Translations under genes and position numbers: made by a program | Assembly: GCA_902800925.1 (NCBI GenBank) | Contig: CADCGD010000022.1 | Coordinates: forward strand, 1-34,105 | Source of the DNA: an uncultured Bacteroidales bacterium | GTDB lineage: Bacteria; Bacteroidota; Bacteroidia; Bacteroidales; Bacteroidaceae | Direction: 5' to 3' | DNA length: 34,105 nt | The notes under the pieces: generated by a model | Seen by the model: the letters and a program-made list of their open reading frames with translations, nothing else | Told to the model about the DNA's origin: nothing | Database searches by the model: none | Shown: one piece after another, positions 1 through 34,105 of the stretch | How positions within the stretch are numbered: position 1 is the first letter of the stretch | Layout of the letters: every line of letters starts with the position of its first letter

Positions 1-634
1 CATCCTGAACGAGGAGCTCATCAACGAAGGCAAGGAGCCCTTCGTGTTCGACCACGACTGCCGCGAGGGTATCTGCGGTATGTGCTCACTCTACATCAAC
101 GGTACGCCTCATGGTAAGACTGAGCGTGGTGCTACCACCTGTCAGCTCTACATGCGTCGTTTCAACGATGGTGACGTCATCACCGTTGAGCCTTGGCGCT
201 CAGCAGCCTTCCCTGTTATCAAGGACTGTATGGTAGACCGCAACGCCTTCGATAAGATTATCCAGGCTGGTGGTTACACTACTATCCGCACAGGTCAGGC
301 TCAGGATGCCAACGCTATCCTCATTCCTAAGGAGGATGCTGACGAGGCTATGGACTGCGCATCTTGCATTGGCTGTGGCGCTTGCGTAGCAGCTTGTAAG
401 AACGGTTCTGCCATGCTCTTCGTATCCAGCAAGGTTTCTCAGCTCGCCCTGCTTCCCCAGGGTCGCGTAGAGGCTGCCCGTCGTGTGAAGAACATGATTG
501 CCAAGATGGACGAGCTTGGCTTCGGTAACTGCACCAACACTCGTGCCTGCGAGGCAGTATGTCCTAAGAACGAGACCATCGCTAACATCGCTCGCCTGAA
601 CCGCGAGATGATTAAGGCAAAGTTGGCTGACTAA
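1..634 (+). CDS. frdB: Succinate dehydrogenase/fumarate reductase iron-sulfur subunit (5' partial)
   Basis: This is the electron-transfer subunit of the membrane-bound fumarate reductase/succinate dehydrogenase complex, passing electrons between quinone and the FAD subunit. The reading frame is already open at the window edge (frame 2), so the N-terminus is missing; the GTG at 44 is internal. Seen: a [2Fe-2S] ferredoxin loop ([12 protein letters not shown], with a following Cys in TTCQLY), a [4Fe-4S] ferredoxin motif [15 protein letters not shown], and a second Cys cluster [12 protein letters not shown]. This order matches the B-subunit family. The gene closes an upstream operon and is followed about 40 nt later by a strong terminator. 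In anaerobic Bacteroidales the complex usually runs as fumarate reductase, hence the symbol; direction cannot be told from sequence. Confidence 0.95.
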
Positions 635-675
635 AGTTTGTTTAGTCAAGGCTTCAAAGCCGACCAATTAATATT

Positions 676-715
676 TACCCCCTATTCTTATCAAAAGGAT
701 AGGGGGTATTTTTTT
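676..715 (+). terminator. Rho-independent terminator of the fumarate reductase operon
   Basis: Perfect 10-bp arms, TACCCCCTAT at 676-685 and ATAGGGGGTA at 699-708, with a 13-nt loop and a run of seven T at 709-715. It lies just after the Fe-S subunit gene and before the convergent transporter gene. The minus-strand side has no good T-run, so it works mainly for the plus strand. Confidence 0.92.
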
Positions 716-721
716 GCTCTT

Positions 722-1647
722 TTATCCAAGGAAGAACAGGCTGACGCCGACCACAGAGATGACGGCTCCAAGGATGGCTCGCCAAGTAATTTTCTCGTGG
801 AAGAGCCAATACGAAGGCAACAGAATAATAATAGGTGTCATTGCCATCAGTGTAGAGGCTATACCTGCCGCCGTATATTGTACAGCCATCAGCGAGAAGC
901 CTACGCCCACAAAAGGACCGAAGATAGTGGTAGCTGTGGCTACAGAAAGCCCTTTCTTGTCGTGTATGGCCTCGCGCAAAGGTGCCATTCCATTGCGAAA
1001 CCACAGCAAGCACGAAAAGCCTATGATACCCGCAATACAACGATAGAAGTTGGCACTGAAGGGTACCAGCCATTCAGGCACACCAGCTTCTGCCAGCATA
1101 GCAGCCTCGTAATGATCCATACCAATCTTACTCAACACCAAGCCAACGCCCTGGCATATTGCCGCGCCAATGGCAAACAATACACCATCCAGGGGTAATT
1201 TCAGCGATACTTTATGGTGCTTGCCCCGTCCCAACACAGAAATTCCGATTCCAAATAGTGTCACCAGCATCGCCACGATGCTCATCTGCGTCATTTGCTG
1301 CCCCAGCGTGACCCACGCCATCAAGGCTGCCGCCAATGGTGCCAGCGTCATAAAAAGCTGTCCATAGCGCGAACCTATTATAATATAGCACTGAAAAAGG
1401 CAGAAGTCACCAATCACATAGCCTACAAGTCCTGACAATAGCATCCACCCCGCAGCCTCTGGCGATACCCCAGCAGGCAAGGGATTACCTGTCACTACAC
1501 CAAAAGAACCAATGAGAAGACCAGTGCCATGCGTAGCACATTCAGCGTCAGATTGCCCAGTCGTTTTGAGCCAAACTCGCTCAGTAGCGCCGTTGCTGTC
1601 CACGAGAACGCTATGCCTATTGATATCAATTCACCAATATAAATCAT
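722..1647 (-). pseudogene. EamA/DMT-family transporter, frameshifted copy
   Basis: This is a ten-helix drug/metabolite-transporter (EamA) gene read in two frames. The N-terminal part starts at ATG 1647 (MIYIGELISIGIAFSW) and runs into stops at about 1495. The rest, beginning at VVTGNPLPAGVSPEAAGW, continues in another frame to 722. Lined up with the intact paralogue at 7297-8217 by eye, this copy lacks one base in the A-tract at 1502-1505 (T-tract on the coding strand) and six bases in a GCxCTG repeat near 1522. The remainder of the protein is nearly identical. A -7 box lies just upstream. A sequencing or assembly error in the homopolymer cannot be excluded, but the extra 6-nt loss suggests genuine decay after duplication. 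Confidence 0.85.
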
Positions 1648-1669
1648 CGTTCGTTTAGTTTTGTGGGTG

Positions 1670-1677
1670 CAAAGATA
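1670..1677 (-). promoter_or_regulatory. -7 promoter box for the broken EamA copy
   Basis: TATCTTTG on the minus strand, fitting TAnnTTTG, 22 nt before the start codon. No clear -33 element is seen. It is divergent from the RNA promoter at 1721. Confidence 0.6.
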
Positions 1678-1720
1678 CAACTTTTTCTCTGTTTTTGTAC
1701 GTTAGTATTGAAATAATTCG

Positions 1721-1728
1721 TATATTTG
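1721..1728 (+). promoter_or_regulatory. -7 promoter box for the structured RNA
   Basis: TATATTTG, a full match to TAnnTTTG, which puts the transcription start near 1733-1736, exactly at the base of the first hairpin of the RNA. A TTTG at 1694-1697 sits 23 nt upstream, slightly further than usual. No other canonical promoter is seen before the deiminase gene. Confidence 0.7.
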
Positions 1729-1732
1729 CAAC

Positions 1733-1914
1733 GTGTTTCGCAAGAGACACAAGACATATTGCTCGATTGCCTTTGAAATCACCACCTCAAATAAAGAGAG
1801 CAAATTTGAACATGAAAAGAGCCCGCCAAATAAAGGCGTAGGCTTTTCCATATCATGTTCAGGTTTGTGGTGAACCTCAAAGGCGTATGGCAATGACCTG
1901 CGCCTTCTTTTAAT
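1733..1914 (+). ncRNA. Highly structured ~180-nt RNA (6S-like rod or regulatory leader)
   Basis: Seen in order: a 5' hairpin GTGTTTC/GAGACAC closed by a GCAA tetraloop (1733-1750), then a long irregular rod. The rod pairs ATTGC 1758-1762 with GCAAT 1890-1894, GCCTTTGA 1769-1776 with TCAAAGGC 1877-1884, TCACCAC 1779-1785 with GTGGTGA 1867-1873, and TGAACATG 1807-1814 with CATGTTCA 1854-1861, with smaller GC pairs at the tip. The central bulge is asymmetric, with about 21 nt on the 5' side. Length, own promoter, central bubble and closing stem recall 6S RNA. Alternatively it is the 5' leader of the deiminase gene, because the terminator-like stem at 1880-1906 reuses one arm of the rod. Folding was done by eye. 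Confidence 0.6.
1880..1911 (+). terminator. Terminator-like hairpin overlapping the structured RNA
   Basis: AAGGCG 1880-1885 pairs with CGCCTT 1901-1906, followed by CTTTT. The left arm overlaps bases 1880-1884, which in the rod fold pair with 1769-1773, so the two folds exclude each other. This could be the 3' end of a stand-alone RNA or an attenuator before the deiminase gene. The T-run is only moderate. Confidence 0.5.
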
Positions 1915-1958
1915 CTAGGTGCTGAATATGACAGTATTAACCTAAAAGTGTAAAGATT

Positions 1959-3239
1959 ATGAGCTTGGAATCTATTATTGGTATTATTGCTAGCATAGTT
2001 ACTATTGCTACAGCTATCGGAATTAAATTTGATTTGATAGATGTAGATGTATTTAATAAGCGTCCTGCTAAAGAATTGTTTTCCCAATTAACAGATAAGA
2101 AGCTAACAGACGCAAAACGTAAGAAGATTTTGGCGAAGCTAAACAAGTATGATTTCTTTAAGAACAAAATAAAGAAAGAATACATACAATCATTCACTTT
2201 GGGAAAACGCGGCGCAGAAGATGTATTGTATGATATTTGTGACAGTAATGATATAGAACCAACTGACGATATTTGTAAGGGTTTGTTAGGTTATTCAAGA
2301 TCTTCATTATTGACGAAGTACAACGAAAAGAGACAGAGCATTTTGAACGAATCGACTTCCAGACTTATAGAATCCACTGTAACTGAAAAGCTAGAACCAG
2401 CTAATTCTACTCTTTCTGGAGAGCAAATTGTCTATTTATCAGGGATGCTCAAGACAAAGTTTCCTGAAACATGTGATAGACTCATTCAAATTCTTGAAAA
2501 GCATCATGTCAAGTATAGATTTTTGGAAGGGACTAAAGATATTTGGTGTCGAGACTATATGCCTGTACAAACTCCATCTGGAAAGTTTATTCAGTTTAAG
2601 TATGACCCCAGTTATCTCAAGGGCAACAAAGAATGGGAAGAATCTCGTTCTGATGTAAAAGAGGTTTGCCGTTTGAATGGAATAGTTGCTCAGCCTTCTA
2701 ATATCAACATTGATGGTGGTAATGTTCTAATCTGTGACGATCGTGCAATCATTTCAGATAGAGTGTTCTCTGAAAATCCTACTTGGAATAAAGAGGAACT
2801 GGTCAATGAACTTAGCAGATTGTTAGAGTGCGAGATTATCATCATTCCAGCAGAAAACGATGATATGACAGGGCACGCAGACGGAATGGTGAGATTCGTG
2901 AACAGAAATACTATTCTTGGCAATAAACTTGCTGATGAGTATAAGTATTGGCGCGAGAAAATACAAAAGATCATTGATAAGAATGGATGGAATTATATAG
3001 ACGTTCCTTTCTTTGAGCCAAAAGATCCCAAACATCCCTTAAGTGCTGTAGGTATATATGTGAATTATTTGGAAGTAAACAACTTGATAGTTTTGCCTGT
3101 TTTTGGAAGAGATGAGGATAAGCAAGCCATTGATATCATACAGAATGCTTTTCCTGATAGAATTATTGAAACAATCAATTATAACGATGTAGCACAGGAA
3201 GGTGGATTACTAAATTGCACGACCTGGGTAGTTCGTTAA
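1959..3239 (+). CDS. Membrane-anchored agmatine/peptidyl-arginine deiminase-family protein
   Basis: A 426-residue protein. Residues 4-22 form one N-terminal hydrophobic segment. Residues about 35-145 are a charged, mostly helical region not recognised here. Residues about 155-426 match the agmatine deiminase/PAD_porph family: IWCRDYMP (R198, D199), DGGN (252-255), GHADG (H306, D308) and the nucleophile motif GGLLNCTTW with C420. All expected catalytic residues are present, so it should hydrolyse a guanidino group, releasing ammonia and leaving a ureido product. Agmatine, free arginine or protein arginine are possible substrates and sequence does not decide. Membrane anchoring and the extra N-terminal domain are not usual for agmatine deiminase. 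It is AT-rich like its downstream neighbour. Start is the ATG at 1959. Confidence 0.85.
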   Translation: MSLESIIGIIASIVTIATAIGIKFDLIDVDVFNKRPAKELFSQLTDKKLTDAKRKKILAKLNKYDFFKNKIKKEYIQSFTLGKRGAEDVLYDICDSNDIEPTDDICKGLLGYSRSSLLTKYNEKRQSILNESTSRLIESTVTEKLEPANSTLSGEQIVYLSGMLKTKFPETCDRLIQILEKHHVKYRFLEGTKDIWCRDYMPVQTPSGKFIQFKYDPSYLKGNKEWEESRSDVKEVCRLNGIVAQPSNINIDGGNVLICDDRAIISDRVFSENPTWNKEELVNELSRLLECEIIIIPAENDDMTGHADGMVRFVNRNTILGNKLADEYKYWREKIQKIIDKNGWNYIDVPFFEPKDPKHPLSAVGIYVNYLEVNNLIVLPVFGRDEDKQAIDIIQNAFPDRIIETINYNDVAQEGGLLNCTTWVVR

Positions 3240-3294
3240 TCCCTTAGTTCATATCAGTAAAATAGTTTATTACTAACTCAATAGTAAATATAGT

Positions 3295-3873
3295 ATGTTT
3301 ATAAGGTGTCCTCAATGTGGTCAAGAATGTGATATTGTTGTAGAATATGACACAAAAGACTTTAATTATACTTGCCCTTATTGCAAAGAAGAGGTCGTCG
3401 TTATCAAGAACAATCAATCTCACTCAGAGACTTGTAATAATAATGAGTCTCCATCCGTAATTGTGTATAATCAAAATAAGAAAAAAAATACGAAAAGTAC
3501 AAAAAGATGGGTTTTCTTTGTAGCGATAGTATTTCTATTAGTTTTGACTTGTCCCGATAAAAACGATCACAAAGAAGCAATTAAATCTAAGGTGACAACG
3601 CTTCTAAATAATAACAATTCATCCGATGGCGAGATTTTAGGAATAAGCCTTGCTTCGCTCCTTGCTAAAGGAATTGCAGAATTAATACTCGAAAGTAGTT
3701 TTACCGTAAAAAACTATTATATATTTAGTATTGGAGAAGTGTATATTGGTGGGGAACACAAGGAGATTTCATTTGGGATTCTTAAACATGTTTTTACACC
3801 TGGCGTAAATCAGAATATGATTTCAAATGAAGATAAGAATTCAAATCAAGAAAACACTCAACCAGATTGTTAA
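3295..3873 (+). CDS. Zinc-ribbon, single-pass membrane protein (DUF4359-like C-terminus)
   Basis: A 192-residue protein with an N-terminal zinc ribbon (CPQC at 5-8 and CPYC at 27-30), a polar linker, one transmembrane helix at about 71-86 (WVFFVAIVFLLVL) and a C-terminal domain around 125-175 containing NYYIFSIGEV and ISFGILKHVF. This resembles DUF4359-type domains, an assignment made from memory of the family and of moderate certainty. With the ribbon inside, the C-terminal domain would lie in the periplasm. It follows the deiminase gene by 55 nt on the same strand with similar base composition, so the two may be co-transcribed. No function is known. Confidence 0.7.
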   Translation: MFIRCPQCGQECDIVVEYDTKDFNYTCPYCKEEVVVIKNNQSHSETCNNNESPSVIVYNQNKKKNTKSTKRWVFFVAIVFLLVLTCPDKNDHKEAIKSKVTTLLNNNNSSDGEILGISLASLLAKGIAELILESSFTVKNYYIFSIGEVYIGGEHKEISFGILKHVFTPGVNQNMISNEDKNSNQENTQPDC

Positions 3874-3879
3874 ATCCGA

Positions 3880-4047
3880 GTAGCATTGACTGGTAGTTGA
3901 CTTCCAGCTCTCTAATGTCTAAGAACTACAACTTATACAGTTACGAGAACGACCCAAAACAAAGCGTCAGTAACGCCTTCTAATATGTAGTGCTCCACCC
4001 AGTAGCTCCGCACACCTCAGTGTGCCTCACAGCCGCAAGGGCAGATG
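3880..4047 (-). ncRNA. Candidate minus-strand small RNA
   Basis: A gene-free stretch downstream of a clear -7 box on the minus strand (TATCTTTG, 4054-4061). The would-be transcript contains hairpins GCACAC/GTGTGC with a four-base loop (near 4010-4026) and GCGT/ACGC (near 3964-3976). It is less AT-rich than the genes on either side. No terminator with a good T-run was found and no protein-length frame is present. A 22-codon plus-strand frame at 3915-3983 is noted but not called. Confidence 0.35.
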
Positions 4048-4053
4048 CAGTTG

Positions 4054-4061
4054 CAAAGATA
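4054..4061 (-). promoter_or_regulatory. -7 promoter box facing leftward
   Basis: Minus-strand TATCTTTG (TAnnTTTG). There is no gene on the minus strand until the 1.6-kb region, so it would drive the candidate RNA at 3880-4047. No good -33 element is visible. Confidence 0.45.
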
Positions 4062-4182
4062 CGAAGAAAAATAAACTAAAGCAAGATTTAAGGCAAAAAT
4101 GTTTTATTTTCATATTCCGCCCATTGCAATGACATACTTCTCCACCTTTAAATAAGAGTATCCAGACCTGGGTGTGGGGTGT

Positions 4183-4217
4183 GGTACACAAGTTTGTGGA
4201 CCACAAACTTGTGTACC
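4183..4217. repeat. 35-nt near-perfect palindrome
   Basis: Arms of 17 nt (4183-4199 and 4201-4217; left arm GGTACACAAGTTTGTGG) match perfectly around a single A. It lies between the 3' end of the ATPase gene (4253, minus) and the candidate RNA. It has no T-run, so it is not a classical terminator. It may be a strong cruciform, an RNA processing hairpin or a remnant of a palindromic mobile element. Confidence 0.9.
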
Positions 4218-4252
4218 GATTCTAAATCGTTGATTATATGTGGATTTATGAC

Positions 4253-5365
4253 TTATCCTTTGTTAAGCCATTCTTCCATGAATTTATCATAGACTTCATA
4301 GATGCCTTGCTGATGGGTTAGCAGTTGTTTTTCTATGAGGGCTTTTGCTGATTTCTGTACGCTACTGGCAGATGCAAGATGGTGACGTTTGATAAAGGAC
4401 GAACCAGTTATCTGACGGGCTTTCCCTTCGTGACTGACAGCAACGAGCAAGTCACGCTGTCTGGCGGTCAGTTGGTAGAGTACATCCTTGTAGGCCTCTT
4501 CGTTTTGGTTAACGATTTGTTCTACGGCGCTATTGACATCTGTTTCGTTAACCTCATCTTTCGTGGCAAAGAGTTGGTTGAGCACTTTTTGCATATACCA
4601 GGTCGTGCCGTCGAATCGTTCATAGATGGCTTTGACAGCATCATTAGTGATGTGTTTTTCAGCGTGTTCGAAATGGCGTTTGGCGAACGACTCATATTCC
4701 GATAGTGCCACTGGCTTTAAAAACATCAATGATACGCTCTGGTAGAAGGGACGGGCTGGTGATGAGAACATTTCACTCATCATACTTTTTTGTGAACCAG
4801 AGAATATAAAAACTGCATTGCGGCATTGCTGTACATAGGTGCGCATAAGTTCCTCTATATTCTGTTCAGGGTAGTCTGCTATGGACTGAAACTCATCGAT
4901 GGCGACGATGCATCGTTTGTCTGCTGCTTTCAGATAATTGAAGATTTCCTCAAGCGTGAAATCAGGAGATGTGATATCTCCCAACCCGATATTCCAGCTA
5001 GCATTGCCCTGTCCGTCGAAAGAGATTCCTGTCCGTAGTGAGGTTACAAAACGCAAGAATCCATCTATAGCCGCTTGACCACGAGGTTTTAGTCGGTTCA
5101 CAATGGCTTGGCCCATTCGATAGACCATATCCTGCAGGTTTTTCGTAGCATAGATGTCTATCAGAAAGGTGTAATAATGATCCTGTATCTCCTTTTGTGC
5201 AAAGCAGTGGTGAATCAAACCAGTTTTTCCCATGCGGCGAGGTGATATCAATGCCGTATGATTGCCATTAGTCAGTAGAGTAACAAGTTCCGTAGTTTCA
5301 GTCTTGCGGTCACAGAAATAGTCTGCTGACTCGTATCCGTATGTGATAAATGGATTCTCTATCAT
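4253..5365 (-). CDS. AAA-family ATPase of the Bacteroidales orphan ATP-binding type
   Basis: A 370-residue protein: Walker A SPRRMGKT (41-48), Walker B IVAIDEF (153-159), FSGS at about 188-191, then a C-terminal helical/winged-helix region ending YEVYDKFMEEWL. The N-terminal MIENPFITYGYES is typical of a large family of single-gene Bacteroidales ATPases, related to archaeal-type AAA/STAND ATPases, of unknown role. Both ATP-binding motifs look intact, unlike the ATPase at 32563. A frame opens earlier with TTG at 5371, but ATG 5365 gives the family N-terminus. It is transcribed alone from the promoter at 5389-5420. Confidence 0.85.
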   Translation of the reverse strand: MIENPFITYGYESADYFCDRKTETTELVTLLTNGNHTALISPRRMGKTGLIHHCFAQKEIQDHYYTFLIDIYATKNLQDMVYRMGQAIVNRLKPRGQAAIDGFLRFVTSLRTGISFDGQGNASWNIGLGDITSPDFTLEEIFNYLKAADKRCIVAIDEFQSIADYPEQNIEELMRTYVQQCRNAVFIFSGSQKSMMSEMFSSPARPFYQSVSLMFLKPVALSEYESFAKRHFEHAEKHITNDAVKAIYERFDGTTWYMQKVLNQLFATKDEVNETDVNSAVEQIVNQNEEAYKDVLYQLTARQRDLLVAVSHEGKARQITGSSFIKRHHLASASSVQKSAKALIEKQLLTHQQGIYEVYDKFMEEWLNKG

Positions 5366-5388
5366 AAGCAAATATCTTTTAGACGCTG

Positions 5389-5420
5389 CAAATATACATT
5401 ATAATAATGGTTTCTCCAAA
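5389..5420 (-). promoter_or_regulatory. Promoter of the AAA ATPase gene
   Basis: Minus-strand -33 TTTG (5417-5420) and -7 TATATTTG (5389-5396) with a 20-nt spacer, a textbook Bacteroidetes promoter ending about 24 nt before ATG 5365. Confidence 0.85.
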
Positions 5421-5469
5421 TAATTATCCAAAAAAGATTATCCAAATCGGATAAAACTTTCGAAAGGGC

Positions 5470-5585
5470 TCAGAAATACAGCTACGGAAACAGCTAATTT
5501 AGGCATGAGACAGCTGTAGCCAGTCACGGGTACAGCTAAGCCGTGACAGAGAATAGCTATCTTGTGTTCGTGTTAGCTGTATTGC
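5470..5585. repeat. Cluster of ACAGCT/AGCTGT repeats
   Basis: Gene-free DNA with ACAGCT at 5478, 5490, 5510 and 5532 and AGCTGT at 5575. The 18-mer gagacagctgtagccagt at 5507-5524 recurs exactly at 33768-33785. No reading frame is supported. It appears to be a dispersed intergenic repeat family. Confidence 0.7.
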
Positions 5586-5625
5586 GACGCTGTGCCCCTG
5601 ATTCTTCTTGTACATTTTCAAAACA

Positions 5626-5826
5626 GACCTAACAACCTAACATAGAGGTTGTAAGGTACTGATATACAAGTATTTGTGGGTGCGCTTAATTTTTTAGACC
5701 TAACCTCAGACCTAACATGATCCCTACCATTGTACCTAACGTAGTTCTTTTTCCCGATTGGCTTGAATCTGAAACGGATACAATACTTTTGTTATGTTAG
5801 GTCTGATGTTAGGTCTATGTTAGGTC
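5626..5826. repeat. Inverted cluster of GACCTAAC/GTTAGGTC units
   Basis: GACCTAAC occurs at 5626, 5697 and 5709 and the variant TACCTAAC at 5733. The reverse complement GTTAGGTC occurs at 5796, 5808 and 5819, spaced 12 and 11 nt. The two clusters can pair across about 80 nt. A smaller hairpin ACAACCT/AGGTTGT lies near 5632-5652. It sits downstream of the DUF4380 gene (minus) and could be its transcript end, a protein-binding array or a palindromic repeat. Confidence 0.8.
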
Positions 5827-5841
5827 TTTTCGAAAATGAGT

Positions 5842-6699
5842 CTAATGCAGATATTTCTTGATGGTCTTCATCAGTTTTGCGGAGGGTTCGGCATTGCCTT
5901 TGAAGGGTAGCAGATGCCAACGGACGGTCCAGCTGAGTTGTTCGTGGGGCTTGAGGGCGGTGTAGGCACCCTGGCACTCCAGTTCGATGAAGGTCTTGCC
6001 ACGATTGACATAGACCTGTATCTCGGCTTCGCCAGGAGCAGGCTGTGAGGGCTGTAGGTCGTCGAAGGTCTTCAGTAGCAGCAGGCCGTTGTTGCAATAG
6101 GCATACCACCCCTTGCCGTCAGCATTGATCTTGCGATTGCCAGCAGCCTCGTCGGGTTGGTACCACACGGCATCGTTGGCGGCAGTGAAGGGCATGAGGT
6201 TGGCGGGCGTGATGCCGTCGAGTGGGGCGTCGAAGAAGATGATGCCACCTTTATTCTCTACTCGCGTAATCTCCCACGGAGCCACCTGCCGCGTCTCGTC
6301 GCTCTCGTTGATAATAGAATAGATGACGACGATGGCGTTATCCTTCTTGTCAATGCTGAACTCCTTGCGGACGCGATATTGCAGCCTATGAGAGACTTCA
6401 CTGGTCATGATAAGGCGGCCATCATGCTCTTCTACCTGATAGGGCATCTTGTCGAATTCTCTGACGGGTGGCCAGTTCCACTCTTTCTGCGGACTGGTCC
6501 AGAAGGTGCTGCCAAAGGACTCGGGGGCCGTCAGCTGCGAGATGACTTCCTGTCCCTTATATTGCAGCGACAGAATCTTGGCACCCTTCTCTGGGCTGAT
6601 GGTCATGGTCACGTCGCCCACTGTAAGCTGCTGCTGAGCCATACCTGCTAAGGGTAGCAGTATGGCCAGCAACAGAAGGAATAGCAGTCTTTTCATCAT
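5842..6699 (-). CDS. Secreted DUF4380 protein (mutarotase-like fold)
   Basis: A 285-residue protein with a clear signal peptide (MMKRLLFLLLLAILLPLAGMAQQ) followed by a beta-rich domain resembling DUF4380/galactose-mutarotase-like sandwiches (residues about 25-275, e.g. ISPEKGAKILSLQYKG, FWTSPQKEWNWPP, QVAPWEITRV). Such proteins are thought to bind or isomerise sugars in the periplasm, but this one's substrate is unknown. The open frame extends upstream into ndk; ATG 6699, 4 nt after the ndk stop, gives the signal peptide and is chosen. Operon with ndk. Confidence 0.8.
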   Translation of the reverse strand: MMKRLLFLLLLAILLPLAGMAQQQLTVGDVTMTISPEKGAKILSLQYKGQEVISQLTAPESFGSTFWTSPQKEWNWPPVREFDKMPYQVEEHDGRLIMTSEVSHRLQYRVRKEFSIDKKDNAIVVIYSIINESDETRQVAPWEITRVENKGGIIFFDAPLDGITPANLMPFTAANDAVWYQPDEAAGNRKINADGKGWYAYCNNGLLLLKTFDDLQPSQPAPGEAEIQVYVNRGKTFIELECQGAYTALKPHEQLSWTVRWHLLPFKGNAEPSAKLMKTIKKYLH

Positions 6700-6703
6700 C
6701 GTG

Positions 6704-7168
6704 TTATTTGCATTCGCCCTCTCCATATACGTAGCACTGAGAATGGGCCGTATAGTCGAAGACCTCTTCTGGACGGAAGAAACGACGTACCTCGATGGCA
6801 GCATTCTCCACAGAGTCAGAGGCGTGGACGATGTTCTGCTGGTTGCTCATGGAGTAGTCGCCACGTATGGTGCCAGGAGCAGCCTCGCGACCATTGGTAG
6901 GGCCAGCCATCTGGCGAACCACCTTGACAGCCTCGACACCAGTCAGTGCCATAGCGATGACGGGCGATGCCTGCATGGAAGCCTGCAATGAGGGGAAGAA
7001 AGGTTTGTCGACCAGGTGGGCATAGTGCTCACGCAGAATCTCATCGCTGAGCTGCATCATCTTCATTCCAGAGATGCGCAGTCCACGACGCTCGAAACGG
7101 TTAACGACTTCTCCAATCAGCTGTCTCTGTACGCAGCCAGGCTTCAATAATACTAATGTTGTTTCCAT
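6704..7168 (-). CDS. ndk: Nucleoside diphosphate kinase
   Basis: 154 residues. It transfers the gamma phosphate from ATP to NDPs through a phospho-histidine in the cytosol, balancing NTP/dNTP pools. Seen: ETTLVLLKPGCVQR at the N-terminus, GPTNGREAAPGTIRGDY, and the active-site NIVHASDS with His115. Length is normal for the family. The frame extends 27 codons upstream, but ATG 7168 (METTLVLLKP) is the family start and lies properly behind the promoter at 7197-7228. The DUF4380 gene follows directly. Confidence 0.97.
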   Translation of the reverse strand: METTLVLLKPGCVQRQLIGEVVNRFERRGLRISGMKMMQLSDEILREHYAHLVDKPFFPSLQASMQASPVIAMALTGVEAVKVVRQMAGPTNGREAAPGTIRGDYSMSNQQNIVHASDSVENAAIEVRRFFRPEEVFDYTAHSQCYVYGEGECK

Positions 7169-7196
7169 AATAGATAGTTTTAGATGAAATGTTTTG

Positions 7197-7228
7197 CAAA
7201 AATACAAAAAATAGTAGCTTGATGCAAG
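7197..7228 (-). promoter_or_regulatory. Promoter of ndk
   Basis: Minus-strand -7 TATTTTTG (7197-7204) and a CTTG -33 element (7225-7228), spacer 20 nt. Divergent from the transporter promoter at 7267. Confidence 0.75.
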
Positions 7229-7266
7229 TGTTTTGCAGATTATTTTCACAGTTGCGGAAAAAGTTG

Positions 7267-7274
7267 TACCTTTG
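7267..7274 (+). promoter_or_regulatory. -7 box of the intact EamA transporter gene
   Basis: TACCTTTG, 22 nt before ATG 7297. The surrounding sequence AAAAAGTTGTA.CTTTGC is nearly the same as upstream of the broken paralogue, so the duplication included the promoter. The -33 element is unclear. Confidence 0.7.
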
Positions 7275-7296
7275 CGCCCGCAAACAAAACAGGACT

Positions 7297-8217
7297 ATGA
7301 CTTATTTAGGTGAACTGATATCGATAGGCGTCGCTTTTTCATGGACGGCGACGGCGCTACTGAGCGAGTTTGGCTCGAAGCGGCTGGGCAACTTGACGCT
7401 GAATGTATTGCGAATGGCGCTGGCACTGGTGTTCTCGCTGGTGTTGTTTCTGGTGGTAACAGGAGAGCCGTTACCCACAGGCGTATCGACAGAGGCAGCC
7501 GGATGGATGCTGTTATCCGGACTGGTGGGCTATGTCATTGGCGACTTCTGCCTCTTTCAATGCTATATTATTATAGGTTCGCGCTATGGCCAGCTTTTCA
7601 TGACGTTGGCTCCGCTGTCGGCAGCCCTGATGGCCTGGGTGACGTTGGGGCAGCAGATGACGGCGATGAGCATCATAGCGATGCTGGTAACGCTCGCTGG
7701 AATCAGTATTTCCGTACTTGGACGAGGCGAGCATCATAAGGTGTCCTTGAAATTGCCCCTCAATGGTGTTCTCTTTGCCATTGGAGCGGCTGTGTGTCAG
7801 GGTGTTGGTCTGGTGCTGAGCAAGATAGGTATGGACCATTACGAAGTGTCTGCTGCGATGCCTGACTGGCTGGTGCCCTTCAGCGCCAATTTCTACCGTT
7901 GTATTGCTGGCATCGTCGGCTTTTCGCTATTGCTCTATTTTCGCGATGGAATGGCCACTTTACGCGAGGCTATGCACGACAGAAAAGGACTCACCGTTGC
8001 TACTGCCACCACCATCTTTGGTCCCTTCGTGGGTGTTGGTTTTTCGCTGATGGCTGTGCAATATACGGCAGCAGGCATTGCCTCCACACTGATGGCTATG
8101 ACGCCCATCATCATCCTTCTGCCTTCCTATTGGCTCTTCCATGAGAAGATAACCTGGAAAGCTATTATTGGCGCCTTCATCTCTGTCGTTGGCGTCAGCC
8201 TGTTCTTTTTAGGATGA
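7297..8217 (+). CDS. EamA/DMT-family transporter (intact copy)
   Basis: 306 residues, about ten transmembrane helices arranged as two EamA repeats (ELISIGVAFSWTATALLSEF..., and VGFSLMAVQYTAAGIASTLMAMTP in the second half). It is an inner-membrane exporter of small metabolites or a drug; the substrate is not predictable. An in-frame ATG-like extension begins at 7189 but would run through the promoter; ATG 7297 gives MTYLGELISIG, matching the paralogue. The gene converges on the beta-helix gene with only 3 nt between stops. The frameshifted copy at 722-1647 is its closest relative here. Confidence 0.9.
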   Translation: MTYLGELISIGVAFSWTATALLSEFGSKRLGNLTLNVLRMALALVFSLVLFLVVTGEPLPTGVSTEAAGWMLLSGLVGYVIGDFCLFQCYIIIGSRYGQLFMTLAPLSAALMAWVTLGQQMTAMSIIAMLVTLAGISISVLGRGEHHKVSLKLPLNGVLFAIGAAVCQGVGLVLSKIGMDHYEVSAAMPDWLVPFSANFYRCIAGIVGFSLLLYFRDGMATLREAMHDRKGLTVATATTIFGPFVGVGFSLMAVQYTAAGIASTLMAMTPIIILLPSYWLFHEKITWKAIIGAFISVVGVSLFFLG

Positions 8218-8220
8218 AGG

Positions 8221-10503
8221 CTACCACGTTGCTTTCAGATAGTGAAGCATCGTTGTGCTTTCGCCACACGAGCCCGTATGCTGGATATGGATGCCGCCAA
8301 AGGGATTGGCATCGACATGAGCCTGTAGATCTACCTGATGAGGAAGGGTCGAGTCGGTAGGCTTGGGCGTCTTGGTCTCGACATGAGCCGTGAGTAGACC
8401 ATTGGCGTAGTTGAGACTGATGGTGCAGCCTGTGCGATAGCAGGTGGAGGAGATGGGTTCTGTCAGGGGGGTAACGACTCCGTTTTTATATGCTACTAAA
8501 TAGAAATCGACAGCTTTGGCATGCTTCACAGTGCGGATAATTCGGAGCCCGTAGCCAGTAAGCGTCTGCGTATCGAACTTCAGACAGATGTCCATATACT
8601 GCCCAGTGGCCGAGCCGAAGCCCTGTCCGGCGGTCTTGGTAGGATCGACTTGCAGCGTCAGCGACATGTCGTCATAGTCGCGTTCAATGGGTGTGTACAT
8701 CAGTCGGGCACCTCTCTGGGCCTGCAAAAGTCCCTTTCCAACGGCTCCGTTGAAGCCCTCGCCATACTCCCACATGCGCTTCTGTGGGTCAAACTTCCAG
8801 TCGTATTCCGATGTGTCGAGCGGCTTGTATCCGTCCACTTGCCAGGTGTCTGGCAGCAAAGAGAGACTCCAGCCTGTCCAGAAGTCGCTGAAGTCGGTTT
8901 CGTATGTCCTCGTGTCTTCGATGTCTTTGAAACGGATGGGCTGGCTGACAGTCTCTACCATATTGCCCAACTCGCTGCGATGATGGGCAGGACGTATGGT
9001 CGCCATCAGTCTTCGGCCTATATCGCCAGGCCGTAGGCGATAGTGAGTCGTTGGTCCGTCGTTGCTACAGGCAAGAATCGTCTCTTTGTGGCAGTCGTCA
9101 GTGTCTAGTCGACTCCAAATGATGTGTGATTCGTCACGTCGGCCTTGCAGGTCGAGTTCGTAGTCGAGCCAAGCCACACCTTTCTTTATTTTAATACGAG
9201 GTTCTTTCTTGAATGAGGGCGGAGGCAGCTGGGAAGGCTTTATCGTTACCATGCATACGGCTACGGCAGGATAGTCGTCAATGGTATAGGCCGTAACAGG
9301 GATGGTGACAGGTTCTTCAATATCGTCGCATGCTATGCTGATGCTGGTGGAGTTTCCCTTCATGTTGCTCAGCGTGACAATTTGGTCGTAAGGTGGTTGG
9401 ATTCGCCAAGCCACCTCACGCCCATCGGCTTTGACAGAAAGAGCGACAGGTTCGCCGCCCACCTGTATCTCTGCTTCCCGACGGCTGATGGAGAGATAGG
9501 GTGGCTCGGTCATATTCATCGCTATGGAGTCCATCACGACGGTGTTTTCCTGTTGGCGGTTACCAATGAGATAGGGTTTTCCGTTGAGCGTGAAGTTCTT
9601 CTGATAGCAGCGGAGCCAGCGTTGCGGATAGGCCGTCCAGCCGATATATAAGCTATCGGAGGGAGCATGATAGCGGCAGTCGACCACCGTCACAGGGCCC
9701 CCCTGCTTGCAGAAGTATATCTCGCGATTGTCGCTCTTCACGTTGAAGTCGCAATCTATGAACATCGCCCCACGTTCGAAAGTGCTCCAGAAAGGCTTCT
9801 GTCCGTAGAGGTCGAAGTCGCAGTGGCGATAGAGAGCCGTGCCGTTCAGAGCGTCGTCAGTACACTCAAAGTGGCAGCTGTCGTAGACGCTCTCTCTGGC
9901 ACCGTTCAGCGGGTTCAGGTTCAGTCGGCTTATAAAACGCACTTTTTTGGCATGAAGGCTACGTCCGTGAACATAGCCAACATGTGCCTGAGTGATGGCA
10001 TTATTGCGTTTCTTCCGGCTGAGTTCTGGGCGACGGGGATAGTCCAGGTCTACATTACAGTAGTTGCCCAGCGTCATATTCTCTACCCTCAACTCGTCAA
10101 CGTGCATGTCGAACATCGTGAAGTTGCCGATAGCCCCTTGCGTCTGTCCGCGCTGAGCAGCGAGCACCACATCCTCTGGTCGCTCGGCTAGTCCGATGAA
10201 GTCAAGTTTCTTGGCACGAATAACGATGCCAAATGGCTCTCGCCCGTTTTCACCTTTGACCACTTCCGGCTCATCGGGATTGTCCACCCAATACACCCAC
10301 GGACGGATGTAGAGTGTGGTAGTGTCGCTGAGGTGGGCGACGGCCTCGCGGAAGTCATTGAAAACAAAGGGCTTGGCCTGTGCTTCGTCATGAGTGAGCG
10401 AGCCGTCGAGCAACAGGTGGTGTTCGTCGAGCGTAGGAATGGTTTGAGCCGCTGTTTCCATCACGGCAGCCATGAGCGCAATAGTTAATATCAGTTTATT
10501 CAT
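8221..10503 (-). CDS. Large secreted protein with right-handed beta-helix (pectinesterase-like) N-terminal part
   Basis: 760 residues with a signal peptide (MNKLILTIALMAAVMETAAQ). Residues about 40-340 look like a parallel beta-helix of the pectin-lyase/pectinesterase type: IRAKKLDFIGLAERPEDVVL, repeated short N- and D-rich turns, and CHFECTDDALNGTALYRHCDFDLYG. Residues 350-530 look like Ig-like beta domains (PVALSVKADGREVAW, PVTAYTIDDYPAVAV). Residues 540-760 resemble a LamG/concanavalin-like module ending in WSLSLLPDTWQVDG...LHYLKATW. It is probably a periplasmic or surface carbohydrate-active protein; the substrate is unknown. It has its own promoter and is not in a SusCD locus. Confidence 0.75.
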   Translation of the reverse strand: MNKLILTIALMAAVMETAAQTIPTLDEHHLLLDGSLTHDEAQAKPFVFNDFREAVAHLSDTTTLYIRPWVYWVDNPDEPEVVKGENGREPFGIVIRAKKLDFIGLAERPEDVVLAAQRGQTQGAIGNFTMFDMHVDELRVENMTLGNYCNVDLDYPRRPELSRKKRNNAITQAHVGYVHGRSLHAKKVRFISRLNLNPLNGARESVYDSCHFECTDDALNGTALYRHCDFDLYGQKPFWSTFERGAMFIDCDFNVKSDNREIYFCKQGGPVTVVDCRYHAPSDSLYIGWTAYPQRWLRCYQKNFTLNGKPYLIGNRQQENTVVMDSIAMNMTEPPYLSISRREAEIQVGGEPVALSVKADGREVAWRIQPPYDQIVTLSNMKGNSTSISIACDDIEEPVTIPVTAYTIDDYPAVAVCMVTIKPSQLPPPSFKKEPRIKIKKGVAWLDYELDLQGRRDESHIIWSRLDTDDCHKETILACSNDGPTTHYRLRPGDIGRRLMATIRPAHHRSELGNMVETVSQPIRFKDIEDTRTYETDFSDFWTGWSLSLLPDTWQVDGYKPLDTSEYDWKFDPQKRMWEYGEGFNGAVGKGLLQAQRGARLMYTPIERDYDDMSLTLQVDPTKTAGQGFGSATGQYMDICLKFDTQTLTGYGLRIIRTVKHAKAVDFYLVAYKNGVVTPLTEPISSTCYRTGCTISLNYANGLLTAHVETKTPKPTDSTLPHQVDLQAHVDANPFGGIHIQHTGSCGESTTMLHYLKATW

Positions 10504-10548
10504 ATTGTAAGTTGATCAGTTTTTGAGTGTCAAACAGATTTCATGCGG

Positions 10549-10579
10549 CAAAGATACGAATAAGCGAGCGAAATACAAA
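10549..10579 (-). promoter_or_regulatory. Promoter of the beta-helix protein gene
   Basis: Minus-strand -33 TTTG (10576-10579) and -7 TATCTTTG (10549-10556), spacer 19 nt, giving a 5' UTR of about 40 nt. Confidence 0.85.
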
Positions 10580-10660
10580 CCGAAAACCGTTTTTCTTTTT
10601 GTATTCTCAAAGATTAACAAAAAAAAGTCCTTTTCATTATGTATTTCAGACAATATTTCG

Positions 10661-10668
10661 TATCTTTG
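10661..10668 (+). promoter_or_regulatory. -7 box for the membrane protein/bcp operon
   Basis: TATCTTTG on the plus strand, 46 nt before ATG 10714. The -33 region is T-rich (TTTTC) without a perfect TTTG. Confidence 0.7.
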
Positions 10669-10713
10669 CCCCAAATTTACGCTAATTACTATCCTAAAAT
10701 CAACTAAAAATTA

Positions 10714-11502
10714 ATGATTATGGAAACGACAGTAAATGTATTACCAAATGACTTTTGGGGAACAATGACACCATATTATGTCATAGCCCTGTTGTTGATT
10801 GTTGCTACTGTGGCATGCTATATTCCTATTCGCAGTAAACTGCTGCGATGGTGTTCAGCAATCGTGGTACCAGCTATGTTACTGATTGCCGGCTATATGG
10901 AAATTGTACTTTTCAGCAAGTTAGGTGCAGACAATGTAGTATGGTGGTGTGACTTGGACCATGTTGGTTTTTTCAGTGCGCTGTTGCGCCTCTTCCCATT
11001 TGTATTGGTATTGTTTTTACAGATTCATAGTTTTTTTGCCTATCAGAATTTTGTGTTTGGCCCCCAGTTGATGGACGAACCAGGTGCATCTATTTCATTG
11101 AGGCCAAAATTCAAACGTTTTTGGTGGCTCTTTTTAGTTGTTGTTGCCGCTGGTGTGGCTGACCGTATGGGTCTTAAAGGCAATACGCTAAATATGACCG
11201 TAGGGCTCATAACCGTTTTGGTGCTTTTTATCATTTTCGGCTCATATAATTTTGAGGAGTTTGGTGTGATAAATGGTACGCTTCTCACATTTTTTGCAGT
11301 AGTCTATATCATCGGCTTATTATTGGCAGCATATGCTTTCATCATTGTGTTGCTTAAGGTGTTCTGGCAGATGTTGATCTGGGCTGTTTTTGGTGGCTTT
11401 GTTCTTTGGTATATGAAGCACACTGATTTTGCCGAAGAACATCGGAAATTTGAAAAGCGAAGGGAAGATGAGGAGAGAATGAAAATTAATCGAGGTGAAT
11501 AA
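10714..11502 (+). CDS. Polytopic inner-membrane protein, unknown function
   Basis: 262 residues with about six hydrophobic helices (YYVIALLLIVATVACYI, IVVPAMLLIAGYMEIVLF, ALLRLFPFVLVLFLQI, FWWLFLVVVAAGVAD, MTVGLITVLVLFIIFG, LLTFFAVVYIIGLLLAAYAFIIVLLKVF and another short one), ending in a charged cytosolic tail rich in Glu, Arg and Lys. No family is recognised. It is 16 nt upstream of the bcp peroxiredoxin on the same strand, so probably co-transcribed. Start ATG 10714; ATG 10720 is equally possible. Confidence 0.75.
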   Translation: MIMETTVNVLPNDFWGTMTPYYVIALLLIVATVACYIPIRSKLLRWCSAIVVPAMLLIAGYMEIVLFSKLGADNVVWWCDLDHVGFFSALLRLFPFVLVLFLQIHSFFAYQNFVFGPQLMDEPGASISLRPKFKRFWWLFLVVVAAGVADRMGLKGNTLNMTVGLITVLVLFIIFGSYNFEEFGVINGTLLTFFAVVYIIGLLLAAYAFIIVLLKVFWQMLIWAVFGGFVLWYMKHTDFAEEHRKFEKRREDEERMKINRGE

Positions 11503-11518
11503 TAGAACTTAATTGACT

Positions 11519-11971
11519 ATGAACATTGGAGACAAAGCGCCTGAGATACTGGGCAAGGACGAACAGGGACGGGACATCCGTCTGAGTGATTACAAGGGAC
11601 GTAAGCTCGTGCTGTACTTCTATCCGAAGGATAATACCAGCGGCTGTACCGCTGAGGCTTGCAGTCTGAGAGACCACTATACAGAACTGCAAGGTGCAGG
11701 CTACGAAGTGGTGGGCGTGAGCAAGGACTCTGCTGTTTCGCACGTGAAGTTCAAGGAGAAGCACGCATTGCCCTTCCCGCTGATAGCTGATGTCGACAAG
11801 ACGCTGTTGCAGGCGATGGGTGCCTGGGGCGAGAAGGTGATGTATGGCAAGAAGACCGAGGGCACCATCCGCACCACCTTTATTATTAATGAGGAAGGCA
11901 TTATTGAGCAAATTTTTGCTGGCAAACAGGTGAAGACCAAGGAGCATGCCGAGCAGATTCTGCAGAAATAA
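11519..11971 (+). CDS. bcp: Peroxiredoxin, BCP/PrxQ type
   Basis: 150 residues. A thiol peroxidase reducing H2O2 and organic hydroperoxides with thioredoxin as electron donor. Seen: thioredoxin-fold N-terminus (GDKAPEILGKDEQG), YFYPKDNTSGCTAEAC with peroxidatic Cys43 and resolving Cys48 (the CxxxxC pair of the BCP subfamily), and IRTTFIINEEG. The frame opens with TTG 11513, but ATG 11519 gives the usual start. It ends 2 nt before the convergent GH8 gene. Confidence 0.95.
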   Translation: MNIGDKAPEILGKDEQGRDIRLSDYKGRKLVLYFYPKDNTSGCTAEACSLRDHYTELQGAGYEVVGVSKDSAVSHVKFKEKHALPFPLIADVDKTLLQAMGAWGEKVMYGKKTEGTIRTTFIINEEGIIEQIFAGKQVKTKEHAEQILQK

Positions 11972-11973
11972 TT

Positions 11974-13257
11974 CTATCTCTCAATCATGCGATATTTGCC
12001 GCTTAGGTGCATGAAGGCAAAGAGGCGCAGCAAACCATCATAGTAAGCATCGAAGTAGCCATCCTCAAAGGGTTCGTGGCGTGCCTTCCACAGGGCATCT
12101 ACGAACTCTTTTTTCTTCTCGTGCTGACACAGGATAGATGCTGCAGCTACAGTACTGACGAGTCCAATGCTGTGGCGTAGTTTGCGGAAGCCGCCAGCCT
12201 GCAGAATTTCATCATCCTCTGGCAACGTACCATCTACGCGATACTGGTCAACAAACGTGTCAACCCCTTGATTATAGAAGAAGTTCTGAATCTTCTCACC
12301 GTATTGGCGTTGCCAGTCGGCATCCTTACCACTCCACTCATAGTCGAGCGTAATGTTCATGGGTACGCGCCAAGAGTCATAGCGGAAGCAGGAACCACCA
12401 TTACGACGACCACCAAAGCCCTGCATCAGCGTGCCGTCGTAGTTACACATATCTGGATTCAGACCCGTCTTCTCGTTGGTGCATTTATGCAGGAATGCAC
12501 GACTCTTCTCCGCACAGTCCAGCCAGTAGTCTGCACGTCCGTCATCTGCATACTTTGCCCATACCTCGTAGAAAGCAGGAATGTGATAGCTGGGATCAGT
12601 GAAGCGCTGTCCGAAACCATCAGGTGTAAAAGTAATCAGGCGCGTCTCAGGATCAATGAGGAAAATCTTTCCTGACGATGGCGGCATGCCTGGCATCTGG
12701 CGTCTGAATGGACGTTCTTCTTTGAAGTCACGTGGCTGTATGCAGTTCAGGATATGCTGTGCTTCTGCCTTATAGTTGATGCCAGTCTCGTCACCCCAAC
12801 GGTTAGAGGCAAACAGCAGGGCTGTAATGTAATACAGCTCGCCATCACTGGCAGCCCCCTCAGCATTGCGCGTGCCATCGGTCTTACAACTCCAGGCAAA
12901 ATATCCCTCACGTGGTCCTTCCTGATGCTGCATATATTTCTTGCTCCAACGCCATAGTCGGTCGAAGATGTCTTTCTCGCCAAACTGCACGGCTATCATC
13001 ATGCCATACGACATACCCTCCGTACGGGCATCGTGGTTCTTGATGTCAGAGACGTAGCCCATCGAATCTCCCACCTCAAAATAGACTTTGTTGGGGCCAC
13101 GGAACACATCGTTGAACACCTCTTTCACCTTTGCTTCCACCTCAGCAGGCTGATAGCCCATCTCAACGAATACATTCCGATAATTTCCTGCTTCTGCAGA
13201 GATGCTTACCGAGCAGGCAGCAAGCGCCAGAAGTAATAACGATTTCATTTGTTTCAT
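11974..13257 (-). CDS. GH8 glycoside hydrolase, probable reducing-end xylose-releasing exo-oligoxylanase
   Basis: 427 residues with a signal peptide (MKQMKSLLLLALAACSVSISAEA). The GH8 (alpha/alpha)6-barrel signatures are present: ARTEGMSYGMM with general acid Glu80, ASDGELYYITALLFA with Asp138, DPSYHIPAFYEVWA, and FRYDSWRVPMN with the likely base Asp294. The pattern fits the Rex subgroup, which trims xylose from the reducing end of xylo-oligosaccharides, rather than GH8 chitosanases; this sub-assignment is inference. It lies 46 nt after the histidine kinase gene on the same strand with no clear promoter between, so it may be part of that operon. Confidence 0.88.
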   Translation of the reverse strand: MKQMKSLLLLALAACSVSISAEAGNYRNVFVEMGYQPAEVEAKVKEVFNDVFRGPNKVYFEVGDSMGYVSDIKNHDARTEGMSYGMMIAVQFGEKDIFDRLWRWSKKYMQHQEGPREGYFAWSCKTDGTRNAEGAASDGELYYITALLFASNRWGDETGINYKAEAQHILNCIQPRDFKEERPFRRQMPGMPPSSGKIFLIDPETRLITFTPDGFGQRFTDPSYHIPAFYEVWAKYADDGRADYWLDCAEKSRAFLHKCTNEKTGLNPDMCNYDGTLMQGFGGRRNGGSCFRYDSWRVPMNITLDYEWSGKDADWQRQYGEKIQNFFYNQGVDTFVDQYRVDGTLPEDDEILQAGGFRKLRHSIGLVSTVAAASILCQHEKKKEFVDALWKARHEPFEDGYFDAYYDGLLRLFAFMHLSGKYRMIER

Positions 13258-13303
13258 AGTGTTGATAGTTAGTTATGTCTATTTAGCTATTTTATATGGA
13301 CAA

Positions 13304-15298
13304 TTAGCAGACAGGTAGCGTCATCACAAAGCGGGCACCATTTGTATAACTGGTGTCGAGCACGACGTCGCCACCCAGACGATGACAGATGCTGCGGGCT
13401 ACGGTCAATCCGATGCCTGTGCCCACCTCATACTCGTTGAGTTGTACGAACTCCTCGAAGATATGCTCAGCCTCGCTGGCAGGAACGCCAATGCCAGTGT
13501 CCTCGACGATGTATCTTACCATGTTGTCCTGCTGGTCTATGGTCAGCGTGATGGTGCCTTTCTTGGTGAAGCGTTCGGCATTGTCAAGCAGCATGACGAG
13601 GGCGTGTATAGCAGACTGTTCGTTGGTATCAAGTGATAGTTGGCTGATGTCTTCACCCGCTTTCAAGCTGATGGGAATCTTTGTTTCCTCTTTGGCTGTC
13701 ATGGCGCTGATGGCTTTCGAGGCGATGTTTACAGCAGGGATATGGTCGTTGCGCTCAATAATGGTCTTGCTGTTGATGTCGCTCAGCTCCAGCATCTTGT
13801 TGACCAGCTCCGTGATGCGGTTGGTATTCTCGATGATTTTATCGTTGATCTCATGCCGTGTCTTCCTGTCAATTTCCAAATCAGTGTTGGTGAGTATTTG
13901 GGTAAAGCCACAGAGGACGTTCAACGGTGTGCGTATCTCGTGAGACATCTGTTGGATGAACGAGGTCTTCATGCGCGACGACTCTTTGGTGCGTTCGTTG
14001 GCTATTTCCAGTTTGCTGTACGCCTTCTCCAGACGCAATGATGCCTGATGGCGGAAATAGATGATGAGCACGAAACAGAAGATGACCAGCACCAATGCCA
14101 GGACGGTGGCAAAGTAGCGTTGACGTACGAGATCGGACTTCTGTTTGACGAGTTCCTTTTCTTTCTGCTGGGTATTATAGATAGTTGTAAGCTCAAGGGC
14201 TGCATCGCGTTGCATGCGTACAATGGCGCTATCCAGTTCGTCACAAATCTGATAGCTCACCTTATTGGCTTTCTCCATGCGCTGAGCGCCCCTATTAGCA
14301 CGGAATTTGGGCAACAGATAATGCTGGATGATGTCCATAGAGGGTGTTATGCCATATTTTTGCATCTGCTTGTCGAGCACTTCGAAGTTTTCTGCAGCTT
14401 CGTCCCAGCGGTGGGCAGACATGAGGTAGTTGATTGCCTCCAACTTGCCTTCGTTGGTATGAATGTAGTGCGACTGAAGGGCATCGTTGAACACCTTTTC
14501 AGCCTCGGCCTGATTGCCGAAACCCTGTAGGACGCTAGCATAGTAGATGTCTAGACGTGCTCGCTGCTTGTCGATGAAGCCTGGATCAGGGTTGGGCAGT
14601 TGCTTATAGGTGTCGAGCAGTTCTCTGTATTTCTGTGTCCAGTTGTAAGCCTCTTGGTAACGTTTCAACTGCAGATAGTTGTCAGTGATGGTAATTACTG
14701 CCACAATGGCTGTGGTGAAGTTCGGTTTGGTAGGGGCTGCATCTACCACCTTGCGGAACAGGTCCATGGACTTTTCAAAGTTCTCGGCAGCATCGTTAGG
14801 ACTGCCCAACTTCAACTGACAACAACCCACGGCAGCCAACAAGTAAGCGAAGTCGCTGTTGTCACGGTAGTTTTCCTTGCGCATCTTGTCGAGGGCAGGA
14901 GCAGCCACCTTCATTGTTGCCTCATACTCACCTTTCAGCAGCAAGGCGCCTGATAGGCGGTTGGCAGACTTGGCGTAGTATTTCAGTTCTTCCTGGTTGT
15001 GTATCTCTGCATTGACAGCCTGCTTCCAATATTTTTCTGACAGACGCATCAAGCGCTGACGCGAATAGGAATAGCCTCGCCAATAGTCAGCCTGGATATC
15101 CGTAATGTCACCAGAGGTTTGGTACTGGTCGGCCAATTCCAACAGTCGTTTGTAGTCGTGGTTCTTGTGTGCAATATTGATCAGGCTGTCGGCCTCGGTC
15201 CTCTGTGTTACTGTTTCTTCTTTATCGCCACACGACAGCAACAGGGTAGCAGTCAGTACCGCCACCAGCAGAAAGTTAAGGAGTCGTAGTGTCTTCAT
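13304..15298 (-). CDS. TPR-containing sensor histidine kinase
   Basis: 664 residues. The N-terminus MKTLRLLNFLLVAVLTATLL ends in a lipobox-like LLSC (Cys23). A helical, TPR-like periplasmic region fills about 35-370, a coiled coil about 370-395, a transmembrane helix 396-415, a second coiled coil to about 440, the HisKA domain with FIQQMSHEIRTPLN (His453), and a HATPase domain with LLDNAERF (N box), VEDTGIGVP (G1) and GTGIGLTVA (G2). No receiver or DNA-binding domain is fused, so it needs a separate response regulator, which is not in the window. Its ATG overlaps the stop of the upstream membrane-protein gene (ATGA), implying coupled translation. Confidence 0.92.
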   Translation of the reverse strand: MKTLRLLNFLLVAVLTATLLLSCGDKEETVTQRTEADSLINIAHKNHDYKRLLELADQYQTSGDITDIQADYWRGYSYSRQRLMRLSEKYWKQAVNAEIHNQEELKYYAKSANRLSGALLLKGEYEATMKVAAPALDKMRKENYRDNSDFAYLLAAVGCCQLKLGSPNDAAENFEKSMDLFRKVVDAAPTKPNFTTAIVAVITITDNYLQLKRYQEAYNWTQKYRELLDTYKQLPNPDPGFIDKQRARLDIYYASVLQGFGNQAEAEKVFNDALQSHYIHTNEGKLEAINYLMSAHRWDEAAENFEVLDKQMQKYGITPSMDIIQHYLLPKFRANRGAQRMEKANKVSYQICDELDSAIVRMQRDAALELTTIYNTQQKEKELVKQKSDLVRQRYFATVLALVLVIFCFVLIIYFRHQASLRLEKAYSKLEIANERTKESSRMKTSFIQQMSHEIRTPLNVLCGFTQILTNTDLEIDRKTRHEINDKIIENTNRITELVNKMLELSDINSKTIIERNDHIPAVNIASKAISAMTAKEETKIPISLKAGEDISQLSLDTNEQSAIHALVMLLDNAERFTKKGTITLTIDQQDNMVRYIVEDTGIGVPASEAEHIFEEFVQLNEYEVGTGIGLTVARSICHRLGGDVVLDTSYTNGARFVMTLPVC

Positions 15299-16020
15299 CG
15301 TGTTATTTTTTTTGTTGCCTCAGTGGTTGTTTCTATTGTCTTGCCATATTTGTTCAGCGAGTAGGCAATGTATGCAAACATGCCCACGCCTACTACTAAC
15401 AGCAGGGTGTATGGCCAGAAGTCGGTGGGGAAGATGCCAGTAATGGCTACGCTGCTGATGCCGAAGAGTACGATGAGGTCGCAGCACACTTGCATCCAGC
15501 GTACAAAGCTCATGACATTACCATAGGAGAGTCGCAACAATCGGAAGCTCACCATGTTGTAAGTCTGGTAGAACACAAAGATAACCCATGCTGCGTAGAA
15601 GAAGTAGAGGCAGAACGACAGGAATGTGTAGGTAGATGCCTCTTTCCACAGAAGGGCGACCATCCAGTAGATGACCAGACTGAACAGAAAGTATAGAATG
15701 TCGCGCCAGAAAACGAATCGTGTCAGATACTTTGGATTAAGCAGTGACGTGAATCCCCAACTGAAGCAGATGCCCCCCAGGTGGAAATACGAGGCTGTCA
15801 GTGCCGATGCTGCCGTAGGCCATGTGAAGCGCCACATAAAAGTAGCATGCAGCAAGTATCCTATTCCGAAAGCTGCTATCCACAACGTGGTAAGCAATCG
15901 TGTACGGAGGTAAACGTCATACTGTTTATAGGACTTGTTTCCCCCAAAAATCATGCCAGCCATTATGAGGTTGATAATGCCTGTCAGGAGTAATGCTAGT
16001 CGATATATAGTCTGTTCCAC
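15295..16020 (-). CDS. Seven-helix membrane protein coupled to the histidine kinase
   Basis: 241 residues, about seven hydrophobic helices (LALLLTGIINLIMAGMIF, LLTTLWIAAFGIGYLLHATF, ASYFHLGGICFSWGFTSL, ILYFLFSLVIYWMVALL, FLSFCLYFFYAAWVIFVFY, CCDLIVLFGISSVAITGIF, LLLVVGVGMFAYIAYSL). No enzyme motif is visible. Its stop overlaps the histidine kinase start by 4 nt, which suggests it forms or assists the sensory unit of that kinase. The pair is transcribed from the promoter at 16059-16089. Confidence 0.8.
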   Translation of the reverse strand: MEQTIYRLALLLTGIINLIMAGMIFGGNKSYKQYDVYLRTRLLTTLWIAAFGIGYLLHATFMWRFTWPTAASALTASYFHLGGICFSWGFTSLLNPKYLTRFVFWRDILYFLFSLVIYWMVALLWKEASTYTFLSFCLYFFYAAWVIFVFYQTYNMVSFRLLRLSYGNVMSFVRWMQVCCDLIVLFGISSVAITGIFPTDFWPYTLLLVVGVGMFAYIAYSLNKYGKTIETTTEATKKITR

Positions 16021-16058
16021 TTTCCTTCCTATTAAATGCTATTTATGGTTTATGGGTG

Positions 16059-16089
16059 CAAAGATACACTTTTTTCCCATAAAAACCAA
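16059..16089 (-). promoter_or_regulatory. Promoter of the membrane protein/histidine kinase operon
   Basis: Minus-strand -7 TATCTTTG (16059-16066) with TTGG at 16086-16089, spacer 19 nt. The start codon is 38 nt downstream of the -7 box. Confidence 0.75.
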
Positions 16090-16109
16090 TTATTCGGAAG
16101 GATTTCTCA

Positions 16110-16892
16110 TTATTTTCTCGAAGAAACTATTATAATGGCTGTGAAGATGCGTCCAGACTGGATACCCAGTCGGCGGGCAGAGAAGAAAGAGTCGGACTGC
16201 ACAAAGGTGCAGACAGGAGAGACAGCGATATGGTCGGCAGGGACGCCTTGATTCATCAGCTGTTGACGATTGCACTCAGGCAGGTCGATGTGCCACTTCT
16301 CATATTTCTTGCTGATGGATTCCATATCGAAACCTGCTTGGGCGAAAGCATCGTAGACCTCGTCACCCACCTCGAAACTCTCTAGATGGATGCCAGGACC
16401 TATCTGTGCCACGAGGTCTGAAGGACGAGAGCCATAGACGGCGCTCATCTTACTGACGGCTTTTTCTACAATGCGTTGCACGGTACCACGCCATCCGGCA
16501 TGAATGGCACAGACAGCGCGCTGCACAGGGTCGTAGAGCAGTACGGGAATACAGTCGGCCGTAGAGACACCGATGCATACACCTGGGACATTGGTCATCA
16601 GTGCATCCACGCCCTCCAGATTGGCATCCAGTTGTTCGTTGATGACGGCTATCTCCGTCAGATGTACTTGGTGTGGCATCAGCAGAAGGTTGTCGCTGAT
16701 TCCTAATAGTGTGCAGAGTGCCTGACGGTTCTTACTGATGGCTTCTTCCTCATCGCCACAATAGCGGTTGATGTTGAACTCGCCATACTTCCCCTTGCTA
16801 AATCCTCCTTGACGCATGGTGCTGAATGCGGTCACACCCTCGCCCAAATGGTATTCTGTCAGTATTGGTTTTCTCCTCGTTTGCATCATCAT
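16110..16892 (-). CDS. pgeF: PgeF/YfiH-family protein (peptidoglycan editing factor, DUF152)
   Basis: 260 residues of the YfiH/multicopper-polyphenol-oxidase-like (DUF152) family, which includes PgeF and purine-nucleoside-cleaving enzymes. The metal-site motifs are intact: MPHQVH (His74, His77), TADCIP (Cys114) and IHAGWRGT (His131). In E. coli PgeF removes wrongly incorporated L-Ser from peptidoglycan precursors. An upstream TTG at 16922 lies inside the -7 box, so translation must start at one of three successive ATGs, 16892 being the first. It is divergent from murQ, another cell-wall gene. Confidence 0.93.
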   Translation of the reverse strand: MMMQTRRKPILTEYHLGEGVTAFSTMRQGGFSKGKYGEFNINRYCGDEEEAISKNRQALCTLLGISDNLLLMPHQVHLTEIAVINEQLDANLEGVDALMTNVPGVCIGVSTADCIPVLLYDPVQRAVCAIHAGWRGTVQRIVEKAVSKMSAVYGSRPSDLVAQIGPGIHLESFEVGDEVYDAFAQAGFDMESISKKYEKWHIDLPECNRQQLMNQGVPADHIAVSPVCTFVQSDSFFSARRLGIQSGRIFTAIIIVSSRK

Positions 16893-16919
16893 TGGTTGTT
16901 TAGCAAGATTTTTCTGTTG

Positions 16920-16927
16920 CAAAGGTA
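16920..16927 (-). promoter_or_regulatory. -7 box of pgeF
   Basis: Minus-strand TACCTTTG, 27 nt before ATG 16892. Its position rules out the in-frame TTG at 16922 as start codon. Confidence 0.75.
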
Positions 16928-17002
16928 CAAAATAATTGAGAATTAAGACAGTATCATCACACTTTTTCTGTAGAAAAGAATGCAGAATTAAGAAATAATT
17001 CG

Positions 17003-17010
17003 TACTTTTG
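17003..17010 (+). promoter_or_regulatory. -7 box of murQ
   Basis: TACTTTTG on the plus strand, leaving a 5' UTR of about 50 nt before ATG 17069. Divergent from the pgeF promoter about 75 nt away. Confidence 0.7.
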
Positions 17011-17068
17011 CACCCGCAAAAGAAAGACGTCGCAAGAAGACAACTACAAATAGCGTCTATTTTCCGAT

Positions 17069-17917
17069 ATGGTCAGCAAGTCAGTACAACGAAAGATTAC
17101 CGAGCAGCCGTCACGCTACAATCACCTGGAGCGTATGACCGTAGGTGAACTGTTGCAGCACATCAACGATGAAGACCGTCTGGTGGCTGAGGCAGTCAAC
17201 AAAGCACTGCCGCAGATAGAGGCATTGGTAGCCGCTATCGAACCCAGAATGAAACGTGGTGGCCGTCTGTTTTATATCGGTGCGGGAACCAGTGGTCGTC
17301 TGGGTGTTCTCGATGCTAGCGAACTGCCTCCCACCTTTGGTGTCTCTGAAGAGTGGGTGGTGGGTATCATTGCCGGTGGCGATGAGGCTTTGCGCCATGC
17401 TGTGGAACGTGCTGAGGATGTTGCACCACACGGATGGCGCGACCTACAGGCTTTTCATCCTAAAGCAGACGATACTGTTATCGGCATTGCGGCATCGGGT
17501 ACGACACCTTATGTCATTGGGGCTGTCGAGGAAGCCAGAAGACAGGGCCTGCTGACGGGCTGTATCACCAGCAATCCTGATACACCGCTGGCTGCTGCCG
17601 TGGACCATCCTATTGAGACGATTGTCGGTCCTGAGTTTGTGACGGGTTCCAGTCGCATGAAGAGTGGTACGGCACAGAAGATGGTGCTCAATATGATTTC
17701 TACGGCGTTGATGATTCGCATGGGACGCGTACGTGGCAATCGCATGGTAAGAATGCAACTGAAGAATGCCAAGCTCGTAGACCGTGGTACGCGTATGCTT
17801 CAGGAGTTCCTGGGCTTGGACTATGAGGAAGCCCAACACCGTTTGCTTGACGCAGGCAGCGTAGACCGTGTTCTGCGTGAAGAGCATGTCCTAGACCCCA
17901 TGGATTCCGATTGCTAA
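17069..17917 (+). CDS. murQ: N-acetylmuramic acid 6-phosphate etherase
   Basis: 282 residues, usual for MurQ. It cleaves the lactyl ether of MurNAc-6-P to GlcNAc-6-P and D-lactate in peptidoglycan recycling. Seen: the SIS sugar-phosphate domain with FYIGAGTSGRLGVLDASELPPTFG (Ser75; Glu85 matches the catalytic Glu), VERAED (Glu113, the second conserved Glu), IAASGTTPYV, and SSRMKSGTAQKMVLNMIST. Shares a divergent promoter region with pgeF. No murK or amgK neighbour is in the window. Confidence 0.96.
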   Translation: MVSKSVQRKITEQPSRYNHLERMTVGELLQHINDEDRLVAEAVNKALPQIEALVAAIEPRMKRGGRLFYIGAGTSGRLGVLDASELPPTFGVSEEWVVGIIAGGDEALRHAVERAEDVAPHGWRDLQAFHPKADDTVIGIAASGTTPYVIGAVEEARRQGLLTGCITSNPDTPLAAAVDHPIETIVGPEFVTGSSRMKSGTAQKMVLNMISTALMIRMGRVRGNRMVRMQLKNAKLVDRGTRMLQEFLGLDYEEAQHRLLDAGSVDRVLREEHVLDPMDSDC

Positions 17918-17949
17918 CCTCTCACCCCTTACTTCTCACCTCTAATCAC

Positions 17950-17977
17950 AAAAAGAGGACACCCTCACGGATGTCCT
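17950..17977 (-). terminator. Terminator of the small RNA
   Basis: Stem AGGACA/TGTCCT (17972-17977 with 17956-17961), loop of 10 nt, then CTTTTT read leftward. On the plus strand the same stem could also stop murQ transcripts but with a poorer tail. Confidence 0.8.
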
Positions 17978-18116
17978 TCTTCATGTATGTTTCATCATTT
18001 TCCTCGAAACATAATTTACTACATAACCAAAACTACTAACCTAAAACAAAATATGAATGATCTTACTATTAATCCTTGAAACAATCTTTACTTTACCTTT
18101 AAGACTTCCTCTGAAG
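17950..18116 (-). ncRNA. Small RNA (~165 nt) with own promoter and terminator
   Basis: The gene-free stretch between murQ and the HhH gene holds a complete minus-strand transcription unit. It has the promoter at 18123-18153, an expected start near 18116, a small CTTC/GAAG hairpin at the 5' end, a TGTTTC/GAAACA hairpin near its 3' half, and a terminator hairpin (AGGACA/TGTCCT, 17956-17977) followed by five T (17950-17954). No frame of protein length lies in it. The middle is A/T-rich and looks single-stranded, so it could be a trans-acting regulator. No gene follows for it to lead into. Confidence 0.7.
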
Positions 18117-18122
18117 ACGATG

Positions 18123-18153
18123 CAAAGGTACGAATGTGTGCGCACACAACAAA
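18123..18153 (-). promoter_or_regulatory. Promoter of the small RNA with palindrome in the spacer
   Basis: Minus-strand -33 TTTG (18150-18153) and -7 TACCTTTG (18123-18130), spacer 19 nt. The spacer contains a perfect 14-bp palindrome TGTGTGCGCACACA (18135-18148), which is in the right place for a repressor or activator site. Confidence 0.8.
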
Positions 18154-18255
18154 ATATTCTTGTAATTTTTACACTAAAATATGCAACTTATTGATTTATG
18201 TCAAGTAGGGGATAGCAAAAACTGCTGATTTTGGGTCAAAAACAGGGTTCTCTGC

Positions 18256-19155
18256 CTAGTACTCAACATAGGGTTCCAGACGCTGGATAACATCCGCTGT
18301 GAAGTCTTTTGAGAAGCGCAGGTCTTGCAGGCTCTTAATATCGCCATGCAGTTGGCGATAGTCCACAATCGCCTTGGCCATGTAGTAGTTGATATAGGGG
18401 TGGCGGCGCAACTGCTGCAACGACAGCTTGTTGATGGCAATCCGCTGTGGGGTAGGGTTGTTGATGACGAAATACTGTTTGGCAGACTGTGGGAAACCCT
18501 CTATCTCGTCCAGTTGGTCCACACTGACGTAGCCGCCAATCCACTTGCCGTGGCGCACAATCTCCTTGGCATAGTAGCTGCCAATGCCAGGTACCTTCAT
18601 CAGCTGGGTGGTGTCTGCGGTATTCAGTGCAATACGTTCGCCTTCTTTCAGTTTGACGGTATGGCGTACGCTGTCGCGCTCTTCCTTGGGAAAGAGCGTG
18701 GCTGCCGACTGGTAATCGTCAGAGATACGGATGTAGGGTTCCAGCCTCAGATAGTCTTTCTTAGTGAGTCCATAGGTCTGGGCAAAGTCGCGCTTGCTGC
18801 GATAGACACCGCCTCGGGCCCTATAGCGGTAAATGTTACGAATCATCCAGGCGGGCAGGCCCAGACGCATCAGTTGGGTGGAGTCTGCCGTATTGGGGTC
18901 GAAGTAGAACTCTTCAGTATGACGCACGGGCACTTCGCCGACAGTCATCGATGCTGAAGCGTGTTTCCCATAGTTGCCTTTACCGTAGTAATTGCCTTTA
19001 CCGTAAATACCGTTGCGTTGCTGTTGCAGGCTGTCTTTGTGCTGCTGTTCTACCACGGGTGTCTGCTCTCCTCCGTTTGTCAGCCACAGGCCAATCAAAG
19101 CCAATGTACCGATGATAATGGCAGTGAGGACTGTGCGACGGTCGTTACGGTTCAT
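18256..19155 (-). CDS. Helix-hairpin-helix (ComEA-like) membrane-anchored protein
   Basis: 299 residues. Residues about 10-26 form an N-terminal membrane helix (TAIIIGTLALIGLWLTNGG), followed by a Gln/Gly/Lys-rich linker with GKGNYYGKGNYGKH, then three HhH-type units: FDPNTADSTQLMRLGLPAWM, LNTADTTQLMKVPGIGSYYA and INKLSLQQLRRHPYINYYMA. These fit ComEA-family DNA-binding modules, which in competence systems bind incoming DNA in the periplasm; that role is not proven here. The frame opens earlier (19233), but ATG 19155 overlaps the stop of the upstream symporter gene (ATGA) and gives the membrane helix. Confidence 0.82.
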   Translation of the reverse strand: MNRNDRRTVLTAIIIGTLALIGLWLTNGGEQTPVVEQQHKDSLQQQRNGIYGKGNYYGKGNYGKHASASMTVGEVPVRHTEEFYFDPNTADSTQLMRLGLPAWMIRNIYRYRARGGVYRSKRDFAQTYGLTKKDYLRLEPYIRISDDYQSAATLFPKEERDSVRHTVKLKEGERIALNTADTTQLMKVPGIGSYYAKEIVRHGKWIGGYVSVDQLDEIEGFPQSAKQYFVINNPTPQRIAINKLSLQQLRRHPYINYYMAKAIVDYRQLHGDIKSLQDLRFSKDFTADVIQRLEPYVEY

Positions 19156-20504
19156 AGGATATGCAGCTGATGGAGGAATACGAGTATGATGCAGACAGGA
19201 CAGACGTAGCGTACAGCAAAGAGGAATACGCAATAGAACATCTGATTATGTTGTCCGTTGTTGGTGAACTCGTCGAAGACCAGCTGGCGCGGAATATACC
19301 AGCCCACAAACAGACAGGCCAGCATACCACCCAAGGGCAGCATGACGTTGGCTGTCAGCTGGTCGCAGAAGTCCATGAGCGACACTCCCAAGACTTTGAT
19401 ATCGATAGCGCCTACCGACCACGAGCAGAGCACACAGAGCACGCTGGCGATGATGGTAAGCACCCAAGCAGCGTATTTGCGTGGCATGTGGAACTCTTCC
19501 GTAAAGAAGGCGGTGCCTATCTCGTGCATGGAGATGGTCGATGTCAGGGCGGCGAATACCAGCAGGGCATAGAACATGATGCTGACCACATAGCCCACCA
19601 CGGGCAGACTGCCAAAGGCCTGTTGGAAGACGTTGGGCAGGGTGATGAAGATGAGTGAGGGTCCTGAGTCGGCACTGATGCCTACGGCTGCTGCTGCAGG
19701 GAAGATAAGCAGGCCGGAGAGGATGGCTATCATGGTGTCGAGCAAGGCTATCTGTCCTGCTGAGTACAGCAGATTAGTCTTCGGGGAGAAGTAGCTGGCA
19801 TAGGTACACAGACAGGCTGTTCCCAGCGACAGCGAGAAGAAGGCCTGACCGAGGGCTTCCAGTGCAACATTGCCGTTAATCTTCGAGAAGTCGGGATACA
19901 ACAGGAACTTCACACCCTCCATGGCACCTGGCAACATGCAGGAGGCAATGACCAGTATGACGAGCAGGATCAGCAGGATGGGCATCAGCAATTTGGATGC
20001 TTTCTCGATGCCACCACGCACACCACGCACAACGATGAGGTGGGTCATCAGTATGAAGAGCAGTCCGAAGAGGACGGGTTTCCACACATTGCTGGAGAAG
20101 TCGACGAAGTACTGCTGTACATATTGGCAGTCGCCCTGTATCTGCCCGCCGATGGAGGCAAAGAGATACTGCAGGCACCAGCCGGCCACAACGGCATAGA
20201 AGCCCAGAATGATGGTCGAGGTGAGGATGCCCAGATGACCCACCAGCTTCCAGGGACGTCCTTCCGATAGCTTGTCATAGGCCCTGGCGGCATTGGTCTG
20301 TGCATGGCGCCCCACAATGAATTCGCTGATCATTCCAGGAACACCCAACAGCAGGATACAGCCCACATACGTCAATAGGAAGGCTGCACCACCGTTCTGT
20401 CCCGTCATGTAGGGGAAACGCCAGATGTTGCCCAGTCCCACTGCCGAGCCTGCCGTTGCAAGCACCATGCCCAGCTTACTGCCAAAATTACCGCGTTCAG
20501 TCAT
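19152..20504 (-). CDS. Sodium:neurotransmitter symporter-family transporter (second copy)
   Basis: 450 residues of the NSS/SNF family with about 12 membrane helices. The TM1 signature AGSAVGLGNIWRFPYMTGQNGG carries the unwound segment that binds Na+ and substrate, followed by VPGMISEFIVGRHAQTNA. Such bacterial members usually import amino acids such as Trp, Met or Leu with sodium; the substrate cannot be read off. The start overlaps the stop of the first copy by 8 nt and its stop overlaps the HhH gene, so the three genes are translationally linked. Confidence 0.93.
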   Translation of the reverse strand: MTERGNFGSKLGMVLATAGSAVGLGNIWRFPYMTGQNGGAAFLLTYVGCILLLGVPGMISEFIVGRHAQTNAARAYDKLSEGRPWKLVGHLGILTSTIILGFYAVVAGWCLQYLFASIGGQIQGDCQYVQQYFVDFSSNVWKPVLFGLLFILMTHLIVVRGVRGGIEKASKLLMPILLILLVILVIASCMLPGAMEGVKFLLYPDFSKINGNVALEALGQAFFSLSLGTACLCTYASYFSPKTNLLYSAGQIALLDTMIAILSGLLIFPAAAAVGISADSGPSLIFITLPNVFQQAFGSLPVVGYVVSIMFYALLVFAALTSTISMHEIGTAFFTEEFHMPRKYAAWVLTIIASVLCVLCSWSVGAIDIKVLGVSLMDFCDQLTANVMLPLGGMLACLFVGWYIPRQLVFDEFTNNGQHNQMFYCVFLFAVRYVCPVCIILVFLHQLHIL

Positions 20505-21870
20505 GCAATAGTCCTAATTGATGTAAGAAGATGATGAGTATGGCCAGCGGACAGACGTACTTCACCAGGAAGATAAAGCAGTGGAAGAAGCGTCCGCGCA
20601 GCTCGCCCCAGTTGGTGAACTCGTCGTGGACCACCTTGTGGGGTACTACCCAGCCAATGAAGATGCAGGTCAGGAAACCGACCATGGGCAGGAATATCTG
20701 ACCGGTGATGAAGTCGAACCAGTCGAACAGCGACCGTCCGAAGAGAGCGAGTCCGTCGACAGCTCCCAGTGACAGTGAACAGAATGCGCCGATAATGCTG
20801 GTCAGGATGGTCACCCACAGGGCTGCATGCTTGCGGGTGGTATGCAACTCCTCCTGAATGAAGGCCGTGGATACCTCGTGCAGCGACATCAGCGACGTCA
20901 AGGCTGCCAGCGACAACAGCACGAAGAACAGCAGGGCGACGATATAGCCCACGATGGGGACGGCTGCAAAGGCCTGCTGGAACACGTTGGGCAGGGTGAT
21001 GAAGATGAGCGAGGGTCCAGAGTCTGGGTTCACACCTACGGAGAAGGCGGCAGGGAATATCATGAGTCCAGCCAGGATGGCCACCATGCAGTCGATGACG
21101 GCAATCTGCGTAGCCGACTTCGTCAGATTGGTGGATTTCGAGAAGTAGCTGGCATAGGTACACAGACACCCCATCGCAATGCTCAGCGAGTAGAATGCCT
21201 GTCCTAAGGCGCCCAGGAACACATCGCCTGTAATCTTTGAGGTGTCGGGCTTGAACAGGAACTCGATGCCTTTTCCTGCTCCAGGCAACAGGCATGCTGC
21301 CACCACGATGATGAGCAACAGGATAAATAGGGTGGGCATCAGTAGTTTCGACGCACGCTCAATGCCTGCCCTTACACCGTGTTCGATAATCAGGTAGGTC
21401 ATCACGAGGATAATCACCGTCCACAAGACGGGTTTGACAGGATCAGTGCTCAGTTCGGCAAAGTAGGTGCGGAAATACTCCGGGTCGCCCTGCAGATGGC
21501 CTATCAGCGAGGCCCACACATACTGCAGACACCAACCGCTGACCACCGCATAGTAGCTCGTGATGAGGAATCCCGTGAGCACACCCATATAGCCTATTGC
21601 GGCCCACGGCGTTCTACCAGCCAACAGTCGATAGGCGCGTGCCGTATTGGCCTGTGCATGACGACCCACAATGAATTCGCTGATCATGCAGGGAATGCCT
21701 AACAGCAGCACACACGCTATGTAGATGATGATAAACACGGCACCACCGTTCTCGCCAGCCATATAGGGAAAGCGCCACACGTTGCCCAGTCCCACTGCCG
21801 AGCCAGCCGTAGCCAGTATCACGCCCAGCTTACTGCTGAAATTATCTCTTTCGTTCACATTATTACTCAT
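20497..21870 (-). CDS. Sodium:neurotransmitter symporter-family transporter (first copy)
   Basis: 457 residues, NSS family, about 12 helices, with AGSAVGLGNVWRFPYMAGENGG in TM1 and IPCMISEFIVGRHAQANT. It is clearly a tandem paralogue of the next gene, with conserved segments such as PDSGPSLIFITLPNVFQQAF in both. The open frame goes up to a TTG at 21912, but that lies upstream of the -7 box (21879-21886), so ATG 21870 (MSNNVNERDNF) is the start. First gene of a three-gene operon. Confidence 0.93.
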   Translation of the reverse strand: MSNNVNERDNFSSKLGVILATAGSAVGLGNVWRFPYMAGENGGAVFIIIYIACVLLLGIPCMISEFIVGRHAQANTARAYRLLAGRTPWAAIGYMGVLTGFLITSYYAVVSGWCLQYVWASLIGHLQGDPEYFRTYFAELSTDPVKPVLWTVIILVMTYLIIEHGVRAGIERASKLLMPTLFILLLIIVVAACLLPGAGKGIEFLFKPDTSKITGDVFLGALGQAFYSLSIAMGCLCTYASYFSKSTNLTKSATQIAVIDCMVAILAGLMIFPAAFSVGVNPDSGPSLIFITLPNVFQQAFAAVPIVGYIVALLFFVLLSLAALTSLMSLHEVSTAFIQEELHTTRKHAALWVTILTSIIGAFCSLSLGAVDGLALFGRSLFDWFDFITGQIFLPMVGFLTCIFIGWVVPHKVVHDEFTNWGELRGRFFHCFIFLVKYVCPLAILIIFLHQLGLLHD

Positions 21871-21874
21871 ATCG

Positions 21875-21906
21875 TTTGCAAAAATACTAAATAATTCGTA
21901 CTTTTG
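21875..21906 (+). promoter_or_regulatory. Promoter of the VanZ-like gene
   Basis: -33 TTTG (21875-21878) and -7 TACTTTTG (21899-21906) with a 20-nt spacer, 20 nt before ATG 21927. Confidence 0.8.
21879..21886 (-). promoter_or_regulatory. -7 box of the symporter operon
   Basis: Minus-strand TATTTTTG 9 nt before ATG 21870, so the leader is very short. It overlaps or abuts the -33 element of the opposite-strand vanZ promoter, so the two promoters may interfere. Confidence 0.6.
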
Positions 21907-21926
21907 CAGCAAAAATCAAAGAAAAG

Positions 21927-22313
21927 ATGCACTTTTTTATCCAATTTGTAAGAAAATACCCATTTTCCGTGTTCTGCATCGTGCTTATCTGGGTGCTCTC
22001 ACTGACACCATTTTTCCCTGAGACGCCCCTCGACGATGTCCAGTTCATCGATAAGTGGACGCACTTCGTTATGTATGGTGGCACGTGCAGCGTCATCTGG
22101 TTTGAGTACCTGCGCCATCACAAGGTCATCGAGTGGCGTAAAGTCGTGCTCCTGGCCGTTGTGGGTATGATCTTGCTGGGTGGTCTCATGGAACTCCTCC
22201 AGGCCTACTGCACCACCACCCGTTCTGGCGAGTGGCTCGACTTCTGGGCCGACAGCCTAGGCGTCCTGCTGGGCAATGCCCTCGGTTTCCTTCTCCACTT
22301 GTTAAAGAAATAG
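21927..22313 (+). CDS. VanZ-like membrane protein
   Basis: 128 residues with four membrane helices (FSVFCIVLIWVLSLTPF, WTHFVMYGGTCSVIWFEYL, VVLLAVVGMILLGGLMELLQ, FWADSLGVLLGNALGFLLHLL). The DKWTHFVMYG and MELLQAY...R.GEWLDFWADSLG signatures define the VanZ family. Function in Bacteroidetes is unclear; the enterococcal namesake gives low-level teicoplanin resistance, which should not be assumed here. Monocistronic. Confidence 0.88.
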   Translation: MHFFIQFVRKYPFSVFCIVLIWVLSLTPFFPETPLDDVQFIDKWTHFVMYGGTCSVIWFEYLRHHKVIEWRKVVLLAVVGMILLGGLMELLQAYCTTTRSGEWLDFWADSLGVLLGNALGFLLHLLKK

Positions 22314-22337
22314 GGGCTCAAGTGCACAGCGGAGACC

Positions 22338-22451
22338 CTACTGTGCATAATTCTTGAATACCTGATTCACATTAAATGCGTCCCAGCCTAATTCCATCAG
22401 TTTGACGATTACCATTTGCTCGCCTATATTACCTATTCGCGTATTATTCAT
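22338..22451 (-). pseudogene. Truncated gene stub (possible restriction-endonuclease-like N-terminus)
   Basis: A 37-codon frame (begins MNNTRIGNIGEQMVIVKLME, then LGWDAFNVNQ, ends NYAQ) starts 1 nt after the stop of the upstream gene. The G-x-x-GE helix followed by LMELGWDAFN is typical of the first helix of PDDEXK-type nuclease or DUF4365-like proteins, which would continue with a catalytic Asp strand. Here the frame stops just before that point. It is therefore probably the 5' end of a gene whose remainder was lost at the island boundary. A TGCACAG/CTGTGCA hairpin (22323-22347) overlaps its stop. Confidence 0.55.
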
Positions 22452-22452
22452 A

Positions 22453-22995
22453 TTACCATAAACTATGAAGTCCGTCCCACCAAATATCAGCCCTACTGTC
22501 ATAAGTATTGTAATCTTTCCAATATTTACTCTCTATTTTGTCAAGCAAATTATCAGGACTAAGTTTGCTGTCGTATTTAATTATCCAATTCTCATGCTCC
22601 TTGTAATCTTTATCTAACACGCTACTTTTTGTTACACTAGATTTCAATTGACTTGATAATAGTTTCACAAGCTCTTTCTTGTCGAGTCGTTTAATGCGCC
22701 GCACAAAAGGGGCATCTTCGTTATTCACGAACAAATCACCTAACATGATTTTTAGAATATAGGAAGCCACACAATACTGTATTCTACGGCGATACCTTTC
22801 GTCACATTCCTTCGCGTACCGATTTATAATCTTGTTCAAATTACCACCTTGTTGAACGAATTTTGCAAGGCGAACTATTTTCTGTTCGATGGAGCTCCAG
22901 TTCCATTCATCACCACCATCATCCCAATATTCTCTTCGGGTAATAAGCCCTTCATATTCTTCTGTGGAGACGTTAAAAGGAGTTAGATAAACCAT
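22453..22995 (-). CDS. Hypothetical protein, 180 aa
   Basis: Not recognised. It is soluble and charged, with a Trp/Asp/Glu-rich N-terminus (EYWDDGGDEWNWSS), a helical Arg/Lys middle (YAKECDERYRRRIQYCVAS) and a Trp-rich C-terminus (KYWKDYNTYDSRADIWWDGLHSLW). No signal peptide, membrane helix or catalytic motif is seen. AT-rich like the island. It is probably co-transcribed with the gene stub that follows 1 nt later. An aATATTTG sequence upstream is close to a -7 box but not exact. Confidence 0.65.
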   Translation of the reverse strand: MVYLTPFNVSTEEYEGLITRREYWDDGGDEWNWSSIEQKIVRLAKFVQQGGNLNKIINRYAKECDERYRRRIQYCVASYILKIMLGDLFVNNEDAPFVRRIKRLDKKELVKLLSSQLKSSVTKSSVLDKDYKEHENWIIKYDSKLSPDNLLDKIESKYWKDYNTYDSRADIWWDGLHSLW

Positions 22996-23182
22996 AAGCT
23001 AAAATTTGTAGTTATATTTTTATAATGAAAAGTTCGCAAATATTTATTTGATCTTGACATTCTCTTTTTTCACTCGTAGACAAGTTCCTGGAGGTTAGTC
23101 AAATTGAGGAAGCAGATTTTGCTTTAATATATCTGGTATAATCTCACTATCCAAATTTTTATCCCAACGAGATCACTTCTTT

Positions 23183-23225
23183 AAATCCGCAAGATTCTGA
23201 ATACCAGTTTCTTGCGGATTTTTAT
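23183..23225. terminator. 12-bp hairpin terminator downstream of the AlbA_2 gene
   Basis: AAATCCGCAAGA (23183-23194) pairs perfectly with TCTTGCGGATTT (23210-23221), followed by TT on the plus strand and flanked by extra A on the left. It lies 30-70 nt past the stop of the minus-strand gene at 23254, whose transcript it probably ends; the plus-strand tail is the better T-run. The rest of 22996-23253 shows nothing else. Confidence 0.7.
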
Positions 23226-23253
23226 ATTCACACAATGCACCACATTTGCACCA

Positions 23254-24792
23254 CTAATTTTCTATTATTATCCAATGCCCATGGCTTGCAGAACCCTCTC
23301 TATCAAGGAGTCTGATGCTTTTTAGTTTATTAACATGCTTTTGAACTGCAGTCACAGAGACACCTACTTTCTTGGCAATATCGCCTCTCGTCATATAGTT
23401 ATCAGCATATATCATCTTAAATATGGTTGCAGCTGTTTCAGACAACCCTTTAGATAACTCTTTAGATAACCTTATAGATAACCTTTCAGGCAACTCTATG
23501 GATAACTCATTAGGCAACCCAACATTACTTGACTTAGGTGATGGGACTGGCAATATCAGTTCAACTTCATCAACATCCAGTTTGTTCAACAGCTGTGGCT
23601 CGCCCCAATTGGTTTCTTTCCATGCTGCAATGATTTTGGGGAATCCAGAGCCGACATTCTCACCAAAGCCAATCATACGGAGCATATTCTGTATCTTTGG
23701 ATTACGAGCCTTTGAATTACCACCTCGATAGATGGTCTCTACAGGCAGCTTCAACAGTCCAGGATTACGGAAGCATAGACGGTCATCATGCTTCTCTATT
23801 CTCAGAATGCCAGCATCCATCATCAGGTCGCAGTGGATTATGGCATTGGTAAAGGCTTCACGTACTGCCTCATGCTGTGGTGTGTCGTCATTCCTTTTCC
23901 CTCCCTTTTCCAATTTGAACGGTCTTGGCAAGTCGAACTGCACCTTTGGCGAAACGATGCGGAAGAACTGGTAAAGGTTGTTCTCCCAAAGTCCGTCGTA
24001 TGTCAGGCGATCATGATAACGTTCGTCACCCACCAGATGGCTCATATCCAGATAGTCCATGCGAAAGTTAGAAAAACGGTCTCTGATGGCGAGTCCCTTT
24101 CCAAACATCATCAGTCCGGCCAGCGTCAATCCCTCTCTGCCTGTCTGTCTGTCCTCAGTATAGCCACCAAGATTTCTGAGGAAAGTCTTATCGTCAACTC
24201 TATTCCATACATGGGTACTGTTCTCCTGTCTGAACTCTGTACGATACTGACGCAAAGAATCAGGATCAATATCATCCATACCATAGTATTCTATCAGGAT
24301 GCTATCGTTGCCGTCAGCGTTAGAGTCACGTATCATGGCTTTCACCTGAGCCTCTGTGCAATGATAGTCCCCTTCGTTGTTGCGCCTATATGTACCTTTA
24401 TATACATTGCCATTCAGATAGATGGGTTTTGCTCTCCAGTCAGCCTGAGGGACATGGATACAAACAATCTGTACCCCATCCAAATTCACCACTTCCACAT
24501 CACTATCAACGAGAATGTTCTCATTCACCTTGTCGCTGTTGAGGGTGTTCCAGAAGTCCGTGATAATCTTCATCGGCTCATCCACACCAACTATCTGGTA
24601 ACGCTTTTTGATGTCCTTCTCCTGTATGTCTTCATTCACACCAAGCAGAATCAGTCCGCCAATCGTATTGGCGAAAGCCGAATAGGTCGCCCAAACCGAC
24701 TTCGGTACCTCTGCCTTAGCCCGTTTACACTCCAGCGTCACTCGTTCGCCTTTTAGCAATGTCTCTCTTATTGTTTTTTCGTTAATATTCAT
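23254..24792 (-). CDS. Schlafen/AlbA_2 domain protein with GHKL-type domain and C-terminal winged helix
   Basis: 512 residues. Residues about 10-150: AlbA_2/Schlafen-AAA_4 nucleic-acid-binding domain (TLECKRAKAEVPKSVWATYSA, NTIGGLILLGVNE, GNVYKGTYRRNNEGDYHCTE). Residues about 280-400: HATPase_c_4-like domain (HEAVREAFTNAIIHCDL, GFGENVGSGFPKI). Residues 428-452: a tetrapeptide repeat of the form xxLS. Residues 453-512: a winged helix-turn-helix (MTRGDIAKKVGVSVTAVQKHVNKL). Family members are annotated as putative transcriptional regulators or ATP-dependent DNA helicase-like proteins and are enriched in mobile and defence DNA; real activity is unknown. Start ATG 24792; 27 nt after the DUF2971 gene. 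Confidence 0.88.
   Translation of the reverse strand: MNINEKTIRETLLKGERVTLECKRAKAEVPKSVWATYSAFANTIGGLILLGVNEDIQEKDIKKRYQIVGVDEPMKIITDFWNTLNSDKVNENILVDSDVEVVNLDGVQIVCIHVPQADWRAKPIYLNGNVYKGTYRRNNEGDYHCTEAQVKAMIRDSNADGNDSILIEYYGMDDIDPDSLRQYRTEFRQENSTHVWNRVDDKTFLRNLGGYTEDRQTGREGLTLAGLMMFGKGLAIRDRFSNFRMDYLDMSHLVGDERYHDRLTYDGLWENNLYQFFRIVSPKVQFDLPRPFKLEKGGKRNDDTPQHEAVREAFTNAIIHCDLMMDAGILRIEKHDDRLCFRNPGLLKLPVETIYRGGNSKARNPKIQNMLRMIGFGENVGSGFPKIIAAWKETNWGEPQLLNKLDVDEVELILPVPSPKSSNVGLPNELSIELPERLSIRLSKELSKGLSETAATIFKMIYADNYMTRGDIAKKVGVSVTAVQKHVNKLKSIRLLDREGSASHGHWIIIEN
23437..23511 (-). repeat. 12-nt periodic repeat encoding an xxLS linker
   Basis: About six degenerate 12-nt units inside the AlbA_2 gene encode NELS IELP ERLS IRLS KELS KGLS. 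On the plus strand they read as variants of GATAACxxTTTA. It joins the GHKL-type domain to the winged helix. Such slippage-prone tracts change linker length between strains. Confidence 0.75.
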
Positions 24793-24819
24793 ATCTTTTG
24801 CAAAATAACAAATAATTAT

Positions 24820-25902
24820 TCAAACTTCTTCAATATCCAAAGCATAACTTTTACTGCTATAGTTTATTCTGACATTATATTCTTTCAACTCTCTGTTGAT
24901 AGCTATCTCATGTAGCTCTTCTCTATCACTCCATGATATTTCTGGACCATAATAAATTGCTTTCAGTTTGTCAAAATCTACAATGTTAGCATACTTATTA
25001 TTCCAATTTCCCCATTTACAAATCAATCTCCATTCTTTTTCCCTACTATACTCAGTCGATTTATATAGGTATGGGCGGCACAAGTCCAGCAAATCAATAT
25101 CGTGAAGAATTGGCTTCAGACTTTCAATTCCTGTTGCCATAAATCGGTCTATGATAAATGATTCTATGCGGTAATTGGAAAGGTCATAACGCTCATCAGA
25201 ATAAAAAACTGGTAACAAGGCCGAGTGCTTTGTTTCATTAGGTAAAGCTAACAACGAAAACATAAGCGAAATACCACTAAAATCATATTCCAATGCATAT
25301 CCTTTATAGCCATCAGCATACATATCCCACATAAATTTAGATCTTACATCCTCGGTAAAGCATGCAATCTGAGTAGTATTGTCATCTCTTAAGAAATCCA
25401 TACTATTACGCAATGTTGTAATAATTCTATCCTTAATGGGGCTGTTCGCAATAGTCCTTCTTAATTTCCAAACAGCATCCTCCGCAGAGGTTTCTCTTAT
25501 CTTTTGATTATCACGAAGCATTAAGGCCTTCAGAATATCTGGTAAACTATCTGGATAAGCACCATTCGCCACCATAGATTGAAAATCTTGAATAGTATCT
25601 TTGTTTATCAGTTTTATTATAAGATCCCAAACTCTATTCTCATCAAAATAGCAGAGGGCGTCATACTTATCAGAAAAGCATGAAGCAGAGCAAGTGGCAA
25701 TAGTTTTACTTTTGAGCGAATCAATCATATAGTCCTTACCCTTTTCATCCCTCTTTACTTTTCTGAAGCGATAGAGTTTAGAAGGTAGTATAGTATCCAG
25801 ATTATTATTAATAGTGCCCCACCTCTTGGCGATTTCGTCAAAAGGTAAATCTGCGGGGATACATTGGCTTTCAAAGAATGCCTCAAACTCTTCTTTTGTC
25901 AT
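24820..25902 (-). CDS. DUF2971 family protein
   Basis: 360 residues matching DUF2971: LPSKLYRFRKV near the N-terminus, SASCFSDKYDAL (in place of the usual SxxxFNDPFD), QIACFTEDVRSKFMWDMYADGYKGYALEYDF, LPVFYSDERYDL, and EYSREKEWRLICKWG followed by AIYYGPEIS. The family is widespread in accessory DNA and may bind or modify a nucleotide-type ligand, but no activity is established. No membrane segment. Runs 27 nt ahead of the AlbA_2 gene, so these two are likely co-expressed; about 218 AT-rich nt separate it from the HNH gene, with only a weak possible -7 box (TAAATTTG, 26036-26043, minus). Confidence 0.8.
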   Translation of the reverse strand: MTKEEFEAFFESQCIPADLPFDEIAKRWGTINNNLDTILPSKLYRFRKVKRDEKGKDYMIDSLKSKTIATCSASCFSDKYDALCYFDENRVWDLIIKLINKDTIQDFQSMVANGAYPDSLPDILKALMLRDNQKIRETSAEDAVWKLRRTIANSPIKDRIITTLRNSMDFLRDDNTTQIACFTEDVRSKFMWDMYADGYKGYALEYDFSGISLMFSLLALPNETKHSALLPVFYSDERYDLSNYRIESFIIDRFMATGIESLKPILHDIDLLDLCRPYLYKSTEYSREKEWRLICKWGNWNNKYANIVDFDKLKAIYYGPEISWSDREELHEIAINRELKEYNVRINYSSKSYALDIEEV

Positions 25903-26120
25903 CTATAAGTATACTATTTTGAATTTGCCCACCAATTTAACCATTAAACCATATAGAGTTTATAAATGTACTTACACTCTAATGACACCCGCTCATTTTT
26001 GAGCAATCTTCCTTTTATTTTTTCTCATCCATATTCAAATTTAGTTTGCGAAGTTACAAATTACATTCCAGATTATCTGTATTTTAATAACATCATGGAT
26101 TATATGGCAAATTTTGGAGC

Positions 26121-27041
26121 CTACATATGGGTAGTGTTTTTAACTGACAAACGTGCTTTTATAGATATAATTGGAATTGATTTCTCATTTTCTTTCATCT
26201 TTTCAACATAAACGGAACCATCTTTATCTTCGGGATGAGGAAGTGCAACTAAACTACGATGCGTAAAATCTTCCCCCTTTGCTTTAAACGATAATATAAC
26301 GCCATATAAGTTTGAGCCGTTTAAAGTTATTAAATAAATGCCATCTGATAGATTTACTGGTATATACCTCTCATTAGAAAGAATATATTTCCCATTGAAT
26401 ATATTTTCCTCTGGGAATAGAATTTGTTTCCTAATAAGGTTTAAATTGGAATGCAATATATATTTATATCCCAAATGGCAAAAAGCAAGCAAATAAGCAG
26501 ATTTTAGAATAGCGATAGCAGCTCTTCCCGAATTGCTCTTTTGCTCTGAGATACTTATGTTCGCACTAATTCTATCAAAATTAATTGTTCCTAAGCCTTC
26601 TTTTATAGAGGAAATAGTATGAGGATTGTTCTTTTTTTCATCTATACAAAAGTGTAATTCACTATCATTTCTTAACGTTGCATATGCATTAATGCTCATA
26701 TCGTCAACATGAAGTGTTGCCTTATGAGCTTTACTTGTAAAATTATGGAGAGAATAACTGTTTCTTATACCGTTAATCAAGTGCACATCCAAGTTTGAAC
26801 CACAAACGTTATTACAGTCCTTACATGTGAGCAAGAGAGGACGACCACCCAATTTTTCGGGAGGTACATGTTCTATTGTAATGTTATCATAATCTGAAAA
26901 ATCAAACGGTTTAAGACAAATTGGACAGATAAATGTATTAACAAGTTCTTTCTTCTCCCCTTTTTCATCAATTAAAGGAAGTTTTTCTATAATGTTTTTA
27001 TACAGTAGTAGTAAATGACTACGTTTATTACTATTTCCCAT
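26121..27041 (-). CDS. HNH endonuclease-domain protein
   Basis: 306 residues. Residues 36-82 form a zinc-binding HNH fold of the HNH_5 type: CPIC (Cys39, Cys42), ITIEHVPPEKLGG (His58 as metal/catalytic His), LLLTCKDCNNVCGS (Cys73, Cys76, Asn77). The remaining 220 residues are a mixed alpha/beta domain with no recognised motif, ending in basic residues. A metal-dependent DNA nicking or cleaving activity is expected from the motif; whether it is a restriction-type, homing or defence nuclease is open. Begins 11 nt after the preceding frame on the same strand. Confidence 0.85.
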   Translation of the reverse strand: MGNSNKRSHLLLLYKNIIEKLPLIDEKGEKKELVNTFICPICLKPFDFSDYDNITIEHVPPEKLGGRPLLLTCKDCNNVCGSNLDVHLINGIRNSYSLHNFTSKAHKATLHVDDMSINAYATLRNDSELHFCIDEKKNNPHTISSIKEGLGTINFDRISANISISEQKSNSGRAAIAILKSAYLLAFCHLGYKYILHSNLNLIRKQILFPEENIFNGKYILSNERYIPVNLSDGIYLITLNGSNLYGVILSFKAKGEDFTHRSLVALPHPEDKDGSVYVEKMKENEKSIPIISIKARLSVKNTTHM

Positions 27042-27052
27042 AAAGAAATGAA

Positions 27053-27926
27053 TTAAAGGGCAGTAGCTGACTTAATACTATCTTTTTGGAATTTATCTCT
27101 TTCAATAGCCTTATCTGCTTTCACAACATCATCAATAAAATTATTAGCTTTGGTATTATTAATAATGTCCCGAAATTGAATGGTAATCATATATTTGAAA
27201 GGCAAATCTTTGTCAAATACCCTTTCATCCATTTCAATTTCTTCCAAATATATTCCAATTGTTTTATTATCTGCCTCCCAATATGCGAGGCGCCCCATGA
27301 CGATAACTTTTTGTCCATTAATGGTTCTACCAAAATTATTGCATAGAAGTAAATCTTTTTCTGTGCACTTCCCGAATTTCTGCTCAAAAAGCATGATTAA
27401 ATGGTTTGCCTTTTCTGATATTACGTTTCCATTTTTCCCATACTTATAAAAGGAATTCCAGCTTATTGAATATAATCTGTTTTGATAAAACTTAGTCCAA
27501 TTGTTATATTTAAATTCTTCCATATAACGCATGAAAGGTTCACATCCAGGAGTATAGCCATTATGGGTAAGACTTAATATAGTTTTTACGTAAACTTTCA
27601 ATATCAACGAAATTGTCCATTGACTGGAAGTGATATCCGTCAAAAACAAATCCCGAACCATTCTTGTCTTTTAACGATTTCTCAAACTTACTAATAGCCA
27701 AATGCGCTTGAACTTGAGTCATCCCATAGCGGACTGTACCAAAAATCGTATCACCTAATGCGGCAAATATTCGTTCTCGTTCTATTGAGTCTTGCTGACG
27801 AACAAGATTAATTTGAGCCAAAGAATCATTGATCTTTTGACTGTCATTATCTACTTTGTACCCACCTCGATTCTTACATGAGAATACTGATGCTAATACT
27901 ATAATTGAAAATATGATACGTCTCAT
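27053..27926 (-). pseudogene. Lipoprotein gene split by a frameshift
   Basis: Two overlapping frames appear to be one gene. The first (27926 to 27561) has a lipoprotein signal (MRRIIFSIIVLASVFSCKN, lipobox FSC), then GDTIFGTVRYGMTQVQAHLA, and stops at TAA 27561-27563 after NYIKSYP. The second frame runs to 27053 and carries the natural continuation (FYQNRLYSISWNSFYKYG, VMGRLAYWEADNKTIGIYLEE), a pattern expected after the first part. Its own N-terminal 30 residues merely retranslate the first part out of frame. A one-base change near 27563-27570 (GGG tract) would rejoin them. The alternative is two real overlapping genes, which I find less likely. Confidence 0.6.
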
Positions 27927-27955
27927 AAGCCTGTTACAATTTAAAATTATGAATA

Positions 27956-28351
27956 TTATAAACCATGAAGGATGTTAAGAGGATTATTCTTTGCTTTGTA
28001 TATTTCGTTTTCATTTTTATCAAAGACTCCTTTTAATTTGCAGTGAGGACATTCGAATTGTCCGTTGGTTGTTCTCATCTGAATTAGTTTTTCCTCATTA
28101 TCCCAACAATGAGTGCAATAAATGGCATCGTTATCTCCTTCTAATGTAAGGTATAACTCTGGATGTCGTTGTATTCTTTCTTTATTTTTTAGTTTCTTTT
28201 CTATTCTTTCGATTTCTTCGTGTAAATGATTAATCGTGTTCTGCTGATCTAAAGCTTGTTCGCTTAGATTAGTTAACTGACGGTATAGTTCTATATTGTC
28301 TGATTGTTGAACAATCTTAGCCACGTCTTTAATATTTTCAACTAATCCCAT
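27956..28351 (-). CDS. Coiled-coil zinc-ribbon protein
   Basis: 131 residues: an N-terminal helical, coiled-coil part (about 10-60, LHEEIERIEKKLKNKERI) and a C-terminal zinc ribbon with YCTHC (Cys79, Cys82) and ECPHC (Cys101, Cys104). No signal peptide or membrane helix. Small proteins of this build are common beside mobile and defence genes in Bacteroidetes but have no assigned role; it may be an adaptor for a neighbour. It lies 19 nt after the membrane protein gene and 29 nt before the lipoprotein gene. Confidence 0.75.
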   Translation of the reverse strand: MGLVENIKDVAKIVQQSDNIELYRQLTNLSEQALDQQNTINHLHEEIERIEKKLKNKERIQRHPELYLTLEGDNDAIYCTHCWDNEEKLIQMRTTNGQFECPHCKLKGVFDKNENEIYKAKNNPLNILHGL

Positions 28352-28370
28352 ATATTATAACATAAATTTC

Positions 28371-29543
28371 TTATTTCATTGCTATTATAGCCTGCATCAA
28401 AGCATATACTTCTTCAGCTTTAGACTTGTCACTTCCAAATTCTAATGTTAGTATAGGCTCCTCAATTGATTTTATTCCTATCTTGACAATATATGAACCA
28501 GAGTTATTTTGAGAAATAGTGCTAGTGGATTCCTTTTTTGCAGTAACCGCCCCTACCACAGCCCCTGCTACACCAAATGTTAATGCACCTAGAGCAGCAC
28601 GCCCTAACATGCTACCAGTTTTGGTTCTTGTTGTTTGGGCTATAATAGCATCCTTTGATTTTTCATCGTGAAGAGAACAATTCATTATATCACAGAAACT
28701 ATACTCTTTTCTTCCAATTACTATCTTATTAATATGCTGGAATACTATTATATCACTATATTGCATAGTATCGTTGCCTTTATTATATTGAATAGCAATA
28801 GTACGTGTTGGTGTACCATATTTTCCTGTCAATCCCTTTTTAAATGCTTCATTTGATTTCATTATCTTATTCAACTCTTCTCCTCTTTTAATCTTATACA
28901 ATTCTTTTTGAATTCTTTTTTTCTTGCTTTGTTTATAAAATATATAAGCTAACAACACTCCTATCAAACAGAAACCGATTAAAAATAAAAAAGCAAAAAA
29001 ATCGCTAGAACTTAACTCTCTTCCAATTTCTTCCTTTAATTGTTTGTCAAAAGCCTTATCTTCATAGGAGTAATCTATCCAATTATCATCTTTAATATTC
29101 AATTTAATATCTACTAATTCACTATGCCATTCGAAGGCATTAGGGGCGTGATATTCAAGATCAGAATTAGGTTCTCCATAAAGCGACTTTAACTCATTTA
29201 GTATTGATGTTGAGTTTCCCCCATATATTCTATACCAATATGAGGCAACTTGTTTTGTTTTTGGGGTATAATTGCAATTAAATCTTATATATTGCCCTTC
29301 GCCAGAATAGGTATAACATACACTTGGAATATTACTTACGTTTTTCTCTTCCTTCTCTTCAAAACCATCTTCACGTAACTGTACAACTATATTATCAAGG
29401 TTGCGCTCTTTTGACAAATCGAAGAAATGCAGTTTCATTTCTTGTGAATTGATAGAAATAGGAATAGCAAAAAGGAAGGCAATAACAAGCAAACAAATTT
29501 TGGTATTACTTAAATGTACCATATTCATATGTATTAAAATCAT
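28371..29543 (-). CDS. Membrane protein with periplasmic domain and Gly-rich cytoplasmic tail
   Basis: 390 residues. A signal sequence (NTKICLLVIAFLFAIPISINSQE), a periplasmic domain of about 150 residues (SYWYRIYGGNSTSILNELKSLYG), one membrane helix at 182-203 and a cytoplasmic part. The latter has a domain around 240-310 (IVFQHINKIVIGRKEYSFCDI) and a Gly/Ala-rich segment GRAALGALTFGVAGAVVGAVTA (about 317-338), which may insert in or pack against the membrane. No enzyme motif. The ATG at 29543 is used; ATG 29522 would give a more compact signal peptide and is equally likely. 22 nt after the FtsK gene. Confidence 0.75.
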   Translation of the reverse strand: MILIHMNMVHLSNTKICLLVIAFLFAIPISINSQEMKLHFFDLSKERNLDNIVVQLREDGFEEKEEKNVSNIPSVCYTYSGEGQYIRFNCNYTPKTKQVASYWYRIYGGNSTSILNELKSLYGEPNSDLEYHAPNAFEWHSELVDIKLNIKDDNWIDYSYEDKAFDKQLKEEIGRELSSSDFFAFLFLIGFCLIGVLLAYIFYKQSKKKRIQKELYKIKRGEELNKIMKSNEAFKKGLTGKYGTPTRTIAIQYNKGNDTMQYSDIIVFQHINKIVIGRKEYSFCDIMNCSLHDEKSKDAIIAQTTRTKTGSMLGRAALGALTFGVAGAVVGAVTAKKESTSTISQNNSGSYIVKIGIKSIEEPILTLEFGSDKSKAEEVYALMQAIIAMK

Positions 29544-29565
29544 CTATATTATTACAACTAAAATA

Positions 29566-31443
29566 TTATCTTAGAGAATTCAAAAGATTTTCAAGACTTA
29601 TTTCATCCATAATTAACACGTCACGAGGCTTACTACCATTGCAGCGCCCAACAATACCAGCCTTTTCCAGCTGGTCCATTAATCTGCCTGCTCGATTATA
29701 GCCAATTGCAAACTTTCTTTGAATCAGACTCGTTGAGCCTTCTTGGGTCAAGACTATTAAACGTGCAGCATCTTCAAACAATGAATCTAAATGAGTCATA
29801 TCAACATCGCTTGACTCGCCATATTCATTTTCATCAAAATATGGGTCTGACAATTCAAATGGACTTATATAGCCTTGCTGTTCAGAAATGAATTTGCAAA
29901 TACGTTCGGTCTCTGGTGTATCCACAAAAGCGCATTGGACTCTTATACAATCAATGCTTTTGCCAACTCTAAACAACATATCACCATTCCCTAACAACTC
30001 TTCTGCTCCATCACAATCAAGAATGACTTGAGAATCTATACGCTCTGGCAGCCTAAAAGCGATACGTGTTGGGAAATTAGTCTTGATTGCTCCTGTGATA
30101 ATATCATTGGTAGGTCGTTTCGTTGAAATGATCATGTGAATACCAACTGCACGAGCATATTGAGCCAATTGAACTATTGGTGTCTCGAAATCTTGCCCTT
30201 TCTCTTCAATAAAGTCTCCGTACTCATCAATAACGACAACAATATAAGGCATGAATCTGTGCCCAACAGCAGGATTTAACTGACGATTTATAAATTTGCT
30301 GTTATATTCTTGGACGTTTCTAACACATGCCATTTTCAGCAAATCATAACGAACTTCCATCTCCTTGCACAAGCTGTTCAATGTGCAAATGGCCTGACCA
30401 CTATTTGATACTATAACAGGTTCGTCAGGCAATGAAGCAAGGAATTGTTTGGCAATCTGAGCATACATCCCAAACTCAACTCCATAAGGATCCATGAGTA
30501 CAAATTTTAATTCTGCTGGATGTTTCTTATAGAGTAAAGATATAATCATTGCATTTAGCGCTATTGATTTGCCCTGACCTGTTGAGCCTGCAATAAGAAT
30601 GTGAGGTGCTTTGGTTAGGTCAAACATAAAAACCTCATTGGTGATGGTTTTGCCTATCGCACAAGGAAGTTCCATCGTTGTTTCTTGGAATTGTTTTGTG
30701 TTTAGAATACTTTCCAAAGGAACAACAGAGGGACGTATATTGGGCACTTCTATACCGATGGTACCTTTACCAGGTATAGGAATTAGAATCTGAACATTAT
30801 GAGAACTCAATGCCAGAGCTATATCATCTTCTAATCCTCTCAATTTAGATGCATTCACACCAGGAGCAAGTGTTATCTCATATAGTGTAACTCTTGGCCC
30901 AACACTCGCTTTAATAGTAGACACAACAACTCCAAAGTTCCACAGAACATCAACAATTCTATTCTTATTAGCTTGTTGTTCTTCGATGTCAATGTGTGAT
31001 GTATTGTCATACTTCCTCAGTAAATCAAAGGTTGGATAGTGATAGTTCTCCAAGTCCTTTTTGGGGTCGTATGGAATTGAGAGATCACCATAGACAATGT
31101 CATTATGATTATCTTCTCGATTAATAGGTGTATGGTGTGTGTACTGCTGAGAACCTACAGGACCTTCATATTGTAGTTCTTCTTTGCTGACAGTAGGAGT
31201 AACTTCTTTTTCTCTATAATTTTGCGTTTCTTGTTGTATTCCTGTTGAACTATGTTTAGAGCTATCGACTTTATCTCTTCTATACAATCCAGTTCCCGGG
31301 ATACCTGTATTTACATATGTCCCATTAGGACCTACTGATACATTTGCACCTTTTGGACCAATATTTACCCCTAAACCACTTTTACTAATATTAATGTAAA
31401 AGCCGGGAAATATCTTTATGCGTTTTCTAAATCTCCATCCCAT
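29566..31443 (-). CDS. Soluble FtsK/SpoIIIE-type DNA translocase with N-terminal DUF4236
   Basis: 625 residues. Residues 1-55 are DUF4236: GWRFRKRIKIFPGFYINIS, then Gly/Pro-rich turns SGLGVNIGPKGANVSVGP and NTGIPGTGLYRR. Residues about 125-480 are a full FtsK motor: alpha part (FDLLRKYD to LEDDIALAL), Walker A AGSTGQGKS (285-293), Walker B VVVIDEYGDF (402-411), STKRPTNDIITGAIK (440-454) and GAEELLGNGDMLF. Residues about 558-600 are the gamma winged helix that reads DNA (LTQEGSTSLIQRKFAIGYNRAGRLMDQLEKAGIVG). There are no membrane helices, unlike chromosomal FtsK. It should pump dsDNA in a hexamer; the cargo is unknown. Five nt after the HTH pseudogene. Confidence 0.92.
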   Translation of the reverse strand: MGWRFRKRIKIFPGFYINISKSGLGVNIGPKGANVSVGPNGTYVNTGIPGTGLYRRDKVDSSKHSSTGIQQETQNYREKEVTPTVSKEELQYEGPVGSQQYTHHTPINREDNHNDIVYGDLSIPYDPKKDLENYHYPTFDLLRKYDNTSHIDIEEQQANKNRIVDVLWNFGVVVSTIKASVGPRVTLYEITLAPGVNASKLRGLEDDIALALSSHNVQILIPIPGKGTIGIEVPNIRPSVVPLESILNTKQFQETTMELPCAIGKTITNEVFMFDLTKAPHILIAGSTGQGKSIALNAMIISLLYKKHPAELKFVLMDPYGVEFGMYAQIAKQFLASLPDEPVIVSNSGQAICTLNSLCKEMEVRYDLLKMACVRNVQEYNSKFINRQLNPAVGHRFMPYIVVVIDEYGDFIEEKGQDFETPIVQLAQYARAVGIHMIISTKRPTNDIITGAIKTNFPTRIAFRLPERIDSQVILDCDGAEELLGNGDMLFRVGKSIDCIRVQCAFVDTPETERICKFISEQQGYISPFELSDPYFDENEYGESSDVDMTHLDSLFEDAARLIVLTQEGSTSLIQRKFAIGYNRAGRLMDQLEKAGIVGRCNGSKPRDVLIMDEISLENLLNSLR

Positions 31444-31448
31444 AAAAC

Positions 31449-31708
31449 CTAACTATTACTAACAGACTCCATAAACTTCTTATTGAACAATTCCTCCACG
31501 CCAACATTCAATAGTTTTGAGATCCTTGCTAAAGTCTCAATATCTGGCTGAGAAGAATTGGTACACCATTTGGAAATAGTGGATGGACTCACTCCAAGTT
31601 CCTCGGATAGCCATTTACTGGGGTACCCTCCACGATATTATCAACATCGTGGATTCCTCCCTTCTTTTGTTCCACTAGCACTAATTTTAGGCGATTTACG
31701 TCTTGCAT
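31449..31708 (-). pseudogene. XRE-type helix-turn-helix regulator interrupted by a palindromic insertion
   Basis: The start ATG 31708 gives MQDVNRLKLVLVEQKK. After a 41-nt interruption the second frame continues KWLSEELGVSPSTISKWCTN and SQPDIETLARISKLL to TAG 31449. Without the interruption it would be an ordinary XRE/Cro-type repressor of about 70 residues. The extra 41 nt are not a multiple of three and end translation at a TGA. The gene sits 5 nt before the FtsK start, the usual position for the regulator of such a cluster. No exact TAnnTTTG promoter was found upstream. Confidence 0.8.
31621..31661. mobile_element. Small palindromic insertion in the HTH gene
   Basis: About 41 nt between the AAGAAG and AGTAAATGG parts of the regulator gene. 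It contains a perfect 8-bp inverted repeat TCCACGAT (31629-31636)/ATCGTGGA (31646-31653) and a GGGTACCC palindrome at one end. Limits were inferred by comparing with the expected XRE reading frame. It could be a miniature palindromic element or a local inversion/duplication product. Confidence 0.5.
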
Positions 31709-31805
31709 ACATTTCAAATTTTTAGTTTGGGTGTAAAGTTAGTGAAAAAACTTCAATCAAAATAATATTTGCTTGTTTTTTAGTGTTTATTAAGCCTAAT
31801 AAAGT

Positions 31806-31834
31806 GAAAGATGCGGCTTAACACCGCATCTTTC
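31806..31834 (-). terminator. Hairpin terminator after the mobilization-gene remnant
   Basis: GAAAGATGCGG (31806-31816) pairs perfectly with CCGCATCTTTC (31824-31834) around a 7-nt loop. It starts 13 nt past the stop of the remnant (31847). The tail ACTTTATT on the minus strand is only moderately T-rich. Confidence 0.65.
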
Positions 31835-31846
31835 TTGGGTAGAGTA

Positions 31847-32398
31847 TTACATGTGGAATCCACGACTTCGACCTTGCTGACATTCCTCTTTCATATCCTG
31901 AACAATATAGGAGAGTTGTCCCTTTACCTTCTCACACTCATCAGATTTCAAGAAGGGAAATGAGGCGTTAAGCACAGTGTCTGCTGCAACATCTTTATCT
32001 GGCTGGCCGTTCATATAGCGTTTAACATCACCCTCTTGACTGGATGAGAAGCTGCGATAGCCTGACTGAACATAATCGAGTACTGCCTTAACAGCACCTC
32101 ATAACAGTTCTGAGAGCGTTGACAGATAATGACCAATCCGTTCGCGATAGTCATTGATGATGCTATCTTTTTGTCTGATTATTCGATCTTTCTCTTGATT
32201 ATCCTGTTGATGTCGAAATTCCTCACCTTTATACTTGGCTTGAAGTTCTTCGTTTTTCTTGTCCTTTTGTGCCAATTGTTGACTCTGCCTGTCTCGTTCA
32301 TTTTCCAAGGCTTGCTGATATTTCCGCTGTAGGGCCGCTTTTTGCTTTGGCAGTTCCTCTTTCAGATGCTTGTTCTCTTTCTCCATGTCAGCATACTT
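31847..32398 (-). pseudogene. Remnant of a plasmid mobilization (MobV/Pre-like) protein, C-terminal part
   Basis: The frame from about 32398 to 31847 is continuous except for one in-frame TGA at 32099-32101. It begins KYADMEKENKHLKEELPKQK, a long coiled coil (QRKYQQALENERDRQSQQL, ERIGHYLSTL), then after the stop GAVKAVLDYVQSGYRSF and KRYMNGQPDKDVAADTVL. This layout is that of the C-terminal half of Bacteroidetes mobilization/plasmid-recombination proteins. The relaxase domain is missing: a TAA lies in frame four codons upstream of KYAD and the sequence beyond looks unrelated. It marks the end of a formerly mobilizable element. Confidence 0.65.
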
Positions 32399-32512
32399 GC
32401 ATAATTATGAAGATAGAAAGTCGGACACAAAACATAGGCGACACAAAAAGCTTATAATGCTAACCTATATATACCAAATATCGCTTATTATATTAACCTT
32501 TTTGGCTAAAAA

Positions 32513-32544
32513 TTTGGTTATTACAATAAGTTTATTTATATTTG
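32513..32544 (+). promoter_or_regulatory. Promoter of the DUF4143-type ATPase gene
   Basis: -33 TTTG (32513-32516) and -7 TATATTTG (32537-32544), spacer 20 nt. The upstream TTG 'start' at 32542 lies inside this box, so translation starts at ATG 32563. Confidence 0.85.
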
Positions 32545-32562
32545 CACGCAAAAATAGTGATA

Positions 32563-33693
32563 ATGGATACTCTATTTAAGAAACATCGTATATTGATATC
32601 GCAGACGAACACTGACATCGTTCGCGAAATCATGAAGTCTGTGAACTGGGAGAAGCAACTTTATGGAGTGAATGCTGGCGAGGCCCTGTATTGTGTGATG
32701 GACAGCATGTACTTTACCAGTCACACGCTGATGGAAGTGGCAGAACGCTTCCACCTGATGGGAGGCAAGCACCTGTTTCTGGACGAAGTGCATAAATATC
32801 CTACATGGAGCAAGGAACTGAAAGAGATTATCGACCTATGGCCCGATATGAAGATTACATTTACGGGCTCGTCGCTCCTGCAGATTCTGAATGCTGATGC
32901 CGACCTGTCGCGAAGGGTGCTGAGCTACAAAATGGCAGGACTATCGTTTAGAGAGTATCTCCGTTTCTATAAGAATATAGAACTACCTGTACATACTCTG
33001 AAGGAAGTGCTGGAGGATGCGGATGCTGTGTGCGATGAGGTATGCAAGGTATGTCATCCCCAACCTTTGTTTGAAGAATATCTGCGTGCAGGCTACTACC
33101 CCTTCTACGATGGCGACGAACAGGAATACTACAGTCGCATAGAGAATGTGGTAAGTTTTATTATCGACCAGGAGATGACGCAGTTATGTGGCGTTGATCC
33201 TGCCTACACACGTAAGCTCAAGGCAATGATGATGTTTCTCGCCAATAATGTGCCTTACGATGTGAATATAGCCAAACTGGCATCATATCTAGAGCTGAAC
33301 AAAAACACGGTACTGAGCTATCTGGCGAGTATGCAAAAGGCTGAACTGCTGCACCTGCTGTATGCGGATAACAAATCGGTGACCAAGATGCAGAAGCCTG
33401 ACAAGATATATGTGCACAATCCCAATATGCTCTGCGCACTGAGCTCAAATCTCAATGTAGGCACCCTGCGAGAGTGCTTTGTGGTCAATCAACTGTCAGT
33501 AGACCATACTGTAGAATATGGTAAAACACAGGGCGACTTCTTGATTGACGGCAAGATAACAGTTGAAGTGGGCGGCCAGGATAAGTCGTTCGACCAGATA
33601 GCAGACATACCCAACTCATACATTCTAGCAGACTCCATGGAATTCCCCATTGGCAAGAAGCTACCCCTCTGGGTGGTAGGACTGCTGTATTAA
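32563..33693 (+). CDS. DUF4143/AAA_14-family ATPase lacking its P-loop
   Basis: 376 residues. The family layout is an AAA_14 ATPase domain, then DUF4143. Here NWEKQL (28-33) is joined directly to YGVNAGEALYCVMDSMYFTSH. The expected G-x-x-G-x-G-K-T Walker A segment (about 20-25 residues) is missing without any frame disruption. Walker B LFLDEVHKYP (71-80), the sensor-like ITFTGSSLLQIL and the C-terminal DUF4143 region (ELNKNTVLSYLASMQKAELLHLLY, IYVHNPNMLCAL, GDFLIDGKITVEVGG) are intact. It cannot bind ATP in the usual way, so it is either a dying gene or a protein whose nuclease-like C-terminal domain still acts. Own perfect promoter. Confidence 0.85.
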   Translation: MDTLFKKHRILISQTNTDIVREIMKSVNWEKQLYGVNAGEALYCVMDSMYFTSHTLMEVAERFHLMGGKHLFLDEVHKYPTWSKELKEIIDLWPDMKITFTGSSLLQILNADADLSRRVLSYKMAGLSFREYLRFYKNIELPVHTLKEVLEDADAVCDEVCKVCHPQPLFEEYLRAGYYPFYDGDEQEYYSRIENVVSFIIDQEMTQLCGVDPAYTRKLKAMMMFLANNVPYDVNIAKLASYLELNKNTVLSYLASMQKAELLHLLYADNKSVTKMQKPDKIYVHNPNMLCALSSNLNVGTLRECFVVNQLSVDHTVEYGKTQGDFLIDGKITVEVGGQDKSFDQIADIPNSYILADSMEFPIGKKLPLWVVGLLY

Positions 33694-33734
33694 GTGGGAC
33701 TCATGTGCTAGGTGCTAAACCGTACAGGACAGCT

Positions 33735-33800
33735 GTTCCTGCGTGTGGCTTAGCTGTACTCGCATGCGAGACAGCTGTAGCCAGTGACGAGACAGCTGTA
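33735..33800. repeat. AGCTGT repeat cluster
   Basis: Several CAGCTG/TAGCTGT units downstream of the ATPase gene, including an exact copy (33768-33785) of the 18-mer found at 5507-5524. The context GCATG(C)GAGACAGCTGTAGC is also shared. No gene is present in this stretch. Confidence 0.7.
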
Positions 33801-33808
33801 GACGTGGA

Positions 33809-33868
33809 AAAGTGGTAGGAGTTTTGCAAAAGTGGTACGACTTTTCAGAAAGTGGTACCACTTTTTCG
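33809..33868. repeat. Three 20-nt near-palindromic tandem repeats
   Basis: AAAGTGGTA starts at 33809, 33829 and 33849, exactly 20 nt apart. Units read AAAGTGGTAGGAGTTTT, AAAGTGGTACGACTTTT and the perfect palindrome AAAGTGGTACCACTTT. The spacing puts them on the same face of the helix, as for cooperative protein binding. Symmetry improves from left to right. Confidence 0.85.
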
Positions 33869-33874
33869 TGTATT

Positions 33875-33900
33875 AGCTGTTCCCGCGCGCAGGAACAGCT
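33875..33900. repeat. Hairpin AGCTGTTCC/GGAACAGCT
   Basis: A perfect 9-bp inverted repeat (33875-33883, 33892-33900) around CGCGCGCA, right after the tandem palindromes, built from the same AGCTGT unit. Confidence 0.8.
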
Positions 33901-33964
33901 GTCCCGTAGCTGGGATGAGCTAATACGGAGATGAGACAGGCTGATACAGAGGCGTGGTGCGCCG

Positions 33965-34008
33965 TCTCGCGCCCGTGCGCGCTCGCCTGCGTCGAGCGAG
34001 AGCTTTTT
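33965..34008 (+). terminator. GC-rich terminator-like hairpin
   Basis: CGCTCG (33980-33985) pairs with CGAGCG (33993-33998); alternatively TCTCGC (33965-33970) pairs with GCGAGA (33997-34002). A T-run (34004-34008) follows. It may end transcription from the ATPase gene about 300 nt upstream. Beyond it is AT-rich DNA with the 12-bp palindrome TTAGTTAACTAA near the edge; no gene is seen up to 34105. Confidence 0.55.
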
Positions 34009-34105
34009 GGTTCTGCGTCAATTTGGGTGGTAATTTATTGTTGCATTATTTAACTAACTATCTAATATTCAATACATTAGTTAACTAAATAAAGTTGCAG
34101 ATGTG

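Follow-up and report, generated by a model that had tools for sequence, protein, structure and literature searches.

The DUF4236-FtsK proteins are paralogues of FtsK, the textbook housekeeping machine, and what is unusual about them is that motor and DNA reader have separate histories. The protein studied here is encoded in a stretch of 34,105 nucleotides from an uncultured Bacteroidales bacterium (contig CADCGD010000022.1), called the window below. As far as sequence comparison goes, the motors of these paralogues have a single origin and changed catalytic residues, the gamma winged helix pairs with the host's own FtsK in sister lineages, the gene has moved between species, and it is paired with an XRE-type regulator. 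The paralogue is probably a conditional modulator or antagonist of the resident FtsK. In the full account, to which we give a probability of about 0.42, a horizontally moving FtsK paralogue would engage the chromosomal sites of the resident FtsK and modulate or block the action of FtsK and Xer, in defence or growth arrest.

The lineage amounts to a natural experiment, in which the engine has drifted while the DNA-reading end keeps to the resident copy or is overwritten by it. Gamma, as the part that must match the host, is thereby set apart from the motor, which may diverge freely or under selection.

The window protein and its relatives

The gene and its domains are arranged as follows:

29566..31443, minus strand: DUF4236-FtsK paralogue, 625 residues (exact open reading frame, Pfam, motor tree)
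31276..31437, minus strand: DUF4236 domain, residues 3-56 (Pfam, 2e-21; predicted all-beta)
31036..31275, minus strand: polar linker, residues 57-136, where some relatives have membrane segments (gaps between Pfam matches, hydropathy, relatives)
30739..31035, minus strand: FtsK alpha domain, residues 137-235 (Pfam FtsK_alpha, 2e-26)
30112..30717, minus strand: FtsK motor domain match, residues 243-444 (Pfam FtsK_SpoIIIE, 1e-42)
29611..29790, minus strand: FtsK gamma winged helix, residues 552-611 (Pfam FtsK_gamma, 2e-26)

The DUF4236, alpha, motor and gamma matches are all above the Pfam cut-offs. The Walker A motif AGSTGQGKS (residues 285-293), the Walker B motif VVVIDE (residues 402-407) and gamma are intact, and on this point the open reading frame, Pfam and the reading of individual residues agree with the first-pass annotation. 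Mean hydropathy over 19 residues peaks at 1.48 for the protein as a whole and at 0.77 for residues 1-136. No stretch exceeds the cut of 1.8 set for membrane helices, showing that the N-terminal membrane domain of FtsK is absent; the resident FtsK has 30 segments above the same cut. Pfam and hydropathy also bear out the earlier statement that residues 1-120 hold DUF4236 and a polar linker and no membrane helices. A soluble FtsK-type protein, distinct from the cell's FtsK, is thereby supported.

The window genome has one other FtsK (G000:C24, L045), with the usual membrane domain and 66% identity over residues 91-623, and the window protein is therefore a paralogue and not the cell's FtsK. It is an additional, patchy copy. 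The two proteins are collinear in alpha, motor and gamma, with 66-68% identity, and are identical in gamma residues 575-599. In contrast to the resident FtsK, the paralogue has DUF4236 and no membrane domain, carries changes at the phosphosensor glutamine and the DPK lysine, sits behind an XRE gene, and is patchy and transferred.

DUF4236 was found in 23 of 399 genomes sampled from the family group of the window and in 33 of 398 sampled from its genus. An FtsK motor follows DUF4236 at 10 of the 30 genus loci that are readable out of 33, placing DUF4236-FtsK in at least 10 of the 398 genomes. A scan of a genome collection (84,980 species) with a DUF4236 alignment gave 220 confirmed stretches, of which the best 80 loci were kept. 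Among these best 80, the search for the DUF4236-FtsK architecture yielded 17 further loci, together with 10 at which DUF4236 and FtsK gamma occur without the motor. By their record titles the 17 are from Bacteroidales, Bacteroidaceae, Prevotellaceae or Prevotella MAGs, several of them from rumen or omasum samples; the only isolate is Segatella albensis DSM 11370 (L054). Frames are open at 15 of these 17 loci; L046 is broken and L049 is cut by a contig end. The broken copy, in genome G399 (L046, 8001-9823), is interrupted before gamma into 525 + 80 residues, which might be an assembly error. No description of DUF4236-FtsK under that name was found in the titles and abstract beginnings searched for DUF4236 and for FtsK paralogues or defence; DUF4236 itself is named in a passage of PMC8049487.

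The window protein and its nearest relatives have a polar linker alone between DUF4236 and alpha. In L058 this place is taken by a genuine FtsK membrane domain, 40-43% identical to that of housekeeping FtsK (best E 1e-48), and L058 is the only one of 17 paralogues that matches FtsK N-termini below E 0.001. Another membrane segment is common to L054, L055 and L057, with L061 distantly alike, and hydrophobic stretches number two in L059, L060 and L069 and three in L056. By this comparison the family prefixes DUF4236 to the motor, and the stretch in between is exchangeable. The claim that DUF4236 has replaced the membrane domain thus holds for the window protein, with its polar linker, but not for the family, in view of the membrane segments in L058, L054, L055, L057 and L061.

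The motor and the gamma domain

L049 was left out of residue counts, trees, gamma ranking, third-codon-position and dN/dS comparisons. H_L190_G401, which is 47% identical to the query FtsK and whose genome may be mixed, was kept in the residue counts, motor tree, gamma ranking and third-position comparison and dropped from the split-region trees, which also exclude D_L046, D_L052 and H_L179 (gamma broken or incomplete). L178 (G407) was left out of the residue counts, motor tree and gamma ranking and included in the third-position comparison and the split-region trees.

In the motor tree the 17 DUF4236-FtsKs (window included) form one clade apart from 19 housekeeping FtsKs, with support 100/100. 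Residues 175-513 alone also place the paralogues in one clade (100/99; 15 paralogues against 18 housekeeping). This single motor clade rules out independent fusions from each host's ftsK.

Catalytic positions were mapped onto Pseudomonas aeruginosa FtsK, with the roles of Glu596, the Thr630/Gln631 phosphosensor, Arg632 and Arg620 taken from passages of PMC9410874; these assign no role to the DPK lysine, which is position 500 of that protein by count. The FtsKs of E. coli and P. aeruginosa have the usual residues at the catalytic positions in the alignments. The phosphosensor glutamine (Gln631) is kept in one of 17 paralogues and the DPK lysine in none (it is arginine in three), as against 19 of 19 housekeeping FtsKs in each case. 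The Walker B catalytic glutamate (Glu596) is kept in 11 of 17 paralogues, window included, and again in 19 of 19 housekeeping proteins. The Walker A lysine is present in all 17 paralogues, the arginine finger (Arg620) in 16 and the loop II arginine (Arg632) in 16. The window protein itself keeps the Walker B Glu407, the arginine finger Arg431 and the loop II arginine; it lacks the complete FtsK catalytic set in that Lys442 takes the place of the phosphosensor glutamine, the other members of the set being kept. With Tyr320 in the place of the DPK lysine as well, the motor is not fully canonical.

In PMC9410874, a simulation study, the phosphosensor is proposed to link the catalytic glutamate with the grip on DNA. 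If so, the paralogues most likely differ from FtsK in how hydrolysis is coupled to grip. The change of these coupling residues makes the "DNA pump" of the first-pass annotation doubtful. The window protein may still hydrolyse ATP and pump, as Walker A, Walker B and the arginine finger are kept.

The history of gamma is separate. In the tree of residues 520-624 a single paralogue clade is rejected (p-AU 5e-24; 15 paralogues and 18 housekeeping FtsKs, with long branches in play). The tree joins the gammas of L053, L059, L060 and L069 (starred support) and of L056 (96/76) to the FtsKs of their respective genomes. Outside the XRE-bearing group five of six lineages could be tested for gamma, and all five pair in this way. 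The other ten paralogue rows fall together with the FtsKs from the window genome, from G399 and from G406, at 93/93 (not starred).

Third codon positions in G411 are 94% identical to those of the resident ftsK in residues 137-174 and 52-62% in gamma. The gamma values are 55-70% in G414 and G415, 37-62% in G413 and 40-60% in G412, against a background of 29-40% with the FtsKs of other genomes, so that they are raised most clearly in G411, G414 and G415. The motor windows of G411 and G413-G415 give 17-47%, against a background of 28-35%. This rise outside the motor fits gene conversion from the resident ftsK at both gene ends, sparing the motor, in the sister lineages. Such conversion may follow from sequence likeness alone, gamma being the most conserved part.

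Gamma of the window protein is different. All 25 of its residues 575-599, the recognition segment, equal those of the resident FtsK, yet third-position identity there is 36%. Third positions of the window gene give 29-37%, with no sign of recent conversion, ruling out a recent copy of the cell's own ftsK. Being identical in residues without recent conversion, the match has most likely been kept by selection. At the XRE-bearing loci generally, third positions are near background, and gamma has not been recently copied from the resident FtsK. When 19 FtsKs are ranked by gamma, the own FtsK is best in eight of 14 pairs, window included, and ranks 4, 4, 4, 5, 15 (L054) and 18 (G401, where the resident gene is doubtful) in the other six. 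In the pairs window-L048 and L047-L051, dS is 1.0-1.2 in gamma versus 0.1-0.5 elsewhere; by these values gamma is a mosaic of its own within the relatives of the window. In a DNA search of 249 genus genomes with the window gamma, the best match outside the window (86%) was in G516, whose DUF4236-FtsK gene lies on the same contig and strand.

FtsK gamma acts together with XerD. PDB entry 5dcf is a fusion entry of FtsK gamma with XerD, and gamma of FtsK reads KOPS according to PMC2680272. By keeping the gamma of its host, a paralogue would most likely act where the host's FtsK acts. The first-pass annotation had a pump recruited to a different structure by DUF4236; gamma indicates the host chromosome or the resident FtsK as the target.

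The main rival, which we hold to be possible at a lower level of belief, is a soluble DNA translocase, still active but with altered ATP coupling, that assists FtsK in clearing or repairing the chromosome. SftA of Bacillus subtilis is a soluble FtsK paralogue beside a membrane-bound one, an arrangement that the window paralogue shares; SftA is not known to have DUF4236. An active enzyme would agree with the Walker A, Walker B, arginine finger, loop II arginine and gamma kept in the window, with the match of gamma to the resident and with purifying selection. It agrees less well with a gene that is present in few genomes of the genus and moves between species, and with the loss of the Walker B glutamate in six and of the phosphosensor glutamine in 16 of 17 paralogues.

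The regulator, the neighbouring genes and transfer

The paralogue belongs to an island between 22453 and an AAA_14 gene at 32542, with neighbours that vary between species. Its other genes are:

31452..31717, minus strand: XRE-type regulator gene directly upstream of the paralogue, broken by a frame shift; intact copies in relatives
31622..31656, minus strand: core of the 38-base hairpin insertion that breaks the XRE gene; found again at G000:C47 and, in closely similar form, in L055
28371..29543, minus strand: 390-residue protein, hydrophobic around residues 9 and 183, without a Pfam family above cut-off
27956..28351, minus strand: 131-residue protein, without a Pfam family above cut-off; in L046 a homologue comes directly after the paralogue, on its downstream side
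27053..27926, minus strand: variable cargo, two overlapping frames (27561-27926 and 27053-27661) related to one 286-residue gene of L047
26121..27041, minus strand: HNH_5 protein, variable cargo (Pfam HNH_5, 1e-8)
24820..25902, minus strand: DUF2971 protein (Pfam), matching the PADLOC candidate PDC-S31
23254..24792, minus strand: protein with AlbA_2, HATPase_c_4 and a winged helix (Pfam)

An XRE-type gene lies directly upstream at 12 of the 18 DUF4236-FtsK loci, window included. Ten of these make up the clade of the window (window, L046, L047, L048, L050, L051, L055, L057, L058 and L061); L049 is too short for the tree, and L054 branches outside with weak support. The six paralogues without an XRE gene form one clade (100/98), and two of them, L052 and L053, adjoin ftsK, with ordinary genes around them. 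The XRE gene is broken in L055 by an insertion at the same place as in the window and is shortened in L047. The hairpin insertion was rejected as a common repeat, its pattern occurring twice in the window genome and in none of 59 other relatives searched, with a pattern too strict for the L055 variant. The second occurrence is in a second XRE copy (L205, 4643-11455; G000:C47), with the same insertion at the same place. That copy heads PDC-S57-type, TIR-like, type III methylase and type III nuclease genes; the product of the PDC-S57-type gene looks like a T5orf172/GIY-YIG protein.

The XRE family of the window is present in 20 of 40 relatives searched, the window's genome included. Of 28 XRE-relative loci read, 27 have a downstream gene; 20 of these genes were scanned and seven left out. 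Sixteen of the 20 match PADLOC at 1e-8, including type I, II and IIG restriction-modification, DndC, SspB, AbiL-like and SoFic genes, some matches being generic, such as a helicase matching DpdF. The four without a match are at L206 (the closest XRE relative outside the window's genome among the 40 relatives), L208, L218 and L221. In a small control, none of ten window genes outside the island matched PADLOC. By these matches the paralogue often occupies the place used by restriction and defence genes.

No such regularity is seen downstream. A tabulation of neighbours gave no conserved set, only the XRE gene recurring in position; a conserved neighbour set is ruled out by HNH, DUF2971 and AlbA_2 genes that come and go. 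AlbA_2-type genes lie near the paralogue at seven of 18 loci, window included, and an 84% identical homologue of the 390-residue protein lies directly downstream of the paralogue in L204. Neighbours at other loci encode leucine-rich repeat, NOV_C/sacsin-like, DUF4062, RhuM, TonB-dependent receptor, thioredoxin, GTPase and plain metabolic proteins. The HNH nuclease that had been read as part of a cluster is there, as the fourth gene downstream when the split pair is counted as one, but it is not a conserved neighbour. Judged by gene order, the XRE regulator, where present, is the constant partner of the paralogue, and the HNH nuclease is not. The split pair at 27053-27926 looks frame-shifted, its L047 counterpart being one continuous gene.

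The defence-type slot and regulator lend themselves to the next rival, somewhat less probable than an active translocase and on balance doubtful, in which an XRE-controlled single gene takes hold of phage or plasmid DNA or expels it, with or without the help of variable nucleases. The cargo, with its HNH, DUF2971, AlbA_2, NOV_C/sacsin-like and DUF4062 proteins, would suit such a role, and the PADLOC models SspH and mad8 (MADS), which describe HerA defence motors, match the motor. These matches are of the generic FtsK/HerA kind, however, and do not reach DUF4236 or gamma, and no Ssp, MADS or HerA partner set was found among ten island proteins scanned (paralogue included). A weak mad1 match (E 0.018) in the PADLOC scan falls on a winged helix of the AlbA_2 protein. 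There is no constant nuclease partner, and other neighbours (leucine-rich repeat, TonB-dependent receptor, thioredoxin and GTPase genes) are not defence-like. A gamma that stays like the chromosome-reading gamma of the host would be needless for foreign DNA.

A variable island and an FtsK/HerA-type motor could also denote the coupling protein of an integrative conjugative element, which is very improbable. Conjugative coupling proteins are co-encoded with relaxase and type IV secretion genes. Pfam found no conjugation, relaxase, integrase or phage structural genes among the 20 window proteins scanned, and no relaxase, integrase or mating-pair genes occur in the open reading frame lists read, all within a contig of 34 kb. 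The protein is thus not evidently the coupling protein of a known element, the finding by which the first-pass annotation would have been overturned. Moreover, its closest relative is FtsK with a gamma domain, and the NCBIfam plasmid TraB model scores 38 bits against a cut-off of 800.

Over DUF4236 there is no difference between the paralogues of the window and G399, and in the linker hardly any (dS 0); in alpha and motor dS is 0.26-0.28. The resident FtsKs of the same two genomes have dS 0.8-1.0 in alpha, motor and gamma. Since the former values are far below the latter, the paralogue has, by this measure, been transferred or recently exchanged between species. In the pairs window-L048 and L047-L051, dN/dS lies between 0.05 and 0.28 for DUF4236, alpha, motor and gamma and reaches 0.51 in the linker, compared with 0.00-0.07 in alpha, motor and gamma of housekeeping ftsK pairs, so that the paralogue is constrained, but less than the housekeeping gene. 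The L052-L053 motor gives 0.56, on very few changes.

A decaying, functionless duplicate, in which conversion and the loss of catalytic residues are neutral, is improbable. It would account for the weaker constraint, the lost catalytic residues, the broken XRE regulator of the window and the interrupted paralogue of G399. It is opposed by the low dN/dS outside the linker in the two pairs, by the open frames at most other loci, and by a single origin with long survival.

Mode of action and other DUF4236 proteins

The paralogue has retained its motor fold, Walker A for ATP binding, the arginine finger and a host-matched gamma presumed to read DNA and XerD. What it has lost are residues with a presumed role in coupling ATP hydrolysis to the grip on DNA. 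The end that anchors FtsK to the divisome is replaced by DUF4236 and an exchangeable linker or membrane module. By itself or in rings shared with FtsK, the paralogue would engage the chromosomal sites of the resident FtsK, and once the XRE-controlled operon is switched on, FtsK and Xer action would be modulated or blocked. The purpose would most likely be a growth-arrest or defence response. Regulation or sabotage of chromosome segregation by pseudo-motors, whether by bacteria or by their mobile genes, would become directly testable, and the orphan domain DUF4236 gains a partner and a testable setting.

A sharper version, which we regard as unlikely, makes the paralogue a switchable poison subunit. 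Made in response to a trigger, the XRE-controlled look-alike would read the same chromosomal sites through its host-matched gamma, enter or cap FtsK rings and, owing to its rewired ATP-DNA coupling, jam both dif recombination and the translocation of the chromosome, bringing division of an infected cell to a halt. The minimal form would be represented by sister proteins with no more than DUF4236, a membrane hairpin and gamma.

Such motorless proteins (L093, L118 and L126) share the N-terminal DUF4236 and the gamma winged helix with the paralogue but lack the FtsK motor and have hydrophobic stretches between the domains. For gamma of the L093 protein (8001-9257) the nearest relative is the FtsK encoded in the same genome (79%), which does not hold for L118. 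CbxX-type AAA proteins with DUF4236 (L030, 9880-12993; L080, 317-2554; L111, 5206-8202; L068, 8001-11279) likewise have DUF4236 and gamma as in the paralogue, but hydrophobic stretches between the domains, and their gamma occurs without an FtsK motor. The position of DUF4236 ahead of unlike partners suggests an adaptor.

AlphaFold2 predicts DUF4236 to be a six-stranded, all-beta fold (mean pLDDT 83), and the predicted fold has no significant match to solved structures. At E 0.001 it is present in 36 phage records out of 50,697 and in 2,719 plasmid records out of 72,556. On an Enterobacter plasmid (L234, 5001-6224) the gene of a 407-residue DUF4236 protein is flanked by terW and an aldolase-like gene, in a cluster of the tellurium-resistance type. 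Elsewhere in the window, two very similar transporter-like genes (722-1603 and 7189-8217) lie about 6 kb apart, the first of which looks damaged at its N-terminus in translation.
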